A DNA stretch of 64,000 nucleotides from Bacteroidales bacterium (GTDB taxonomy: Bacteria; Bacteroidota; Bacteroidia; Bacteroidales; P3). The notes below the pieces were generated by a model that worked only from the letters and a program-made list of their open reading frames with translations, was not told the DNA's origin and did not search any database. The position numbers and the translations under genes were made by a program. Positions within the stretch are counted from its first letter, which is position 1. Each line of letters starts with the position of its first letter. Positions 1-64,000 of the stretch are shown piece by piece. The stretch is taken from positions 62,001-126,000 of the forward strand of contig JAGBJI010000008.1 in NCBI GenBank assembly GCA_017934545.1, in the 5' to 3' direction.

Positions 1-2184
1 TCGCTTAAAGCCCTGTTGGTTCAGAAACAGGATTCAACAACCAATGCCGATATAACCTTAAAAACCGTTATTGACAGCAACGGATTGCAGGGTAGTTTTG
101 AAAACACGTCGTTCAATATTCAGGGAACGCAGATAAATATCAATGACAACCACATGATAGGCATAAGCAACGGCAAAGTGTCGTTGATAAACTTTATGGT
201 AAGTTCCATGACAAGCAATATAACCATAGACGGAGCGGTGGGTAAGGACGACGTATTGTTGTGCAAGTTCACCGATGTGGATTTGTCATTGGTCAATCCG
301 TTCATCTCCTCTTACGGAATGACCGTCAGCGGCACTCTGAACAAGGATGTCGTTTTGAGAAACATATTGCAGTCTTTTTCTTTCACTTCCGACTTGGAAG
401 CGGACAATCTTGCGGTCAACGGAGTGTATTTGGGCAAGGCTTGGTTGAACGTTGACAACAACCTTTCGCCCGATATTTTTTCTACGGACATAAAGTTTTT
501 GTATTATGCGGAGAACAATGAGGTTGTTCCGCTGCATGTCAACGGTATAGTGGCACCAAACGCCGACAAAGAGCAGTTGGATTTGAACGTAAACATGCAA
601 AACTTTCAGCTTGCGGTAATCAAAACCTTTATTTCCTCGTTCGCTTCCGACGTAGAGGGGTCGCTTTCGTGCGAAAACTTAACCGTCAAAGGCAGAATGC
701 AATCGCCCGACATTCAGGGTACGTTGCATTGCAACAATGCGGGATTGAAAGTCAACATGCTCAACACTAAATATTGGATAGATGACGATATATCGGTTTA
801 CAACAATAAAATATCGTTCAAAGACTTTGTCTTAAAGGACGAACAAAGCAATAAGATTACGGTCAACGGTGATATAACCCATCACAATTTTGCTTCCTTT
901 GACATAAACCTTAATGCCGTTGCGGACAGGATAAAAATCTTGGACACAAAAGCAGGTAACGGCGAAATGTATTACGGCAAGGCCTACGCATCTGCCAATG
1001 TCAATATAGTAGGGGACAGCAATATGATAAACATCAGCGGAAATGCCCGCACGGAACCAGGAACGTCGCTGACAGTTCCCGTAACGAGCAAGGAAAATGC
1101 ACAGGAAAACGAATTTATAACCTTTGTCAGTGCCAATACATCAACAGACAGCAGCACTGCAACACAGAACCAACCCGTCCAAGAGCGGTCTATGGGGTAT
1201 AATATATCAATTGACTTGAATGTAAACCCCAATGCCAAGCTTTATATCCCGATGGATTTCACTCAATTGAAGGGTGATTTGGCTGCGGCGGGCAACGGCG
1301 ACTTGAAAATAGCGATGAATTCCGACGGAAAGTTTTCCATGATTGGCGAAGTTGCTATTGACAACGGAACGTTTAAGTTTAACATCTTGGATGTTATGGA
1401 AAAGAATTTTGTTCTTCAGCAAGGAGGAACTCTGACATGGAACGGTGACCCCGCAGGAGGTATCCTTGACGTTACGGCTGTATACAAAACCAAAACATCT
1501 TTGGCAAGTATACTCGGCAACAACTTCTCCAAGCCCGTGGATGTTGAAAGTATAATACGTCTTTCTGGCGTTATGACCAACCCTCAGCCGTCTTTTGACA
1601 TAAATCTTCCGGGAACGGACGACCAAACGGTGGAAAAAGTGTTTATGAATATTGACAAATCCAACGAGAAAGTTATGTTGGAACAAACCGCAAGCATACT
1701 TCTGACCAACCAATTCTATTATTCCGAAGGCAGTTACCAGACCGAAGCATTGCAATCGGGCGTTACCTCTTCGTTGATGGGCGTTGCGTTTTCGCAATTG
1801 TCGGGTATGCTGACCAATATGGTTAAAATCGTTGACGTGAATCTTAACTATACGAGCAGCGGAACGGGAACCAATCTTTCAGACCAATTGGATGCCAATA
1901 TATCCAAGTCTTACGGCAAATGGGAAGTAAGTGTCAACGCCTCCATCGGCGGAAGCGGTACAACCCAATCCTCATCGGAATTTTCCAATATCATAGGTGA
2001 CGGATACGCACGTTACAGATACACCGACAACTTGCAGTTTGAGATTTTCAATCACTCAAATGCCAACGATTTTACCAAGTACAATATTTCTCCGTACACA
2101 CAAGGCGTAAGTCTTATATATAAAAAGGAGTACCAATCCGTGAAAGACATTTTCAAAAGGAAGAAGAAAAATGCAAAAAAATAA
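1..2184 (+). CDS. tamB: TamB/DUF490 translocation-assembly protein, C-terminal part (5' end outside window)
   Basis: The frame is open from base 1, so the gene starts upstream of the window; about 728 codons are present. The visible part is repetitive and beta-rich, and the last 200 residues (GTNLSDQLDANISKSYGKW, then a region ending in a basic KRKKK tail) match the C-terminal DUF490 domain of TamB-like proteins. The family spans the periplasm between inner and outer membrane and helps move lipids or assemble outer-membrane proteins. The next gene follows after 37 bp on the same strand, so they may be co-transcribed. Function is inferred from family likeness only. Confidence 0.85.
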   Translation, partial: SLKALLVQKQDSTTNADITLKTVIDSNGLQGSFENTSFNIQGTQININDNHMIGISNGKVSLINFMVSSMTSNITIDGAVGKDDVLLCKFTDVDLSLVNPFISSYGMTVSGTLNKDVVLRNILQSFSFTSDLEADNLAVNGVYLGKAWLNVDNNLSPDIFSTDIKFLYYAENNEVVPLHVNGIVAPNADKEQLDLNVNMQNFQLAVIKTFISSFASDVEGSLSCENLTVKGRMQSPDIQGTLHCNNAGLKVNMLNTKYWIDDDISVYNNKISFKDFVLKDEQSNKITVNGDITHHNFASFDINLNAVADRIKILDTKAGNGEMYYGKAYASANVNIVGDSNMINISGNARTEPGTSLTVPVTSKENAQENEFITFVSANTSTDSSTATQNQPVQERSMGYNISIDLNVNPNAKLYIPMDFTQLKGDLAAAGNGDLKIAMNSDGKFSMIGEVAIDNGTFKFNILDVMEKNFVLQQGGTLTWNGDPAGGILDVTAVYKTKTSLASILGNNFSKPVDVESIIRLSGVMTNPQPSFDINLPGTDDQTVEKVFMNIDKSNEKVMLEQTASILLTNQFYYSEGSYQTEALQSGVTSSLMGVAFSQLSGMLTNMVKIVDVNLNYTSSGTGTNLSDQLDANISKSYGKWEVSVNASIGGSGTTQSSSEFSNIIGDGYARYRYTDNLQFEIFNHSNANDFTKYNISPYTQGVSLIYKKEYQSVKDIFKRKKKNAKK

Positions 2185-2221
2185 ATAATAATATAAATGT
2201 ATAACCAAAAACAATAAGCAA

Positions 2222-4378
2222 ATGAGAAAGACAGCATTATTGATTGCGATGGCACTGTGTGCATTATTGCCTGCGGCCAAAGCAGACGAGGGAATGTGGT
2301 TGTTAATGTTTCTGAAACAACAGACATACAGCGACATGAAAGCAAAAGGGCTTAAACTTTCGCCCCAGCAAATATACGATATAAACCATGCGTCGTTGAA
2401 AGACGCCATCATACAGTTCGGCCGCGGATGTACGGGCGAGATTGTGTCAGACCAAGGTTTGATTTTGACCAACCATCACTGCGGATATTCGTCTATACAA
2501 TATCATTCAACGGTTGACCATGACTATTTGTCAAACGGTTTTTGGGCATATAACAAAAGCGAAGAGTTGCCTACGCCGGGTTTGACGGCTAAATTTTTCA
2601 TACGTATGGAAGATGTGACCGACAAAGTGTTGAAAGGCGTTAACGACAATATGAGCGAAAAGGAACGTACGGATATTGTACGCAAAAACTCTGCGGAAAT
2701 AAAAAAACAAGCCGAAGCCGGCACGGACTATACCGCCGAAGTGTCTACGATGTTTAACGGCAACCAATACATATTGTTCGTTTACCAAATATTCAAAGAT
2801 GTACGTTTGGTAGGGGCTCCGCCGTCTTCAATAGGCAAGTATGGTTCGGATACTGACAATTGGATGTGGCCGCGTCACACATGCGATTTTTCCGTTTTCC
2901 GTGTGTATGCCGACAAAAACGGAAAGCCTGCCGAATATTCGCCTGACAATATTCCGTTGAAACCTAAACACTATTTGCCTGTATCATTGAAAGGAATAAA
3001 AAACAATGATTTCGCAATGATAATGGGTTATCCGGGAACTACCGACCGCTTTTTGCCGTCTGCGGGAGTCAAAGAAGCAATTGATATATACAATCCGTCG
3101 GTCGTAACGGCAAGGGAAGCCTTGAGAAACGTTATGGACGCAGACATGAAAGCAGACCCTAAAGTCAGAATACAGTATGCAGCCAAATTTGCGTCATTGT
3201 CTAACTATTGGAAATTTTATATCGGCCAAACGCAGTGCTTAAACCGTTTGAACGTTTACAATACCAAGAAGACTTTGGAGAACCGTTTTGCAAAATGGAT
3301 AAAAGAAGATAAGACTTCAAACCGTGAAAAGATATACGGCAATGTATTGAACGACATTGAAGATTATTATCAAAACGCTTCGGAATACGACTACTTGAGA
3401 GTGTACACCAACGAAGCCATCTTAAGAGGGTCGTCCGTATTTTCCATATGCCGAATGCTTAAACCTGTCGTTGACATGATAGAATCGGGCGCATCGGAAG
3501 ACCAGATACAAAAAGCGGCAGCCGGAGTTAAAACCAATATTGACGCAGTTTTTAAAGATTATAACGAATCTACCGAGCAAAAAATTATGGCTGCGGGACT
3601 TGACGTCTATTTCCGCAACGTTCCTATGACATTGCAATCGCCTGAATTCTTGTCTTACGCTTTCCGTTACGGATACGATTTTGACAAGATAGCCGAAGAT
3701 ATATTCAAAACTTCGCAATTGGTAAGCAGAGATAAAGTTGAGCAGGCTTGGCAGAACAAAGATTTGTCCGAAATCAAAAACGACCCTGCCTATATCCTTA
3801 CCGTGCAACTTATAAACAATTACACCGACAAGATGTCTGCCATAAGCGGCAAGAGGGACCAACTTTCAAGAGCCAACCGTTTGTTTGTCAAAGGAGTTAT
3901 GGAGATGGATAAAGACAAACATTTCGCTCCTAACGCCAACTCAACCATACGCTACACCTACGGAAACGTGAAGAGTTACAATCCTAAGGACGGTGTGACT
4001 TACAATTACTACACTACGTTGGACGGGGTTATGGACAAGGAAGACAACTCCACATGGGAATTCACCGTTCCTGCCAAATTGCGTAAACTTTGGGAAGAAA
4101 AAGACTACGGACAATACGCTGAAAACGGCACTGTTCCCGTTGCGTTTATAACCAACAACGACATAACGGGCGGCAATTCGGGTTCACCGACAATAAATGC
4201 CAAAGGCGAGTTGATAGGGCTGGCATTTGACGGCAATTGGGAAGCCATGAGCGGCAATATAGCGTTCAACCCTGACATGCAAAGATGTATCAGCGTAGAC
4301 ATACGCTATGTTTTGTTTATCATAGACAAGTACGCAGGAGCAACGAATTTGATAAACGAGATGAAAATCGTCAAATAA
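2222..4378 (+). CDS. S46 family dipeptidyl-peptidase, DPP7 type
   Basis: 718 residues with a cleavable signal peptide (about 1-21, ending PAAKA), so it is exported and expected in the periplasm. The S46 catalytic triad is visible: His in TNHHCGY (about residue 85-86), Asp in the SDTDNWMWPRH segment (about 215-225) and Ser653 in GGNSGSP. Eighteen residues after the serine is FDGNWE, with Gly at about 671. In this family Gly at that site marks DPP7 (hydrophobic P1 residues), while Arg marks DPP11 (acidic P1). The enzyme removes dipeptides from the N-terminus of peptides and fits peptide-based growth. A hairpin terminator follows directly. Confidence 0.93.
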   Translation: MRKTALLIAMALCALLPAAKADEGMWLLMFLKQQTYSDMKAKGLKLSPQQIYDINHASLKDAIIQFGRGCTGEIVSDQGLILTNHHCGYSSIQYHSTVDHDYLSNGFWAYNKSEELPTPGLTAKFFIRMEDVTDKVLKGVNDNMSEKERTDIVRKNSAEIKKQAEAGTDYTAEVSTMFNGNQYILFVYQIFKDVRLVGAPPSSIGKYGSDTDNWMWPRHTCDFSVFRVYADKNGKPAEYSPDNIPLKPKHYLPVSLKGIKNNDFAMIMGYPGTTDRFLPSAGVKEAIDIYNPSVVTAREALRNVMDADMKADPKVRIQYAAKFASLSNYWKFYIGQTQCLNRLNVYNTKKTLENRFAKWIKEDKTSNREKIYGNVLNDIEDYYQNASEYDYLRVYTNEAILRGSSVFSICRMLKPVVDMIESGASEDQIQKAAAGVKTNIDAVFKDYNESTEQKIMAAGLDVYFRNVPMTLQSPEFLSYAFRYGYDFDKIAEDIFKTSQLVSRDKVEQAWQNKDLSEIKNDPAYILTVQLINNYTDKMSAISGKRDQLSRANRLFVKGVMEMDKDKHFAPNANSTIRYTYGNVKSYNPKDGVTYNYYTTLDGVMDKEDNSTWEFTVPAKLRKLWEEKDYGQYAENGTVPVAFITNNDITGGNSGSPTINAKGELIGLAFDGNWEAMSGNIAFNPDMQRCISVDIRYVLFIIDKYAGATNLINEMKIVK

Positions 4379-4402
4379 CCGTATATAACAACGGTTTTAA
4401 TC

Positions 4403-4448
4403 AAAATCCTTTTCTGAAAACATTTTATTCTTTTCAGAAAAGGATTTT
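4403..4448 (+). terminator. Hairpin terminator after the DPP7-like gene
   Basis: A perfect 18-bp inverted repeat (4403-4420 and 4431-4448, loop 10) followed by a T-run. It lies 25 bp after the stop codon. Its arms are also the first two units of the palindrome array at 4410-4571. Confidence 0.6.
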
Positions 4449-4571
4449 TTGTTTTCAGAAAGTAAAAATAAAAAACATATGTTTTTGAAGAAAAAAACAT
4501 ATGTTTTTTGATTAAAATTCATATGTTTTTTTGAAAAAATACATATGTTTTTTCAAATCCTTTTCACAAAA
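4410..4571. repeat. Phased palindrome array, 8 units of 21-22 bp, including a CATATG quartet
   Basis: Fills most of the 302-bp gap between the peptidase gene and gyrB. Unit centres: 4415, 4436 and 4457 (TTTTCWGAAAA type), then CATATG at 4476, 4498, 4520 and 4542 (exactly 22 bp apart, each between A- and T-runs), then TTTTCACAAAA centred at 4566. The step is 21-22 bp throughout, that is two helical turns. The array ends about 80 bp before the gyrB -7 box. Similar arrays occur in several other gaps of this window. Function unknown. Confidence 0.8.
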
Positions 4572-4651
4572 CAGTTCGGATAAAATATAACAGAAGACAG
4601 ATGTTGATTAGATTGTGAAAAAAAACTTTTTGCCGTTACGGAAAAAATTTG

Positions 4652-4659
4652 TAACTTTG
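4652..4659 (+). promoter_or_regulatory. -7 box (TAACTTTG) for gyrB
   Basis: Matches the Bacteroidetes TAnnTTTG consensus, with a TTTTTG -33-like motif about 20 bp upstream (4626-4631). The start codon is 21 bp downstream, so the leader is short. Confidence 0.75.
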
Positions 4660-4680
4660 CAAAAGTAAATTTAATGACTG

Positions 4681-6627
4681 ATGGATACAAACACTAATCA
4701 AAACAATTATACGGCTGCCAATATCAACGTATTGGAAGGCTTGGAAGCAGTCCGCAAACGTCCTGCAATGTACATAGGCGACGTCAATACCAACGGATTG
4801 CACCATTTGGTTTACGAAGTCGTGGATAACTCTATTGACGAGGCTCTTGCGGGTTATTGTACTGATATAAAAGTGTCAATATTGGAAGACAACTCCATAA
4901 GGGTTGAGGACAACGGAAGGGGAATACCCGTTGACATGCACGAAAAGGAACACCGCAGTGCATTGGAAGTGGTTATGACGGTTTTGCATGCAGGAGGTAA
5001 GTTTGACAAAGGTTCTTACAAAGTATCGGGAGGACTGCACGGAGTGGGTGTGTCATGTGTCAACGCATTGAGTAAACATGTGCATGTGACGGTTTGCAGG
5101 GACGGTCACGTGTATGAACAAGAATATGAAAGAGGTCACCCGTTGTATGCCGTAAGAGAGATTGGTACTACCCAAAAACGCGGAACGACGGTTGAGTTTA
5201 CGCCTGATGACGAGATTTTTACCACAACGGAATACAATTACGAAACCTTGAGTGCAAGGTTAAGGGAGTTGGCGTTTTTGAACAAAGGCTTAAGATTGTC
5301 GTTAACCGATTTGCGGCAGGCTGACGAAGAGGGTAAATTCAAGGAAGAAACCTTTTACTCGGCTGAAGGTCTGAAAGATTTTTTGAATTATTTGGACGCA
5401 TCACGGGAAAAGATAACTCCCGAGCCTATATGTATAGAGGGCGAAAAGAACGGAATCCCTATTGAGATAGCCATGCAGTACAACACCACCTTTACGGAGA
5501 ATTTGCATTCGTATGTAAACAATATCAATACCCATGAGGGCGGTACGCACTTGCAGGGATTCAGACAGGGTATGACACGTACGCTGAAAAACTATGCGGA
5601 AAAGGAAAAAATGCTGGAAAAACTTAAGTTTGAAATCAGCGGAGATGACTTCCGCGAGGGTTTGACGGCAGTTATATCGGTCAAAGTTGCCGAACCGCAG
5701 TTTGAGGGTCAGACCAAAACCAAGTTAGGCAATAGCGAAGTGGTATCGGCAGTAAGTCAGATGATTGCCGATAAACTTAACATATATTTGGAAGAACATC
5801 CAAAGGAAGCCAAAGCAATAGTTGACAAGGTTATCTTGGCTGCACAGGCACGCCATGCGGCACGTAAGGCAAGGGAATTGGTGCAACGCCAGACTATAAT
5901 GGGTGTGTCGGGATTGCCGGGTAAGTTGGCGGATTGTTCAAGCAACGACCCGTCGGAATGCGAACTGTTTTTGGTTGAGGGAGATTCGGCAGGCGGAACG
6001 GCCAAACAAGGACGTAACCGTGAGTTTCAGGCCATATTGCCTTTAAGAGGAAAGATACTTAACGTTGAAAAGGCAATGCAGCACCGTGTATTGGATTCGG
6101 AATCAATCAAAAACATATACACCGCATTGGGAGTGACCATCGGAACGCAGGAAGACAGCAAAGCCTTGAATATGGAGAAATTGCGTTACCACAAGGTTAT
6201 AATTATGACAGATGCCGACGTGGACGGTTCGCATATAGCTACGTTGATACTTACGTTTTTCTTCCGCTACATGCGTGAATTGATAGAAGCGGGTCACGTA
6301 TACATAGCTACGCCACCGTTGTATTTGATTTCCAAAGGCAAAAACTTCCGTAAATATTGTTGGACCGACGAAGAACGTGCGTCAATTATAGCCGATTTGG
6401 GCGGAAGTGACGGCGTGGAAGTACAGCGTTACAAAGGTCTTGGAGAGATGGACCACGACCAATTGTGGACAACTACAATGGACCCTGACAACCGTATACT
6501 CCGTCACGTTGCAATCAACGATGCCGCCGAAGCGGACAGAATATTCTCCATGTTGATGGGCGACGACGTTTTGCCGAGAAAAGATTTTATAGAAGCAAAT
6601 GCAAAATATGCCAACATTGATGCATAA
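4681..6627 (+). CDS. gyrB: DNA gyrase subunit B
   Basis: 648 residues. The ATPase/transducer half starts with the N-terminal motif VLEGLEAVRKRPAMYIGD and has the GHKL ATP-site motifs DNSIDEA, DNGRGIP and GGLHGVG. The TOPRIM half has EGDSAGG (433-439) and DADVDGSH (from about 511), the Mg-binding acidic residues of type II topoisomerases. The C-terminus holds YKGLGEMD. With GyrA it introduces negative supercoils into DNA. ParE is the main alternative, but the length and the QGRNREFQAILPLRGKILNVEKA-type segment (about 443-465) fit GyrB. It stands alone, with its own promoter and terminator. Confidence 0.95.
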   Translation: MDTNTNQNNYTAANINVLEGLEAVRKRPAMYIGDVNTNGLHHLVYEVVDNSIDEALAGYCTDIKVSILEDNSIRVEDNGRGIPVDMHEKEHRSALEVVMTVLHAGGKFDKGSYKVSGGLHGVGVSCVNALSKHVHVTVCRDGHVYEQEYERGHPLYAVREIGTTQKRGTTVEFTPDDEIFTTTEYNYETLSARLRELAFLNKGLRLSLTDLRQADEEGKFKEETFYSAEGLKDFLNYLDASREKITPEPICIEGEKNGIPIEIAMQYNTTFTENLHSYVNNINTHEGGTHLQGFRQGMTRTLKNYAEKEKMLEKLKFEISGDDFREGLTAVISVKVAEPQFEGQTKTKLGNSEVVSAVSQMIADKLNIYLEEHPKEAKAIVDKVILAAQARHAARKARELVQRQTIMGVSGLPGKLADCSSNDPSECELFLVEGDSAGGTAKQGRNREFQAILPLRGKILNVEKAMQHRVLDSESIKNIYTALGVTIGTQEDSKALNMEKLRYHKVIIMTDADVDGSHIATLILTFFFRYMRELIEAGHVYIATPPLYLISKGKNFRKYCWTDEERASIIADLGGSDGVEVQRYKGLGEMDHDQLWTTTMDPDNRILRHVAINDAAEADRIFSMLMGDDVLPRKDFIEANAKYANIDA

Positions 6628-6650
6628 TCTTTGAAAATAAATACTGAATA

Positions 6651-6687
6651 AAAAGGTCTGACATGTAAAAATGTTATGACCTTTTTT
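6651..6687 (+). terminator. Rho-independent terminator after gyrB
   Basis: Imperfect stem with AAAAGGTC pairing to GACCTTTT and a weaker inner TGACAT/ATGTTA stem, ending in a T-run, 24 bp after the gyrB stop. Confidence 0.7.
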
Positions 6688-6749
6688 GGTTGTACGGGCG
6701 TAAAAACAAAATATATAGATGTTTTTTGCGTTATTTTATAAAAAATTAT

Positions 6750-6757
6750 TACTTTTG
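6750..6757 (+). promoter_or_regulatory. -7 box (TACTTTTG) for the bamD-rpoZ-coaBC operon
   Basis: TAnnTTTG consensus. It lies downstream of an upstream in-frame ATG at 6719, which argues that translation of bamD begins later, at 6785. Confidence 0.7.
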
Positions 6758-6784
6758 CAAAATATTTTAATACGGATAACGGTA

Positions 6785-7609
6785 GTGGTAAGATATAAAT
6801 TTAAGGCTGTGTCGCTTTTGTTGCTGACTTTTTCCGTATGTATGCTTTGCTCTTGTGCAAGCAGTCATAAGAAATTGTTGAAAAGCGATGACAATGAAGC
6901 CAAATACGAGGCTGCGGTTAAGGCTTACAACCAAGGAGATTATTACAAAGCCAACCAATTGTTTGATAATCTTTTGTTGTATTTCAGAGGAAGGGACAAA
7001 GCGGAAGATGTAAGTCTGTATTATGCCAAAAGCCTTATGGGAGGAAAAGATTATTTTTCGGCAGGTTATCAATTTGAAAACTTTGTCAGATGGTTTCCTT
7101 ATTCTCCGAAGGCAGAAGAGGCCTTGTATTATTGTGCATACTGCAAATTCAAAGAATCCCCCGAATATTATTTGGACCAAACGCTGACAGTAGAAAGTAT
7201 AAAAGCGTTTGAAGATTATATTGACAAATACCCTGAATCGCCCAGAGTGCAGCAGGCAAATGAGTGTTTGGACGAATTGCGTATGAAGTTGATAAAAAAA
7301 GACTACACCAATGCGTACAATTACTACAAAGTAGGGCAGTATCAGGCGGCACACGTGGCGTTGAAAGAGTTTATAAGCCGCTACGCCGACCAAACGCAAT
7401 ACCGGCAGGACGCTATGTATTACATAGTTCTGGCCGATTATCATTATGCTTACGGTTCAGTGCCGGAGAAACAGAAAGAAAGGTGGACGACAATGATTTT
7501 GGATTATGAAAAATATCAGGCATTGTTTGAAAACTTCACCGACAAAGCCAAGACGGACGATTTAAAAAAGAAATACGAGTACGCAAAGGCACAGGTCGGA
7601 ATGAATTAA
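6785..7609 (+). CDS. bamD: Outer membrane assembly lipoprotein BamD
   Basis: 274 residues from a GTG start. This start gives a clean lipoprotein signal, MVRYKFK then a hydrophobic core and the lipobox LCSC (Cys24), and lies downstream of the -7 box at 6750. The ATG at 6719 would add 22 residues encoded across the promoter. The mature part is tetratricopeptide-like, with repeated Y-x-x-A-x-x-x-F helices and the stretches AAVKAYNQGDYYKANQLF and FPYSPKAEEALYY. BamD is the essential lipoprotein of the BAM complex that inserts beta-barrel proteins in the outer membrane. First gene of an operon with rpoZ, coaBC and DUF4835, an order usual in Bacteroidetes. Confidence 0.88.
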   Translation: MVRYKFKAVSLLLLTFSVCMLCSCASSHKKLLKSDDNEAKYEAAVKAYNQGDYYKANQLFDNLLLYFRGRDKAEDVSLYYAKSLMGGKDYFSAGYQFENFVRWFPYSPKAEEALYYCAYCKFKESPEYYLDQTLTVESIKAFEDYIDKYPESPRVQQANECLDELRMKLIKKDYTNAYNYYKVGQYQAAHVALKEFISRYADQTQYRQDAMYYIVLADYHYAYGSVPEKQKERWTTMILDYEKYQALFENFTDKAKTDDLKKKYEYAKAQVGMN

Positions 7610-7638
7610 CGGATAAAATTTATATATTATAAAGAATA

Positions 7639-8001
7639 ATGGATTATAAAAAAATTAAAGCTGACACAAGTATTAAGACAAGAAACTTAAATGATTTCAG
7701 CAATCTGACGGGAAATGTTTACGAAACGGTATCCATGCTTTACAAAAGGGCGGATTCCATAGCAGGAGAGATGAAACAGGAGTTGTATCACAAGATTGAA
7801 GAGTTTAAACTTGAGGATACGGGTTCGGATGAAACATTTGAAAACCACGAACAGATAGAAGTGTCCAGATATTATGAGCAACTGCCTAAACCTTATCTGA
7901 TTGCAATCAAAGAATATCTTGATGACAAGTTGGTTTACCGTAACGAAAAATTAGGACACGGAAATATTGAATCACTGCCGGGTGGAAAATCTGCAGAATA
8001 A
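7639..8001 (+). CDS. rpoZ: RNA polymerase omega subunit, Bacteroidetes Rpb6-like type
   Basis: 120 residues starting MDYKKIKADTSIKTRN, the typical start of the Bacteroidetes omega family. It contains the conserved segment GNVYETV followed by KRAD, the omega-type helix that contacts beta prime, and a C-terminal RYYEQLPKPYLIAIKEYL. It helps assemble RNA polymerase. It lies 29 bp after bamD, and its 3' end overlaps the start of coaBC by 20 bp, which suggests coupled translation. Confidence 0.88.
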   Translation: MDYKKIKADTSIKTRNLNDFSNLTGNVYETVSMLYKRADSIAGEMKQELYHKIEEFKLEDTGSDETFENHEQIEVSRYYEQLPKPYLIAIKEYLDDKLVYRNEKLGHGNIESLPGGKSAE

Positions 8002-9187
8002 AAAGATAATAGTCGGTATAAGCGGAGGAATAGCGGCTTATAAGGCACCTTTGTTGATAAGGGAGTTGGTAAAAAGAGGGGCGAAGGTAAAGGTTGCCGC
8101 AACGGATAATGCCCTCAAGTTCGTCACTTTGCTGACCTTACAAACACTTTCAAACAATAATGTTTACAATGATATGTTCGGTAGTTACCAATCGGTAACC
8201 ACCGAACATATATCGCTTGCACAGTGGGCTGATTGCATAATTGTCGCTCCTGCGACGGCGGATATTATCGGTAAATACGCAAACGGTATTGCCGATGAGG
8301 CGTTGTCCACTTTGCTGACGGCGTTTGACAAAAAAGTATTCATGGCTCCTGCGATGAATACGGCAATGTACTGCAATTTTGCGGTGCAACAAAATATGAA
8401 AACCCTGCAATCGCACGGCGTAGAAATCATTGACGCACAATACGGAGAACTTGCATGCGGACAGGACGGCAAAGGACGTATGGCGGATATAGAAGATATT
8501 GTTGCAAGAATTGAAAACTATTTTTCTTTTACGCAGGATTTTGCAGGCAAAACCGTTACCGTTACCGCAGGACCTACACGTGAGAAGATAGACAGCGTAC
8601 GGTTTATTTCCAACAATTCATCGGGTAAGATGGGAATAGCTGTTGCCGGAGAATTTGTTGCAAGAGGTGCCGTTGTTAACTTGGTTTTGGGTCCTGTTCA
8701 GCAAAAAGTGCAGGCTCAAGACAGACTTAACGTCATTGACGTTGTGACTGCGGAGCAAATGTATGAAAAAACCGTTGAATGTTTTGCCCATTCCGATATT
8801 GCGGTATGTGCAGCTGCGGTTGCGGACTATACAACGGACAAGGTCTTTGAGGGAAAGATGAAGAAAAAAGACAGCAATCTTACCCTGCAACTTGTGCCTA
8901 CAAAAGATATTCTTGCAACTTTGGGTCAAAGAAAAAAGGATTCTCAATTGCTAATCGGCTTTGCATTGGAAACGGACAATGAGTTGGGAAACGCCAAGGG
9001 TAAGTTGGCCAAAAAGAATGCAGACCTTATAATATTGAATTCGCTAAAAGACGCAGGGGCAGGCTTTGAGGTTGACACCAACAAGGTAACCTTTGTTGAC
9101 AAATACGGCAATACGGAGCCTATGTGCCTCAAAGCAAAGCGGGAAGTGGCACGCGATATAGTAAATAAGATTAAAGAATTTTTGTGA
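7982..9187 (+). CDS. coaBC: Phosphopantothenoylcysteine decarboxylase / phosphopantothenate-cysteine ligase
   Basis: 401 residues from GTG 7982 ([21 protein letters not shown]); a TTG at 7967 is less likely. The N-terminal CoaC flavoprotein half shows the active-site His in TTEHIS, the PAMNTAMY substrate clamp and the Cys in [10 protein letters not shown]. The C-terminal CoaB half shows [17 protein letters not shown], a CoaB signature, and [19 protein letters not shown] with the conserved lysine segment. It makes 4'-phosphopantetheine from 4'-phosphopantothenate and cysteine in coenzyme A synthesis. The pantothenate gene panC lies at the right edge of the window but not in the same operon. 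Confidence 0.93.
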
Positions 9188-9189
9188 TT

Positions 9190-10098
9190 ATGAAGTATTG
9201 GTTTTGTATATTGCTTGCAATGATTGGTTTTTACGAAGCCTTTCCGCAGGAATTTAAAGTTTCCGTAAGCGTAAGTGCAACGCAGATTCAGGGAACAGAC
9301 AAAGAAATATACAATACTATACAAACGGCGTTGAACGGCTTTGTTAACGACAGGCAATGGACCAATTACCGTTACGAAGACGTAGAAAAAATAGAAGGCA
9401 GTATTACCATAAACGTTAAATCGCGTCCTTCGCAGGAAGATTTTTCGGGCGATTTGTTCATACAATTACGCCGTCCTGTTTACGGTTCAACATATACCAC
9501 AACCATGCTGAACACGCAGGAAAAAGATTTTGCATTTAAATATACGGAAGGGCAAAACATAGAGTTTGACGAAAACAATTACACATCCAACCTGCTTTCC
9601 ACCGTAGCGTTTTATCTGAATTATTTTTTGGCATTGGACGGTGACAGTTTCGAAATTAACGGCGGCGACAAATATTTCCAAATCTGCCAAAATATAGTCA
9701 CGGCTGCACAACGCAGTACCAACGAAGGTTGGAAACGGGCGGAGAAAAACACCAATAAATATTGGATGATAGAGAATTATACCAATTCCGCATACAGTGC
9801 GATGCACTCCGTGTGGTATAAATATCACAGATTGGGATTGGATATGTTGTCTTCGGAAAACCAAACGCAGGCAAGAAACAATATATATCTTGCCTTGAAA
9901 GATTTAAAAGAAGTTCACGGCGAAAAAAGCGGACTGATATGCGTAACACAGTTCATAGAAGCCAAAGCGGACGAGATTGTCAATATTTTTAAGGGCGCAC
10001 CTGCCAACGAACAAACTGATGTTATCACTATTATGAAGCAAATCAATCCCGCCCAATCCGACAAATACGAACAAATAAGTCAGTCAACGATGCGTTGA
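9190..10098 (+). CDS. DUF4835 family secreted protein
   Basis: 302 residues. ATG 9190 follows the coaBC stop (9185-9187) by 2 bp; a GTG at 9184 overlapping that stop is also possible. It has a signal peptide (KYWFCILLAMIGFYEAFPQ) and the motifs FKVSVSVSATQIQGTDKEIY and NVKSRPSQEDFSGDLFIQLRRPVY-like segments at about 15-35 and 75-100 that characterise the DUF4835 family. In Bacteroidetes this family usually follows coaBC. Its role is unknown; the context suggests the periplasm or outer membrane. Confidence 0.85.
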   Translation: MKYWFCILLAMIGFYEAFPQEFKVSVSVSATQIQGTDKEIYNTIQTALNGFVNDRQWTNYRYEDVEKIEGSITINVKSRPSQEDFSGDLFIQLRRPVYGSTYTTTMLNTQEKDFAFKYTEGQNIEFDENNYTSNLLSTVAFYLNYFLALDGDSFEINGGDKYFQICQNIVTAAQRSTNEGWKRAEKNTNKYWMIENYTNSAYSAMHSVWYKYHRLGLDMLSSENQTQARNNIYLALKDLKEVHGEKSGLICVTQFIEAKADEIVNIFKGAPANEQTDVITIMKQINPAQSDKYEQISQSTMR

Positions 10099-10121
10099 AA
10101 TGAGAATAAAATATAAACATT

Positions 10122-11435
10122 ATGAATAAAGTACCATTAAACAGAGAGGCAGTTGACAAAATAATTGCCGGCAATAAGATAAAAAGCGTGGGCAAAGCGT
10201 CCATAAGAGAAGTAAAAAAGATAATAGATGACGTAGAAAAAGAGTTTGATTTCAAATTCGTGCGTATGGAGATGGGTATTCCAGGCCTGCCTACCGTAAA
10301 GCAGGGCGTAGATGCACAGATACAAGCATTGAAAGACGGTGTCAGTGCCATATATCCCGACATATACGGAACGGCAGAACTGAAACACGAAACCAAACGC
10401 TTTGTTAAGAATTTTCTTGACGTAGACGTACCCGAAGATTCATGCGTGCCTGTAACGGGAAGTATGCAGGGCAGTTTCGCATCGTTTATGACGGTAACCA
10501 AGATGGACGGCAAAAAGAACAAACTTCTGTTCATTGACCCCGGATTTCCTGTTCAAAAACAGCAGTGCAAGATTTTGGGTATAGAAACCGAAACCTTTGA
10601 CGTATATCAATACCGCGGAGAAAAATTGCGTGCCAAACTTGAGTCGTATTTTCAAACTGGTGAGATAGCAGGTGTGGTCTATTCATCGCCTAATAACCCT
10701 GCATGGTTCTGTTTCAATGAAGAGGAGTTGAAAATAATTGCCGAATTGGCCAACAGGTACGACGTTGTGGTTATGGAAGACTTGGCATACTTCGGAATGG
10801 ATTTCAGAAAAGATATTTCAACTCCGGGCGTTGCACCTTTCCAGCCTACCGTAGCCAAATGGGCAAAGAAATACATATTGATGATAAGCGGCTCAAAAGC
10901 CTTTTCTTATGCAGGCGAGAGAATAGCGGTCATCGTTGTGTCACCTGAACTTTACGCATGGCATACGGATTATATGAAAAAATATTTCTCACAGGACACA
11001 TTCGGACGTGCAATAGTTTTCGGAAGTATTTACGCTCTTTCCTCGGGAACGTCACACAGCGTTCAGTACGGACTTGCCGCAGTAATGAAAGCCTGCAACG
11101 ACGGAACATACAACTTGGTTGAAGCCTTGAGAGATTACGAAAAGAAAGCCAAATTTATGAAAGACGCATTGGTAGAGAACGGTTTTGAGATTGTATACGA
11201 CAAAGACCAAGACGTACCTATCGCCGACGGATTCTATTTCACTTTCAACTACCCGGGATTGACGGGCGAACAGACTTTGAACGAACTTGTTTATTACGGA
11301 ATATCGGCTATATGCCTTGACATCACGGGTTCTGACCAACAAGGCTTGAGAGCATGCGTGTCATTGGTACCGCACGATATGTTGCCTGTCTTTGCCGAGC
11401 GTGTTAAACAGTTTAATATTGACCACAAAAAATAA
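10122..11435 (+). CDS. Class I/II pyridoxal-phosphate aminotransferase
   Basis: 437 residues of fold-type I aminotransferase. The PLP lysine is in SGSKAFSYAGERIAV (about residue 259), with the substrate and cofactor segments SSPNNPAW (Asn/Pro motif) and VVMEDLAYFGMD (Asp that binds the pyridine nitrogen). It is an amino-acid aminotransferase; the exact substrate cannot be read from the sequence. It lies 23 bp after the DUF4835 gene and is followed by a strong terminator, so it may be the last gene of the bamD operon. Confidence 0.85.
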   Translation: MNKVPLNREAVDKIIAGNKIKSVGKASIREVKKIIDDVEKEFDFKFVRMEMGIPGLPTVKQGVDAQIQALKDGVSAIYPDIYGTAELKHETKRFVKNFLDVDVPEDSCVPVTGSMQGSFASFMTVTKMDGKKNKLLFIDPGFPVQKQQCKILGIETETFDVYQYRGEKLRAKLESYFQTGEIAGVVYSSPNNPAWFCFNEEELKIIAELANRYDVVVMEDLAYFGMDFRKDISTPGVAPFQPTVAKWAKKYILMISGSKAFSYAGERIAVIVVSPELYAWHTDYMKKYFSQDTFGRAIVFGSIYALSSGTSHSVQYGLAAVMKACNDGTYNLVEALRDYEKKAKFMKDALVENGFEIVYDKDQDVPIADGFYFTFNYPGLTGEQTLNELVYYGISAICLDITGSDQQGLRACVSLVPHDMLPVFAERVKQFNIDHKK

Positions 11436-11460
11436 TTGCAAAACATTGCTTTTATAAACA

Positions 11461-11505
11461 AACAAAACCGTATGCCTTTATTGACATACGGTTTTGTTGT
11501 TTTAA
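11461..11505 (+). terminator. Rho-independent terminator
   Basis: Perfect 14-bp stem (11461-11474 with 11485-11498, loop 10) followed by TGTTTT. It separates the aminotransferase gene from the convergent gene at 11519 and may serve both. Confidence 0.85.
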
Positions 11506-11518
11506 CCTATTAAAGCAG

Positions 11519-11902
11519 TTATTTGCTTAAATACCAACAATGTTTCTTTTTCTTTGTAAACGCTGCGGCGTAATATTTCGTGCCTTTGCCGTCCGTACTT
11601 TCAAACACTCCGCTTTGCACACATGAATAAAGTTTGCTTATACGGTCGGTAATGTAATCATTTGCATGGCTTAAGCCTTCGTCACTGTAAGTAAAAAATC
11701 TGAACTGTATGTCTTTAAGTTTGTTTGCTTCCGATACGGAATCTTTGTAAACATTTTCCGGTTTGCCGTCTTTAACTATTACTATCAGTTTGTTGTTGCT
11801 GAATTTATATGTACCGTCCTGCGGTGTTAAATGTTGCGAAAAAGCAATATTTGCCGATAATAAACACACCGCTGCAATCAATAATTTCATCTTTGTTTTC
11901 AT
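11519..11902 (-). CDS. Small secreted protein of unknown function
   Basis: 127 residues from the ATG at 11902, chosen because GGGAAG lies just upstream and a signal peptide follows (MKTKMKLLIAAVCLLSANIAFSQ). An upstream start would add 25 residues without a signal. The mature protein (about 100 residues) has no recognised domain. It contains the phrase QDGTYKFSNNKLIVIVKDGK and a lysine-rich C-terminus TKKKKHCWYLSK. It has its own -7 box. Confidence 0.6.
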   Translation of the reverse strand: MKTKMKLLIAAVCLLSANIAFSQHLTPQDGTYKFSNNKLIVIVKDGKPENVYKDSVSEANKLKDIQFRFFTYSDEGLSHANDYITDRISKLYSCVQSGVFESTDGKGTKYYAAAFTKKKKHCWYLSK

Positions 11903-11953
11903 AATACTTCCCTTTATTTTTAATTTTACAATATATTGTCTGTTATTTGTTTG

Positions 11954-11961
11954 CAAAGATA
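11954..11961 (-). promoter_or_regulatory. -7 box (TATCTTTG, minus strand)
   Basis: TAnnTTTG consensus read leftwards, 51 bp before the start codon at 11902. Confidence 0.65.
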
Positions 11962-12100
11962 TGCATTTTTTTTTCATACAGATGTTCTTTTTTACAAAAA
12001 ATATGCGTAAAACTGTTTTATTTGGCGTATTTGCTAAAAACGTCTTATGGTCTGTAGACGGTAAAATATGAAAACTGTTGAAAAATAACGGTTTAATGTT

Positions 12101-12262
12101 TGCCGCTACACAATGCTACACTTTGTAACACTTATTTTCTATTAAAGATTTTTTATCAAATAGATTTATATAGAAAAAGTGAAGCGAAATGTAGCAAATT
12201 TGATAATTGTTTGATAACTAATTATTTGCTGAAAAAAGAAATGTAGCGGTTGTGTAGCGGCA
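12101..12262 (+). repeat. Core-and-arm element, copy 1 (degenerate arms)
   Basis: Lies in the 927-bp gap between 11978 and 12904, which has no convincing gene. The shared core (TTATTTTCTATTAAAGAT onward, from 12132) is well kept. The arms (left 12102-12133, right 12178-12196) carry GCTACA/TGTAGC words but pair imperfectly. A direct pair of TGTAGCGG words follows at 12242-12260, 11 bp apart. It is the most decayed of four copies (others at 43181, 46683 and 50855). Confidence 0.7.
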
Positions 12263-12277
12263 AAGAAAACGTTTTTG

Positions 12278-12436
12278 TTGCTCAAAAAGCGGAAGCGTTT
12301 TCAGAAGAGAATTCTTTACTTTCAGAATTAAACGTTGCCGATTCAGAAAACAATTTCAAAAAAAGCACTTTTTTAACCGAAAAAAACTGCTTTTTTGATG
12401 TAAAAAACCTGCTTTTTTCGGAAATGAATTCAGAAT
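12278..12436. repeat. Phased palindrome array, 8 units
   Basis: Centres at about 12282, 12303, 12324, 12345 (TTTTCAGAA type), 12366.5, 12388.5, 12410 (AAAAAACTGCTTTTTT type) and 12432. The step is 21-22 bp. Two overlapping open frames here, one on each strand, are by-products of this repeat, because a 21-bp unit equals seven codons. Confidence 0.7.
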
Positions 12437-12583
12437 CGGCAAAAACAAATCGCCGCAACGCCGCATCAAAATAAGCATTCAAAAGCCCTGAAAATTGAAA
12501 AAACGTGCAGAAATACAAAAATAAAAATTGAATTTTTGTGCATACCTCCAATAATTCCTATAAATTCAATCGGTAATCAGAGA

Positions 12584-12654
12584 AAAGTTTTCGGGTTATA
12601 ACCCGAAAACTTTCAGAGTTTTGGTATTTTATCGGGTTATAACCCGAAAACTTT
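12584..12654. repeat. Two copies of a TCGGGTTATAACCCGA palindrome
   Basis: 12584-12613 is a perfect 30-bp palindrome centred on TTATAA. The right part (TCGGGTTATAACCCGA then AAACTTT) recurs directly at 12632-12654, 41 bp further on. It could be a pair of operators or a cruciform-forming repeat. The nearest gene is aspC, whose 3' end is 250 bp away, so no target gene is obvious. Confidence 0.6.
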
Positions 12655-12810
12655 TATGGTGTTTTGGCGGTTTTTTAGTGTTTCTTTTGAATTTATTGGG
12701 ACGGAAGTTGTTTATAGATTGTATATAATGGTAAAGTGTGGGTTTAGATTCGGAGTTGAAATTTTGAAAAGTTACGGCGGCAGTGTTGACGTCATAAAAT
12801 AATAAAACTC

Positions 12811-12869
12811 TTTTCAGAAAAGAAAAAATCCTTTTCTGAAAACAATTTTTTATTTTCAGAAAAGGATTT
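12811..12869. repeat. Phased palindrome array of 3 units, possible aspC terminator
   Basis: TTTTCWGAAAA units start at 12811, 12832 and 12853 (21-bp step). The last two form a perfect 17-bp inverted repeat (12826-12842 with 12853-12869). It lies 35 bp beyond the aspC stop codon on the minus strand and may end that transcript. Confidence 0.65.
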
Positions 12870-12904
12870 CGGTGAAAATATATCCTGCCGTTATACTGCG
12901 GCGT

Positions 12905-14101
12905 TTAGTGCAGTTTGGATACGGCTTGTTTTATTCTGTTCATCGCTTCTTTGATGTTTTCGTCCGATGTTGCATACGACATACGGAAGCATTCAGGCGA
13001 GCCGAAGGCATCGCCGCCTACCGTTGCAACATGTCCTTGTTCAAGCAAATACATGGCAAAGTCGGTGGAATTGTTTATAACGGTTTTTCCGTCGGTTTTG
13101 CCGAAGTAGTACGAACATTTAGGGAACAGATAAAACGCTCCCTGCGGTTGGTTCACCTCAAAGCCGGGTATTTCTTTTGCCAATTTAACTATCAAATCTT
13201 TTCTTCTTTCAAAGGCTTGACGCATCTGTTCCACGCAATCCTGCGGCATGTTGTATGCAGCCACTGCCGCTTTTTGCGAAACAGAGCAAGGACCTGACGT
13301 ATACTGACCCTGAAGTTTGTTGCATGCTTTGGCTATCTGGGTGTTTGCTGCAATATAGCCTATTCTCCAACCTGTCATGGCGTAGGCTTTTGACACTCCG
13401 TTGATTATAATGCAGCGTTCTTTCATTCCCTCAAGCGTTGCAAGCGATGTATGCTCACCCGTGTAGTTGATATGTTCGTATATTTCGTCGCATATCACGT
13501 ATACGTTCGTGTGTTTACGCAAAACCTCCGCCAATGCTTCCAATTCGTTGCGGTTGTAAACCGAACCCGTCGGGTTGCTCGGCGTACAAAGTATAAGCAA
13601 TTTTGTTTTCGGGGTTATGGTCTGCTCAAGTTGTTGCGGTGTTATCTTAAAGTCCTGTTCTATTTTGGCTTCTACGAATACCGGTGTGCCGTCAGCCATC
13701 AGTACCATCTGAGGATAACTTACCCAATACGGAGCTGGTATTATGACTTCGTCGCCCGAAGACACCAAAGCCATAACGGTGTTGCATACGCTCTGTTTTG
13801 CACCGTTTGAAACCACTATTTGTTCCGCCGTATAGTCAAGGTGGTTCTCGTTTTTCAACTTGTTGATGATGGCTTGCTTCAAGTCAGCGTAACCCGGTAC
13901 GGGTGAATAGCGTGTAAAATTATCGTCAATGGCTTTTTTTGCAGCCTGTTTTATATGTTCGGGCGTATCAAAGTCGGGTTCTCCGACACTTAAGTTGATA
14001 ACGTCAATGCCTTGTGCTTTCAATTCATTGCTTCTTTGGCTCATAGCCAACGTTGCCGAAGGCGACAGACGGTTCAGTCTGTCCGATAGAATATTATCCA
14101 T
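12905..14101 (-). CDS. aspC: Aspartate aminotransferase, class Ib
   Basis: 398 residues. PLP lysine in GVSKAYAMTGWRIGY, cofactor-binding segments VSNGAKQSV, TPSNPTGSV and CDEIYE, and the C-terminal substrate arginine in FRMSYATS. The start MDNILSDRLNRLSPSATLAM is typical of subfamily Ib enzymes. It interconverts aspartate and oxaloacetate with 2-oxoglutarate and glutamate. It lies 67 bp after the M20 peptidase gene on the same strand and may share its transcript. Confidence 0.9.
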   Translation of the reverse strand: MDNILSDRLNRLSPSATLAMSQRSNELKAQGIDVINLSVGEPDFDTPEHIKQAAKKAIDDNFTRYSPVPGYADLKQAIINKLKNENHLDYTAEQIVVSNGAKQSVCNTVMALVSSGDEVIIPAPYWVSYPQMVLMADGTPVFVEAKIEQDFKITPQQLEQTITPKTKLLILCTPSNPTGSVYNRNELEALAEVLRKHTNVYVICDEIYEHINYTGEHTSLATLEGMKERCIIINGVSKAYAMTGWRIGYIAANTQIAKACNKLQGQYTSGPCSVSQKAAVAAYNMPQDCVEQMRQAFERRKDLIVKLAKEIPGFEVNQPQGAFYLFPKCSYYFGKTDGKTVINNSTDFAMYLLEQGHVATVGGDAFGSPECFRMSYATSDENIKEAMNRIKQAVSKLH

Positions 14102-14168
14102 ATTTATTTTAATGTTTTTTGATGATGGTTAATAAAAAAAATTATATCTGTTATTGTTTTGTTTCTGT

Positions 14169-15542
14169 TTATTTGCCTGCCGATGCGGCGAACTCTTCGT
14201 AGAAATAGGTTATGGTTTCTATTCCGTTGAAGAATTGTTGCAAAGGATAGTTCTCGTTAGGCGAATGGATAGCGTCGGACGACAGACCGAAGCCCATAAG
14301 TATGGATTTAATGCCCAAGATGCGTTCAAAGCCAGCAACGATAGGTATGCTTCCGCCGCTGCGTGTAGGTATAGGTTGTTTGCCGTAAGTACGCATATAT
14401 GCTTTTTCGGCTGCACGGTAAGCCGGCAAGTCCAACGGCGAAACGTAAGCGTATCCTCCGTGCAGAGGAGTTACCTCTACTTTTACGCAAGACGGAGCAA
14501 TCTGCATGATATAATCAGAAACGCGTTTGGTAATCACGTTGAAATCTTGGTCAGGAACTAAACGGAACGATATTTTTGCGTGTGCCGTTGACGGTATAAT
14601 GGTTTTTGCACCTTCTCCGGTGTAACCTCCCCATATTCCGCACACGTCAAACGACGGTCTTATGCCTGTACGTTCTATGGTTGAGTAGCCTTGTTCACCG
14701 AAAAGTTCGGGCGACCCAGTTACGTTCAGATAATCTTTTTCGCTGAACGGTGCTTTTGCCATCAAGTTGCGTTCTTCCTGCGAAAGATTGATGACTTCTT
14801 TGTAAAAATCAGGCACCGTGCAGGCGTTGGTTGCCTTGTCCTGCAGTTCGGATATGATACGGCACAAAATGTTTATAGGATTTGCAACCGCACCTCCGTA
14901 CAAACCTGAATGCAAATCGGCTTTAGGTCCCGTTACTTTTACTTCTATGTAGCCCAATCCGCGTAAGCCCGCCGTTATTGACGGAATATCCGCTCCCAAC
15001 ATAGAGGTGTCGGAAACCAAGATAACGTCCGCCTTAAGCATTTGTTTGTTGTCTTCGCAGAATTTGTACAAAGAGCCGCTTCCGATTTCTTCTTCGCCTT
15101 CCAACATGAACTTTACGTTGCAACGCAATTGCCCTGTTTTGTTAAGATATTCAAAAGCTTTGGCCTGCATGAACGATTGGCCTTTGTCGTCATCTGCACC
15201 TCTTGCCCAGATGTATCCGTCTTTGACTACGGGTTCAAAAGGTTGTGTTTTCCATTGGTCTATCGGGTCAACGGGCATCACGTCGTAGTGGCCGTAAACA
15301 AGAACGGTAGGGTATGAGTTGTCAATTATACGCTGTGCATAGACAACGGGATTGCCTTCGGTGGGCATTATTTCGCACATGTCGGCTCCTGCCTGAAGTA
15401 TAAGTTCTTTCCAACGTTGGGCGCACTTAACCATATCTTCTTTGTGTTCGTTTTGCGAAGATACGGACGGAATTCTGATTAAAGAAAACAGTTCTTCAAG
15501 GAACCTGTCTTTATTTTCCTGAATATAATTTTTGATGTCCAT
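14169..15542 (-). CDS. M20 family zinc dipeptidase
   Basis: 457 residues, cytoplasmic (no signal). The M20 metal and catalytic residues are present: His and Asp in YGHYDVMP, Asp in RGADDDKGQ, the general-base Glu in MLEGEEEIGS, Asp in VSDTSM and His in DAIHSPNEN. A dimerisation domain lies between about 200 and 350. It resembles the group that cleaves dipeptides (CNDP or PepV-like). It fits with the S46 and C69 peptidases as the last step of peptide use. Confidence 0.88.
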   Translation of the reverse strand: MDIKNYIQENKDRFLEELFSLIRIPSVSSQNEHKEDMVKCAQRWKELILQAGADMCEIMPTEGNPVVYAQRIIDNSYPTVLVYGHYDVMPVDPIDQWKTQPFEPVVKDGYIWARGADDDKGQSFMQAKAFEYLNKTGQLRCNVKFMLEGEEEIGSGSLYKFCEDNKQMLKADVILVSDTSMLGADIPSITAGLRGLGYIEVKVTGPKADLHSGLYGGAVANPINILCRIISELQDKATNACTVPDFYKEVINLSQEERNLMAKAPFSEKDYLNVTGSPELFGEQGYSTIERTGIRPSFDVCGIWGGYTGEGAKTIIPSTAHAKISFRLVPDQDFNVITKRVSDYIMQIAPSCVKVEVTPLHGGYAYVSPLDLPAYRAAEKAYMRTYGKQPIPTRSGGSIPIVAGFERILGIKSILMGFGLSSDAIHSPNENYPLQQFFNGIETITYFYEEFAASAGK

Positions 15543-15602
15543 GATATTTATTTGTGTTTTATGTGTTATTAATTCTGTTGATTGTTGAATTGATGTTTGA
15601 TT

Positions 15603-16061
15603 TTATTCCCCTAAATTGTCCTCAAAATATTCGGGTTCCTGCAAATCGTCTTTGTTAAGTGCGGGCAGGTTGATGTAATCCTGTATTATAAGGGCGGTGG
15701 ATACTTGGTTTTTGAGTTTGATGTATGCAGAATATGCATCCAAACGTGTAGGGTAGTCCCCCAACCGCACATTGAAGTTAGGTTCGTCAAACAAAACATA
15801 AACTCTTTGGTCGGGGAAAGCCTGCAAGAGTTGGTTTTTCAATGAAAAAGCTTTGTTTTTGGCGTCATCGCCCGTGAACGTGGCTACATTTATTCTGAAT
15901 CCACGCACGGTTTTTGCCATACGGTTGTATTCAACATGCTTTTCCAATATGTTTTGCAGTCTTCCGTCGGCAATAACTTCCGTTTGTGAATAAGCCTTAT
16001 GCCCTATGGCAAGCATGCAAGCGGCAAGACAAACAAACTTAAACCCGTTTTTGTTTCGCAT
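15603..16061 (-). CDS. SPOR-domain secreted protein
   Basis: 152 residues with a signal peptide (FVCLAACMLAIGHKAYSQ). The C-terminal two thirds match a SPOR fold: GFRINVATFTGDDAKNKAF, then VYVLFDEPNFNVRLGDYPTRLDA-type segments (about 98-120) with the RLGDY turn. SPOR domains bind denuded glycan strands of peptidoglycan at division or remodelling sites. It begins only 4 bp after the Usp gene, so both are in one operon. Confidence 0.82.
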   Translation of the reverse strand: MRNKNGFKFVCLAACMLAIGHKAYSQTEVIADGRLQNILEKHVEYNRMAKTVRGFRINVATFTGDDAKNKAFSLKNQLLQAFPDQRVYVLFDEPNFNVRLGDYPTRLDAYSAYIKLKNQVSTALIIQDYINLPALNKDDLQEPEYFEDNLGE

Positions 16062-16065
16062 AAAC

Positions 16066-16890
16066 TTATTTGGCTGCCCCGTTTATCTGTTTTGGTGCTA
16101 TGGTAAGCACGGGATAAGGCGACAGATTAATCATCTGTTGTGCGTAAGGTCCCAAGAAGAACAAGTTGGACAAGGTTTTTTCCTGTTCGGTCATGATTAC
16201 AATCATGTCGGCGTCCACTTCTTTGGCGTAATCCAACGTTGTCAAAGTGGAGTTGTCCGATTCCCTTATGTCAACTGTATAATTTAATCCCTTTTGGTCT
16301 AAAAGTTTTTCAACGCTTGATACATACGAACGCACTTCGTCCCTTATGGTTTTTCCGCTGTAAGACAACAGTCCCAAAACTCTTATACACGATTGAGGGA
16401 ACATATGTGCAAACTCTATCGTCCACGGAACTTTCTGCCTTGTGTCCAAGGTTGAATCAATAGGAAGTATAATGTTTTCCAACGGTTTGTTGAAGTTGAA
16501 GTTTTCCCTTAACAACAAAACGGGAACAGGACAGTCCGAAAGGGTTTTGAATGCGTTTGCACCTGCAAATCTTTCGTCAAATCCGCTGTTGCCGTTAGTT
16601 CCTATTATCAACAGATAAGGTTCTCTTTCTTTAACTGTTTTGTTTATCGTGGTGTGAACCCTCTTTCCCTGTACTATTTTGTAGGTTATCTCTTTTCCGT
16701 TCAGAGAAGGCGTGAACGAACGGCACAATTCTTTAAACGTTTCTTCGGCTTCCAACGGGTCTTTTTCCGCTGTTTGAACCCACAACATCAATACATTGCA
16801 ATCCGTACGGTTGGCTATGTCAATGGAAAGCCTCAATGCCGTAAGCGATGCGTTGGAAAAATCTATTCCTACTATTATTTCTTTTCTCAT
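16066..16890 (-). CDS. Tandem universal stress protein (UspA family)
   Basis: 274 residues made of two Usp domains. The first begins KEIIVGIDFSNASLTALRL and carries LLIIGTNGNSGFDERFAG. The second begins ENIILPIDSTLD and ends PYPVLTIAPK. The ATP-binding G-x-x-G pattern is recognisable in the first domain, less so in the second. Such proteins accumulate under starvation or stress; partner and trigger are unknown. First gene of a likely operon with the SPOR gene. Confidence 0.85.
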   Translation of the reverse strand: MRKEIIVGIDFSNASLTALRLSIDIANRTDCNVLMLWVQTAEKDPLEAEETFKELCRSFTPSLNGKEITYKIVQGKRVHTTINKTVKEREPYLLIIGTNGNSGFDERFAGANAFKTLSDCPVPVLLLRENFNFNKPLENIILPIDSTLDTRQKVPWTIEFAHMFPQSCIRVLGLLSYSGKTIRDEVRSYVSSVEKLLDQKGLNYTVDIRESDNSTLTTLDYAKEVDADMIVIMTEQEKTLSNLFFLGPYAQQMINLSPYPVLTIAPKQINGAAK

Positions 16891-16993
16891 AAGGCAGTAG
16901 TGTTAAAAGTTTTTTATTTTTTGCAAATATCGGTAAATTTCTTTAATCTGCAAAAAAATTATCCCGCTTTTTTGTTGCGGTTAAAAAAAATAC

Positions 16994-17001
16994 TATTTTT
17001 G
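16994..17001 (+). promoter_or_regulatory. -7 box (TATTTTTG) for the lipoprotein pair
   Basis: TAnnTTTG consensus, 25 bp before the start codon, with AAAAGGAG as a ribosome site at 17011-17018. Confidence 0.65.
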
Positions 17002-17026
17002 CACATTATAAAAAGGAGTACTGTTT

Positions 17027-17545
17027 ATGAAAAATGCAAAATTGCTTTTGTTGCCGTGTTTGTTAAGTTCTGTCTTTTTGGCTTCCACATGCGGCTGCAT
17101 AGATGACGAATATATTGCAACGCATAAGGACGTTTTTTATTTGAAAAACAATACCGGCAGGATATTGTTCGTGCAATCTTCGTTGAACGGTTGCCCAGCT
17201 GCCACCGTATATCCGTCGGACAGCGTGCAAATAGGGCAGGAATATTTCCGTGAAATAGATTATGCTTCAGACAGCATGCTTTACACGGCAAAATACAGTG
17301 TAATGAAAGATTTTTTATTTCATATTTACACCAATGCTTCCGCATCGGATTCGGTAGTAATTCAGCCTATGGGGCAAAACGCCTGCATTTCGTATTACAG
17401 CAACGACACCTTGCAGGGCGGAAAAAACTTTTTCTCGCTTTTGTCATGGCAAGAGCATGCAGTAAAATATGAAAACGATATAACGGTATACGGTTTTACC
17501 TTTGCAGTAAATGAAGATGATATAAATGAAGAGTCTGAAAAATGA
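17027..17545 (+). CDS. Predicted lipoprotein of unknown function, paralogue of the next gene
   Basis: 172 residues with a hydrophobic N-terminus ending LASTCGC; Cys22 or Cys24 is the likely lipid site, though neither gives a perfect lipobox. No known domain. It shares with the next product the spaced pattern SDSV-(I/L)-VQ-QMG-x-NA, a following tyrosine-rich strand, and FxFxV near the C-terminus, so the two look like diverged duplicates. It ends in an acidic tail (EDDINEESEK). It overlaps the next start by 4 bp (ATGA). Confidence 0.6.
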   Translation: MKNAKLLLLPCLLSSVFLASTCGCIDDEYIATHKDVFYLKNNTGRILFVQSSLNGCPAATVYPSDSVQIGQEYFREIDYASDSMLYTAKYSVMKDFLFHIYTNASASDSVVIQPMGQNACISYYSNDTLQGGKNFFSLLSWQEHAVKYENDITVYGFTFAVNEDDINEESEK

Positions 17546-18084
17546 AAAGAAAAGCAATTTGTTTGTTGTGTTTAGGGCTTACCTTAATGTTGTTTAACTC
17601 CTGCATATTCGGGGTAGGACTTTTGGGCTTGTCATATATAGAAGATTTGACTGACGGGCAGGAAAATACGGCGGATATTTACGATTTCAATCTAAAGAAC
17701 GCTACGGACAAACCGTTGGTTGTGCATTACAAATCGGCATATGCAGGCGATACTTATTTGCAGTACAAAGATATCTGTATTTTTCCGCAACAAAGCGAAA
17801 GGCTTTACTACATTTACGAAGATGAAGACAATGTCAAAAACGAAAAATCGGCATTGCAACACTATTTAATCAAATGTTACAGCCTTTCGGATTCGGTTTT
17901 GGTCCAACAGATGGGCAACAATGCGTACGCAGTATACACCCGCAGCAATTCTTCAGGCATAGAAAAAAGTTTTTTCCGTCAAAGCGATTGGAGAAAACTT
18001 TCTTCCGTTAAAGATGATGATGACAATACCCACCACCGTTTTGAGTTTACCGTTACCCAAAACGATTTTCTTAACAATAAATAG
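17542..18084 (+). CDS. Predicted lipoprotein of unknown function, paralogue of the previous gene
   Basis: 180 residues with a lipoprotein signal ending LFNSC (Cys21). No known domain. The pattern SDSVLVQQMGNNAYAVY corresponds to SDSVVIQPMGQNACISY in the previous product. It is translationally coupled to that gene through a 4-bp overlap. The convergent C69 dipeptidase gene ends 11 bp downstream, with no separate terminator visible. Confidence 0.6.
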   Translation: MKRKAICLLCLGLTLMLFNSCIFGVGLLGLSYIEDLTDGQENTADIYDFNLKNATDKPLVVHYKSAYAGDTYLQYKDICIFPQQSERLYYIYEDEDNVKNEKSALQHYLIKCYSLSDSVLVQQMGNNAYAVYTRSNSSGIEKSFFRQSDWRKLSSVKDDDDNTHHRFEFTVTQNDFLNNK

Positions 18085-18095
18085 CCGTTAAAATA

Positions 18096-19733
18096 TCAAA
18101 ATCCCGTCCAAGTCTGACGCCAGAACAGCCTTGTAAGTTCGTCCCATTTGACAATGGTTGCTCCGAAAAAGTCTGCAACGTAACCGTTAAGCATTTGTTC
18201 GGCTTGTTGTGCGTCTTCGCTTTTCATTTTTGTGTATGTCTGTTCTACGAAAGGCAGTTCACGCTGTCCTTTTTGTGTGAAATAGTTTCTTGCAGGTTCC
18301 AATGTTTTGCGGTAATTGCCCCAACGTACGGTAGCCAAACGGTTGGCTTTGCGGTAATGCCACAGTGCTGCATCGTTGCGGTCTAAATGTTGTCCGCATA
18401 TTTTGAGCATTGACGGCAGTTGTGTAGTGCCGCAAAAGACAGGGAAGCGGGGTGATTCGCCAGGATTGTCCAATGCTATCCATGCAATGCCCCCTATGTC
18501 GTCGTCCAACCAATTTCTCAACTGAATGACCGTTGAATAAGCACACCAAGGCACGCTTACGGTGCGTATGTTTTTCATAGTGGAATCGCCCATTGCGTAA
18601 TACATGTTGATTTCATCGGGACGCATCCACGGATTTGAAAACGGCGAAACAATACTGTCAGGTTCGTTTTCCACTACGTTGCCGTCTTTGTCCTTGTGTT
18701 TGGGATTGGGTATTTTGTGACGGTAGCTTAGGTTCCATTCAGTTCCCTCGTAATAAGACCCTAACATCATCATAACCTGTTCAACCGATACTTTGCCGTC
18801 TGGTTTTACGCTCAAAGGCAGTTCTTCTGCAGTATCGCTCAAATTCAACGACGGAGCCAAAGCGTTCATAATGAAATATTCCCTTACACTGTAGTTTTTC
18901 TTTTCGCCGAAATAGTTTCCTCCGCTGTATACTTTCCAAAAACAAAACTCTTCTTTGCCGTCCCAAAGTTTCAGTTTCTTGGCTGCGTCAAACACATTGT
19001 CGGAATAAAGACAGTTGTTTTTGTCGTTTTTGTTCAGCTTTGATATACGGGAAATGTTGGCACTGACTGCAATCTCATCATCAGGTATACGCACCGCAGC
19101 CCAAACGCCGCCTATTTTGTCCTTGCCCTCACCGAACACCTCAAAAATCCATACTTCGTTTTTGTCGGCAATGGTTAAGCATTCCCCGGAGTCGCCGTAT
19201 CCGTATTTTTTTATCAACTCGCCCATCAGCAATATAGCCTCTTTTGCCGAAGAACAGCGTTCCAAAACTATACGTTCCAATTCCTCAATGACGAACATAC
19301 CTTTTTTGTTTTGCAATGTATCCCTGCCCGAGATGGTTGTTTCGCCTATTGCAAGTTGTTTCTCGTTCAGACAAGGGTATGCCGTGTCTAAATATCTGAA
19401 CGTATGCTTTACTTGGGGTATTCTGCCTTTTGCGTACATTTTTGTGCTGTCCGACGGGGATTGGGTGTGCATTCGGCCGTCATAAACGGTTACGCTGTCG
19501 TTGTCTTTCCAATCTTTTGCAGGAACAATATCCATCCACGTGCGGTACCAAGAGTCGCATGTGTGCGAAGTGATGACCGAACCGTCGGTTGAAGCGTTTT
19601 TTCCGACCATGATACTTGTGCAGGAAAACGGATAACGTCCGTCAAGGTGTTTTTCGTCGGGCTGTGCGGAAAGTATGTTGCCGCAAACCACTGACAATAA
19701 AGTATAAAGAATTAAAGTTTTGCTCTTGTTCAT
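18096..19733 (-). CDS. C69 family dipeptidase
   Basis: 545 residues with a signal peptide (about 1-23, ending ILSAQ). The Ntn-hydrolase nucleophile is Cys38 in YPFSCTSIMVGKNASTDGS, the C69 (PepD) signature, followed by GDSGECLTIADKNEVWIFE and AVSANISRIS. Members cleave dipeptides. The signal peptide suggests action in the periplasm, where it could use the dipeptides made by the DPP7-like enzyme. It has its own -7 box. Confidence 0.9.
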   Translation of the reverse strand: MNKSKTLILYTLLSVVCGNILSAQPDEKHLDGRYPFSCTSIMVGKNASTDGSVITSHTCDSWYRTWMDIVPAKDWKDNDSVTVYDGRMHTQSPSDSTKMYAKGRIPQVKHTFRYLDTAYPCLNEKQLAIGETTISGRDTLQNKKGMFVIEELERIVLERCSSAKEAILLMGELIKKYGYGDSGECLTIADKNEVWIFEVFGEGKDKIGGVWAAVRIPDDEIAVSANISRISKLNKNDKNNCLYSDNVFDAAKKLKLWDGKEEFCFWKVYSGGNYFGEKKNYSVREYFIMNALAPSLNLSDTAEELPLSVKPDGKVSVEQVMMMLGSYYEGTEWNLSYRHKIPNPKHKDKDGNVVENEPDSIVSPFSNPWMRPDEINMYYAMGDSTMKNIRTVSVPWCAYSTVIQLRNWLDDDIGGIAWIALDNPGESPRFPVFCGTTQLPSMLKICGQHLDRNDAALWHYRKANRLATVRWGNYRKTLEPARNYFTQKGQRELPFVEQTYTKMKSEDAQQAEQMLNGYVADFFGATIVKWDELTRLFWRQTWTGF

Positions 19734-19755
19734 AATGCAAATGTTTTATAATATG

Positions 19756-19763
19756 CAAAGTTA
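19756..19763 (-). promoter_or_regulatory. -7 box (TAACTTTG, minus strand) for the C69 dipeptidase
   Basis: TAnnTTTG consensus read leftwards, 22 bp before the start codon. Confidence 0.7.
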
Positions 19764-19847
19764 TGTATTTTTTCACATATATAATATATTTTTACCCCAA
19801 TCTTTTTTCAAATTCCCTTTATTGCAAACCCCCGTTCTGTAAAATTG

Positions 19848-19972
19848 TTTTCTGAATCCGTTTTGAAAAAACATATGTATTTTGTTTAAAAAACATATGT
19901 TTTTGGATTAAAATTCATATGTTTTTTGATTAAAATTCATATGTTTTTTATTTCTCTTTTTAAGAAAAGAGA
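19848..19972. repeat. Phased palindrome array, 6 units, including a CATATG quartet
   Basis: Centres: 19853 (TTTTCTGAA), CATATG at 19872, 19894, 19916 and 19938 (exactly 22 bp apart), then a 20-bp hairpin TCTCTTTTTAAGAAAAGAGA centred at 19962.5. The last hairpin lies about 30 bp beyond the citC-citG stop and may end that operon. The array sits about 85 bp upstream of the C69 promoter. Confidence 0.78.
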
Positions 19973-20002
19973 TTTTTAGGGTAAGTAAGCGGAATGAAAA
20001 AT

Positions 20003-21748
20003 TCAGTTTACGGCTGATGAGATGAAGAGGGTAAGGGCCAGCATGTCGGCTGCACCTCCGGGAGATATGTTCATGCGGATAAATTCAGCGTTCAGGGCAT
20101 TCAGTTTTTCAGTACTGAAATCATTTAAAATTGCTTTGCTGATGTTTTTGACATATTCCACCGTTGCTTTGTCCTTGCGGTAATAGATGTTGGTGTCGTC
20201 TATTTCGGACATAATCAAAAGCAATAGTTTGTGCATTGCGTATTCATCGTTGATATTGGCACGGTAGAACGGCAGCCATGATGAAAACAATTCTTTGTAA
20301 CCCTCATTGGCACAGGCTAATGCCCCTTTGATGCGGTTTGCGTTGAGTGCTTTTGAGCCGTGAGTGCCTTCGGGTTGGGTGAATCCGGCGGAAAGATTGA
20401 TTATATGCTGTTGCAATTGTTGTGCATTGATTGTTTGGCAGTTGTACAATATATTGGCAGCACAGACAACGGCCAATCCCATTGAAAACAATGCTCCTTT
20501 GTGGGTGTTGATGCCGTGCGTTGCGTTGAACATAGCCTCTTCTGCCTGCAATCCCAAGTCTTTTATCTGTTGTGCATCGGGCATTGAACGGCAATAACCT
20601 ATGGATGCAAGTCGGTTGAAGTACGGCAACAGTGCGTTGATACTCGTTGTCATCAAGTGGTAATCCATATCCGAATGCGCCCCGTTGTCGTTTTTGTCTA
20701 TCAATCCGGGTTTTGGCGTGGTGTCAAGTTCTTTTTGCAGACACAAGGCAGCCGTATAGCCCAAAAGAAACGGCACGGTAGTAGGATAGGCGGTGTTTAT
20801 AGCCAAAGACAATCTGCCTTCATTCAGATGTTTACGCAATACAGAGGCACTGACTGCCTTGCCGTCTTTTTCCAAGCGTGGTATTTGTTGCACATCTATG
20901 CCGTGCAGGGGCAGGATTTGCGACATGAGTTCGTTGTATCTGCATGTAAGTTTGTCGTAATCAAAAGGTTCGCTGCCCACAAAGCGAATCTTGGCATTAA
21001 GGTGCGGTGCCAAATATTTGCAAAACAAATCCAAGTCAAGCGTAATGTGGGTATCGGCCGCATAGTTCAAATCTTTTAGGAAGTAAGTGGGGAAAGTGAA
21101 CTCGGAAACGGAATATTCGCTGCCTTCCAACACCGTTACGTTGGGTAAATCCGCCGTTGCGTTCTTAATCATTTGCAATCTGTCGGCATAGGAAAACATA
21201 GAGATGTTTTCTTTTACTGCAATGATATAAAGATTATCTGTTTTTGCACTTGCCGTTTCTATTAAATAGCGGTGTCCGAGGGTGAAAGGATTGCAGTTCA
21301 TCACTATCACTCCGTTCAAACCCTCTTTTTTGTGCGAGGAAAGGTAGCGGCAATAGTTTTCAAGCGGCTTGTTGTTGTTTTCCATCAACACCGCATGTTC
21401 GGCACTTGCAATCAAAGAAAATCCCAAAGATTTAAATATCTGTACGTTTTCGGGTTTGGTGAAGACTTTTACGTTGTTGGAGCGTTGCATGACAACGGAC
21501 ACAAGATGTGAGATAAGCCTGCTGCCCATTCCCGTGTCACGCAGTTCGTCGCCGACGGCAATACATTTTATCAGATTGTTTTTTACACCTCCGCATGCAA
21601 GTATTTCGTCGCCGTCAATGCGGAACACACCTGCAAAATAATCCGTCCGTTCAAGCCGCAATTGGTTTTTATTGAGAAATTGCTCTGCTTTGGTTCTTAT
21701 GGATTTGACACTTAAAGGCAGAGGACGGATTTCGTATTCAGTGTACAT
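20003..21748 (-). CDS. citC-citG: Fused citrate lyase ligase (CitC) and triphosphoribosyl-dephospho-CoA synthase (CitG)
   Basis: 581 residues. Residues 1-130 are a GNAT-like domain, as in CitC. Residues 145-310 are a nucleotidyltransferase with NCNPFTLGHRYL (151-162) and SASVLRKH (300-307); this half acetylates the citrate lyase prosthetic group using ATP and acetate. From about 325 a CitG domain follows, with DTTPKPGLIDKNDNGAHSDMD, THGINTHKGALFSMG and SPGGAADMLALTLF. CitG makes the prosthetic-group precursor from dephospho-CoA and ATP. No stop or frame change separates the halves. Separate proteins, or a CitX-CitG fusion, are the forms I know best. Last gene of the cit operon. Confidence 0.88.
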   Translation of the reverse strand: MYTEYEIRPLPLSVKSIRTKAEQFLNKNQLRLERTDYFAGVFRIDGDEILACGGVKNNLIKCIAVGDELRDTGMGSRLISHLVSVVMQRSNNVKVFTKPENVQIFKSLGFSLIASAEHAVLMENNNKPLENYCRYLSSHKKEGLNGVIVMNCNPFTLGHRYLIETASAKTDNLYIIAVKENISMFSYADRLQMIKNATADLPNVTVLEGSEYSVSEFTFPTYFLKDLNYAADTHITLDLDLFCKYLAPHLNAKIRFVGSEPFDYDKLTCRYNELMSQILPLHGIDVQQIPRLEKDGKAVSASVLRKHLNEGRLSLAINTAYPTTVPFLLGYTAALCLQKELDTTPKPGLIDKNDNGAHSDMDYHLMTTSINALLPYFNRLASIGYCRSMPDAQQIKDLGLQAEEAMFNATHGINTHKGALFSMGLAVVCAANILYNCQTINAQQLQQHIINLSAGFTQPEGTHGSKALNANRIKGALACANEGYKELFSSWLPFYRANINDEYAMHKLLLLIMSEIDDTNIYYRKDKATVEYVKNISKAILNDFSTEKLNALNAEFIRMNISPGGAADMLALTLFISSAVN

Positions 21749-22238
21749 AAGGTTTCAACAGATTTTCTATATATTGCCCTATTTCTTCCTGCGTATGAGT
21801 GCGGTTACGCATGCAATAGCGGGCTTCATGTTCGCAAAGAAGACATTTTCTCGGCTTTTTGCCCACCTGCAAGCGTGACAGAGGCTGCATATCTTTATCT
21901 ATTACGTCAATGTCAAACAGTCTGCCCAGCGGGTGTGTGTCTTCTATTTCGCAGCATTTAAGTTTTGTTTCTTTTATGTCCGTATCGGTCAGAATATAAG
22001 CCTCAAAGCCTGTCGGTAAATCTTTGGTTTCAATGTCTAAAACCAAAGGAAACGTTTTCTTTATGGCTTTTAACGCCTCTTGGGCAACAGTTAAAGAAAA
22101 ACAATTACGCTTGACGTTGCCCGGCATTATGACAGTAAGACAGATTAAAGTCTTATCAGGGTTGTTTTTCAACAAAATCCTTTGATGCTCCTGTCTGTTG
22201 TCGCGGCTTAAGAGCAACTGCTCAAGCGTAATTGTCAT
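21738..22238 (-). CDS. citX: Apo-citrate lyase phosphoribosyl-dephospho-CoA transferase
   Basis: 166 residues. It carries the CitX motif HPLGRLFDIDVID (about 101-113) and the cysteine-rich segment RKCLLCEHEARYC (about 129-141). It transfers the prosthetic group made by CitG to the acyl carrier subunit CitD. It overlaps the start of citC-citG by 11 bp and begins 16 bp after citF. Confidence 0.88.
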   Translation of the reverse strand: MTITLEQLLLSRDNRQEHQRILLKNNPDKTLICLTVIMPGNVKRNCFSLTVAQEALKAIKKTFPLVLDIETKDLPTGFEAYILTDTDIKETKLKCCEIEDTHPLGRLFDIDVIDKDMQPLSRLQVGKKPRKCLLCEHEARYCMRNRTHTQEEIGQYIENLLKPYVH

Positions 22239-22254
22239 ATTGAACTGAAGTTTA

Positions 22255-23793
22255 TCAGTCTTTTATGTTTTTGATAACGTCCATTACCGAACCGTCACGG
22301 TTCATTACCACTCCGACAACCTTATCGCCGAACGGCAACGGGTCTGCCTGTCCGATTATTTTGTCTGCACGTTCTTTCAAAGAGTGAATGTCAACGATGT
22401 TCAATCCCGCTTCTTTCAATCTTTGTGCTATTTCAGGGCGTGCAGGGTTGACTGCAATACCGTATTCGGTAACCACAACGTCAACGGTTGAACCCGGAGT
22501 AATCAAAGTGGTGACTTCGTTTACAACGCAAGGTATTCTTCCTCTCAACAACGGACATACTATTATTGACAATGCGCTGTCGGCTGCAGTGTCAGGGTGT
22601 CCGCCTATAGCACCGCGTATGATTCCGTCCGAACCTACAAGAACGTTTACGTTGAAATTAACGTCAACTTCAAGTGCAGACAGAATTACCATGTCCAAAT
22701 AGTGCGTTGCCGAACCCATTTCGTCGGCTGAAGCATATTCATTGGCCGAAACTTCTTTGTGCATTTCGTTTTTCATCAACGATTCTGCAGCAACTTTGTC
22801 AAAGGATTGTACGTCTATCAAACGTTCAATAAGACCTTCTTCGAACATTTTGACCATATGGGCGGTTATTCCTCCCAATGCGTAAGACGCTTTTATGCCT
22901 TTTTCAATCATACTTTCACGTATGTATTTAACGGCTGCCAAAGATGCTCCGCCAGAACCAGTTTGGATTGAGAATCCGTCTTTGAAATATCCGGAGTTGA
23001 TTATAACTTTTGCGGCTTGTTTTGCCAACAAAATATCACGCGGGTTCTTTGTATCGCGTATAGCACCCGATGCTATCTTTGAAGAATCGCCTACGCTTTC
23101 AACCTCTACTACATAGTCTACATTGCTTTCCGAAATTGAGTTAGGCGTATTAGGGTATCTGACCAAATCGTCGGTCAAAATAACCACTTTGTCTGCGTAT
23201 TGAGCGTCAGGCAATGCGTAACCCAACGAACCGCATATGGATTTGGCGTTTTCGCTTCTTGAAAATCCGCAGGCATTTCCCAACGGGTCGCATGAAGATG
23301 CACCTATGAAGGCAACGTCTATATGCAAATCGCCGTTAGCAATAGCACTTCCTCTGCCGCCGTGCGAACGGAATACGACAGGTTCGTCCATCAAGCCCTT
23401 GGATACTGCGTCTGCCAATTTGCCTCTCATACCCGAAGTGGATATGCTCGTTATCACGCCGTTTTTGATATGTTCAATAAGCGGTTCGTGTACGTCCTGC
23501 AACGAAGAAGCAGCCAACGAAAGATTTTTAAAGCCCATCTGTGCCAATTTATCCACAACCAAGTTGACTACCTTGTCACCTCCTCTGAAGTGATGGTGGA
23601 AAGAGATGGTCATTCCGTCTTTCAAGCCCGAACCTTTTATGGCTTGTTCAAGCGTTACTACTTTTGAAACTTCTTTTTGATACTCAAGTTTAGGAGTGCC
23701 TGTTTTTTTTGCACTGCCGTTTTTGTATATTTGTTTGTTCATCTTTGAAGCCACGGCCTCAATAGCGGAACTTCTTTCTTTTAATGTACTCAT
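22255..23793 (-). CDS. citF: Citrate lyase alpha subunit (citrate:acetyl-ACP transferase)
   Basis: 512 residues with the CoA-transferase-like fold of CitF: GMTISFHHHFRGGD near residue 59, SHGGRGSAIANGDLHIDVAF, GSGGASLAAVKYI and VTEYGIAVNPARPE. This subunit swaps the acetyl group of acetyl-CitD for citrate. It lies 1 bp after citE and 16 bp before citX, so it is within a tight operon. Confidence 0.93.
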   Translation of the reverse strand: MSTLKERSSAIEAVASKMNKQIYKNGSAKKTGTPKLEYQKEVSKVVTLEQAIKGSGLKDGMTISFHHHFRGGDKVVNLVVDKLAQMGFKNLSLAASSLQDVHEPLIEHIKNGVITSISTSGMRGKLADAVSKGLMDEPVVFRSHGGRGSAIANGDLHIDVAFIGASSCDPLGNACGFSRSENAKSICGSLGYALPDAQYADKVVILTDDLVRYPNTPNSISESNVDYVVEVESVGDSSKIASGAIRDTKNPRDILLAKQAAKVIINSGYFKDGFSIQTGSGGASLAAVKYIRESMIEKGIKASYALGGITAHMVKMFEEGLIERLIDVQSFDKVAAESLMKNEMHKEVSANEYASADEMGSATHYLDMVILSALEVDVNFNVNVLVGSDGIIRGAIGGHPDTAADSALSIIVCPLLRGRIPCVVNEVTTLITPGSTVDVVVTEYGIAVNPARPEIAQRLKEAGLNIVDIHSLKERADKIIGQADPLPFGDKVVGVVMNRDGSVMDVIKNIKD

Positions 23794-23794
23794 C

Positions 23795-24682
23795 TTACAA
23801 ATCCTCCTTTGAAATTACACCTGCAGCCAATGCCAAATCAATAGTTCTCTGCGCTCTTATAACCACAGGACGGTCAACCATCTTGCCGTTAACGGCAATA
23901 ACGCCCGAGCCTTTGGCTTCCGCTTCTTTGATAGCGGCGATAATGGTTTTGGCTTTCTCTATTTCTTTTTCCGTAGGGGCGAAAACTTCGTTTATTATCT
24001 CTATTTGACGCGGGTTGATGATGGATTTGCCGTCAAATCCCAAGCGTTTTATAAGTTCAACTTCCTTGCGGAAAGTTTCCATATCGTTAAGGTTGGAATA
24101 AACCGTATCCAAAGCGTCTATACCTGCAGCTCTTGCAGCCACAACTATGGTTTCCCTTGCAAGCAAGAGTTCGTCGCCCGACGGTGTACGCTGGGTTTTC
24201 AAGTTGGCACAGTAGTCTTCTGCACCCAAAGCAATACCCATCATACGTTTTGAAGCCGTTGCAATGGCATAAGCATTTATAATACCTTTGGTTGATTCAA
24301 TTGCAGCCATTATCTGTGTTCTGCCTACGCAGCCCAATTCTTTTTCTACTTTTTCAATTTCCTGTTCCAGTTCAACAACTTCTTCAGCCGTTTCGGTTTT
24401 AGGCATACGGATTACATGTACGCCGGCTTTAACTACGGCTTCAACGTCTTTTTTGCCGTACGGCGTTGACAAAGGGTTGACCCTGACAACCATTTCGGTA
24501 TTGCCGTAATCTATAGTTTTTAAAGCATTGTGAACTAACAAACGGGCTGCATCTTTTTCAGCCATCGTTACGGAATCTTCCAGGTCAAGCATGATAGAAT
24601 CCGGACCATAAATAAATGCATCCGACATCATGGCAGGATTGTTGCCCGGAACGAACATCATTGTTCTTCTTAATCTTTGCAT
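23795..24682 (-). CDS. citE: Citrate lyase beta subunit (citryl-ACP lyase)
   Basis: 295 residues, TIM-barrel HpcH/CitE family. It begins RLRRTMMFVPGNNPAMM and carries SIMLDLEDSV (Mg-binding acidic residues), VVRVNPLST (arginine) and GIALGAEDYCANL. It splits citryl-CitD into oxaloacetate and acetyl-CitD. The neighbours citD and citF separate it from stand-alone malyl-CoA lyase relatives. Confidence 0.93.
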   Translation of the reverse strand: MQRLRRTMMFVPGNNPAMMSDAFIYGPDSIMLDLEDSVTMAEKDAARLLVHNALKTIDYGNTEMVVRVNPLSTPYGKKDVEAVVKAGVHVIRMPKTETAEEVVELEQEIEKVEKELGCVGRTQIMAAIESTKGIINAYAIATASKRMMGIALGAEDYCANLKTQRTPSGDELLLARETIVVAARAAGIDALDTVYSNLNDMETFRKEVELIKRLGFDGKSIINPRQIEIINEVFAPTEKEIEKAKTIIAAIKEAEAKGSGVIAVNGKMVDRPVVIRAQRTIDLALAAGVISKEDL

Positions 24683-24714
24683 GATTACTTCTTTGTTTTT
24701 TAGTAAATAAATGA

Positions 24715-24993
24715 TTATGCCCAGACATCTTTGCCGGTAGCCCTTACGGCTGCTGCCGTTACTCTGGCTCTTATGGTGCAGTCAAGCGCCCCTTTGTCGG
24801 TGGCTTTCACTTCTGCACTTGTAATACCTTGCTGTTCAAGCGTTTCTTTAATGACTTTCTTTATTTGATTGCCGAATTGATACATAACGCTTGAGTCAAG
24901 GTCAATGTTTAAACCTTCTTTGTCGGAAGGCATTATACGGATGAATATATCACCTGATTCCAATGTGCCTGCATAGGCATCTTTTATTTCCAT
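24715..24993 (-). CDS. citD: Citrate lyase acyl carrier (gamma) subunit
   Basis: 92 residues. AGTLESGDIFIRI (8-20) contains Ser13, equivalent to the serine that carries the phosphoribosyl-dephospho-CoA group. It is the first gene of the operon citD-citE-citF-citX-citC::citG, with its own -7 box upstream. No citrate transporter, oxaloacetate decarboxylase or CitAB regulator lies in the window. Confidence 0.92.
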   Translation of the reverse strand: MEIKDAYAGTLESGDIFIRIMPSDKEGLNIDLDSSVMYQFGNQIKKVIKETLEQQGITSAEVKATDKGALDCTIRARVTAAAVRATGKDVWA

Positions 24994-25055
24994 GACTTTG
25001 TCCTTTGTTTTTATTTTATGTTAATGTTTTTTATGTCAAACGTTAAAATATTTTG

Positions 25056-25063
25056 CAAATATA
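25056..25063 (-). promoter_or_regulatory. -7 box (TATATTTG, minus strand) for the cit operon
   Basis: TAnnTTTG consensus read leftwards, 62 bp before the citD start. Confidence 0.7.
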
Positions 25064-25144
25064 CAACTTATTTTAAAACGGCAGCAATATTTTAAAAAAA
25101 TTAATCACAAAAAACATTTCCCCGAAACTTGCCGTATAAAATCC

Positions 25145-25285
25145 TTTTGAGAAAACAAAATAAAAAAACATATGTATTTTTTCAAAAAAACATATGAATT
25201 TTAATCAAAAAACATATGTTTTTCGTTTCAAAAACATATGTTTTTTATTTTTAGATTCAGAAAACACTTTTTTCTTTTCAGTGCA
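25145..25285. repeat. Phased palindrome array, 7 units, including a CATATG quartet
   Basis: Lies between two divergent promoters in the 404-bp gap 24994-25397. Centres: 25150 (TTTTGAGAAAA), CATATG at 25169, 25191, 25213 and 25235 (22 bp apart), 25259 (ATTCAGAAAA) and 25280 (TTTTCAGTGCAAAA). It is about 80 bp from the cit -7 box and 62 bp from the rightward one, so it could act on both. Confidence 0.78.
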
Positions 25286-25346
25286 AAATAATAGTTACAG
25301 TGCTAAAAATTAAGGCAAAATATTTGGCGGAAAAATAAAAAATGGG

Positions 25347-25354
25347 TAACTTTG
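25347..25354 (+). promoter_or_regulatory. -7 box (TAACTTTG) for the duplicated secreted-protein cassette
   Basis: TAnnTTTG consensus, 43 bp before the first start codon, which also has a clear AAAAAGGAG ribosome site. Confidence 0.7.
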
Positions 25355-25397
25355 CGGCAAAATCAAACTATATTAACAATAAAAAGGAGAAAATAAA

Positions 25398-26822
25398 ATG
25401 AAAACAGTAAAAACTTTTTTATCAATGCTGACAGCTGCACTGATAATTATGCCTTTGACGGCATACAGTCAAATGCAAAATTATGTTGCATACGGAAACA
25501 CGTCAATAGTCGGTAACATTTATGATGATAGTGAGCGGGCATTTCAACCTGTAAAGGTGATGGAATATAATGATACAAGTATTGTAACATTAGCCCATCA
25601 TATTCAAAATCCATCAAATATGCCCGTCAATATTTATGATGAAAAAACGGCACCGATGCCACAGACAGATACCTCTGTGTTTTTGTTTACTTCTCAAAAT
25701 ACAAAGGATATAAAACTTGTCAAAATACCGCATTGTGAGATACGGGATTTTGATATAGAAAACGGGAGATTATATTTTTGCGGGGAAGATTTGTTGACGA
25801 AAAAGCAGTTTATAGTATACACGACCGTGACATCATTGTTTGACGGCTCAATTTCAACAATGGATAGATATAATATATTGTTTAAAGATAACTATGATAA
25901 TAAATTGATGAAAATAAGAAATAGTGAAAAAGACGGAGTGTATCATAAATTGGCACTGATTTCCAATTCACCCCAAGGTTCAAGTAAATTTATTGATTAT
26001 ACAATATCTTCGTGGGCAGGGAGTAACTTTTATGAAACATACGTAACTAAAAAGTATTCATTGTTAGATGTATTGAAAACAAATGATTATATTTGTGTAT
26101 TGGGTAAATTAAAATCACCTATATTGCCAATATATATGGGATTGTTCAGACATTATAAAGATTCTGTTGCTTCGTATGTAGGAAAGGCTTATGATTTACA
26201 TACGAATCCATGCAATATGTATTTGGATTCGTGTTTTCATATGACAAGAATTCATAGTTATGGCGATGATATAGCTGTAGGTTATACATCACCCGGACGT
26301 ACGTATTTCGGAGTTATGGATGTAGTCGGAATGAATAGTTACAATGTACAATATTTATCAACGATGACGGACAGTTGTGCAAAAATAGTGGATATGAAAT
26401 ACGATGAACACAGTGAAAAATTGTTTGTTGTGATGTGCGACGGTGCGGATAAAGAAGACCAAATAGCAGAAATTGATATATATACTCCCAATAGTACGGT
26501 ATATATAACGAAACCGTTGTTTTCAGAGGGCGGATATAATTTGTTAAGAAGTATTACATTATATGACCATAATCAATATTACAATGCAGTAGGGATGAAT
26601 ACAGGCAGAGAGTTTAGTTGGTTTGAAAAAATTAATTATGTGTACAGTGATTACAGATGTCATTCTGTTGCGCAGGGGCATTTAACAGAAACTACAAATA
26701 TGGGTATGGAGAATGAACTGTATTATGAGCAGTTTTATCCGAAACGATTGGCCCCACAAGACTCATTAGAGTTAATACACGTACATTATAAATATATAGT
26801 CGGATGCGGATTAAGTAATTAA
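25398..26822 (+). CDS. Secreted protein of unknown function, cassette gene A copy 1
   Basis: 474 residues with a signal peptide (about 1-25, ending PLTAYSQ). No known domain. The body has a propeller-like feel, with repeated short segments such as IVDMKYDEHSEKLFVVMCDGADK, but no firm repeat. No type IX sorting domain is present, unlike its partner gene. A close relative lies at 28144. It has a ribosome site (AAAAAGGAG) and is followed 24 bp later by gene B. Confidence 0.65.
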   Translation: MKTVKTFLSMLTAALIIMPLTAYSQMQNYVAYGNTSIVGNIYDDSERAFQPVKVMEYNDTSIVTLAHHIQNPSNMPVNIYDEKTAPMPQTDTSVFLFTSQNTKDIKLVKIPHCEIRDFDIENGRLYFCGEDLLTKKQFIVYTTVTSLFDGSISTMDRYNILFKDNYDNKLMKIRNSEKDGVYHKLALISNSPQGSSKFIDYTISSWAGSNFYETYVTKKYSLLDVLKTNDYICVLGKLKSPILPIYMGLFRHYKDSVASYVGKAYDLHTNPCNMYLDSCFHMTRIHSYGDDIAVGYTSPGRTYFGVMDVVGMNSYNVQYLSTMTDSCAKIVDMKYDEHSEKLFVVMCDGADKEDQIAEIDIYTPNSTVYITKPLFSEGGYNLLRSITLYDHNQYYNAVGMNTGREFSWFEKINYVYSDYRCHSVAQGHLTETTNMGMENELYYEQFYPKRLAPQDSLELIHVHYKYIVGCGLSN

Positions 26823-26846
26823 AAACAGATAAGGAGGAAAAATAAA

Positions 26847-28115
26847 ATGAAAAAGATAATAATATTAATTACGGTAGCAATAATTGCTGTTAATGTGATG
26901 GGACAAAATCCGAATGTAGATTCGTTGAATTTCAGAGAATATGAGGATTTGTACTATTTACCTGATGCAATGATGACCAAATGTATTACTTTGGATGCCT
27001 CAAACACTACAGGAAGTCTGGTAATGGATATGTATAATGGGTTTTATAAATTAACAAGTTTTACTTTCTTTGATAAACTCGGGCAGACATTTATTATGGA
27101 TGTCGCCCAATTGTATGATGTAAATGATACATTGGAGATAACGGGAGTGTCAGTGTTTTTATTCAAAGTGCAATACGGGTCAATGTTTCCTTTTGTAGGA
27201 ATAGCAGATACGGGGTTTAATTTTATAACCAAAGTACCTGTACCGAGTTATCACAACGACCCTGATAAACTGACACCGTTTTGCAGGTATAGGGAATTGT
27301 TTTTTGATAAACCGATAAAGGTCAGCGGAAAATTTTATGTTATGTATGACAACCCTAAACCTTTACCGGGTTACAATTGGGATGTATCGCTTCCTATATC
27401 GACATATAGATACCATGCTAACGGAGCGGCAATAAATAAAAATATGCCGTATAATAATTGTGATTCGGACACATTATTCAGATTAACTGCAAGGCAATTT
27501 TACACCAATCTTGCGGGTACACAAATAGATTACGAAAACAGTAATCCGGATTGGACAGATTATAGCAATTTAGGTACGGCATTTATGTTTCCTATATTGA
27601 AAGAACCGATAACTCAAACGGAGATTGACGAAGAGAGTGCGACGGTATTGTACGGCAATTCGTATCAAGTAACCGACACAATAGAAAGAAACGACAGCAC
27701 AATATTGCGTACTGCAACTATAGTGTGCGATACATCATTGTCGGCAGACACAATAGTACATCTGTATATGCACAACACCAACCACAAAGACTCAATCATC
27801 AAAGGCGATACGACCATTATCTGTGATACGTTGAATATACAATATACTTATGTTACCAACTCTTTGAACAACCCGACGCTTGAACGGTTTACCTCTGTCT
27901 TTCCGAATCCTGCGGATAAGGAGTTGAACGTTTTGTGTTCATATAAGATAAAATCCATAGAGATATACGACGAAAGGGGAGTGATAGTTGAAAAGATAAA
28001 CAAGGTGAACTCATACAGTAGGGTGATAGATATACAAAAGTATAACAAAGGCAACTACGTACTGAAAGTAATCACCAACAGCGGAAGCGTTAACAAAAAA
28101 TTCGTAGTTCAATAA
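26847..28115 (+). CDS. Secreted protein with type IX sorting domain, cassette gene B copy 1
   Basis: 422 residues with a signal peptide (ending VNVMGQ). The C-terminal 75 residues (from SVFPNPADKELNVLC) match the type A sorting domain of the type IX secretion system: the FPNPA motif, an IEIYDERG strand and a final KFVVQ. Export across the outer membrane and surface attachment or release are inferred. The body is novel, with TIERNDST and an aspartate/threonine-rich linker before the sorting domain. A strong AAGGAGG ribosome site precedes it. Confidence 0.78.
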   Translation: MKKIIILITVAIIAVNVMGQNPNVDSLNFREYEDLYYLPDAMMTKCITLDASNTTGSLVMDMYNGFYKLTSFTFFDKLGQTFIMDVAQLYDVNDTLEITGVSVFLFKVQYGSMFPFVGIADTGFNFITKVPVPSYHNDPDKLTPFCRYRELFFDKPIKVSGKFYVMYDNPKPLPGYNWDVSLPISTYRYHANGAAINKNMPYNNCDSDTLFRLTARQFYTNLAGTQIDYENSNPDWTDYSNLGTAFMFPILKEPITQTEIDEESATVLYGNSYQVTDTIERNDSTILRTATIVCDTSLSADTIVHLYMHNTNHKDSIIKGDTTIICDTLNIQYTYVTNSLNNPTLERFTSVFPNPADKELNVLCSYKIKSIEIYDERGVIVEKINKVNSYSRVIDIQKYNKGNYVLKVITNSGSVNKKFVVQ

Positions 28116-28143
28116 AAGAAAGAAATAAAAAAAGAAAAAGAAT

Positions 28144-29559
28144 ATGAAAACAGTAAAAACGTTTTTATCGGTGCTGATGGCGGCACTGATAATTATGCCT
28201 CTGACGGCATACAGTCAAATGCAGAATTATGCTGCATACGGAAACATATCAATAATGCGAGAGTTTACAAATGGTTACGGTTTGAAAATTAAACCATTGA
28301 AGGCAATGGATTATCATGTTGTTGATGTTATCACCTGGGTTCATCATAATACATATAATCCAACGATAGATATTTATAGTGAAAAAACATTTCCTTTACT
28401 CCTACAAACAGATACATCAATGTTTATGTGGACAACAAGTCATCCAAACGATGTAAAGATAGTAAAGATACCGCATTGTGAGATACGGGATTTTGATATT
28501 GTGGACGGAATGATATATTTTTGCGGAGAGGATTTGTTAACGGGAAAGCAATTTATAGCATATACATCAGTGCCGTCATTGTTTGATACATCGGTGTTAA
28601 ACATTAACAGATACGATATAGATTTTACGGACGGGGCAACCAAATTAACAAAGATAAAATATTATACAAATGCAGACGGTGAAAGAAAATTGGCAATAGT
28701 GTCAAATACACCGATAGGATTCAGCCGTTTTATAGATTATACGATTTCGTCAATATACGGAAATAATTATTACGAAGCCTACGGAGTAACGATGTATGTA
28801 TTGACAGATGTATTAAAGACAAACAATTATATAAGTTTAGTTGGAAAATTAGTCGGTTCTTCACCTGCAAATATGGTAATCTATAGACATGATAAAAATG
28901 CAATTCCTATATATGAAGGCAGGGACTATAATGTAATGACAGGAATATGTGACATATATTTGGATTCCGGCTTTAATGCAACGGTAATGGATACATCTAT
29001 AGATAATATAGTTATAGGGTATTCCATACCGGGATATACGAACTTTAGTTTAATGGATTTAAATGATATGTCAAACTTTCATATACAATACATATCAACG
29101 CTGACAGACACTTGTGCGAAGATAACAGATATGAAATACGATAAAGTAAATCAAAGATTGTTTGTTTTAATGTGCGACGGAGCGGATAAAAAGGACAGAA
29201 TAGCAGAAATTGATGTATATAATCCTAACAGTATAGTGAATGTAATTACCCCTGTATTTGCTTACAACGAATATAGTTTATCCCGAAGCCTGACATTTTA
29301 TGATGACAATCAATATTATACGGTAGTAGGGAGATATCTTTTCGGTAATATGTGTTGGTTTGATAAGGTGAATCCTGCGTACCAAGATGCCAGATGTTAT
29401 ACGGTGTCCCAAAATTATTTGGTGGATGCGGGACAAATGCCAGACCCGTTTCAAAGTGTTTATGATTTCTTTTATCCTATGCAACAGGCGACACCAAATT
29501 CGTTGAATATAATACATGAAACCAGAAGATATGAAGTTATATGTGAAAGAAGTGAATAA
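28144..29559 (+). CDS. Secreted protein of unknown function, cassette gene A copy 2
   Basis: 471 residues. A paralogue of the protein encoded at 25398: nearly the same signal peptide, and shared segments such as KIPHCEIRDFDI, YFCGEDLLT, MCDGADK and RIAEIDVYNPNS. The rest has diverged, so this is not a recent exact copy. No sorting domain. It lies 28 bp after gene B copy 1. The shared role of A and B is unknown; the pairing suggests that they act together. Confidence 0.65.
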   Translation: MKTVKTFLSVLMAALIIMPLTAYSQMQNYAAYGNISIMREFTNGYGLKIKPLKAMDYHVVDVITWVHHNTYNPTIDIYSEKTFPLLLQTDTSMFMWTTSHPNDVKIVKIPHCEIRDFDIVDGMIYFCGEDLLTGKQFIAYTSVPSLFDTSVLNINRYDIDFTDGATKLTKIKYYTNADGERKLAIVSNTPIGFSRFIDYTISSIYGNNYYEAYGVTMYVLTDVLKTNNYISLVGKLVGSSPANMVIYRHDKNAIPIYEGRDYNVMTGICDIYLDSGFNATVMDTSIDNIVIGYSIPGYTNFSLMDLNDMSNFHIQYISTLTDTCAKITDMKYDKVNQRLFVLMCDGADKKDRIAEIDVYNPNSIVNVITPVFAYNEYSLSRSLTFYDDNQYYTVVGRYLFGNMCWFDKVNPAYQDARCYTVSQNYLVDAGQMPDPFQSVYDFFYPMQQATPNSLNIIHETRRYEVICERSE

Positions 29560-29582
29560 AAATAAATAAGGAGGAAGATAAA

Positions 29583-30863
29583 ATGAAAAAGATAATAATA
29601 TTAAAGACAATGGTAATGACAATGGCAATAATTGCTGTTAATGCATGGGGACAAAGTCCGAATGCAGATTCGTTGAATTTCAGGGAATATGAAGACTTGT
29701 ATTATTTACCTGACCCAGTGATGACAAAGTGTATTACGTTGGATGCAAGTACACAATATGGTAATCCTCCTATTTTTCCATCAGGTTTTGGACAAATTGA
29801 GGAGGTAGAATTATTTTATAAAATAGGACTGACTACAATAATGGATGTTGCACAACCATATATTGTACAAGATACATTGGAGATAACGGGGGTATCGGTT
29901 TATTTTTATAAAATACAATACGGAGCAATGTTTCCGTATGTGGGCATAGCAGATGCAAGTTTTAACTTTATGGCCAAAGTACCTGTGCCGAGCTATCACA
30001 ACGACCCTGATAAACTGACACCGTTTTGCAGATACAGGGAATTGTTTTTTGATGAGCCGGTAAAGGTAAAAGGTTCGTTTTATGTTATGTATGACAATCC
30101 TAAACCCTTGCCGGGTTATAATTGGGACGTTTCGCTTCCTATATCTGATTATAAGTATCTGGCATCAACTGCAAGCATACAAAAGTTTAAAGGTAATATA
30201 AATAATTGTGATTCGGATACATTACCTACAGTTATGGCGAGAATATTTCAAACTGATTATGCGAGTACTAAAATTGATTCAACGTTAGGTGTGCTTAATT
30301 GGACGGGACTTACTAATTCTCATGCGGCATTTATGTTTCCTATATTGAAAGAACCGATAACCCAAACGGAGATTGACGAAGAGAGTGCGGCGGTATTGTA
30401 CGGCAATTCATATCAAGTAACCGACACAATAGAAAGAAACGACAGCACAATATTGTGTACGGCGACCATAGTGTGCAATACATCATTATCGGCAGACACA
30501 ATAATACATATGTATATGCACAACACCAACCACAAAGACTCAATCATCAAAGGCGATACGACCATTACCTGCGATACGTTGAATATACAATATACTTATG
30601 TTACCAACTCTTTAAACAACCCAACGCTTGAACGGTTTACCTCTGTCTTTCCGAACCCAGCGGATAAGGAGTTGAACGTTTTGTGTTCATATAAGATAAA
30701 ATCCATAGAGATATACGACGAAAGGGGAGTGACAGTTGAAAAAATAAACAAGGTGAACTCATACAGTAGGGTGATAGATATACAAAATTACAACAAGGGA
30801 AATTACGTACTGAAAGTAATCACCAACAGCGGAAGCGTTAACAAAAAATTTGTAGTTCAATAA
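29583..30863 (+). CDS. Secreted protein with type IX sorting domain, cassette gene B copy 2
   Basis: 426 residues. A paralogue of the protein encoded at 26847. The last 175 or so residues, including the sorting domain, are almost identical in both protein and DNA. The N-terminus is also close, but the middle differs. This mosaic suggests gene conversion at the ends or selection for change in the middle. AAGGAGG ribosome site upstream, terminator downstream. Confidence 0.78.
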   Translation: MKKIIILKTMVMTMAIIAVNAWGQSPNADSLNFREYEDLYYLPDPVMTKCITLDASTQYGNPPIFPSGFGQIEEVELFYKIGLTTIMDVAQPYIVQDTLEITGVSVYFYKIQYGAMFPYVGIADASFNFMAKVPVPSYHNDPDKLTPFCRYRELFFDEPVKVKGSFYVMYDNPKPLPGYNWDVSLPISDYKYLASTASIQKFKGNINNCDSDTLPTVMARIFQTDYASTKIDSTLGVLNWTGLTNSHAAFMFPILKEPITQTEIDEESAAVLYGNSYQVTDTIERNDSTILCTATIVCNTSLSADTIIHMYMHNTNHKDSIIKGDTTITCDTLNIQYTYVTNSLNNPTLERFTSVFPNPADKELNVLCSYKIKSIEIYDERGVTVEKINKVNSYSRVIDIQNYNKGNYVLKVITNSGSVNKKFVVQ

Positions 30864-30879
30864 GACGGATTGATAAAGT

Positions 30880-30913
30880 AAGGAGCGGAAAACATTGTTT
30901 TCCGCTCCTTTGG
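30880..30913. terminator. Bidirectional terminator
   Basis: Perfect 14-bp stem (30880-30893 with 30897-30910, loop 3) between the secreted-protein cassette and the convergent murF-alr gene, with short T-runs on the right. Confidence 0.75.
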
Positions 30914-30915
30914 TT

Positions 30916-33327
30916 TTATTCTTGGTAATAAACTCTTTTGATGCGTTGCGAAACCGATGTAAATATTTCGTAAGGAATGGTGTTTAAGGCTTCGCTCAAT
31001 CGGAACACGGGGTTTTCGTTGCCGAAGATAACCACTGTGTCACCCTCTTTGGCATTGGTCTGGGTTATATCTATCATGCACATGTCCATACAGATGTTTC
31101 CTATTATCGGACACAACTTGCCGTTGACATATACCTGAATATTGCCGCAGCCGAGGTGACGGTTCAATCCGTCTGCATAGCCTATAGGAATAACGCCTAT
31201 ACGCATGGCATTGGCTGAAACAAATCTTCGGGAATACGAAACGTCTTCGCCCGCTTTTATCTCACGTGTTTGGGTGATGGTTGACCGCAGTTTGTGGACA
31301 AATCTCAACTGTCTTTGTTCGGCGGTGTTCACTCCTATGCCGTACATGCCTATACCCAAACGTACCATATCGTAATGTGCTTGCGGAAAGCGTACGGAGG
31401 CTGCCGAATTGCACAGATGCCGCAATATTTTGTAGTCAAAATGGTTCAATATAAAGCCGCTCATCTGTTCGTAAAGGTCAATCTGTTGGTATGTATAGGC
31501 GTCCAACGCCGTATCGTCCGCACCGTAAAGATGTGAAAAGACGCTTGCGATGTGAATGTTTTTGTGATTTTTGAGCGTATGCACCAAATCGGTTAAATCT
31601 TTGGCTTCAAAACCCAATCGGTGCATGCCCGTATCAAGTTTGATGTGGACTTTTATTTTTTCGTTTATAAACCTGTCCAAAACCGATTGGCTGTGTACTA
31701 CGGGTTCAAGGTTGTATTGCAAAAATTTGTCCGTATTGTTTTCGGGCGTCATCACCATTATAGGCTTTTGAATACCTTTTTGCCTCAACTCCACGCCTTC
31801 GTCGGCAAAGGCAACGGTGAAATAATCCGCCAAATTGTCTTTTTCCAAACAATAAGCCACCTGATAACCGCCGCAACCGTACGAAGAGGCTTTGACCATC
31901 GCCATAACCATTGTGTCGGGTTTGAGTTTTGAACGGAAATATTTTACGTTGTCTTCCAATGCAGACAGGTTTATTTCCAACACACTTTGGTGTCCTTTGG
32001 CGGCAAGTGCCTGCGTGATTCGCTCAAAGTGCATGCTGCTTGCCCCTTTTATCAGAACGGCTTTGTTTATAAAGTCTTTGCGGTGAAGGTTAAGCAAAAA
32101 CTCTTCAACCGAAAGATAAAACTGTTTGTTTTCAACGGTTATAAGGTCTTGGTAGGTGTAGAAATCAGGTCCTACGGCAATCAAACGGTTTATTTTTTTG
32201 TTGACAATCAAACGGTTTATATCCTCATAAAGTTTGTGTTTGTCGGTTGTGCTTTGTTGCAAATCCGAAAGGATAACCGTTTTTGACACTTTGTTCTGAC
32301 CGTTCAGATAATCCAACGCTATTTCAAGCGAAACCAAATCGCAGGAATATGAATCGTTGACTATTATGCTGTTGTTTATTCCGCTCAATATCTCAAAACG
32401 GCTTTCCAATTGCTCCAACTGTCTGACTGCCGACTGCAAATGTTTTTTGTCAATGCCTGCTTCAAGGCATAGCAAGTAAGCATTTATGGCGTTTTCCGTG
32501 CTTGCCGGGTCGTCAAAAGGCAGGGTGAGTTGTTTTTCTATTTCGCTGTGCAACACCGTATCCCACGGATAATCGCCCCAAGCAATGACTTCTATATTGT
32601 GTTCCTTGGCAAAAGTCTTTATCTTGCGGGTCAGCATGGAATTGTTGTCGTGGTATATCATCTTTTTGCACGAAGCGAACAGTTTGAGTTTCTCTTCCGT
32701 TTTTTGTTCAAGGCTTTCAAAGTTGGCTTGATGGGCATCGCCTATATTGGTAAATATGCCTATGTCGGGCTGAAGTATGTCCGCCAATTTTTCCATCTCA
32801 CCCGGGCGGGATATACCTGCTTCGAACACTCCCAACCCGTCGTCCTGCTGCATTTGATACACGCTGTAAGCAACGCCTATCTGCGAGTTGAAACTTTTAG
32901 GATTGCTGCATGTTTTGAGTTTTCCGCCAATAAGGCGTATTATCCAATCCTTTGTTATGGTTTTTCCGTTGCTTCCCGTTACGGCAACGATTGTCCCGTT
33001 CATACGTTTTCTGTATTCTTTGGCAAGAGTTTGCAAAGCCTCAAGGACATTGTCAACAACTACGAAAGTAGCATCGCCGTAGGCTTTGTCCGAAGGCGGA
33101 GTGTGGGTGATGAAAATACGTATACCTTTGTTGTAAAGGTCGTTTATATATTTTATGCCGTCATTTTTGTCGGTCTTTAAGGCAAAAAACGCAGTGCCTT
33201 TCACTTGGTTAAGCCTGCGGGAGTCAAACAAAATGTTTTCAATGCAGGAAAATTCATGCGTTTGCCCGTATACAATGCCGTCGGTGTATGCCGCAAGTTC
33301 GTGCGGAGTCAGTTTTTTGTTGCACAT
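30916..33327 (-). CDS. murF-alr: Fused MurF ligase and alanine racemase
   Basis: 803 residues. The N-terminal half (1-430) is MurF-like, with the ATP loop GSNGKTITKDW and GVFEAGISRPGEM, and joins D-Ala-D-Ala to the UDP-MurNAc tripeptide. The C-terminal half (from about 440, LEINLSALEDNVKYF) is alanine racemase, with the PLP lysine in MAMVKASSYGCGG, the arginine segment RLGIGMYGIG and CMDMCMID near the second catalytic tyrosine. One chain thus makes D-alanine and uses its dipeptide in wall synthesis. This fusion is known in Bacteroidetes. Confidence 0.93.
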   Translation of the reverse strand: MCNKKLTPHELAAYTDGIVYGQTHEFSCIENILFDSRRLNQVKGTAFFALKTDKNDGIKYINDLYNKGIRIFITHTPPSDKAYGDATFVVVDNVLEALQTLAKEYRKRMNGTIVAVTGSNGKTITKDWIIRLIGGKLKTCSNPKSFNSQIGVAYSVYQMQQDDGLGVFEAGISRPGEMEKLADILQPDIGIFTNIGDAHQANFESLEQKTEEKLKLFASCKKMIYHDNNSMLTRKIKTFAKEHNIEVIAWGDYPWDTVLHSEIEKQLTLPFDDPASTENAINAYLLCLEAGIDKKHLQSAVRQLEQLESRFEILSGINNSIIVNDSYSCDLVSLEIALDYLNGQNKVSKTVILSDLQQSTTDKHKLYEDINRLIVNKKINRLIAVGPDFYTYQDLITVENKQFYLSVEEFLLNLHRKDFINKAVLIKGASSMHFERITQALAAKGHQSVLEINLSALEDNVKYFRSKLKPDTMVMAMVKASSYGCGGYQVAYCLEKDNLADYFTVAFADEGVELRQKGIQKPIMVMTPENNTDKFLQYNLEPVVHSQSVLDRFINEKIKVHIKLDTGMHRLGFEAKDLTDLVHTLKNHKNIHIASVFSHLYGADDTALDAYTYQQIDLYEQMSGFILNHFDYKILRHLCNSAASVRFPQAHYDMVRLGIGMYGIGVNTAEQRQLRFVHKLRSTITQTREIKAGEDVSYSRRFVSANAMRIGVIPIGYADGLNRHLGCGNIQVYVNGKLCPIIGNICMDMCMIDITQTNAKEGDTVVIFGNENPVFRLSEALNTIPYEIFTSVSQRIKRVYYQE

Positions 33328-33402
33328 ATATTCTTTGTGTATGTAGTGTATGGTTTCCGCCCTGTTGATTCAATGCCGCAGCGGAAAATTTCAACAAATA
33401 AA

Positions 33403-33449
33403 AACGTTCCATGAATACATTATATTAATATAACAATCCATGAAACGTT
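33403..33449 (-). promoter_or_regulatory. Leader hairpin of murF-alr
   Basis: In the transcript, an 11-bp stem (AACGTTTCATG pairs with CATGGAACGTT with one G-U pair) encloses a perfect 14-bp palindrome TTATATTAATATAA. It lies between the -7 box and the start codon, in a leader of about 115 nt. A regulatory role is possible but unproven. Confidence 0.4.
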
Positions 33450-33450
33450 G

Positions 33451-33458
33451 CAAAATTA
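33451..33458 (-). promoter_or_regulatory. -7 box (TAATTTTG, minus strand) for murF-alr
   Basis: TAnnTTTG consensus, about 125 bp upstream of the start codon, directly before the leader hairpin. Confidence 0.65.
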
Positions 33459-33510
33459 TAAAAAAATCTTTAAAACCAAATGCCGCAAAGGGCAAATTGT
33501 AAAGAATTTT

Positions 33511-33948
33511 TTATCTCAAGGCTTTTAATTCTTCATTTGTTAACGCTCCGGGAGAAGCAATTATGCACCGAAGCAAATCTTTTGACCAATTAAATTTTTC
33601 GGTAGCCGTTTGTATCCACTTGCCTTGGAATCCGTCCAAAATCTTTTCCGTCTTTTCGGAAGGCGATATAAACAAATCCTGTTTGTTTGCAGTTACAAAT
33701 TCTTTCAAAGCGTTGATGTGTTGTTTTTCTTCTTGCGTAAAATCCAATTTCATCAAATCATCAAATTTTGCACACCACAGTTGGTACTTGTTTTCGCCCG
33801 GTAAATCCCTGAAAATACGCTGTTGTTGACGTTGGTCGGTGATTTTTGAAAACTCACTCCACTGCATTTGTCTTGTGTTTTCGTTTTGTGCCGTTGCAAA
33901 CAATGAACAAAGCATTGCCATACAGACGATTAATACTGACTTTTTCAT
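33511..33948 (-). CDS. Secreted fulvocin C-related propeptide-like protein
   Basis: 145 residues with a signal peptide (ending LFATAQ). It resembles the middle of the upstream neighbour: W-x-E-(F/L) near the start, a D-x-x-Q turn, LW-x-x-K-x-D, a helix before (D/N)LF, and a final (P/G)GxLT. It lacks the cysteine-rich C-terminal peptide and has only two cysteines in the mature part. It may be a partner, chaperone or immunity factor for the bacteriocin-like product, from which it is separated by 24 bp. That role is inference. Confidence 0.55.
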   Translation of the reverse strand: MKKSVLIVCMAMLCSLFATAQNENTRQMQWSEFSKITDQRQQQRIFRDLPGENKYQLWCAKFDDLMKLDFTQEEKQHINALKEFVTANKQDLFISPSEKTEKILDGFQGKWIQTATEKFNWSKDLLRCIIASPGALTNEELKALR

Positions 33949-33972
33949 AAATGAATCCTCCTATTATATTTA

Positions 33973-34635
33973 TTAATAACAAATTCCGTCACAATTTTTT
34001 AACCATAAGAATCCGCAGTTACGCTTATCTTCAAAACATGCTCCAGATGTATGGCAGGATTTACGCCACCAGCACCAGTCGTCTACGGTGGAGCAATCAC
34101 AAAGACCTAATGCATTTGAAACTTCAGCATTATTAAGTCTGTTAAGAATATCGGTTAATTCGCCTCCGTGAGCAATTATACCGAATTGAGTTGCTTTAGC
34201 CATTCCTATACTGTCGGCTTGATGAAGCCAATCTGATTCAAATGTTAAAAATTCATTCCATAAAAGTGTATCAGAATAAAATCTATCTGTGAATAAATTA
34301 GGTTGATTCTCTATATATGAATACAAAGAGTCAAGTAAATCTGATTCATCTGATGACCATCTGTAATTATTTCTTACTTCATCAACTTTATCTAACCAAA
34401 AAAGATGTTTCGCTACGCTATTCATGCTTAAATAAGCAACATCTTGTAGAGAATCAGGTAGTTCAAGCCACTCTGCTCTGGTTAGATTTTCAGGGTCAAT
34501 CTCATCATTTAACAGATACTTTTCTAAACGTTTACTGCATTCTGATTTTGAATCTTCACTGTTATTACATCCTGTAAGAATAAAGCAAGAACTTAAAATA
34601 ATTAAGCCTGCAATTTTTAATCTTATTTTTCTCAT
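33973..34635 (-). CDS. Lipoprotein with a fulvocin C-like cysteine-rich C-terminus (putative bacteriocin precursor)
   Basis: 220 residues. The lipoprotein signal ends LTGC (Cys23). A helical middle (about 45-175) shares a pattern with the downstream gene product. The last 42 residues (179-220) hold eight cysteines, beginning CDCSTVDDWC and ending NCDGICY. As I recall it, mature fulvocin C of Myxococcus fulvus starts ANCSCSTASDYC and also has eight cysteines, with the same first five spacings (1, 6, 5, 5, 6). So the gene likely belongs to the fulvocin C-related family. Whether the peptide is cut free and kills is not known. Own -7 box. Confidence 0.72.
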   Translation of the reverse strand: MRKIRLKIAGLIILSSCFILTGCNNSEDSKSECSKRLEKYLLNDEIDPENLTRAEWLELPDSLQDVAYLSMNSVAKHLFWLDKVDEVRNNYRWSSDESDLLDSLYSYIENQPNLFTDRFYSDTLLWNEFLTFESDWLHQADSIGMAKATQFGIIAHGGELTDILNRLNNAEVSNALGLCDCSTVDDWCWWRKSCHTSGACFEDKRNCGFLWLKNCDGICY

Positions 34636-34686
34636 TGTTTTAATGTTTTTTGTTGTATTTAATTATTAATATGAATTTATATTTTG

Positions 34687-34694
34687 CAAATATA
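34687..34694 (-). promoter_or_regulatory. -7 box (TATATTTG, minus strand) for the fulvocin-like locus
   Basis: TAnnTTTG consensus read leftwards, 51 bp before the start at 34635. Confidence 0.65.
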
Positions 34695-34777
34695 TAAAAA
34701 TAAATGTTACAAATAAAATACTATTTATACAAAACAGACGTAACGGACACTTTTATCATAATTTGGTAGAAAAAAAA

Positions 34778-34849
34778 CATATGTTTTTCGTTTCAAAAAC
34801 ATATGTTTTTTTATAAAAATTCATATGTTTTTTTAATAAAATACATATG
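34778..34849. repeat. CATATG quartet at exactly 22-bp spacing
   Basis: CATATG at 34778, 34800, 34822 and 34844, each between A- and T-runs. It lies in the 529-bp gap 34636-35164 between the divergent fulvocin-like locus and gdhA, about 85 bp from the first promoter and 190 bp from the second. The rest of the gap is AT-rich and shows no gene. Confidence 0.8.
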
Positions 34850-35036
34850 TTTTTTTCAAATGAAGCGGCGTTTGGTTTTTGTTAAGTGCAATTTCATAGG
34901 TTTTAACGGTGTTTTTTCTGTGTTAAGAATTATTTTTTAACAATGCAACACTCTTTTTTACAATCATATAAACTAATTGTCAATAAATTTGTTGAAAAAA
35001 AACAAGAAAAAATTTCGCCATATTATCAAATAGTTA

Positions 35037-35044
35037 TAATTTTG
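35037..35044 (+). promoter_or_regulatory. -7 box (TAATTTTG) for gdhA
   Basis: TAnnTTTG consensus. The leader to the gdhA start is about 115 nt, long for this window. Confidence 0.65.
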
Positions 35045-35066
35045 CGTTGCGTTCCTTGAAACAATA

Positions 35067-35091
35067 CAAAGACAGTGCGTAGCACGCTTTG
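35067..35091 (+). promoter_or_regulatory. Leader hairpin of gdhA
   Basis: CAAAG(35067)-aca-GTGC-GTA-GCAC-g-CTTTG(35091) forms a stem with an internal loop in the transcript leader. It may affect stability or translation; no known riboswitch class is recognised. Confidence 0.35.
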
Positions 35092-35164
35092 TTGCGTAAA
35101 TTTAAGGAGTTGCAGGAGAAATAAAATAACATAAAATAAATAACATTAAAAAAACAAAATTACA

Positions 35165-36502
35165 ATGGACGTTAAGAAAATTTTAGCTGACGTTGAAGCA
35201 AAAAATCCAAACCAGCCGTTGTTTTTACAGGCAGTTACAGAGGTTTTGGAAACAATTAAAGATTATGTAAACGAACACCCTCAATACGATGCACACAAAA
35301 TCGTTGAGAGAATGGTTGAACCTGACAGAGTTTATCAATTCAAAGTTGAATGGATGGACGACAAAGGCGAAATACATGTAAACCGCGGTTTCAGAGTTCA
35401 GTTCAACAATGCAATAGGACCTTACAAAGGCGGATTGCGTTTCCACCCTACGGTAACTCTTGACACTTTGAAGTTTTTAGGTTTTGAACAAACTTTCAAA
35501 AACTCTTTGACCACTTTGCCTATGGGCGGCGGCAAGGGCGGAAGTGATTTTGACCCTAAAGGCAAATCAGACAATGAAATCATGCATTTCTGCCAGGCAT
35601 TTATGACAGAATTGTTCAAATATATAGGACCTGACCGTGACGTTCCTGCAGGTGACATAGGCGTAGGCGGAAGAGAAATAGGTTATTTGTACGGTATGTA
35701 CAAAAAACTTGCTTGCGAAAACACTGGCGTTCTTACAGGAAAAGGAATGCAGTTCGGCGGAAGTATACTTCGTCCAGAAGCAACGGGATACGGTGCAGTT
35801 TACTTCGTAGAGAACATGCTTAAGATGAAAAAAGATACAATCAAGGGTAAAACCGTATCTATTTCAGGTTTCGGAAACGTAGCATGGGGTATTGCAAAGA
35901 AAGCTACCGAATTGGGAGCAAAAGTCGTTGCATTGTCAGGCCCTGACGGATACATCTACGACGAAGAAGGTATGAATGCAAAGAAGATAGACTATATGTT
36001 GGAACTTCGTGCATCTAACAACAACGTTGTAAAACCTTACGCAACCAAATTCAAAAAATCTAAATTCGTTGCAGGCAAAAAACCTTGGGAAGTAAAGGTT
36101 GACATCGCTATGTGTTCTGCAATTCAGAACGAATTGGACGACAAAGATGCAAAAACTTTGGTTAAGAACGGCGTAAAATTGGTATGTGAAGTTTCAAATA
36201 TGGGCTGCACGGCAAAAGCTATTGAAGTTTTGCAGAAAGCAAAAGTTGATTTCGCTCCTGGTAAAGCTGCAAACGCAGGCGGTGTAGGAGTATCAGGTTT
36301 GGAAATGTCACAAAACGCTGAACACTTGCCTTGGACTGCAGCAGAAGTTGACCAAAGATTGCACGCAATGATGGATTCTATTCACGCTAACTGCGTAGAA
36401 TACGGAAAACAAGAAGACGGTTACATCAACTATGTTAAAGGTGCTAACGTTGCAGGATTCATCAAAGTTGCTGATGCAATGATTCAACTTGGAGTTTGCT
36501 AA
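35165..36502 (+). CDS. gdhA: Glutamate dehydrogenase (hexameric, NADP type)
   Basis: 445 residues, the usual length of the small hexameric enzyme. Substrate and catalytic segments: KGGLRFHP, LPMGGGKGGSDFDPKGKS (catalytic lysine region) and the Asp-containing DVPAGDIGVGGREIGYLYG. The Rossmann fold is at GFGNVAWG (about 237-244). It interconverts glutamate with 2-oxoglutarate and ammonia. The direction in vivo is not shown by the sequence, but it links the transaminases in this window to ammonia. NADP preference is inferred from subfamily likeness. Confidence 0.93.
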   Translation: MDVKKILADVEAKNPNQPLFLQAVTEVLETIKDYVNEHPQYDAHKIVERMVEPDRVYQFKVEWMDDKGEIHVNRGFRVQFNNAIGPYKGGLRFHPTVTLDTLKFLGFEQTFKNSLTTLPMGGGKGGSDFDPKGKSDNEIMHFCQAFMTELFKYIGPDRDVPAGDIGVGGREIGYLYGMYKKLACENTGVLTGKGMQFGGSILRPEATGYGAVYFVENMLKMKKDTIKGKTVSISGFGNVAWGIAKKATELGAKVVALSGPDGYIYDEEGMNAKKIDYMLELRASNNNVVKPYATKFKKSKFVAGKKPWEVKVDIAMCSAIQNELDDKDAKTLVKNGVKLVCEVSNMGCTAKAIEVLQKAKVDFAPGKAANAGGVGVSGLEMSQNAEHLPWTAAEVDQRLHAMMDSIHANCVEYGKQEDGYINYVKGANVAGFIKVADAMIQLGVC

Positions 36503-36531
36503 GAAACTTTTTGATATATTCCATAAATCGG

Positions 36532-36572
36532 CCAATCCTCCGGTAATTTTATCGGCAGGATTGGTTTTTTTT
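36532..36572 (+). terminator. Rho-independent terminator after gdhA
   Basis: CCAATCCT (36532-36539) pairs with AGGATTGG (36557-36564), followed by a run of eight T. Confidence 0.8.
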
Positions 36573-36616
36573 ATCCTTTTTGTTGCAAAGCAAGGCGTTG
36601 TTCAATAAATTTATAT

Positions 36617-36624
36617 TAATTTTG
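36617..36624 (+). promoter_or_regulatory. -7 box (TAATTTTG) for the lipoprotein-lysozyme operon
   Basis: TAnnTTTG consensus, 43 bp before the start at 36668. Confidence 0.65.
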
Positions 36625-36667
36625 CGTTTGTTTTAATCGTTTTAAATGCTAAAACCTATTTAATTAA

Positions 36668-37354
36668 ATGAATGCAAGGTACAGAACAATATTGATTGCA
36701 ACGGTTTTGAGTGTTGTTGCATTGGCAGGATGCGGCAAACAAAAACAGCAAACGCCGCAACAGCAAGAAGAGCTGAACACCAAGATAGTGTTGATGGAAG
36801 ACATGACCGTATCGGGAATAAGACTTAAAGATACAATAAACAATATAAGGGGTATGGTTTTGTTTGCCCGCAACAATATAAAGAAAGACGACAATGTGGA
36901 TTTGACCGTTGCCAACAAGTTGTGGGAAGATGATTTGAAATCGTTTACCCGTAAAATCAAACAAATGGAAACAAAAAATCCGTCCGATACGAGTTACTAT
37001 TTTCTTACAATAAGAAGTGTTGACAAATACGGCGATGTTGTCAGCGTATTGTACGACAGAAAATATTATCTGACGGGAAGCAAAGACACTGTCTATGAGT
37101 TTTTGAGTGTAAACTATGACGAAGATGACAATGCAAAGATTTATAACTTTGCCGATGTGTTTACTTTTGACAAATCTGATTTGAACAAATTTAACTCCGT
37201 ATTCAATTCTTCTTTTACTATGGAGCAATTGCAGTCAATAAGTTTTAACTTTGAAAAAGAAGATGTGTGCCTGAATGTGTTTGAGGGCGACAAACCCGTA
37301 CGCAAGAGGGCAAAAGCAAAGGATTTGAAAGCGTTTTTAAAGATTGATGACTAA
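36668..37354 (+). CDS. Predicted lipoprotein of unknown function
   Basis: 228 residues with a lipoprotein signal ending ALAGC (Cys22), then a glutamine-rich linker (KQKQQTPQQQEE). The body contains YYFLTIRSVDKYGDVVSVLYDRKYY and a following YNFADVFTFDKSDLNKF segment, a pattern somewhat like the DUF3298 group of secreted proteins, but this is not firm. Its 3' end overlaps the lysozyme start by 8 bp, which suggests linked expression and perhaps a cell-wall role. Confidence 0.6.
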   Translation: MNARYRTILIATVLSVVALAGCGKQKQQTPQQQEELNTKIVLMEDMTVSGIRLKDTINNIRGMVLFARNNIKKDDNVDLTVANKLWEDDLKSFTRKIKQMETKNPSDTSYYFLTIRSVDKYGDVVSVLYDRKYYLTGSKDTVYEFLSVNYDEDDNAKIYNFADVFTFDKSDLNKFNSVFNSSFTMEQLQSISFNFEKEDVCLNVFEGDKPVRKRAKAKDLKAFLKIDD

Positions 37355-38198
37355 AAAAAAGAAAAAGAAATTGACTAAAAGAGCTGTAATTATCTCTGCT
37401 TTTCTTGTAATCATTTCCGTATTTGCGGGCGTGGCATATGTATACGGAATAGATTATTACAGAAAATATTATACTTGTCCGACGGTTGCAATAGATTACA
37501 ACCGTTTTCCCGTATCGGGTATAGATATTTCCGCCCATCAGGGCAATGTTGATTGGAAACTTGTTGCGGACAGTAAGGTTTCGTTTGCGTTTTTGAAAGC
37601 AACCGAAGGTGCGGGTTTTGTTGACAAAATGTTTGAAACCAATTGGAAAGAGGCAAAGAAAAGAAATATAATAGTAGGGGCGTATCATTTTTTCAAATTC
37701 AACAAAGACGGAAGAATACAGGCACAGAACTTTATCAGCACCGTGAAGTTGACCGAAAACGATTTACCGCCCGTTGTTGACTTTGAGGCTTCGTACGGCA
37801 ACAGGTTGGGTAAATACAATGCCAAACAAATACAAAAACAATTGCTTAAATGTTTGCGGGAGTTGGAAAAGCATTACAAATGCAAGCCTATCATCTATAC
37901 CAATGTAGAATCTTACACCAAATTTATAAAAGGCAACTTTGACGAATATCCTTTGTGGTTGTGCAAACTGTGCAACGAACCTAACAAAAACACGCAATGG
38001 AAGTTTTGGCAGTACACTCACAAGGGGTCGGTTCCGGGAATAAAAGGCAATGTGGATATGAATATCTTTAACGGGTCGTACAGTGATTTCGTTAACTTTA
38101 TCTATAAATCGCACGGAAAAAATACAAAGAAAAATGCAAAGACACAAAACCGTCCTACTAATAGACGAAACCCACAAAATACTGCAAGAAAAGCTTAA
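37347..38198 (+). CDS. GH25 family lysozyme (muramidase), membrane-anchored
   Basis: 283 residues from ATG 37347 (a TTG at 37344 is also in frame). A lysine-rich N-terminus and one membrane segment (about 12-35) anchor it or form an uncut signal. The GH25 domain starts GIDISAHQGNVDW and includes FAFLKATEGAGF, GAYHFFKF, PPVVDFEASYG (catalytic Asp/Glu) and WQYTHKGSVPGIKGNVDMN. It cuts the glycan strand between MurNAc and GlcNAc. A basic tail (KKNAKTQNRPTNRRN) follows. Growth-linked wall turnover or attack on other cells are both possible. Confidence 0.88.
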   Translation: MTKKKKKKLTKRAVIISAFLVIISVFAGVAYVYGIDYYRKYYTCPTVAIDYNRFPVSGIDISAHQGNVDWKLVADSKVSFAFLKATEGAGFVDKMFETNWKEAKKRNIIVGAYHFFKFNKDGRIQAQNFISTVKLTENDLPPVVDFEASYGNRLGKYNAKQIQKQLLKCLRELEKHYKCKPIIYTNVESYTKFIKGNFDEYPLWLCKLCNEPNKNTQWKFWQYTHKGSVPGIKGNVDMNIFNGSYSDFVNFIYKSHGKNTKKNAKTQNRPTNRRNPQNTARKA

Positions 38199-39084
38199 AG
38201 CCAAAGGCTACACTGTTGACTTTTGTCCGCAATATACATACGAAGATTTAGTTTCGTGTATAGATTCTTACGATGCGTTGGTGGTAAGAAGCAAAGTGAT
38301 AATAGACAAAAGGCTTTTGGATTGTGCCAAGAATTTGAAATGTATTGCCAGAAGCGGAGCGGGAATGGACGCTATTGACGTTGAATATGCCCAATCCAAA
38401 GGAATAGTTTGTTTGAATTCGCCCGAAGGCAACCGCGATGCAGTGGGAGAACATACGGTGGGGTTGTTGCTTTGTCTGCTCAACAAGATTAATTCGGCCG
38501 ATTCACAGGTAAGAAATTTTTTGTGGCAAAGGGAATACAACAGAGGGTTGGAACTCAACTGCCGAACGGTCGGCATTATCGGTTACGGCAACATGGGAAA
38601 AGCTTTTGCCAAGCGTTTGAAAGGATTCGGATGCAAGGTTATTGCCTACGATAAATATCTTCAAAACTATACTGATGAGTTTGCAGGGCAATGCACTCTC
38701 AAAGAACTTTACGCCGAAGCGGATATACTTTCTCTGCATGTACCTTTGACCGACGAAACCAAGTACATGGTCAACACCGAATTTATAAACAGTTTCCGTA
38801 AACCGTTCTTTTTAATCAATACTTCACGCGGAAAAACCGTGCGGTTAGCCGATTTGTTGCAGGCAATGAAGCAAAAAAAAGTTTTGGGTTGTGCATTGGA
38901 CGTATTGGAATCAGAAAGCCACAGCCAGCAAATAGAATCAAATGAGTCTTTGAACGCAATGCTCAAAGAGTTGTTCGCAATGGAAAACACCGTCTTTACA
39001 CCCCATGTTGCAGGATGGACAAAGGAGTCCTATTATAAGTTGGCTGACACGTTGGCCGATAAGATTATAAAGGTTTTGGGTTAA
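38134..39084 (+). CDS. D-isomer-specific 2-hydroxyacid dehydrogenase (phosphoglycerate dehydrogenase-like)
   Basis: 316 residues from ATG 38134; an upstream start at 38083 would lie deep inside the lysozyme gene. The family motifs are present: NAD-binding GIIGYGNMGKAFA, the catalytic Arg in INTSRGKTV, Glu in ALDVLESE and His in TPHVAGWT. Its length fits the short type of 3-phosphoglycerate dehydrogenase without regulatory domain, but other hydroxyacid substrates are possible. It overlaps the lysozyme gene by 65 bp, an unusually long overlap. Confidence 0.82.
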   Translation: MQRHKTVLLIDETHKILQEKLKAKGYTVDFCPQYTYEDLVSCIDSYDALVVRSKVIIDKRLLDCAKNLKCIARSGAGMDAIDVEYAQSKGIVCLNSPEGNRDAVGEHTVGLLLCLLNKINSADSQVRNFLWQREYNRGLELNCRTVGIIGYGNMGKAFAKRLKGFGCKVIAYDKYLQNYTDEFAGQCTLKELYAEADILSLHVPLTDETKYMVNTEFINSFRKPFFLINTSRGKTVRLADLLQAMKQKKVLGCALDVLESESHSQQIESNESLNAMLKELFAMENTVFTPHVAGWTKESYYKLADTLADKIIKVLG

Positions 39085-39146
39085 AAGAAAACAAAATAAA
39101 ACTGAATGCTGCGGTGACGGAGGAGTTTGATGACAAAAGAAAAGAG

Positions 39147-41663
39147 ATGTTTGCCGATGTTATTTTGGCATTGCACCTGCCTTTTTCCTATACTTACCGT
39201 GTTCCTTCGGTGCTGCAAAACCATATAAAGATAGGACAAAGGGTTGCGGTGCAACTGCGTAACCGTATCTATTCCGCCGCAGTCATTGACATCAAAGATT
39301 CTCTTCCCTCTGACGCAGACAAACAACCCCTGCATTTGTCTTCGCTGAAATATATCTTGGATATAATAGACACTCAACCCATAATAACCGACACACAGAT
39401 TAAATTCTTTAAATGGGTTGCCGACTATTACGCAGCATATATAGGAGATGTGCTGACATGTGCAATGCCTGCATGTTTCAGATTGAAAAGCGAAACCACC
39501 GTTTCGGTTTCGCCGTATTTTAATTCCGATATTTCTTCTTTTACTGACAAGGAATTGAAAGTTTTTGATGCCGTTGCAAAGAAAATATCTTCGGACAAAT
39601 CTCCGCAAACTTATATTGCCCTGTCGGATATAAGTGCAATGACGTCATTGTCACAGGCAGAAACATTGAAAATTATTCATTGCCTGATAAAGAAAGACGT
39701 GTTGATTACTGACGAAGAACTGCATTTGAAATACCGTCCTAAAAAAGAAACATTTATAACTTTAAGCGAAGAATATAAAGACAGGGAAAAACTCAAAAAA
39801 CTGCTTGAAGAGTTTGATAAAAACAAACGCACACAACAGCAAGGCGAAGTCGTGTTGAAATATTTATCCCTTTCTTCAGGAGTCAACTGTGTAAAGAAAT
39901 CTTTGTTAACCGCAGAGGGTTGCAGTGCTTCTACGGTTGAAACACTTTTAAAGAAAAATGTTTTTGCTAAACTTTCAAAAGAAACTTCCCGATTGAAGTT
40001 GCGGCAAAAAACTTCCGACGCTGACAGCATTGTTCTCAATGAAGAGCAAAACCAATGCTATAATGATATAGTACAAAAGTGGAACAGTTGCCCTGTAAGT
40101 TTGATTCACGGCGTTACGGGCAGCGGAAAAACGGAAGTATACATCAAACTGATTGAACATGCCCTGCGTCAAGGCGGACAGGTGTTGTATCTTCTGCCCG
40201 AGATAGCCATATCCATGCAGTTGATAGAACGTTTGGAAAAGTATTTCGGCGGAAGGGTAGCGGTATACAACTCCAAATTCTCAACCCTTGAGCGTGCGGA
40301 GATATGGTACAACGTTCTGCACGGCGGCAAAGACAAGGAACAAACGTTTGATATTATTCTCGGCTCACGCAGTGCGGTCTTTCTGCCTTTTAAAGACTTG
40401 AAATTGGTCATCATTGACGAAGAACACGACACATCGTACAAGCAAAACGAACCCGTTCCGCACTACAACGGAAAAGACAGTGCCATGTATTTGGCAAAAC
40501 TTTTCGGAGCAAAAACAGTATTGGGCAGTGCTACGCCCAATGCAGAAACATACAAATCGGCTCTTGAGGGCAAATATCAGTTGTGTGAACTCAAACACCA
40601 GTACCATTCCGTGCCTTTGCCCGAAATAAAACTTGTTGACATGCGTCAGGCACTGAAAGAAAAAGACATGTACGGCATATTTTCGGGTGAATTGTTTGAC
40701 AAAATCACTCTTGCTTTGCAGGAAAAACATCAGGTGATTATATTCCAAAACCGCAGGGGCTATGCTCCCCATACCGAGTGTACGGTCTGCGGATATGTAC
40801 CCCATTGTCCCAACTGCGATGTGGCGTTGGTTCTGCACAAAGACACGGGTTCGTTGCAATGCCATTACTGCGGATACACAGCCTATGCCCAACCGTCATG
40901 TCCGCAATGCGGTTCGCACTCTTTGCGTTTGGCAGGAATGGGAACGGAAAAGATTGAAGAAGAACTGCAGATTTATTTTCCGCAGGCAGTTGTAAAACGT
41001 ATGGATTTGGATTCCGTACGGACCAAAGAAGCCTATGTAAATATTCTCAACGATTTCTCACAACACAAAATTGACATCCTGTGCGGAACGCAGATAATAA
41101 CCAAAGGGTTGGACTTTGACAACGTGTCGCTTGTAGGCGTTCTGTCTGCCGACGCCATGCTTCATTACCCGGACTTCCGTGCATTTGAACGCACGTTTCA
41201 ATTGCTTACACAGGTTTCGGGCAGAGCGGGACGCAAATACGGCATAGGCTGCGTTGTGATACAAACTTTTGAACCCGGACATGCAATAATGCAGGATGTT
41301 GTCCGCAGGGACTATTTGCATATGTATTCCATGCAGATAAAAGAACGCCGTATGCTGAACTTTCCGCCGTTTTGCCGTATGATAAAGATAACGCTTCAAC
41401 ATAAAGACCGCAACTTTATCAATCAAAAATCCAAAGAATATGCGTTGAATCTGCGGCATATATTCGGTGCAAGATTGTTCGGCCCGCAGCAGCCCGTTAT
41501 TGCAAGAATAAAAAATCTTTATTCAATGGAGATTTGGCTCAAAATAGAGAAAAATATTTCCTACAACAACGCCAAAATCCAACTCTTACGATACAACGAA
41601 GAGTTTCTTTCGCAAAGAGTTAACTCTGCAATCAGAATATCCGTTGACGTAGACCCCGTATAA
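39147..41663 (+). CDS. priA: Primosomal replication helicase PriA
   Basis: 838 residues from ATG 39147; a GTG at 39114 would add 11 residues. The N-terminal DNA-binding domain begins FADVILALHLPFSYTY. The helicase core shows Walker A GVTGSGKTEVYI (about 322-333) and DEEH in IIDEEHDTSYKQ. Eight zinc-binding cysteines lie in CTVCGYVPHCPNC and the following CHYCGY and CPQCGS. PriA restarts stalled replication forks. It begins about 60 bp after the dehydrogenase gene. Confidence 0.93.
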   Translation: MFADVILALHLPFSYTYRVPSVLQNHIKIGQRVAVQLRNRIYSAAVIDIKDSLPSDADKQPLHLSSLKYILDIIDTQPIITDTQIKFFKWVADYYAAYIGDVLTCAMPACFRLKSETTVSVSPYFNSDISSFTDKELKVFDAVAKKISSDKSPQTYIALSDISAMTSLSQAETLKIIHCLIKKDVLITDEELHLKYRPKKETFITLSEEYKDREKLKKLLEEFDKNKRTQQQGEVVLKYLSLSSGVNCVKKSLLTAEGCSASTVETLLKKNVFAKLSKETSRLKLRQKTSDADSIVLNEEQNQCYNDIVQKWNSCPVSLIHGVTGSGKTEVYIKLIEHALRQGGQVLYLLPEIAISMQLIERLEKYFGGRVAVYNSKFSTLERAEIWYNVLHGGKDKEQTFDIILGSRSAVFLPFKDLKLVIIDEEHDTSYKQNEPVPHYNGKDSAMYLAKLFGAKTVLGSATPNAETYKSALEGKYQLCELKHQYHSVPLPEIKLVDMRQALKEKDMYGIFSGELFDKITLALQEKHQVIIFQNRRGYAPHTECTVCGYVPHCPNCDVALVLHKDTGSLQCHYCGYTAYAQPSCPQCGSHSLRLAGMGTEKIEEELQIYFPQAVVKRMDLDSVRTKEAYVNILNDFSQHKIDILCGTQIITKGLDFDNVSLVGVLSADAMLHYPDFRAFERTFQLLTQVSGRAGRKYGIGCVVIQTFEPGHAIMQDVVRRDYLHMYSMQIKERRMLNFPPFCRMIKITLQHKDRNFINQKSKEYALNLRHIFGARLFGPQQPVIARIKNLYSMEIWLKIEKNISYNNAKIQLLRYNEEFLSQRVNSAIRISVDVDPV

Positions 41664-41737
41664 CGTGATTTTCTGCTTTCAACACACGGGAGAACAAAAA
41701 AGAAAGGCTTTTTTTATTGTTTGAAAGAAAAAATTCG

Positions 41738-41745
41738 TAATTTTG
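41738..41745 (+). promoter_or_regulatory. -7 box (TAATTTTG) for kbl
   Basis: TAnnTTTG consensus, 56 bp before the start codon. Confidence 0.68.
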
Positions 41746-41801
41746 CCGTTGTTTTAAACTAAAGAACATAAAATAATAACTAAATAAAATAATTTAAAGT
41801 C

Positions 41802-42992
41802 ATGTACGATAATTTTCAGAAATATTTGCAAAAGGAAATACAGCAAATAAAAGACGACGGTCTTTACAAAAACGAACGTGTTATCATCACTCCGCAGAGT
41901 GCAGCCATAAAGACTAAAGACGAAGGCGATGTTTTGAACTTCTGTGCCAACAACTATTTGGGACTGGCTGACAACAAAGAGTTGATTCAGGCAGCCAAAG
42001 ACGCTATGGACATAAGAGGTTACGGTATGAGTTCGGTGCGTTTCATATGCGGAACGGGCGATTTGCACAAAGAATTGGAAAGAAGAATCGCTGAATTTTT
42101 CGGAACTGAAGACACTATTCTTTATGCTGCATGTTTTGATGCTAACGGCGGTGTGTTTGAACCGTTGTTCGGCGAAGAAGATGCTATTATTTCCGATGCT
42201 TTGAACCATGCTTCAATCATTGACGGAGTGCGTTTGTGCAAAGCAAAACGTTTCCGCTACGCCAATGCAGACATGGAAGACTTGGAAAAACAACTTATCG
42301 CTGCCAAAGACTGCCGCCACAGAATAATCTGTACCGACGGTGTGTTCTCAATGGACGGCAACGTTGCCCCTGTTGATAAGATTTACGAGTTGGCAAAGAA
42401 ATACGACGCCTTGGTAATGGTTGACGAATCGCACTCGGCAGGCGTTGTCGGAGCAACGGGCAGAGGAACGACGGAACAGTACAACTTAAGAGGCAAGATA
42501 GAAATACTTACCGGAACGCTCGGCAAAGCATTCGGCGGAGCGGTAGGCGGATTTACTACGGGTAAGAAAGAGATAATAGAGATGTTGCGTCAACGTTCGC
42601 GTCCTTATTTGTTCTCCAACTCCATTCCTCCTATGGTTGCAGCGGCTGCAATAAAGACTTTGGACATCATAACCAGAGATAACAAATTGCAGGATATATT
42701 GCACGACAATACCAAATACTTTGTAGAAAAGATGAAAGCGGCAGGCTTTGATATCAAACCTACCCAATCGGCTATATGTGCGGTAATGCTTTACGACGCT
42801 CCGTTGTCGCAGAAATTCGCCGCAGCTTTGAGTGCCGAAGGTATATACGTAACGGGATTCTATTATCCTGTTGTTCCTAAAGGACAGGCACGTATACGCG
42901 TACAGGTAAGTGCTGCACACACCAAAGAACAATTGGATAAATGCGTAGCAGCGTTTGTCAAAATCGGTAAAGATTTGGGCATTTTGAAATAA
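41802..42992 (+). CDS. kbl: Glycine C-acetyltransferase (2-amino-3-ketobutyrate CoA ligase)
   Basis: 396 residues of the alpha-oxoamine synthase family. The PLP lysine is in TGTLGKAFGGA, with ANNYLGLAD, FICGTGDLHKELE, DALNHASIIDG and MVDESHSAG. The sequence follows Kbl closely along its length (for example GFYYPVVPKGQARIRVQ). It splits 2-amino-3-ketobutyrate into glycine and acetyl-CoA, the second step of threonine breakdown. No threonine dehydrogenase lies nearby. The convergent gcvP can take the glycine further. Serine palmitoyltransferase is a less likely alternative. Confidence 0.9.
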   Translation: MYDNFQKYLQKEIQQIKDDGLYKNERVIITPQSAAIKTKDEGDVLNFCANNYLGLADNKELIQAAKDAMDIRGYGMSSVRFICGTGDLHKELERRIAEFFGTEDTILYAACFDANGGVFEPLFGEEDAIISDALNHASIIDGVRLCKAKRFRYANADMEDLEKQLIAAKDCRHRIICTDGVFSMDGNVAPVDKIYELAKKYDALVMVDESHSAGVVGATGRGTTEQYNLRGKIEILTGTLGKAFGGAVGGFTTGKKEIIEMLRQRSRPYLFSNSIPPMVAAAAIKTLDIITRDNKLQDILHDNTKYFVEKMKAAGFDIKPTQSAICAVMLYDAPLSQKFAAALSAEGIYVTGFYYPVVPKGQARIRVQVSAAHTKEQLDKCVAAFVKIGKDLGILK

Positions 42993-43022
42993 TGCTTTAA
43001 CACAATTAATTTCATAAAAGAA

Positions 43023-43060
43023 AAAAAAGACAAGTTTTAAATAAAACTTGTCTTTTTTCT
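43023..43060 (+). terminator. Rho-independent terminator after kbl
   Basis: AAAAAGACAAGTTTTA pairs with TAAAACTTGTCTTTTT across a 2-base loop, ending in a T-run. Confidence 0.75.
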
Positions 43061-43180
43061 TTTCGCTTTTTGGATATCAATAACCGATGACCCGTTTTTA
43101 GTGTTTTTGCAATTGATTTTCAATAAGTGTGACGGCAAATTACTAAAACGACTGATTTAAAATATGTTAACAAAATGCCG

Positions 43181-43335
43181 GCACACATGACACACATTGG
43201 CACACTTATTTTCTATTAAAGATTTTTTATCAAAATAGATTTATATAAAAATAGTGTGCCAATGTGTGTCACTTTTGTAAAACATTAATTTACAATATAT
43301 TCCGAAAAACAGATGTGTGTCAGAAGTGTGTCAGC
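43181..43335 (+). repeat. Core-and-arm element, copy 2 (GTGTGYC word)
   Basis: In the 652-bp gap 42993-43644. Perfect 18-bp inverted arms (43189-43206 and 43253-43270) flank the shared AT-rich core. The arms are made of GACACA/GGCACA words. A direct pair GTGTGTCAG at 43315 and 43326 follows 42 bp after the right arm. The whole word set differs from copies 3 and 4 but agrees within this copy. Confidence 0.85.
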
Positions 43336-43393
43336 AAAAAAATGGACAAAATGCCACAAAACACCAAAAAAGAACAGCAACCTACCGAAACTC

Positions 43394-43455
43394 TTTTCAG
43401 AAAACAAAAAATCCTTTTCAGAAAAGAAAAAATTGTTTTCTGAAAAGGATTTTTT
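43394..43455. repeat. Phased palindrome array of 3 units with a 20-bp inverted repeat
   Basis: TTTTCWGAAAA units begin at 43394, 43415 and 43436 (21-bp step). The last two form a perfect 20-bp inverted repeat (43406-43425 with 43436-43455) followed by AAAACG. It stands about 60 bp after element copy 2. Confidence 0.75.
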
Positions 43456-43585
43456 AAAACGTCGCTTTAATAATAGCGAAACGACGTTTTATTTTTGATA
43501 ATATTGTGGATTCAAAAAACATTTCGTACTTTTGCAACTGCAAAACACAGAAATTTATGCCTGAGATAATTAGGTTGTAATAAAA

Positions 43586-43621
43586 ACAGTGGGGCGTTGC
43601 ATGTGTGCAACGCCCCACTGT
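43586..43621 (-). terminator. Rho-independent terminator after gcvP
   Basis: Perfect 16-bp GC-rich stem (43586-43601 with 43606-43621, loop TGTG). On the minus strand it is followed by TTTTTATTA. It lies 24 bp beyond the gcvP stop. Confidence 0.88.
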
Positions 43622-43644
43622 CAGTATGATAAATTCAATAGGGA

Positions 43645-46482
43645 TTATTCAGCCCATTGTATTACCAAGTTTCTGTCGCCGTATGCGTCGTCCACTTTGC
43701 CGCATCCCGGCCAGTATTTGTCGTTGTAAGGCATTGGGAAGGCTGCCTGTTGTCTTGTATAAGGCAAATCCCATTGGTCAGCACATACAACCTGCATAGT
43801 GTGAGGGGCGTTCATCACAACGTTGTTATCCTTTTCGGCTTTGCCTTGCTCAATGTCGCTAATCTCACGGCGTATTTGAATCAATGCGTCGCACAAACGG
43901 TCTAATTCCGACAACGGTTCGCTTTCCGTAGGTTCTATCATCAATGTTCCGTGAACAGGGAACGCAACGGTAGGAGCGTGGAAACCATAGTCCATAAGAC
44001 GTTTTGCTATGTCGCCGCACTGTACACCCGAAGAAAGTGAGAATTGGTTGCAGTCAAGTATGAATTCATGGGCGCACATACCTTTGGCTCCAGTGTACAG
44101 GATATTGTATGTTTTTTCCAATCTTACCCTCATGTAGTTGGCATTAAGTATTGCATATTCCGTAGCCGATTTCAAACCGTCTTTGCCCAACAGACAAAGG
44201 TATGCATAGGATATAGGCAACAGCATAGCCGAACCGAAACCTGTAGCAGCCACTGCCGTACCTTTGCTGCCTCCGCAGTTCATTATATTGTGGTGCGGCA
44301 AATAGTCGGCAAGCATCTCTGTACATGCAATAGGACCAACTCCGGGGCCGCCGCCTCCGTGAGGCATTGCAAATGTTTTGTGCAGATTCATATGGCATAC
44401 GTCGGCTCCCATGTAACCGGGTCCCGTAAGACCGACCTGTGCATTCATGTTAGCACCGTCCATGTATACCAATCCGCCGTTGTCATGTATTATTTTGATT
44501 ATGTCAAGTATTCTTTCTTCAAATACTCCGTGGGTTGAAGGGTAAGTAATCATCAAACAAGACAAATTGTCTTTGTATTGTTCGGCTTTTTGTCTTAAAT
44601 CTTCAACGTCTATTTCGCCGTCCTGCGTTGATTTGACAACAACTATGGTCATTCCCGCCATAGCTGCCGAAGCAGGATTGGTACCGTGTGCCGAAGCAGG
44701 TATAAGACAAACCGTACGGTCGGCCATATTGTTGGCACGTTGGTAATTTCTTATCGTGGTCAAGCCTGCATATTCGCCCGCAGCACCGCTGTTAGGTTGG
44801 AAACTTACCTTGGCAAATCCCGTCAACTTACAAAGCATGTCGTTCATGTTCTGAATCATTTCGGCATAACCCTGTGTTTGGTCTGCAGGAGCGAAAGGAT
44901 GTATGTTTGCAAATTCCGCCCAAGTGAAAGGTATCATCTCCGTTGCGGCGTTAAGTTTCATCGTACACGAACCAAGCGGAATCATGGCACGGTTCAAAGA
45001 AAGGTCTTTTACTTCCAATTTCTTTAAATAACGCATCATCTCCGTTTCGCTGTGGTACAATGCGAACACTTTTTGTGTCAAATATTTGCTTGTACGCATC
45101 AAAGACGCAGGAATCACTTCGTTTTGCGGTTTGTCTTCAACGGCTTTGAACTGTTTGCCTGCAGCCAAAGCAAATACTTCCAATATATCGTTTATATCTT
45201 TTATTGACGTGGTTTCGTCCACTGCAATTGATACGGTGTTAGCGTCTATCAGATTGAAATTCATCTGACGGCTTAATGCCTGTTTGATAACTTCCGATGC
45301 GTTTACAGGGGTAGTAAAGCGTACAGTGTCAAAATAAACTGTGTTAAGTTGTTTGTAACCGTATTGTTCTGCCTGAACGGCAAGCAACATGGCAAGGTTG
45401 TGAATGTCCGAAGCAATGGCTTTTATGCCTTCAGGTCCGTGATATGCTGCATATTGACCCGAAACTATTGCCATCAACGCCGAAGCGGTGCATATGTTGC
45501 TCGTTGCTTTATCTCTTTTTATATGTTGTTCTCTTGTTTGCAAAGCCAAACGGAACGCAGGGTTGCCCTGTTTGTCAACAGTAAGACCTATTATTCTTCC
45601 CGGCATTTGACGTTTGAACTCTTCCGTACAAGCCATAAAGCCTGCCGACGGGCCGCCGAATCCCATAGGATTGCCGAAACGTTGCGATGTTCCCGTTACA
45701 CAGTCAGCACCCAATTCTCCAGGAGCAGTCAAAAGAGCCAATGACAACAAATCGCAAGCCATTGCCACTCTTACGCCCGATTGTTTAGCCGAAGCGATGA
45801 ATTGTTTGTAATCGTTTACCTGTCCGAAACAGTCAGGGTATTGAACTATTGCTCCGAAGAACGTATTGTCCAGCGTTATTTGACCGGCGTTGCCTACAAC
45901 AAGTTCAATGTTTTTAGGCAATGCTCTGGTTTTGATTACGTCCAAACATTGCGGGAATATGTTTTGGTCAACAAAGAACTTGTTTACATTGTCTTTTTGT
46001 TGCTGACGGCTTCTTGAGTAATAGAACATAAGCATGGCTTCTGCGTCTGCCGTTGCTTCGTCCAACAAAGAACAGTTAGCCAAAGGCATAGCGGTCATTG
46101 AAGCAATCAAAGTTTGGAAAGTAAACAATGCTTCCAATCTGCCTTGCGATATTTCTGCTTGGTAAGGAGTATAAGAAGTGTACCAGCCGGGGTTTTCCAA
46201 GATGTTTCTTTGCAAAACACCCGGAAGAATAGTTCCGTAAAAGCCCATACCGATGTAGGAACGGTATATTTTGTTTTTGGAAGCAAGGGCTTTGATGTGG
46301 CACATGTATTCAAATTCGTTCATTCCGTCGGGCAAATCCACGTCATTTTTCAAACGGATTTGAGCGGGAATAGTCTTGTCAATCAACTCGTCTATAGATT
46401 GAACACCTATAACTTTGAGCATTTTCTGTACGTCTTGGCTTTGAGGACCGTTGTGACGCACTGCAAAATTATTCGTTATCAT
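43645..46482 (-). CDS. gcvP: Glycine dehydrogenase (decarboxylating), P protein, single chain
   Basis: 945 residues, so the undivided form of the P protein with both halves in one chain. The PLP lysine is in CHMNLHKTFAMPHGGGGPG, with the glycine-rich loop next to it. Conserved segments include SYIGMGFYGTILP, GWYTSYTPYQAEISQGRLE and SCTMKLNAATEMIP. It decarboxylates glycine and passes the aminomethyl group to the H protein. The H, T and L proteins are not in the window. It faces kbl, with an element and terminators between them. Confidence 0.95.
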   Translation of the reverse strand: MITNNFAVRHNGPQSQDVQKMLKVIGVQSIDELIDKTIPAQIRLKNDVDLPDGMNEFEYMCHIKALASKNKIYRSYIGMGFYGTILPGVLQRNILENPGWYTSYTPYQAEISQGRLEALFTFQTLIASMTAMPLANCSLLDEATADAEAMLMFYYSRSRQQQKDNVNKFFVDQNIFPQCLDVIKTRALPKNIELVVGNAGQITLDNTFFGAIVQYPDCFGQVNDYKQFIASAKQSGVRVAMACDLLSLALLTAPGELGADCVTGTSQRFGNPMGFGGPSAGFMACTEEFKRQMPGRIIGLTVDKQGNPAFRLALQTREQHIKRDKATSNICTASALMAIVSGQYAAYHGPEGIKAIASDIHNLAMLLAVQAEQYGYKQLNTVYFDTVRFTTPVNASEVIKQALSRQMNFNLIDANTVSIAVDETTSIKDINDILEVFALAAGKQFKAVEDKPQNEVIPASLMRTSKYLTQKVFALYHSETEMMRYLKKLEVKDLSLNRAMIPLGSCTMKLNAATEMIPFTWAEFANIHPFAPADQTQGYAEMIQNMNDMLCKLTGFAKVSFQPNSGAAGEYAGLTTIRNYQRANNMADRTVCLIPASAHGTNPASAAMAGMTIVVVKSTQDGEIDVEDLRQKAEQYKDNLSCLMITYPSTHGVFEERILDIIKIIHDNGGLVYMDGANMNAQVGLTGPGYMGADVCHMNLHKTFAMPHGGGGPGVGPIACTEMLADYLPHHNIMNCGGSKGTAVAATGFGSAMLLPISYAYLCLLGKDGLKSATEYAILNANYMRVRLEKTYNILYTGAKGMCAHEFILDCNQFSLSSGVQCGDIAKRLMDYGFHAPTVAFPVHGTLMIEPTESEPLSELDRLCDALIQIRREISDIEQGKAEKDNNVVMNAPHTMQVVCADQWDLPYTRQQAAFPMPYNDKYWPGCGKVDDAYGDRNLVIQWAE

Positions 46483-46536
46483 TTATTAATATGGTTTTAT
46501 AAAATTAATTATTTTTCACGCCGATATTTTAGGGTG

Positions 46537-46544
46537 CAAAGATA
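46537..46544 (-). promoter_or_regulatory. -7 box (TATCTTTG, minus strand) for gcvP
   Basis: TAnnTTTG consensus read leftwards, 54 bp before the start codon. Confidence 0.68.
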
Positions 46545-46593
46545 TGAAAAAATTTATAAAGGCAAATATATCACCCCAGTATTTTTTTCTGTT

Positions 46594-46832
46594 ATACCAA
46601 AAAATCTTTACCGAAACTTCGTCCGAACGGCACGTTTATTACCCTGTTTCTGTAAAGTATTGATAATAAACGTTTAATATTAGCCGCTACACATCGCTAC
46701 ACTTATTTTCTATTAAAGATTTTTCATCAAAAAAAGTTTATATAAAAAAAGTGTAGCGATGTGTAGCGGCTTTATAATTGTTTGATAACTAATTATTTAA
46801 TAAAAATAGAAGTGTAGCGGATGTGTAGCGGC
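46594..46832 (+). repeat. Core-and-arm element, copy 3 (GTGTAGCG word), with left flank shared with copy 4
   Basis: A 34-bp flank at 46594-46627 (ATACCAAAAAATCTTTACCG onward) is identical to 50774-50807. The element proper has perfect 22-bp inverted arms (46683-46704 and 46749-46770) around the shared core. The direct pair GTGTAGCGG stands at 46811 and 46822, 40 bp after the right arm. The word GTGTAGCG occurs six times, counting both strands. It lies in the 765-bp gap 46483-47247. Confidence 0.88.
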
Positions 46833-46867
46833 AAAAAACTGATAAAAAAACAAATTCTGCAAAAATA

Positions 46868-47070
46868 GATTCAGAAAACAAAAAATCCTTTTCAGAAAAG
46901 AAAAAATTGTTTTCTGAAAAAAGATTTTTTAATTCAGAAAAGAAATTTTTTGGGACGGTTCAAAACTATATTTCAGACCGTCTAAAACTAACTTTTAAAC
47001 CGTCTAAAACTTCCTTTCAGACGGTCTGAAAAAATTTATTTTCTCAAAAGAAAAATTTTAATTCAGAAAA
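46868..47070. repeat. Longest phased palindrome array, 10 units
   Basis: Centres at 46873, 46894, 46915, 46936 (TTCAGAA/TTTTCTGAAAA type), about 46957, 46979, 47001, 47023 (GACGGT/AGACCGTCT type), then 47044 (TTTTCTCAAAA) and 47065 (TTCAGAA). The step is 21-22 bp across three different palindrome sequences, so the spacing is kept while the sequence changes. It ends about 140 bp before the higBA -7 box. Confidence 0.8.
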
Positions 47071-47212
47071 GAATTTTATAAGGCATTGCTTTAATAAAAA
47101 TGAAAATATTTTTTGGTTTTGTGTATTTTTATTTATGGCAAGGGAAATAGTTATAAAAAGTAATTGTTTTTAAATTTGTAATAAAAAGTTTTCGTATTTT
47201 GAAAACTTTTTA

Positions 47213-47220
47213 TAATTTTG
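47213..47220 (+). promoter_or_regulatory. -7 box (TAATTTTG) for higBA
   Basis: TAnnTTTG consensus, 27 bp before the higB start. Confidence 0.68.
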
Positions 47221-47247
47221 CGGAGTGAAAATCAAATATAATTACTA

Positions 47248-47574
47248 ATGATAACAATAATATTCAAAGATACGGACTTAAAGGAACTATACGAAACAGG
47301 CATTAATAAAAAGTATAAAAAATATTCAAAAGATGCATTGTTTTTGAAACGCTTGAGATTGGTTATCAATACTATTAAGGCACAGAACTGTACTGACGGA
47401 TTGTATAATATCAGTTTTCTACACTATGAACAACTGAAAGAAAATTTAAGCGGCTATTATTCTGTACGGATATTTAACAACAGAGTTGAGAGATTGATTT
47501 TTACGCAAAACGACAATAAAATAGAAATAACATTATTAGAATTGGACAATACGCATTATGGAAACAAGAAATAA
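47248..47574 (+). CDS. higB: HigB/RelE-family toxin
   Basis: 108 residues with the RelE-fold pattern of HigB: an N-terminal strand (ITIIFKDTDLKELYE), a lysine-rich helix with FLKRLRLVINTI, a loop with L-KENLSGYYSVRI, and the strand RLIFTQNDNKIEITLLELDNTHY-like end (about 82-104). HigB toxins cut mRNA on the ribosome. It is the first gene of the pair and overlaps the antitoxin gene by 17 bp, the toxin-first order typical of HigBA. Confidence 0.85.
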   Translation: MITIIFKDTDLKELYETGINKKYKKYSKDALFLKRLRLVINTIKAQNCTDGLYNISFLHYEQLKENLSGYYSVRIFNNRVERLIFTQNDNKIEITLLELDNTHYGNKK

Positions 47575-47977
47575 TTACGTTGTGGGATTGCAAGCAACAC
47601 ATCCGGGTGAGTTATTGGAGGCTGAACTTGAAGAAAGAGGCATAAAACAAAAGGATTTTGCCGCACAGATAGGTTTAACGCCTGCAAATCTGTCGTCGTT
47701 TATTCACGGACGGAGAAATTTGTCGGTATCTTTAGCGGAGAAGTTGGAAAAGGTTTTGAATATAGATGCAAAGGTGTGGTTAAATATGCAATCTAATTAC
47801 AACTATGACACAAAGATAATAGCACGGCGTGAAAAGAAGACTGCAAAAGGGAAAGATATAGCGTTGCAACCGTCTTATGCGGAAGAACTTTTGAATGTGT
47901 TAAACCGTTTATCAGACCAAATCGGAGTGTTGATAGCACAAAATCAAAACAATTCCCGCCCTACATATGTTCATTAA
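47558..47977 (+). CDS. higA: HigA-family antitoxin (XRE helix-turn-helix)
   Basis: 139 residues. ATHPGELLEAELEERGIKQK starts the HigA-type domain, followed by the helix-turn-helix AAQIGLTPANLSSFIHGRR and AEKLEKVLNIDAKVWLNMQ. It should neutralise HigB and repress the shared promoter. The C-terminal 40 residues form a likely helix ending in a polar tail. It follows the toxin with a 17-bp overlap. Confidence 0.88.
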   Translation: METRNNYVVGLQATHPGELLEAELEERGIKQKDFAAQIGLTPANLSSFIHGRRNLSVSLAEKLEKVLNIDAKVWLNMQSNYNYDTKIIARREKKTAKGKDIALQPSYAEELLNVLNRLSDQIGVLIAQNQNNSRPTYVH

Positions 47978-48069
47978 AGAAAAAGTGTCTTTACTTTCAA
48001 AAATCATTTGTTTATAAACGCAAGTAATCGTTGAAAAACTGATAAAAAATACAAATTCTGCAAAAATAG

Positions 48070-48121
48070 ATTCAGAAAACAAAAAATCCTTTTCAGAAAA
48101 GAAAAAATTGTTTTCTGAAAA
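48070..48121. repeat. Phased palindrome array of 3 units, truncated copy of the flank repeat
   Basis: Units centred at 48074, 48095 and 48116. The stretch 48031-48121 matches the segments after element copies 3 and 4 (46834-46920 and 51012-51100) almost base for base, but no core-and-arm element precedes it. It lies in the 300-bp gap 47978-48277; the rest is AT-rich without a gene. Confidence 0.72.
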
Positions 48122-48150
48122 GAGTACTAAAATTTTAAACAACATTAAAA

Positions 48151-48184
48151 AAATAAACGAGATTATTAATTACCTCGTTTATTT
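48151..48184. terminator. Bidirectional hairpin terminator
   Basis: Perfect 11-bp stem AAATAAACGAG (48151-48161) with CTCGTTTATTT (48174-48184). T-runs follow on both strands, so it may end higBA and the leftward gene at 48278. Confidence 0.65.
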
Positions 48185-48277
48185 TTCACCTCCAATTACT
48201 TTATTTTTGTAACCTTTTTCAATTATTTTTCGTATAAGAAAAAATAATAATTCTTATTTATTATTGAATTTATAATT

Positions 48278-48577
48278 TTATAATTCTATTTCATACTCTT
48301 TATCTGGATATATTTTATTTACCCATTTTCCTATTTTATCAGATAGGTCATCTATTTTATCTAATAAAAACAAGGGAGAACATAATATCAAAAAAAATAA
48401 TACAACTGAATAATACAAAAATTTATCTTTTTTATTTTCAAACTCTGGATGCAAAGCATCATATAATCTTTTTGCATCAATTTCTTCTACTATATCAGCA
48501 GCTGTCCTACTATCTTTATCTATGTTTTTAATATTATCTTTAGTCGTTGAATTATTAAAAATTTCTTTTAAATCCAT
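48278..48577 (-). CDS. Small membrane protein of unknown function
   Basis: 99 residues: a charged N-terminal half (KDNIKNIDKDSRTAADIVEE), one hydrophobic segment (about 54-72, YYSVVLFFLILCSPLFLL) and a charged tail. No known domain. Its start overlaps the end of the long upstream gene by 10 bp, so the two are probably co-translated. An immunity or accessory role for that gene is possible but only by position. Confidence 0.55.
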   Translation of the reverse strand: MDLKEIFNNSTTKDNIKNIDKDSRTAADIVEEIDAKRLYDALHPEFENKKDKFLYYSVVLFFLILCSPLFLLDKIDDLSDKIGKWVNKIYPDKEYEIEL

Positions 48578-49983
48578 AATAAATATCCTCCATATTTTTT
48601 GTTATTGAAATGGTATTCTAATGCTTTAAACACGTCATCGTCATCAAATGGTATTTTATTAGCGTTTTTTTCTATTGTTATAACGGGATTTTCATACTTA
48701 TGATATTTTTTAAGAAAAGGAATTGCTATTTTATCTTTAAAATCGGACGTTAACCATCTTTTTTTATAAGCTTCAGGTTCAAATTTATAGGCATCGGCAG
48801 TTCTATATGTACCTAAATCTCTTTCTGGTAAAGACCAACCTTCTTTTTTATACACCTCTTTAGCTATTTCATCTAAATCTTTTAATTTTACTGTACCTAT
48901 AATTTTATTATTTCCTGCAACATTTACAACGCTCATATTATTATAATCATACATAATTCTAGGTTGTATCGGTTCGTATATACCTTTTGTTACATCAAAA
49001 GGGGCATGAGTACCAGCAGAAACAATCATATTGTTTCCTTTAGCTGTTTTTTCTAAAATATTTTCACTCTCTATACTTTCTGGAATTATATCACTAACAT
49101 TATCCATTGCATATACATAAGTTTCGCCATATTTACCATTAAATCTATTTCTATAATTTTCACCAAAAGTTTCTTTTAAAAGCATATCTAACTCACTTCC
49201 GTCTTCAACAACACTAAACTTTTGAGGATTTAACCATGCTTTCCCCATAGTATTAGCACCAAGAATATTATCAGGTAAACTTCTAAAATAGTTATAATGG
49301 TCTATATTATTTTTAGAATTTAGCACATTCTCATCTACATCAAATATATTACCTGTGTTAGTACCTCTAATAATATCATCTTCTGTACGGTATATTTTAG
49401 GGAAGTGGTTAGGATTTCCCGTTAACGAATATTTTATAGTATCTTTAAGATAGTTTAAAGCGTTTTTTCTATCTGTAAGCAAATCACTTTTAAAAGCACT
49501 TCCGGGATTTGGACTAGTAGTGAATCTACCTACTGATAGCATTCCTCTTCTTACAATAGGTTCTTTAATACCACGGATATTTTCAATAATACTAGGAATC
49601 TTTTCAGCAATTCTATAAGCACTTGGAGCAAATTCTAAAGCACCTTGAAAATAATTACCTTTCATTATATCCCTTGCTCCCATCATTGTCCAATATGGTG
49701 TTGCGGTTATAGGTGCTACTCCTACCGTCCAATCTGTTACAGGTCGTATTGTTTCAATAGCGTTGTCAATATTTTGTTTAAAAGCTCTGTTTTGTCTGTC
49801 AAAATTGCCTGTATTGGGATTCTTAACATACGTAGTTTTAGGAAAAACAAAATCAGAAATTTTTTCTACAAGATTTCTGTCACCTTTCTTAAATAGATTT
49901 TGTAGATACTCTTCAGACCTATTTGATTGACTAATTGTTGGATTTACTTTATTTGTTACAGCAATATAATCTTTATAACTCAT
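48568..49983 (-). CDS. Distal part of a long accessory gene, out of frame with its 5' part at a G10 tract
   Basis: 471 codons from the first ATG (MSYKDYIAVTNKVNPTIS). The same frame stays open upstream through 28 further codons (RKQKETLTQEQKEYLSYQKN and on) to the ten-G tract at 50068-50077. With nine or twelve G it would be fused to the gene at 50000, giving about 709 residues. No known domain is recognised. It has a hydrophobic segment near 85-110 (VGVAPITATPYWTMMG). Codons are AT-rich and unlike the neighbouring core genes. It may be phage-derived or a secreted effector; unproven. Confidence 0.55.
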   Translation of the reverse strand: MSYKDYIAVTNKVNPTISQSNRSEEYLQNLFKKGDRNLVEKISDFVFPKTTYVKNPNTGNFDRQNRAFKQNIDNAIETIRPVTDWTVGVAPITATPYWTMMGARDIMKGNYFQGALEFAPSAYRIAEKIPSIIENIRGIKEPIVRRGMLSVGRFTTSPNPGSAFKSDLLTDRKNALNYLKDTIKYSLTGNPNHFPKIYRTEDDIIRGTNTGNIFDVDENVLNSKNNIDHYNYFRSLPDNILGANTMGKAWLNPQKFSVVEDGSELDMLLKETFGENYRNRFNGKYGETYVYAMDNVSDIIPESIESENILEKTAKGNNMIVSAGTHAPFDVTKGIYEPIQPRIMYDYNNMSVVNVAGNNKIIGTVKLKDLDEIAKEVYKKEGWSLPERDLGTYRTADAYKFEPEAYKKRWLTSDFKDKIAIPFLKKYHKYENPVITIEKNANKIPFDDDDVFKALEYHFNNKKYGGYLLWI

Positions 49984-49999
49984 AGGTTGTTTACCGTTA

Positions 50000-50698
50000 T
50001 CAGCAGCATTCTTTTGATACGATAAATATTCTTTTTGTTCCTGTGTTAATGTTTCTTTTTGTTTTCTCCCCCCCCCCTGTGTTATCAGTTTGTTTTTGTA
50101 TTTGTTTTGCTTGTTGTTTCAGTACCTGTTCTCTTGTGTAAGAGATAGGCTTCATTATTTCATTATATTGCTCTTCTGAAATCTCTTCTCCTGTATTATC
50201 GTTAACATAATACACTTGCAGTTGATTGTTATTGGTTCTTACTTTTTGAGTATAACCACCAGGACCAAACAAATTACCACCTTTGAAATAATGATTAAAA
50301 TCAGGGTAATAGTCTTTATAGTTATTACTAAACTGTTGGGCTTCGGGTACGGACATCTGAACGTAGTTATTATTACGGCGTGCAACGTCCCATGCGTCGT
50401 CACCGTAGTCAACAAGCATGTTGCAGAACTGTTTAGGTGTAGGCAGACCCACAGGGTTAGCCATAGGATTTTGCAGTTGCGGGAACAGGTACGCATTGTT
50501 GTCATCATCAGTGACGTATGACATCTTATGCGTTGACACCGTGCCGTCAGCGTTGTTGAGATAAGGACGGTTGTAGTCCTTTAAACGTTTGGCAAACTCC
50601 GCATCTGACGAGTTGACCTTGTTAACTGCACTCCTCGTGTTAAAGTCTTCCTTGATTTTGTTCAAGTCGTATATACCGTGTTTAACGTATATTCTCAT
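50000..50698 (-). CDS. Proximal part of the long accessory gene, truncated after a G10 tract
   Basis: 232 codons. Residues 1-210 look like real coding sequence, including NADGTVSTHKMSYVTDDDNN and AYLFPQLQN, a pattern that I associate with large virion-related proteins of Bacteroidales phages, though not firmly. After GGG at 208-210 the last 22 residues (EKTKRNINTG and on, ending KECC) look like frame-shifted sequence. The stop is 16 bp before the ATG of the distal part. In the state sequenced the full protein would not be made unless the ribosome or polymerase slips. Confidence 0.55.
   Translation of the reverse strand: MRIYVKHGIYDLNKIKEDFNTRSAVNKVNSSDAEFAKRLKDYNRPYLNNADGTVSTHKMSYVTDDDNNAYLFPQLQNPMANPVGLPTPKQFCNMLVDYGDDAWDVARRNNNYVQMSVPEAQQFSNNYKDYYPDFNHYFKGGNLFGPGGYTQKVRTNNNQLQVYYVNDNTGEEISEEQYNEIMKPISYTREQVLKQQAKQIQKQTDNTGGGEKTKRNINTGTKRIFIVSKECC
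50068..50077 (-). repeat. Ten-base G tract (C tract on the given strand), candidate phase switch
   Basis: Ten consecutive C on the plus strand, so G10 in the coding strand. Loss of one G (or gain of two) joins the frames of the two halves of the gene without a stop. Such tracts change length by slippage. A base-calling or assembly error in the tract would look the same. Confidence 0.75.
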
Positions 50699-50739
50699 AA
50701 TATCCGATTTCTCTTTTAAGGTCAGAGTGGACCGGATTG

Positions 50740-50747
50740 CAAAGTTA
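50740..50747 (-). promoter_or_regulatory. -7 box (TAACTTTG, minus strand) for the long accessory gene
   Basis: TAnnTTTG consensus read leftwards, 41 bp before the start at 50698. Confidence 0.68.
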
Positions 50748-50773
50748 CCATATTTTTATTTAATTTTTCCATC

Positions 50774-51012
50774 ATACCAAAAAATCTTTACCGAAACTTC
50801 GTCCGAAAAATATGTTTATCATCCTGTTTTTGTAAATCGTTGATAATTAGAATGTGATACACATGATACACATTGATACACTTATTTTCTATAAAAGATT
50901 TTTCATCAAAATAACTTTATATAAAAAATGTGTATCAATGTGTATCACCTTTGTAAAATATTGATAAATAATTGTTTGTGAAAAACAGATGTGTATCAGA
51001 AGTGTATCATTG
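50774..51012 (+). repeat. Core-and-arm element, copy 4 (GTGTATCA word), with left flank shared with copy 3
   Basis: Left flank 50774-50807 is identical to 46594-46627. Perfect 18-bp inverted arms at 50864-50881 and 50930-50947 surround the shared core. The left arm has a third word upstream (from 50855). The direct pair GTGTATCA is at 50991 and 51002. The word occurs seven times on both strands. It lies in the 516-bp gap 50699-51214. Confidence 0.88.
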
Positions 51013-51048
51013 AAAAACTGATAAAAAAAACAAATTCTGCAAAAATAG

Positions 51049-51100
51049 ATTCAGAAAACAAAAAATCCTTTTCAGAAAAGAAAAAATTGTTTTCTGAAAA
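51049..51100. repeat. Phased palindrome array of 3 units after element copy 4
   Basis: Units centred at 51053, 51074 and 51095 (21-bp step), nearly identical in sequence to 46868-46920 and 48070-48121. It stands about 50 bp upstream of the next -7 box. Confidence 0.75.
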
Positions 51101-51152
51101 GAGTTTTGAGAAAAAAACAATACAGGGGTATTGTCAGACAAATAATTTTTTA

Positions 51153-51160
51153 TAATTTTG
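51153..51160 (+). promoter_or_regulatory. -7 box (TAATTTTG) for the GlmU-like gene and lon
   Basis: TAnnTTTG consensus, 54 bp before the start at 51215. Confidence 0.68.
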
Positions 51161-51214
51161 TAGCCTGTTTGGTTTGTTGCAAACAGAATTTTTGGTTACG
51201 AATATATTACGGAA

Positions 51215-52405
51215 ATGAACTATATATTGTTTGACGGCAAAAACCGCGACAACCTTTTGCCTTTGACATATACCCGTCCCGTATGCGAGTTGCGTGTCGG
51301 TATAATGACCGTAAGGCAGAAGTGGGAAAGGTATTTAAACTGTAGGGTTTACACTATGACGGAGGATTATTTGAGTGCCAAGTATCCTATGTGCCATACC
51401 GACGAAGACATGGTATTTATTGACGGAGGAATGCTTGCCGACAGGGATTTGGTCAGTGCTGTCAAGTCATTGCAAACGGGGCAGATGTTGGTTTGGGCGG
51501 AAAAGGAACAGATAATCGCCATGTGTGTTGACCGCAACCAATACGGCAAGATTAACCAAGAGGATTTTCACATCAAAGAATATACAGGCAAAGTATCGTA
51601 CGTCAATTCATTGGCAAGCATTTTTTTGCTTAACGAAAGCGAGTTGAAAAAAGATTTTGAACTGATAACCGCAGGCAGACAGTCGTACAGGCTGAATGAA
51701 AGCAACAGGTTGGTCGGCAGTGAAAATATTTTCGTTGAACAGGGAGCCGAGGCGGAGTTCGCCATAATAGATGCGTCATCGGGCCCGGTATATATAGGCA
51801 GGGATTGCAAAATAGCGGCAGGGGCTATAATCAAAGGACCTTTTGCCATGTTGGACGGCTCGCAGGTGAAGATGGGTTCAAGGATATACGACGCTACGAC
51901 AATAGGACCTCATTGCAAAGTGGGGGGAGAAGTGGAAAACGTTGTCTTTTTGGGTTATGCCAACAAAGCCCATGAAGGATTTTTCGGCAACAGCGTCATA
52001 GGTCATTGGTGCAACATAGGTGCCGATTCCAACTGTTCCAACCTTAAAAACACGTACCAAGAGGTTAAGTTGTGGAGCATTGCCAAAAACAAGTTCGTTC
52101 CGACGGGGACAATATTCTGCGGAACCATAATGGCAGACCATTCCAAGTGCGGAATAAACACCATGTTCAACACGGGAACGGTGATAGGGGTTAACTGCAA
52201 TCTGTTCGGAGCGGGATTGCACCGCAACTACGTCCCTTCGTTTTCGTGGGGAGGGGCGTCGGGCATGCAGGTGTACGACATAGAGAAAGCTTTGCAGGTT
52301 GCACGTACGGTGCAGTTACGCCGCAATATAGAAATGACGCAGCAGGACGAAGACATATTGCGTTATGTTTATAACCAAACATTGAAAACCGATACTGAAA
52401 AATAA
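51215..52405 (+). CDS. GlmU-like putative sugar nucleotidyltransferase with left-handed beta-helix
   Basis: 396 residues. The N-terminal part (MNYILFDGKNRDNLLPLTYTRPVCELRVGI) matches the GlmU-related family of Bacteroidetes, in which the nucleotidyltransferase motif is altered. From about 180 the hexapeptide repeats of a left-handed beta-helix are clear (IYDATTIGPHCKVGGEVEN, IGHWCNIGADSNC, TGTIFCGTI). True GlmU activity (UDP-GlcNAc synthesis) is uncertain because the usual GTRM-like loop is not seen. It lies 14 bp before lon, an order often found in this group. Confidence 0.78.
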   Translation: MNYILFDGKNRDNLLPLTYTRPVCELRVGIMTVRQKWERYLNCRVYTMTEDYLSAKYPMCHTDEDMVFIDGGMLADRDLVSAVKSLQTGQMLVWAEKEQIIAMCVDRNQYGKINQEDFHIKEYTGKVSYVNSLASIFLLNESELKKDFELITAGRQSYRLNESNRLVGSENIFVEQGAEAEFAIIDASSGPVYIGRDCKIAAGAIIKGPFAMLDGSQVKMGSRIYDATTIGPHCKVGGEVENVVFLGYANKAHEGFFGNSVIGHWCNIGADSNCSNLKNTYQEVKLWSIAKNKFVPTGTIFCGTIMADHSKCGINTMFNTGTVIGVNCNLFGAGLHRNYVPSFSWGGASGMQVYDIEKALQVARTVQLRRNIEMTQQDEDILRYVYNQTLKTDTEK

Positions 52406-52419
52406 CTGAAAAACGATAA

Positions 52420-54840
52420 ATGTACAGTCAAGCAAACAATATAAACGATTTGTTGAGGATATTTTCCTCCGAAAAAACTGAATTGATTACGCCGATATTT
52501 ACAATCGGGGACGGGGAACAGGAATTTGATTATTCTACGGTAAACGATACCATACCCATGTTGCCTTTAAGGGGCAATGTGTTCTTTCCCGTTGTCCTTA
52601 TGCCCGTAACTGCGGGAAGACCCAAGAGTATAAAACTTGTCAACGACGCATATCAAAACAAATCCATCATAGGAATAGTTTCGCAGAAAGACGATGCCGA
52701 CGAACCCAACATGAAAGAGTTGTATCTGACGGGAACTTTGGCAAGGGTTATAGAAACTTTTACCATGCAGGACGATACGGTTATGGTGGTCTTGCAGGGG
52801 TTGGCAAGGTTTGAAGTTACGGAGTGCATTGTCAAAGAGGATTATTGGTATTGTACGTGGAAACCCAACCCTGACGGTTGCCGTAAGTTGCCAAAGAATG
52901 CAGCTATTTTGGCCGAAACATTGAAAGATATGTTCATCAAACTGTTGGGAATGATGCCTAACATTCCGTCGTCGTTTATGATAGGGCCTAAAAACATACG
53001 CAACCCTTATTATTTGGTCAACTACGTAGCCTCACAGCTGAATATTTCCGTGGATGACAAACAAAAACTGTTGGAGATGAACGACTTTAAAAAGCGTATC
53101 ACCAAGACTATGGAGTTTTTGGCAGGCGAAACAGTCCAGCAGGAATTGAAAGCACAGATACAAAAGAAAGCCACCAATGATATGGGCAAGCAACAGCGTG
53201 AGTATTTTCTCAACCAACAGTTGAAAACCATACAGGAAGAATTGGGAGGCAACCCTGCGGAACAAACCCTTGACGAGTTGAAACAAAAAGCCAAGAAAAA
53301 GAAGTGGAACAAAAGCACGGAACAAATATTTGAAAAACAGATTAAAAAATTAGAAAACATACATCCTTCTTCGCCTGATTATTCCGTGGAGTTGAATTAC
53401 ATCAGTTTTATGTTGGATTTGCCGTGGGATAACATAAGCGAAGACAATTTTGACATAGAAAAAGCACGTCAGGTTTTGGACAAAGACCACTACGGATTGG
53501 AAAAAGTAAAACAACGTATCATTGAACACCTTTCCGTTATCAAGGTAAAAAAAGACATGACGGCTCCTATAATATGCCTTGTAGGTCCTCCGGGCGTGGG
53601 CAAGACTTCGTTGGGCAAAAGCATTGCCAAAGCAATGAAAAGGGAATATATACGCATAGCATTGGGCGGCGTTAACGACGAAAGTGAGATAAGGGGACAC
53701 CGCCGTACATATATAGGTGCAATGCCGGGACGTATACTTAAATCGCTTTCCAAAGTGAAATATTCCAATCCGGTGTTTGTCTTGGACGAGATAGACAAGA
53801 TAATGGGAATGAATATAAGCGGTGACCCTGCGGCAGCAATGTTGGAGGTGTTGGACCCCGAACAAAACACTGCATTCCACGACAATTATTTGGATATAGA
53901 CTACGATTTGTCAAAGGTGATGTTCGTTGCCACTGCCAACTCGTTGCAAAACGTTCATCCTGCATTGGTTGACAGAATGGAGATAATAGATTTGTCGGGT
54001 TATATAGAGCAGGAAAAACTTCAGATAGCCAAACGTCATTTAATTCCGAACAATATTAAAGCCAACGGATTGCGTAAATCGCAGATTTCTTTGTCCGATG
54101 AAGTTATTTCGTACCTTATCAATAACTACACAAGAGAGTCGGGCGTAAGACGGTTGGACAAAGTCATTGCCAAATTGGTAAGAAACCGTGTGGTTGAAGT
54201 TGCCTCGGGCAAAAAATATACAAAAGAAATATCCGTAGATGATTTGCAGCCTGTGTTAGGATTGCCTACTTCATACCATGACCAGAAATTGGAAAAAGAC
54301 ACCGAAGGTGTTGTGACGGGTTTGGCATGGACCGAAGCAGGAGGGGAGATACTTTTCGTTGAAGCATCCGTATGCAAAGGCAAAGGAGCGATAAACCTTA
54401 CGGGCAATTTGGGCAACGTTATGAAAGAGTCGGCTGTTTTGGCATACGAATACATAAAATCAAACGCCAAACAACTGAAGATAAAGGACAGCGTGTTTGA
54501 AAACATTGACATCAACATCCATTGCCCCGAAGGAGCGGTGCCTAAGGACGGACCGAGTGCGGGTATAACCATGTTCACCGCTATATTGAGTGCCGTTACG
54601 AAGAAAAAAGTAAAACACGATTTCGCTATGACGGGCGAAATAACCTTAAGGGGAAAAGTGCTTCCCGTAGGCGGAATAAAAGAAAAGATACTTGCCGCCA
54701 AACGCGGTCAGATAACCCATATAATACTTTCTTCGCAAAACCGCAGGGACGTGGAAGACATCAATCAGATGTATTTGGAGGGAATGCAGTTCCATTATGT
54801 AGAATCAGCGTTGGAGATAGCCAAGTATGCGTTTCAATGA
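52420..54840 (+). CDS. lon: ATP-dependent Lon protease
   Basis: 806 residues, normal for bacterial LonA. An N-terminal substrate domain ([18 protein letters not shown]) is followed by the AAA+ module with GPPGVGKT (389-396) and VFVLDEIDK, and the S16 protease domain with catalytic Ser713 in PKDGPSAG and Lys756 in [11 protein letters not shown]. It degrades misfolded and regulatory proteins in the cytoplasm. It could also degrade the HigA antitoxin encoded 5 kb upstream; that is inference. Its last 14 bp overlap a small ORF. Confidence 0.95.
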
Positions 54841-54946
54841 TAAATGGGTGAGCAGGAAAGGAAGCATAATATTTTATTCGTTTATGCTTTTGTTGTTGAT
54901 ATTTTTTGTGGTTATGTACATTAAATACAGATTGCAATATGGTTGA
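54827..54946 (+). CDS. 39-residue single-pass membrane protein overlapping lon and sufS
   Basis: ATG 54827 to TGA 54946. The peptide starts [13 protein letters not shown], crosses the membrane once (about 14-32, rich in L, I, F and V) and ends KYRLQYG. The positive charges before the hydrophobic stretch suggest an inside N-terminus. It overlaps the end of lon by 14 bp and the start of sufS by 8 bp, filling the 98-bp gap exactly, as a coupled gene would. No homologue is recognised. It may be chance, but the fit of both ends is suggestive. Confidence 0.45.
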   Translation: MRFNDKWVSRKGSIIFYSFMLLLLIFFVVMYIKYRLQYG

Positions 54947-56162
54947 TACCGAATATATACGTTCACAGTTTCCTATACTTAAAACCGTAATCAACGGCAA
55001 ATATCCGTTGGTATACCTTGACAATGCGGCAACTACGCAAAAACCGCTTGCAGTTATACAGGCTTTGACCGATTATTACACAAATTGCAATGCCAACGTA
55101 CACCGCGGCGTACACTATCTGTCGTCATTGGCTACGGATATGTTTGAACAAGCACGGCAGGAAGTGAAAGATTTTATCCGTTGCGGTGATGACGGACAGG
55201 TCATTTTCACCAAAGGAACTACGGATTCTGTCAACCTGTTGGCACATTGCCTTGCCAAGACGTTTTTAAGCAAGGACGATACGGTGTTGATAACCCAAAT
55301 GGAACACCATTCCAATATAGTTCCTTGGCAGATTGCTTCGCAGGATTACGGCTTTACGCTTGATTATATACCTATTGACAACAACGGAGAATTGGTATTG
55401 GATAAACTTTACAAACATAAAGACTTGGATAAGGTGAAAGTGTTGAGCCTTACGCATATATCCAATACTTTGGGTACTGTCAACCCGATAAAAGAGATAA
55501 CTCGGTTTTGCCGTCAGCACAATATAATAACCGTTGTTGACGGAGCCCAGAGCATAGCCCATCAAATAATTGACGTGCAGGACTTGGGTGCGGACTTTTA
55601 TTGTTTTTCTGGTCATAAGGTTTATGCACCTATGGGCATAGGAGTGTTGTACGGACGGAAAAAACTGTTGGACAAAACCGATGTATATCAGGGCGGGGGA
55701 GAGATGATTAAACAGGTGACGATGGAAAAAACCACTTACAATGATTTGCCATATAAATACGAAGCGGGAACGCCGTCGGTTGCCGATGCAATAGCATTGG
55801 GTAAAGCGTTGCAATGGTTTAAATCTCTGTCTGTAAGCGATGTTACGGCATATGAAGACAGCCTTTTGGAATATGCTTTGCAACGTTTGGATGAAATTGA
55901 CGGCATACGCATCATAGGCAACGCCGCACACCGCAGCTCGTGCATATCTTTTGTCTGTCAGGGCATACACCATTTGGATTTGGGTACATTGCTTGACGCT
56001 ATGGGTATAGCCGTAAGGACGGGACACCATTGTGCCGAACCCGTTATGCAGTTCTTTTCCATTGAGGGAACAGACCGCATATCGTTTGCCGTTTACACTA
56101 CCCGTCAGGAGATAGACATGTTTATCTCTGCATTGCAAAAAGCCGTAAAAATGCTCCGTTAG
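54939..56162 (+). CDS. sufS: Cysteine desulfurase, SufS type
   Basis: 407 residues from ATG 54939; an upstream ATG at 54906 would add 11 unlikely residues. SufS-type motifs: LDNAATTQKP, NVHRGVHYLS, MEHHSNIVPWQ, the PLP lysine in YCFSGHKVYAPMG and the persulfide cysteine in RTGHHCAEPVM. It takes sulfur from cysteine for iron-sulfur cluster assembly. The usual partners sufB, sufC, sufD and sufE/U are not in the window. It is followed at once by yigZ. Confidence 0.92.
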   Translation: MVDTEYIRSQFPILKTVINGKYPLVYLDNAATTQKPLAVIQALTDYYTNCNANVHRGVHYLSSLATDMFEQARQEVKDFIRCGDDGQVIFTKGTTDSVNLLAHCLAKTFLSKDDTVLITQMEHHSNIVPWQIASQDYGFTLDYIPIDNNGELVLDKLYKHKDLDKVKVLSLTHISNTLGTVNPIKEITRFCRQHNIITVVDGAQSIAHQIIDVQDLGADFYCFSGHKVYAPMGIGVLYGRKKLLDKTDVYQGGGEMIKQVTMEKTTYNDLPYKYEAGTPSVADAIALGKALQWFKSLSVSDVTAYEDSLLEYALQRLDEIDGIRIIGNAAHRSSCISFVCQGIHHLDLGTLLDAMGIAVRTGHHCAEPVMQFFSIEGTDRISFAVYTTRQEIDMFISALQKAVKMLR

Positions 56163-56756
56163 ATGACGTTTCTTACAATAGACAACGCCTCGCAAGGCGA
56201 ATACCGTGAGTTAAGAAGCCGTTTCATGTCTTTTGCCTTTCCTTTGCATGACGCACAGGAGGTAAAACCCATAGTTGACAAACTGAAAAAAGAATATTTT
56301 GACGCCCGTCACCATTGCTATGCGTGGAAAACAGGGGTAGGCAACCAAGTGCTTACACGTACCAATGACGACAGGGAACCATCGCATACGGCAGGTGAGC
56401 CGATATTGGCCGCAATAGATTCGGCTGATATTACCGATGTGCTTATCGTCGTTGTAAGATATTTCGGCGGAGTAAAGCTCGGAGCGTCCAATCTTTCAAA
56501 GGCTTACCGTGCAGCAGCCGCAGCGGCAATAGACAACGCCGTAAAGGTGCAGAAAGTTCAAACCGAGGATATTGTCTTTTCGTTTGATTACAGCGTGATG
56601 GCACAGGTCAACAAGTTTTTGAAAGAAAACAATTTCACCAAAGACACTTACCGCTATACCGACGCCAACGTTATATGCCTGAAAGTAGAAACGGAAAAAG
56701 CCGAAGAATTCAAGGCAAAGTTAAGTTCCGTTTACGGCATAACCGTTATGGAATAA
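56163..56756 (+). CDS. IMPACT/YigZ family protein
   Basis: 197 residues. The N-terminal domain has the YigZ signature DREPSHTAGEPILAAI and VVRYFGGVKLGASNLSKAYR, and the C-terminal half is the smaller ferredoxin-like domain. Family members bind nucleic acid, and the eukaryotic relative IMPACT acts in translation control, but the bacterial role is not settled. The start codon directly follows the sufS stop, so the two are co-translated. Confidence 0.88.
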   Translation: MTFLTIDNASQGEYRELRSRFMSFAFPLHDAQEVKPIVDKLKKEYFDARHHCYAWKTGVGNQVLTRTNDDREPSHTAGEPILAAIDSADITDVLIVVVRYFGGVKLGASNLSKAYRAAAAAAIDNAVKVQKVQTEDIVFSFDYSVMAQVNKFLKENNFTKDTYRYTDANVICLKVETEKAEEFKAKLSSVYGITVME

Positions 56757-56780
56757 TACTTAACACAATTGCAACACAAA

Positions 56781-56814
56781 AGCAGGGGCTTATATTTTAA
56801 GTCCCTGACTTTTT
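56781..56814. terminator. Terminator between yigZ and kce
   Basis: AGCAGGGGCTTA pairs with TAAGTCCCTGACT (one G-U pair) and is followed by TTTTT. It may also serve kce, which ends 23 bp to the right on the other strand. Confidence 0.65.
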
Positions 56815-56836
56815 GCAAATGTATTATGTAAAAAAA

Positions 56837-57664
56837 TTATTTTTTCAAAGAAAGTATTTCCCTTGCTTCGTCCGAGGTTGCAACGCCTCTTCCCAATTCT
56901 TTAGCCAAACGGACAACTTTGTCAACCAATTCTCCGTTGCTTTTAGCCAAAACACCTTTGGAAAGATACAGATTGTCTTCAAATCCTACGCGTACGTTAC
57001 CGCCCATGGCGATACCGGCAGCAGCCATAGGGAAAGCATGGCGTCCTATACCCGTAACCGTCCAAGTGCTTCCTGCAGGAATACCGTTAACTAACCAACA
57101 AAGATTAGGAACTGTGGCAGGAGTACACCCCGGTACACCTAAAACGAAGTTGAATTGCATAGGATGGGCAGGAACTTCACCTTTGCGTGCCATAGTCAAG
57201 ATAGTATCCAAATGACCCATCTCAAAGCATTCGTATTCGGGTTTAATACCTTTTTCCAACATACGTTTGCCGAACGCACGCATAGTAGGCATGGTGTTGT
57301 CAAAGATTTCATCGCCGAAATTGCACGTTCCGCAATCCAAAGTAGCCATTTCAGGTATAGGCGTCGTGTCCGTGGATTGCAATCTTTCGTCAGGAGTCAT
57401 ACCGACAGCACCTCCCGTAGAAGGTATCAATATAACATTCGGACAAGCCTTGTAAATAGCCTGTTCACACTCTTGGAAACGGGCTTTGCTTTGTGTAGGT
57501 GTTCCGTCGTCTTCCCTTACGTGCAAATGAACGATGGCAGCACCTGCATCAACTGCACTTTTGGCTTCGCGTACTATTTCTTCCACCGTGTAAGGCACGG
57601 CAGGATTTTGTTCTTTTGTAACTTCGGCACCGCATATTGCCGCCGTAATTATCAGTTTATCCAT
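56837..57664 (-). CDS. kce: 3-keto-5-aminohexanoate cleavage enzyme
   Basis: 275 residues from ATG 57664 (MDKLIITAAICGAEVTK). The frame is open further upstream into the methyltransferase gene, but that stretch is lysine-rich and unlike the family. The zinc ligands His46 and His48 are in IVHLHVRE, and the third acidic ligand is probably Glu229 in GFEDN. It converts 3-keto-5-aminohexanoate and acetyl-CoA to acetoacetate and 3-aminobutyryl-CoA in lysine fermentation. Its product is the substrate of Kal, encoded 1.6 kb upstream on the same strand. A methyltransferase gene lies 28 bp upstream. Confidence 0.9.
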   Translation of the reverse strand: MDKLIITAAICGAEVTKEQNPAVPYTVEEIVREAKSAVDAGAAIVHLHVREDDGTPTQSKARFQECEQAIYKACPNVILIPSTGGAVGMTPDERLQSTDTTPIPEMATLDCGTCNFGDEIFDNTMPTMRAFGKRMLEKGIKPEYECFEMGHLDTILTMARKGEVPAHPMQFNFVLGVPGCTPATVPNLCWLVNGIPAGSTWTVTGIGRHAFPMAAAGIAMGGNVRVGFEDNLYLSKGVLAKSNGELVDKVVRLAKELGRGVATSDEAREILSLKK

Positions 57665-57692
57665 AGTAATAAGTTTATTCTTAATTTTGTTA

Positions 57693-58589
57693 TTATAATC
57701 CGGCAAAGTCAAACAAAGATAAAGCTTCGCTTCTTTCTTTTTTGTGTATGAATTGTGAAGTTTCTTTATAATTTTTAAACTTGCCCGTGTTTTCCTTGTT
57801 AAGTTTTCTTTCTTTAAAAGTTTTTTCAACGAAATGTTTTTGCAATTCCTCTTCCACTTTCTTTTTTTCCGACTGACAATTCTGCAACCTTTCCTTTGCA
57901 AAACTTATATAGTCTTCGGAAATATCTATGCCTATATAATCTTTTTGCAACAGTTTGGCAGCAACCAATGTCGTACCGCTTCCGCAATAAGGGTCAATAA
58001 CCACACCTGCCTCATCGTTGAGTATGGAAGTGATTATTCTTGTCGGTAACTCCAAGGGAAACGGTGCGGGGTGCGGATTGTTCCTTTCGGGCGGAAAACG
58101 CCAAACGGAAGTCAACAAAGAATGTTTTGATTGCAATTCCTTACCTATTTTGTTTTTGTCAATAGGTTTGTATAACCAATAGATACGTTCGTCAACCTGC
58201 CAAAACCTCCAACCTCTTATATTGGCGGCAATCATTCTGTCCCAAATAATTTCCTGTCTTACAGTCCAAGAAGTCTGCGTCAGCCACATGATAGGGTGAA
58301 ACATTTCGCCCTTGTCCCAACGTGTCTTGTGATTGTAAAAAAATGAACCTCCGGGTTTGATTATACGGTAAAGTTCGTTGAGAACTTCTATTTGGTTTTG
58401 TTGGTAAACATCCTCTTTGACACAATCCTGAACGGAATTGTATTTAACATTCTTTACGAGCCAACCTTTGTTTTTTTCGCCTTTGTTATACGGCGGAGAG
58501 GTGACTCCCAAATCCACACTGTCGGACGGGATTTGCTTTAATACTTCAACAGTATTGCCTTGTAATATTTGGTTAATATATTTCGTCAT
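57693..58589 (-). CDS. Type II DNA methyltransferase, beta class (N4-cytosine or N6-adenine)
   Basis: 298 residues. The catalytic motif IV TSPPY (30-34) comes before the AdoMet motif I DPYCGSGTT (199-207), the order of the beta class. SPPY is more often seen in N4-cytosine enzymes but does not decide. A lysine- and glutamate-rich tail (about 230-290) follows. It should protect the site cut by the neighbouring nuclease. Its start overlaps the end of the nuclease gene by 17 bp. The recognition site cannot be read from sequence. Confidence 0.85.
   Translation of the reverse strand: MTKYINQILQGNTVEVLKQIPSDSVDLGVTSPPYNKGEKNKGWLVKNVKYNSVQDCVKEDVYQQNQIEVLNELYRIIKPGGSFFYNHKTRWDKGEMFHPIMWLTQTSWTVRQEIIWDRMIAANIRGWRFWQVDERIYWLYKPIDKNKIGKELQSKHSLLTSVWRFPPERNNPHPAPFPLELPTRIITSILNDEAGVVIDPYCGSGTTLVAAKLLQKDYIGIDISEDYISFAKERLQNCQSEKKKVEEELQKHFVEKTFKERKLNKENTGKFKNYKETSQFIHKKERSEALSLFDFAGL
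57714..57721 (-). promoter_or_regulatory. Possible -7 box (TATCTTTG, minus strand) for kce inside the methyltransferase gene
   Basis: TAnnTTTG match 50 bp before the kce start and within the last codons of the methyltransferase gene. It could give kce its own transcript after the insertion, but a chance match is possible. Confidence 0.35.
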
Positions 58590-59253
58590 ACTGTTGAAGC
58601 ATTAAATAATCGTAAAATTTCCCGTTGAAATATTTTTTATTTCTCTCTACGGCTTCTTTGTTCAAATAAATAATTTTCAATAAAGAAGAATTTTCTATAT
58701 GGGAGAAATTGAACGAAGAACTGCGTAAATAAATACCCTTCGGCTGTTTGCCGTTAAACTTTTTATCCAAATTGTATTTCATTCTCGGAGCAATGACAGC
58801 AAACGGGAACTCTATGATGTAGTGCAATTCCCCGTCAATAAAACCGCTGCATAAAAGATTAAAATTTTCTTCAATATCCGCATTTAATCTTTTGTACGTA
58901 TAGTCATTAAAACTTCCGTCCGCATTCAGTTTAGGTTTAGTTGTTCTGCTGTCATAACCTTCGGTTTGGATGTTTTTTGGTTTGGCTTCGCAGTTCACGG
59001 GTTTTGCTCCGATTTCATCGCTGTGCTTAAAACCGTTGTAACCCAATTTCGCTGCATTGTGTTTATAACCTGCAACGGTTACGGTGATGTATTCCCTCAA
59101 TGACGAAGAATTTTTGTCATTCATATAAACGGTCAGCAAATCGTTAAGACATGATATAAGATTGTCTTTTGATTTGCCAATCATCAATTGGGACAGTTCG
59201 CTGTGGGTTTTGGTAGCGTAAGCGGTGATTATTTCGGACAAATCCCTGTTCAT
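58573..59253 (-). CDS. Probable type II restriction endonuclease
   Basis: 226 residues with no family that I can name. The call rests on the overlap with the methyltransferase gene (17 bp) and on a plausible PD-(D/E)xK core: an acidic residue in KHSDEIGAKP (about 77-85) and the CEAKPKN segment (Glu89-x-Lys91). It begins 13 bp after the kal stop. The pair with the methyltransferase would defend against phage DNA. A regulatory or other nuclease is possible. Confidence 0.6.
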   Translation of the reverse strand: MNRDLSEIITAYATKTHSELSQLMIGKSKDNLISCLNDLLTVYMNDKNSSSLREYITVTVAGYKHNAAKLGYNGFKHSDEIGAKPVNCEAKPKNIQTEGYDSRTTKPKLNADGSFNDYTYKRLNADIEENFNLLCSGFIDGELHYIIEFPFAVIAPRMKYNLDKKFNGKQPKGIYLRSSSFNFSHIENSSLLKIIYLNKEAVERNKKYFNGKFYDYLMLQQYDEIY

Positions 59254-59266
59254 CGGTAATTATATC

Positions 59267-59665
59267 TTATTTGTTGTATCTTTGGCAGTCTTTGGGGGTG
59301 ACGCATGTTCCGCTGGCACGGCATACTACAACGGGTTCTGCCAATACTTCGGCAGCCGAGGCACTGATGTCCGTTCTTGCGGTGATGACTTTTCTTGCTT
59401 CAAAGGTCATCTTACGCGACGTGTTGCCTACCTTGGTTATCTCGCCGTAAGCTTCAATGTAATCGCCTGCATATACGGGAGCCAAAAACTCCACGTTGTC
59501 ATATGCACAGAACAATCCCTCGTCGCCGTCCTGTTTAATCAAAAGTTCCGTTGCCACGTCGCCGAAAAGGTTCAACATTCTGGCTCCGTCAACCAAATTT
59601 CCGCCGTAATGAGCATCGTGGGCGCTCATTCTCAATCTTATCGTACTTGTTATTTTTTCTGACAT
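59267..59665 (-). CDS. kal: 3-aminobutyryl-CoA ammonia-lyase
   Basis: 132 residues, hotdog fold. It shows [39 protein letters not shown] and [27 protein letters not shown]-like segments (about 60-85), which match the Kal family closely. It removes ammonia from 3-aminobutyryl-CoA to give crotonyl-CoA in lysine fermentation. It lies 14 bp after the CoA-transferase gene; a restriction-modification pair separates it from kce. Confidence 0.9.
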
Positions 59666-59679
59666 TGTTTTAATGTTTT

Positions 59680-60321
59680 TTATGCTTTAACTATGTAATC
59701 CACAAACAAATAAGGTGTTTTAACGTATTCAGGTTTTATTTCCTCAACTTCTTCTTTGACTTCGGCGATAACCAAATCGGCAGCCATAGCCATCAACGGG
59801 TTGAAGTTCTGCGAAGTACCTCTGTAAACCAAGTTGCCGAACTTATCGCAAAGGCTTGCACCCAACAATGCAACGTCCGCACGCATAGGTTTTTCCAACA
59901 AATATTCCTTGCCGTCAACGGTTATCTTCTGTTTGCCTTCTTCGCAAACCGTACCCAAACCCGTTGTAGTCAAAAAACCTCCTATGCCTGCACCTCCGCA
60001 GCGTATTTGTTCTGCCAACGTGCCTTGCGGTATCAATTGCACCTCCATTTCGCCCGAAATCATCTTTTCGCCCGTTACGGGATTGGTTCCTATGTGCGAA
60101 GCTATGACTTTTTTCACGCAACCGTTGGCAACCAACAATCCGCTTCCGTATTCAACGAACGATGTGTCGTTGCATATGATTGTCAAGTCTTTTACCTGAT
60201 TTTTAACCAGTTGTTCAATTATTTTACAAGCCGAACCCGAACCCAAAAATCCGCCGACCATCACCGACATTCCGTCTTTAATCATAGAGGCAGCCTGCTC
60301 TACATTTATTCTTTTGCTCAT
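59680..60321 (-). CDS. CoA-transferase subunit A (AtoD type)
   Basis: 213 residues. It starts [28 protein letters not shown], the CoA-binding glycine motif of family I CoA-transferase alpha subunits, and carries [17 protein letters not shown]. With a beta subunit it would move CoA between butyrate or acetate and acetoacetate, removing the acetoacetate made by Kce. The beta subunit (with the catalytic Glu) is not in the window. First gene of the lysine-fermentation transcript, with its own -7 box. Confidence 0.86.
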
Positions 60322-60370
60322 GGTATGTATGTTTTTATTAGTTTATAATCCTTGATTAATGTTAGACTTG

Positions 60371-60378
60371 CAAAAGTA
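60371..60378 (-). promoter_or_regulatory. -7 box (TACTTTTG, minus strand) for the lysine-fermentation operon
   Basis: TAnnTTTG consensus read leftwards, 49 bp before the CoA-transferase start. It lies back to back with the recG promoter. Confidence 0.68.
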
Positions 60379-60422
60379 GTTAAAATATTTCAATCGGCAA
60401 AGCATAAAACCGAAAATTTTTC

Positions 60423-60430
60423 TAATTTTG
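60423..60430 (+). promoter_or_regulatory. -7 box (TAATTTTG) for recG
   Basis: TAnnTTTG consensus. The recG ATG at 60445 is only 14 bp downstream, so the leader should be very short. Confidence 0.68.
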
Positions 60431-60444
60431 CAATCCGTAAAGGC

Positions 60445-62550
60445 ATGGAAGACGGATTAATCTATACGAATATCAAATTCTTAAGCAAAGTGGGCGACAA
60501 ACGTGCCGCATTGCTGCAAAAGGAGGCGGGGATTGTTTCCTATAAGGATTTGCTTTACTATTTTCCCTACCGCTATATAGACCGCAGCCAATACGTTAAA
60601 ATCAGCGAAATCAACAGCGACAAGGTTTACATTCAAATAAGGGGCAAAGTTGTTGACAAACAGACGGTGTCAAACGGCAAAAGCAAGCGTTTGGTGGTGG
60701 GATTCGCCGATGATACGGGCAGAATTGAGTTGATATATTTCTCGGGTTTGAAATGGATTTACGACAAACTGAACATCGGACAGCAATATGTGGTTTTCGG
60801 CAAGCCCTCAATGTTTAACAACGGTTTTAATTTCGTACACCCCGAAACCGAATTGCTTTCGGTCTATACCTCAATGCACGACACGGAGTTTCTGCCTTTG
60901 TACAACACGACCGAAAAGATGAAAAACTCTTTTCTTTCTTCGCGTGCCATGGCTTCGCTTACCCTTACGCTTATCCGCCAAATGCACGGCCATATATCCG
61001 AAACGCTGCCCGAATACATAGTCAACCACTACAAACTCATATCATTGCAACAGGCGTTGGAGAACATCCACTATCCGCAAAACATGCAGATGTTGGCCAA
61101 AGCACAATACCGTCTGAAGTTTGAGGAACTGTTTTTCATGCAGTTGGTCCATCAAATGCAGAAAACTTACCGTAAGGTCAAATCCGATGGTTTTGTGATG
61201 GCAAAAGTAGGGGATAAGTTCAATGATTTTTACAATAAAAACCTGCCTTTTCCGCTTACCGATGCACAAAAACGGGTCATCAAGGAGATACGCTCGGACA
61301 TGCGTTCGGGACGTCAGATGAACCGTTTGCTTCAGGGCGACGTAGGGTCGGGCAAGACATTGGTTGCCTTGATGTGTATGCTTATCGCCGTTGACAACGG
61401 TTACCAATGTGCGTTGGTGGCTCCGACTGAAATATTGGCCAAGCAGCATTGCAACTCTTTGACAGAGTTTTTAAAAGGGCTGAACGTACAGGTTGCACTG
61501 TTGACTTCGGAAATCAAGGGCAAAGCCCGCAAAAACCTTTTGTCCAACTTGCAGGAGGGGGCTATAGACATATTGGTCGGAACGCATGCCGTGCTTGAAT
61601 CTGCGGTACAATTTGCAAATCTCGGTTTTGCAGTCATTGACGAACAGCACCGTTTCGGAGTGGAGCAACGCCGCAAGATGTGGGAAAAAAGCAAGGGCAG
61701 ACTTCCGCATATCTTGGTCATGACCGCAACGCCTATACCTCGTACTTTGGCTATGACGGTCTACGGCGATTTGGATTGCAGCGTTATTGACCAATTGCCT
61801 CCGGGCAGAAAACCCGTCAGCACGGTGCATTTGACCGACGCATCAATACTTAAAGTTTACGATTTTATGCGTACCCAAATAGCACAGGGACGCCAGATAT
61901 ACGTTGTTTACCCGTTGATTGAAGAGAGTGAGAAATTGGACTTAAAGGATTTGAACGACGGTTACGACCATATCGTACAACAGTTTCCATTGCCTGACTA
62001 TCAGATAAGTATTGTCCACGGCAAGATGAAATCCGAACAGAAAGAATACGAGATGGAACGCTTTGTCAAGGGCATAACCAATATAATGGTGTCAACCACC
62101 GTGATAGAAGTCGGGGTCAATGTTCCCAATGCTTCGGTGATGGTTATCCAAAACGCCGAACGTTTCGGTTTGAGCCAATTGCACCAACTTCGCGGCAGAG
62201 TGGGCAGGGGAAGCGATAAATCGTATTGTATACTTATGACCAAGGACAATTTGAGTCAGGATTCCAAACGGCGTATAGAGATAATGTGTCAGACCAACGA
62301 CGGATTTGTCTTGGCACAGGAAGACCTTGCCCTGCGTGGTCCGGGCGATATAGCGGGAACGCAGCAATCGGGTGTCTTGGATTTGAAGATAGCGGACATC
62401 GTCAAGGACGAACCATTGGTGCGTACGGCAAGGGATTTGGCACAGTTTGTTTTGGACAAAGACCCTATGTTACAGGATGAAAACAACCGTTTGCTAAAGC
62501 AATACATCACCGCCCATAAAGTCATCACCGATTATTCCGAAATTTCTTAA
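60445..62550 (+). CDS. recG: ATP-dependent DNA helicase RecG
   Basis: 701 residues from ATG 60445 (MEDGLIYTNIKFLSKVGDKRA); an earlier in-frame start would lie upstream of the promoter. The wedge/OB domain is N-terminal (YYFPYRYIDRSQY, IRGKVVDKQTV). The helicase core has Walker A GDVGSGKTLVAL (from about 298), the box VIDEQHRFGVEQR, MTATPIPRTLAM and QLRGRVGRG. It reverses stalled replication forks and branches Holliday junctions. It stands divergent from the lysine genes. Confidence 0.94.
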   Translation: MEDGLIYTNIKFLSKVGDKRAALLQKEAGIVSYKDLLYYFPYRYIDRSQYVKISEINSDKVYIQIRGKVVDKQTVSNGKSKRLVVGFADDTGRIELIYFSGLKWIYDKLNIGQQYVVFGKPSMFNNGFNFVHPETELLSVYTSMHDTEFLPLYNTTEKMKNSFLSSRAMASLTLTLIRQMHGHISETLPEYIVNHYKLISLQQALENIHYPQNMQMLAKAQYRLKFEELFFMQLVHQMQKTYRKVKSDGFVMAKVGDKFNDFYNKNLPFPLTDAQKRVIKEIRSDMRSGRQMNRLLQGDVGSGKTLVALMCMLIAVDNGYQCALVAPTEILAKQHCNSLTEFLKGLNVQVALLTSEIKGKARKNLLSNLQEGAIDILVGTHAVLESAVQFANLGFAVIDEQHRFGVEQRRKMWEKSKGRLPHILVMTATPIPRTLAMTVYGDLDCSVIDQLPPGRKPVSTVHLTDASILKVYDFMRTQIAQGRQIYVVYPLIEESEKLDLKDLNDGYDHIVQQFPLPDYQISIVHGKMKSEQKEYEMERFVKGITNIMVSTTVIEVGVNVPNASVMVIQNAERFGLSQLHQLRGRVGRGSDKSYCILMTKDNLSQDSKRRIEIMCQTNDGFVLAQEDLALRGPGDIAGTQQSGVLDLKIADIVKDEPLVRTARDLAQFVLDKDPMLQDENNRLLKQYITAHKVITDYSEIS

Positions 62551-62628
62551 ACTTCCTATTTTTTTCTTTTTTATAATTAAAGATTTACCGTAAAAACGGG
62601 GTAGTATATGCGGCCGTATTAAAAATCC

Positions 62629-62681
62629 TTTTCAGAAAAGAAAAAATTGTTTTCTGAAAACAAAAAATTATTTTCTGAATT
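62629..62681. repeat. Phased palindrome array of 3 units
   Basis: TTTTCWGAAAA units centred at 62634, 62655 and 62676 (21-bp step). It lies in the 212-bp gap between recG and the next gene, 36 bp before its -7 box. Confidence 0.72.
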
Positions 62682-62716
62682 AAAGTATTATGCTTTGTTG
62701 TTTGAAAAAAATTGTA

Positions 62717-62724
62717 TACTTTTG
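62717..62724 (+). promoter_or_regulatory. -7 box (TACTTTTG) for the holin-like gene
   Basis: TAnnTTTG consensus, 38 bp before the start at 62763. Confidence 0.66.
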
Positions 62725-62762
62725 CAAATTGTTTTTTTTAACCGAAAAAATAGATTAAAAAT

Positions 62763-63314
62763 ATGAGTGTATTCAAAATTAATTCGGGCAATAAGTTCGA
62801 TTTGACGGACAGAGATTTTTGGGTCAAAATAATCATTCTGACCATTTCCATTTGGATAGTTTCTTTTACGGCGTTGGTCAAAATAGAGGGCGGACCGCTT
62901 TATGCACTGCTTGCCGCACTGATAATCAGTTTGCTCAACGCATTTTTGCGTCCCGTACTGTCATGGATTTCCATGCCGTTGGTTGTATCCACTTTAGGCA
63001 TTTTTATGTTGGTAATCAACGCTATAATAGTTCTTTTGACAAGTTGGTTGCTTTCGCCTCATTTTGTGGTAAACGGCTTTTGGAATGCGTTCTTTTTCTC
63101 CATAATAGTGACGTTTTTAAGTTTCCTTTTGGGCATTCCGACCCATGTAAAAAGGCTCAGGGACGATATCTTTAATCAAAAAGACCTATCCAATGGCGGT
63201 GAAAGTCAGAAAAATAACTATAACAATGCGGACTCTTCCAACCGTTTTGATTCAGACCCTTTCAATGACGACCCTCAACAAAAGAATTATACCGATTACG
63301 AGGACGTTGATTAG
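62763..63314 (+). CDS. Phage-holin-4-type (YvlD-like) membrane protein
   Basis: 183 residues with three to four membrane segments between about 20 and 125. The pattern LNAFLRPVLSWISMPLVVSTLGIFMLVINA-like (about 59-88) is typical of the DUF/phage holin 4_2 family, found widely in bacterial chromosomes with unknown role. A hydrophilic, Asn/Asp-rich tail (135-183) is likely disordered. No phage genes are nearby, so a real holin role is unlikely. Confidence 0.75.
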   Translation: MSVFKINSGNKFDLTDRDFWVKIIILTISIWIVSFTALVKIEGGPLYALLAALIISLLNAFLRPVLSWISMPLVVSTLGIFMLVINAIIVLLTSWLLSPHFVVNGFWNAFFFSIIVTFLSFLLGIPTHVKRLRDDIFNQKDLSNGGESQKNNYNNADSSNRFDSDPFNDDPQQKNYTDYEDVD

Positions 63315-63346
63315 TAAAAAAGATTGCAAAAATATACTGTAATTAA

Positions 63347-64000
63347 ATGAATATTTGTAGAACAATCAATCAGTTAACACAAGCTGTAAACGAATTCAAA
63401 CAACAAAACAAAACCATAGGATTGGTTCCTACGATGGGAGCCTTGCACGAGGGTCACAAATCCTTGTTTGAGCGGGCAAGAAAGGAAAACGACATATTTA
63501 TTGCCAGCGTTTTTGTCAACCCCGTTCAGTTCAACAACCCCGAAGACTTGGAAAAATATCCCCGCAGCGAAGAGCAGGATTTGCAGATGTTGGAAACATG
63601 CGGATGCGACGCAGTGTTCGTTCCTTCAGCCGAGGAAGTGTATCAGGGACAGGAAGTTGAAACATGGCATTTCGGCCAATTGGAACAGGTGATGGAGGGC
63701 AAACAACGCCCCGGACATTTCTCGGGCGTGGCAAACATAGTGTCGCGTCTGTTCAAATGGATAATGCCCGACAGGGCATACTTCGGCGAAAAAGATTTCC
63801 AACAGATTGCCATCATACGCGACATGGTCAGCCAAATGCAAAGCCCCGTTGAGATAGTTGCATGCCCTATATACCGTGAAAGCGACGGACTTGCAGCCTC
63901 GTCACGCAACCGCAGGTTAAGCCCGCAGGCACGGCTTATGGCTCCGAAGATACACTACATTTTGACCAAATCCTTTGAACAGAAAGATGCGTTGAGTTTA
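63347..64000 (+). CDS. panC: Pantothenate synthetase (3' end outside window)
   Basis: The first 218 codons are present; the frame is open at the right edge. The start is MNICRTINQLTQAV. Motifs: GLVPTMGALHEGHKSL (HIGH-like ATP site), ASVFVNPVQFNNPEDL, RPGHFSGVANIVSRLF, FGEKDFQQ (KMSKS-like region follows) and SSRNRRLSP. It joins pantoate and beta-alanine to make pantothenate, feeding the CoA route that includes coaBC at 8 kb. It lies 32 bp after the holin-like gene. Confidence 0.93.
   Translation, partial: MNICRTINQLTQAVNEFKQQNKTIGLVPTMGALHEGHKSLFERARKENDIFIASVFVNPVQFNNPEDLEKYPRSEEQDLQMLETCGCDAVFVPSAEEVYQGQEVETWHFGQLEQVMEGKQRPGHFSGVANIVSRLFKWIMPDRAYFGEKDFQQIAIIRDMVSQMQSPVEIVACPIYRESDGLAASSRNRRLSPQARLMAPKIHYILTKSFEQKDALSL

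Follow-up and report, generated by a model that had tools for sequence, protein, structure and literature searches.

Organization of the element and its copies

The window analyzed here is a stretch of 64,000 nucleotides (C10:62001-126000) from a genome of 2,376,997 bases in 14 contigs. The element under study is the third of four copies in this window, all of which lie on the plus strand. It begins with two inverted words CGCTACAC (GTGTAGCG on the other strand) spaced 10 bp apart (46685..46702), followed by an AT-rich core with 90% A+T that is a putative origin melting region (46703..46750) and by two words GTGTAGCG, again 10 bp apart, that mirror the left arm (46751..46768). A spacer (46769..46811) leads to a direct pair of GTGTAGCG words spaced 11 bp apart (46812..46830). 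Beyond this pair lies a tail with a TTTTCAGAAAAG hairpin (46831..46926) that is common to other copies, and the hairpin block is also present elsewhere in the genome.

The remaining copies in the window are built similarly. Copy 4 carries three inverted words TGATACAC (equivalent to GTGTATCA; 50855..50881), an AT-rich core (50882..50929), two words GTGTATCA (50930..50947), and a direct pair of GTGTATCA words 11 bp apart (50991..51009). Copy 2 consists of three inverted words of the GTGTGCCA/GTGTGTCA class (43179..43205), an AT-rich core (43206..43253), the right words GTGTGCCA and GTGTGTCA (43254..43271), and a direct pair of GTGTGTCA words 11 bp apart (43315..43333). The words of copy 1 are less regular, with three partly decayed inverted words of the AGC class (12104..12131), an AT-rich core shorter by one base (12132..12178), decayed right words GTGAAGCG and ATGTAGCA (12179..12196), and a direct pair composed of ATGTAGCG and GTGTAGCG (12241..12259).

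On re-reading the sequence, we found the four copies where a preliminary description had placed them (12101, 43181, 46683, and 50855), and its word counts were also accurate, with GTGTAGCG present six times at 46683, GTGTATCA seven times at 50855, and a mixture of GTGTGTCA and GTGTGCCA at 43181. The arms of copies 2 to 4 indeed pair perfectly, over 18 bp, and those of copy 1 pair poorly. The reported word spacing of 10 bp within an arm and 11 bp within the direct pair holds for the right arm and the direct pair, but the first and second left words are 9 bp apart at 43179 and 50855. The cores of the four copies contain 87-92% A+T, compared with 60% for the window as a whole. A core pattern allowing up to three mismatches matched four times in the window versus a mean of 0.00 times in 100 shuffled sequences.

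The tally of four copies applies to the window but not to the genome, where a model search located 13 copies. This search yielded 27 matches: the 13 copies, 13 minus-strand shadows of them, and one match on C12 that was judged on reading to have arisen by chance. Nine copies reside on C10, three on C1, and one on C14, and these three contigs make up about 35% of the genome. In an alignment of all 13 copies the same layout is kept throughout (inverted and mirrored words on either side of an AT-rich core of 47-48 bp, then a spacer of ~43 bp and the direct pair), with the words decayed in copy L002. Conservation is highest in the core (mean pairwise identity 0.898) and lowest in the spacer (0.701). 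When C10 was scanned generically for word pairs that face each other, six clusters emerged, all of them known copies, versus none in five shuffled sequences; by that scan, therefore, C10 carries no further family of this kind.

A VapE helicase gene adjoins one copy

According to the preliminary description, no replication gene sits beside any copy. This statement is correct within the window but fails for the genome, and the gene was missed because of the window edge. The copy at C10:131037 (L006), 5 kb to the right of the window, directly follows a VapE helicase gene, with its first word 15 bp past the VapE stop codon. The gene comprises 412 codons, and its product matches PF05272 (VapE-like domain) at 5.9e-71 and a PHROG DNA helicase at 4.4e-111. 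There was one significant solved relative, PDB 7pds_A (‘Similar to D. nodosus vapE’, E 8.7e-46), which we take to be a SaPI initiator, and the matches to PF05272 and 7pds_A characterize the product as a self-loading Rep/VapE helicase. No other gene in the genome exceeds the PF05272 cut-off of 25 bits, the second match, on C9, scoring 15.7 bits. Relatives of this VapE protein, all with less than 60% identity, were found in 1026 phage and 130 plasmid records, and no relative was confirmed among viral contigs.

Upstream of vapE, a gene of 319 codons shows a match to the N-terminal portion of a phage helicase family, and downstream are genes for a HicA toxin and an HU-HIG protein. A scan of surrounding genes (formiminotransferase, pantoate ligase, a Phage_holin_4_2-type membrane protein, HicA, HU-HIG, LRR, and oxidoreductase) revealed no integrase, master repressor, packaging, or interference gene.

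Thus one of the 13 copies is positioned immediately 3′ of an initiator gene, and no vapE remnant was found at the other 12, which we call solo copies. A tblastn search of C10 and of the DNA around the C1 and C14 copies with VapE, its partner, and HU-HIG returned nothing beyond genes already known, another HU-HIG gene (C10:4.7 kb), and chance matches, and thus no vapE remnant, although a strongly diverged remnant could escape such a search.

Repeated words recur 3′ of VapE genes in relatives

A search with PF05272 gave 39 places in 190 genomes of the same family and 58 in 393 genomes of the order, corresponding to 96 distinct places. We examined 81 of these. Five of the 81 genes have no stop codon inside the contig, and the remaining 76, among them the VapE gene described above, were scored once three duplicate entries had been removed. 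For each gene, a 500-base segment reaching from position -40 to +460 relative to the stop codon was scanned for 7-mers that recur on both strands over a span of 280 bp, and words were accepted at p<=0.05 against 100 dinucleotide shuffles.

A significant two-strand repeated 7-mer is present just 3′ of the VapE stop in 36 of the 76 genes, and none is significant in the other 40. By comparison, the same scan was positive in 0 of 76 cases inside the gene and in 3 of 40 at 900-1400 bp downstream (L086, L134, and L220), where the match at L086 is itself an element of the same kind. Reading of the loci, which for 12 of the 36 positives went beyond word positions, revealed that the top word at L129, L130, and L135 (all among the 36) is a hairpin or tandem repeat, with L130 carrying an iteron set based on a different word. 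Judged from positions, the top word of L101 also looks like a hairpin or tandem repeat.

The first word follows the VapE stop at a median distance of 15.5 bp in the 36 positive genes. Where neighboring words on the same strand are separated by 16 bp or less, the spacing is 7-11 bp in 68 of 69 cases (overlaps of less than 7 were removed beforehand), and the gap between opposed words is richer in A+T than the gene in 23 of 30 cases. The words vary between VapE loci even within one genome (three in G203), and some related VapE genes share a word. Moreover, word similarity tracks VapE similarity (Mantel r 0.33, 0/2000).

In several pairs of loci with a changed word, the C-terminal part of VapE has diverged more than the helicase part (70% vs 92% identity for L121/L122). 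However, the C-terminal part has also diverged more in L183/L192, where the word is unchanged (57% vs 80%), and the pattern is reversed in L131/L101. We therefore regard these comparisons as weak evidence that does not locate the specificity of the protein.

The copies resemble origins of SaPIs and PICIs

Gram-positive PICIs have their origin directly 3′ of the gene for the initiator, where two sets of short iterons flank an AT-rich stretch, as described in excerpts of PMC6092414. Excerpts of PMC7581432 describe iterons as being read by the C-terminal domain of the initiator, and excerpts of PMC9894130 describe opposed repeats as loading two hexamers head to head. All 13 copies have opposed iteron sets around an AT-rich region, which is the arrangement of the SaPI/PICI rep-ori, and they share with it the opposed repeats and, in the case of L006, the position 3′ of an initiator helicase gene (PMC6092414, PMC9894130; same excerpts). 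They differ in that 12 of the 13 have no initiator gene, in that a further direct pair is located downstream, and in that no integrase or interference genes were seen beside the vapE locus. The host, which judging from its gene content probably belongs to the Bacteroidota, also falls outside the groups named in those excerpts.

Other known systems are less similar. The putative origin of SCCmec Cch2 likewise has direct repeats 3′ of a self-loading helicase that are bound by the C-terminal domain of that helicase, but the excerpts of PMC7581432 mention only three iterons, a helicase that contains another domain family, and no solo copies.

Repeated initiator-binding words, with possible titration, are also characteristic of iteron plasmid origins and of titration sites such as datA. 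Unlike these, the elements described here are chromosomal and dispersed, and their word differs between copies. Iteron words are known to differ between SaPI/PICI islands.

We consider it likely that the copies are cognate origins of VapE replicons of the SaPI/PICI type, most of them solo, with VapE as the predicted binding protein. Among the options of the preliminary description, a copy-specific, iteron-like recognition protein is the one supported by the layout, by the VapE gene beside one copy, and by the VapE survey, and its assignment to VapE is predicted from these features. Each copy would constitute a replication origin in which opposed iterons flank an AT-rich melting region, with the direct pair downstream, and a cognate self-loading helicase of the VapE type would recognize the iteron word. 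Firing at these sites is proposed by analogy with the PICI mechanism.

This kind of origin is already known; the new part is the families of solo copies that have multiplied and switched words, and our literature search found no report of such solo VapE origins. The results would extend the SaPI/PICI-type origin to the VapE loci of a further bacterial order, and they provide matched initiators and words from which the DNA recognition of such helicases could be learned.

Words change as sets within a copy

Slots read from the 13-copy alignment fall into three word classes, namely GTGTATCA (L001, L005, and L013), GTGTRGCR (L002, L004, L011, and L012), and GTGTGYCA (L003 and L006-L010). Because the genome holds one vapE gene for these three classes, two of them have no cognate initiator in the assembly. 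The preliminary description held that each copy is built from one word. Over the six slots compared, this is true of L001, L004, L005, and L008, which are fully uniform, but L003, L006, L007, and L009-L012 mix two words of one class. The words of L013 deviate in their first letters only, and decay affects L002 and one word of L012.

The claimed coupling between the arms and the direct pair was upheld, with a mean identity of 0.904 versus 0.771 when words are shuffled (0/5000 as high), a procedure that leaves the relatedness of the copies in place. Omission of the near-duplicates L005 and L009 gave almost the same values (0.903 vs 0.766, 0/5000). Such coupling would be expected of VapE origins, since a change of word must reach all iterons of one copy together. 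Within class III, the coupling of arms to the direct pair is weak (232/5000 shuffles as high), and the coupling of hairpin partners is no better than chance (2155/5000). The coupled unit therefore appears to be the class rather than the base pair.

These data also bear on whether the element is a structured RNA, as had been proposed in the preliminary description. Arms that form a covarying hairpin would agree with the finding that 97.0% of cells are paired, 24 of them changed on both sides (0/500 shuffles as high), but the same word is carried by the direct pair, which is not one of the hairpin partners, and partners within class III are coupled at chance. We therefore disfavor this explanation. 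In addition, neither L007 nor L009 has matching arms, no Rfam match reached the gathering score in the window, and the VapE linkage explains the layout, such that an RNA structure seems extremely improbable.

Another explanation is that gene conversion between words or copies alone makes the words uniform, without selection by a protein. Copy L004 looks like a mosaic of the kind that this process would leave, judging from sequence comparisons. It resembles L005 in the core (47/50), tail (91/96), and upstream region (70/87), and its words differ from those of L005 in the same two letters in each of six words. Its spacer is nonetheless closer to that of L002 (34/41) than to that of L005 (29/41), which makes recombination between copies likely. 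Concerted repair, which the preliminary description had listed among the possible causes, may thus contribute. However, it predicts neither that such layouts, with other words, lie 3′ of VapE genes in many genomes nor that words are retained despite a diverged core in L001 and L013 (words 94-100% identical, core 83%, spacer 74%), and we judge conversion alone to be a very unlikely cause.

Solo copies have been duplicated without vapE

The 12 solo copies, which would be origins lacking a detected initiator gene, are all intergenic. Neighbors with a Pfam family include GcvP, NusB-type, DAHP synthase, DnaJ, YceG, and NA37 genes, and most such neighbors are ordinary metabolic or cellular genes. 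No constant placement of the element relative to genes was seen among the copies compared.

Three pairs of solo copies have non-VapE flanking DNA in common: L001/L005 (368 bp, 97.3%), L007/L009 (349 bp, 85.4%), and L003/L010 (C10:105 kb and C14:10.6 kb; 512 bp, 85.5%). The left ends of common blocks are situated about 102, 117, 141, and 272 bp before the core. These shared flanks imply that duplication continued in the gene-less state, with variable left ends. The solo copies therefore most likely spread as rep-less elements, which would have occurred by replication in trans or by carriage within duplicated DNA. In the genome G013, the genes around the counterpart of the L012 site are ~200 bp apart, compared with ~650 bp here, and the model finds no copy there. 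From this comparison the G013 site may be empty or may have lost its copy, the relatives being too diverged for exact ends to be placed.

Dispersed copies would also result from a MITE or another transposon whose ends are fixed, and such an element could have given rise to the recent duplication of L001/L005 at 97.3%. The differing left ends of the common blocks, one of which takes in the 3′ end of an aminotransferase gene, led us to reject fixed transposon ends, and no transposase was seen among the neighbors scanned; a transposon of this type is accordingly a highly unlikely source. As a separate observation, it was the L003/L010 block that brought this aminotransferase gene end to a second locus.

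The orientation of the copies was also considered in relation to the replication terminus. On C10, six plus-strand copies are followed by three minus-strand copies, with the flip between 152 and 210 kb and the peak of cumulative GC skew near 240 kb. Orientation fits the local skew in 10 of the 13 copies, which is not convincing, and a role at the terminus was rejected.

A second genus and the present role of solo copies

We searched eight genomes of the genus g10 with the origin adjoining vapE in G203 (word GTGAGGGAG). Four of the eight gave seven rows, comprising the query itself, a shadow-type match in G205, a match (L226) rejected as chance on reading, and four homologues. One homologue (G201 C33; word GTAGGAG) is accompanied by vapE. 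At the second (L224, G205 C62; word GTGAGGGAG), the C-terminal 108 codons of vapE are left, with 82% identity (E 9e-52). The third (L229, G203 C23; word GTAGGAG) retains about 26 C-terminal vapE codons (E 0.010), and the fourth (L227, G203 C24; word GTTAGAG) has a 13-codon vapE trace that is not significant alone (E 0.91) and that we read as real because it has the same end point ahead of the origin. The PF05272 search of family genomes listed no other VapE match at G205 C62, G203 C23, or G203 C24. The cores of the homologues align and their words change as sets, so that g10 reproduces the result independently and hints at how solo copies may arise. At L124, L126, and L130 in this genus, tandem TAACTCCTTATTCTA repeats with an inverted half at the end were also observed after the origin 3′ of VapE.

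These remnants are relevant to the present role of the solo copies. They could be dead relics, the remains of VapE modules after gene loss that have no function now and whose word uniformity is inherited. This explanation assigns the copies the same identity and another present role, and we find it quite plausible, if somewhat short of an even chance. The truncation of vapE looks graded in g10, and the decayed words of L002 are those expected of a relic, but no vapE trace accompanies the solo copies in G000, and their common non-VapE flanks indicate duplication after loss. The strong conservation of the core relative to the spacer also argues against relics, as does the retention of words in L001/L013, where divergence before insertion is nevertheless possible.

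Alternatively, the solo copies could be selfish VapE origins without a rep gene that multiply via an initiator borrowed in trans and re-tune all iterons together while the core stays fixed. We offer this proposal tentatively, as it may well prove incorrect. If true, the element would be a satellite of a satellite, cut down to about 150 bp of binding sites. Gene-less origins appear in any event to have multiplied in at least one chromosome, and, if they fire in trans, this chromosome would have a dozen extra origins under mobile-element control, with consequences for the stability of the genome, for gene duplication, and for satellite-host conflict.

A third role would be that of decoys useful to the host, in which solo copies protect the cell by titrating out the initiator of satellites or phages that enter it. 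Such protection would favor several word classes, and three are indeed found in one genome, with an Abi_2 gene and toxin-antitoxin genes beside some copies. The position of the copies relative to genes is not constant, however, and their neighbors with a Pfam family are mostly ordinary genes, so we think decoys improbable.

The core that defines these putative VapE origins is nearly private to this genome. Among 189 other family genomes, L061 and L062 alone look similar in kind, and the model matches L060, L063, and L064 were dismissed as chance on reading. L061 (G022; word TGTCCCA) has no VapE among five neighboring genes scanned and, by its sequence, looks like another solo copy. In 60 relatives, the core pattern gave 12 matches outside this genome versus eight control matches, and L014, the one of the 12 that was inspected, was taken as chance. 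The pattern matched once in GTDB, in Neobacillus, and a plasmid collection gave an element match of 33 bases at most.

Additional repeats near the copies

A TTTTCAGAAAAG...TTTTCTGAAAAG hairpin block is found 3′ of copies on C10, C1, and C14, with examples in the window at 43436, 48111, and 51090. It lies within ~320 bp in 11 of the 13 copies and farther away in L002 (679 bp) and L013 (1547 bp), and an Abi_2 (abortive infection) gene (L033:6574-7449) is located between the solo origin L013 and its hairpin block. The block is present at many further genomic sites as well and is possibly a terminator or a REP-like repeat.

The tail of copy 3 (46827-46922) recurs ~1.2 kb downstream at 48027-48122, preceded by genes for a RelE/HigB-like toxin and an HTH protein (47248-47977), and this recurrence shows 98% identity with the copy 4 tail over 99 bp. 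Positions 46918-47061 of the window hold a different dispersed repeat, which contains GACGGTCTGAAA palindromes and has many matches in G004 and G009, two genomes of the same genus.
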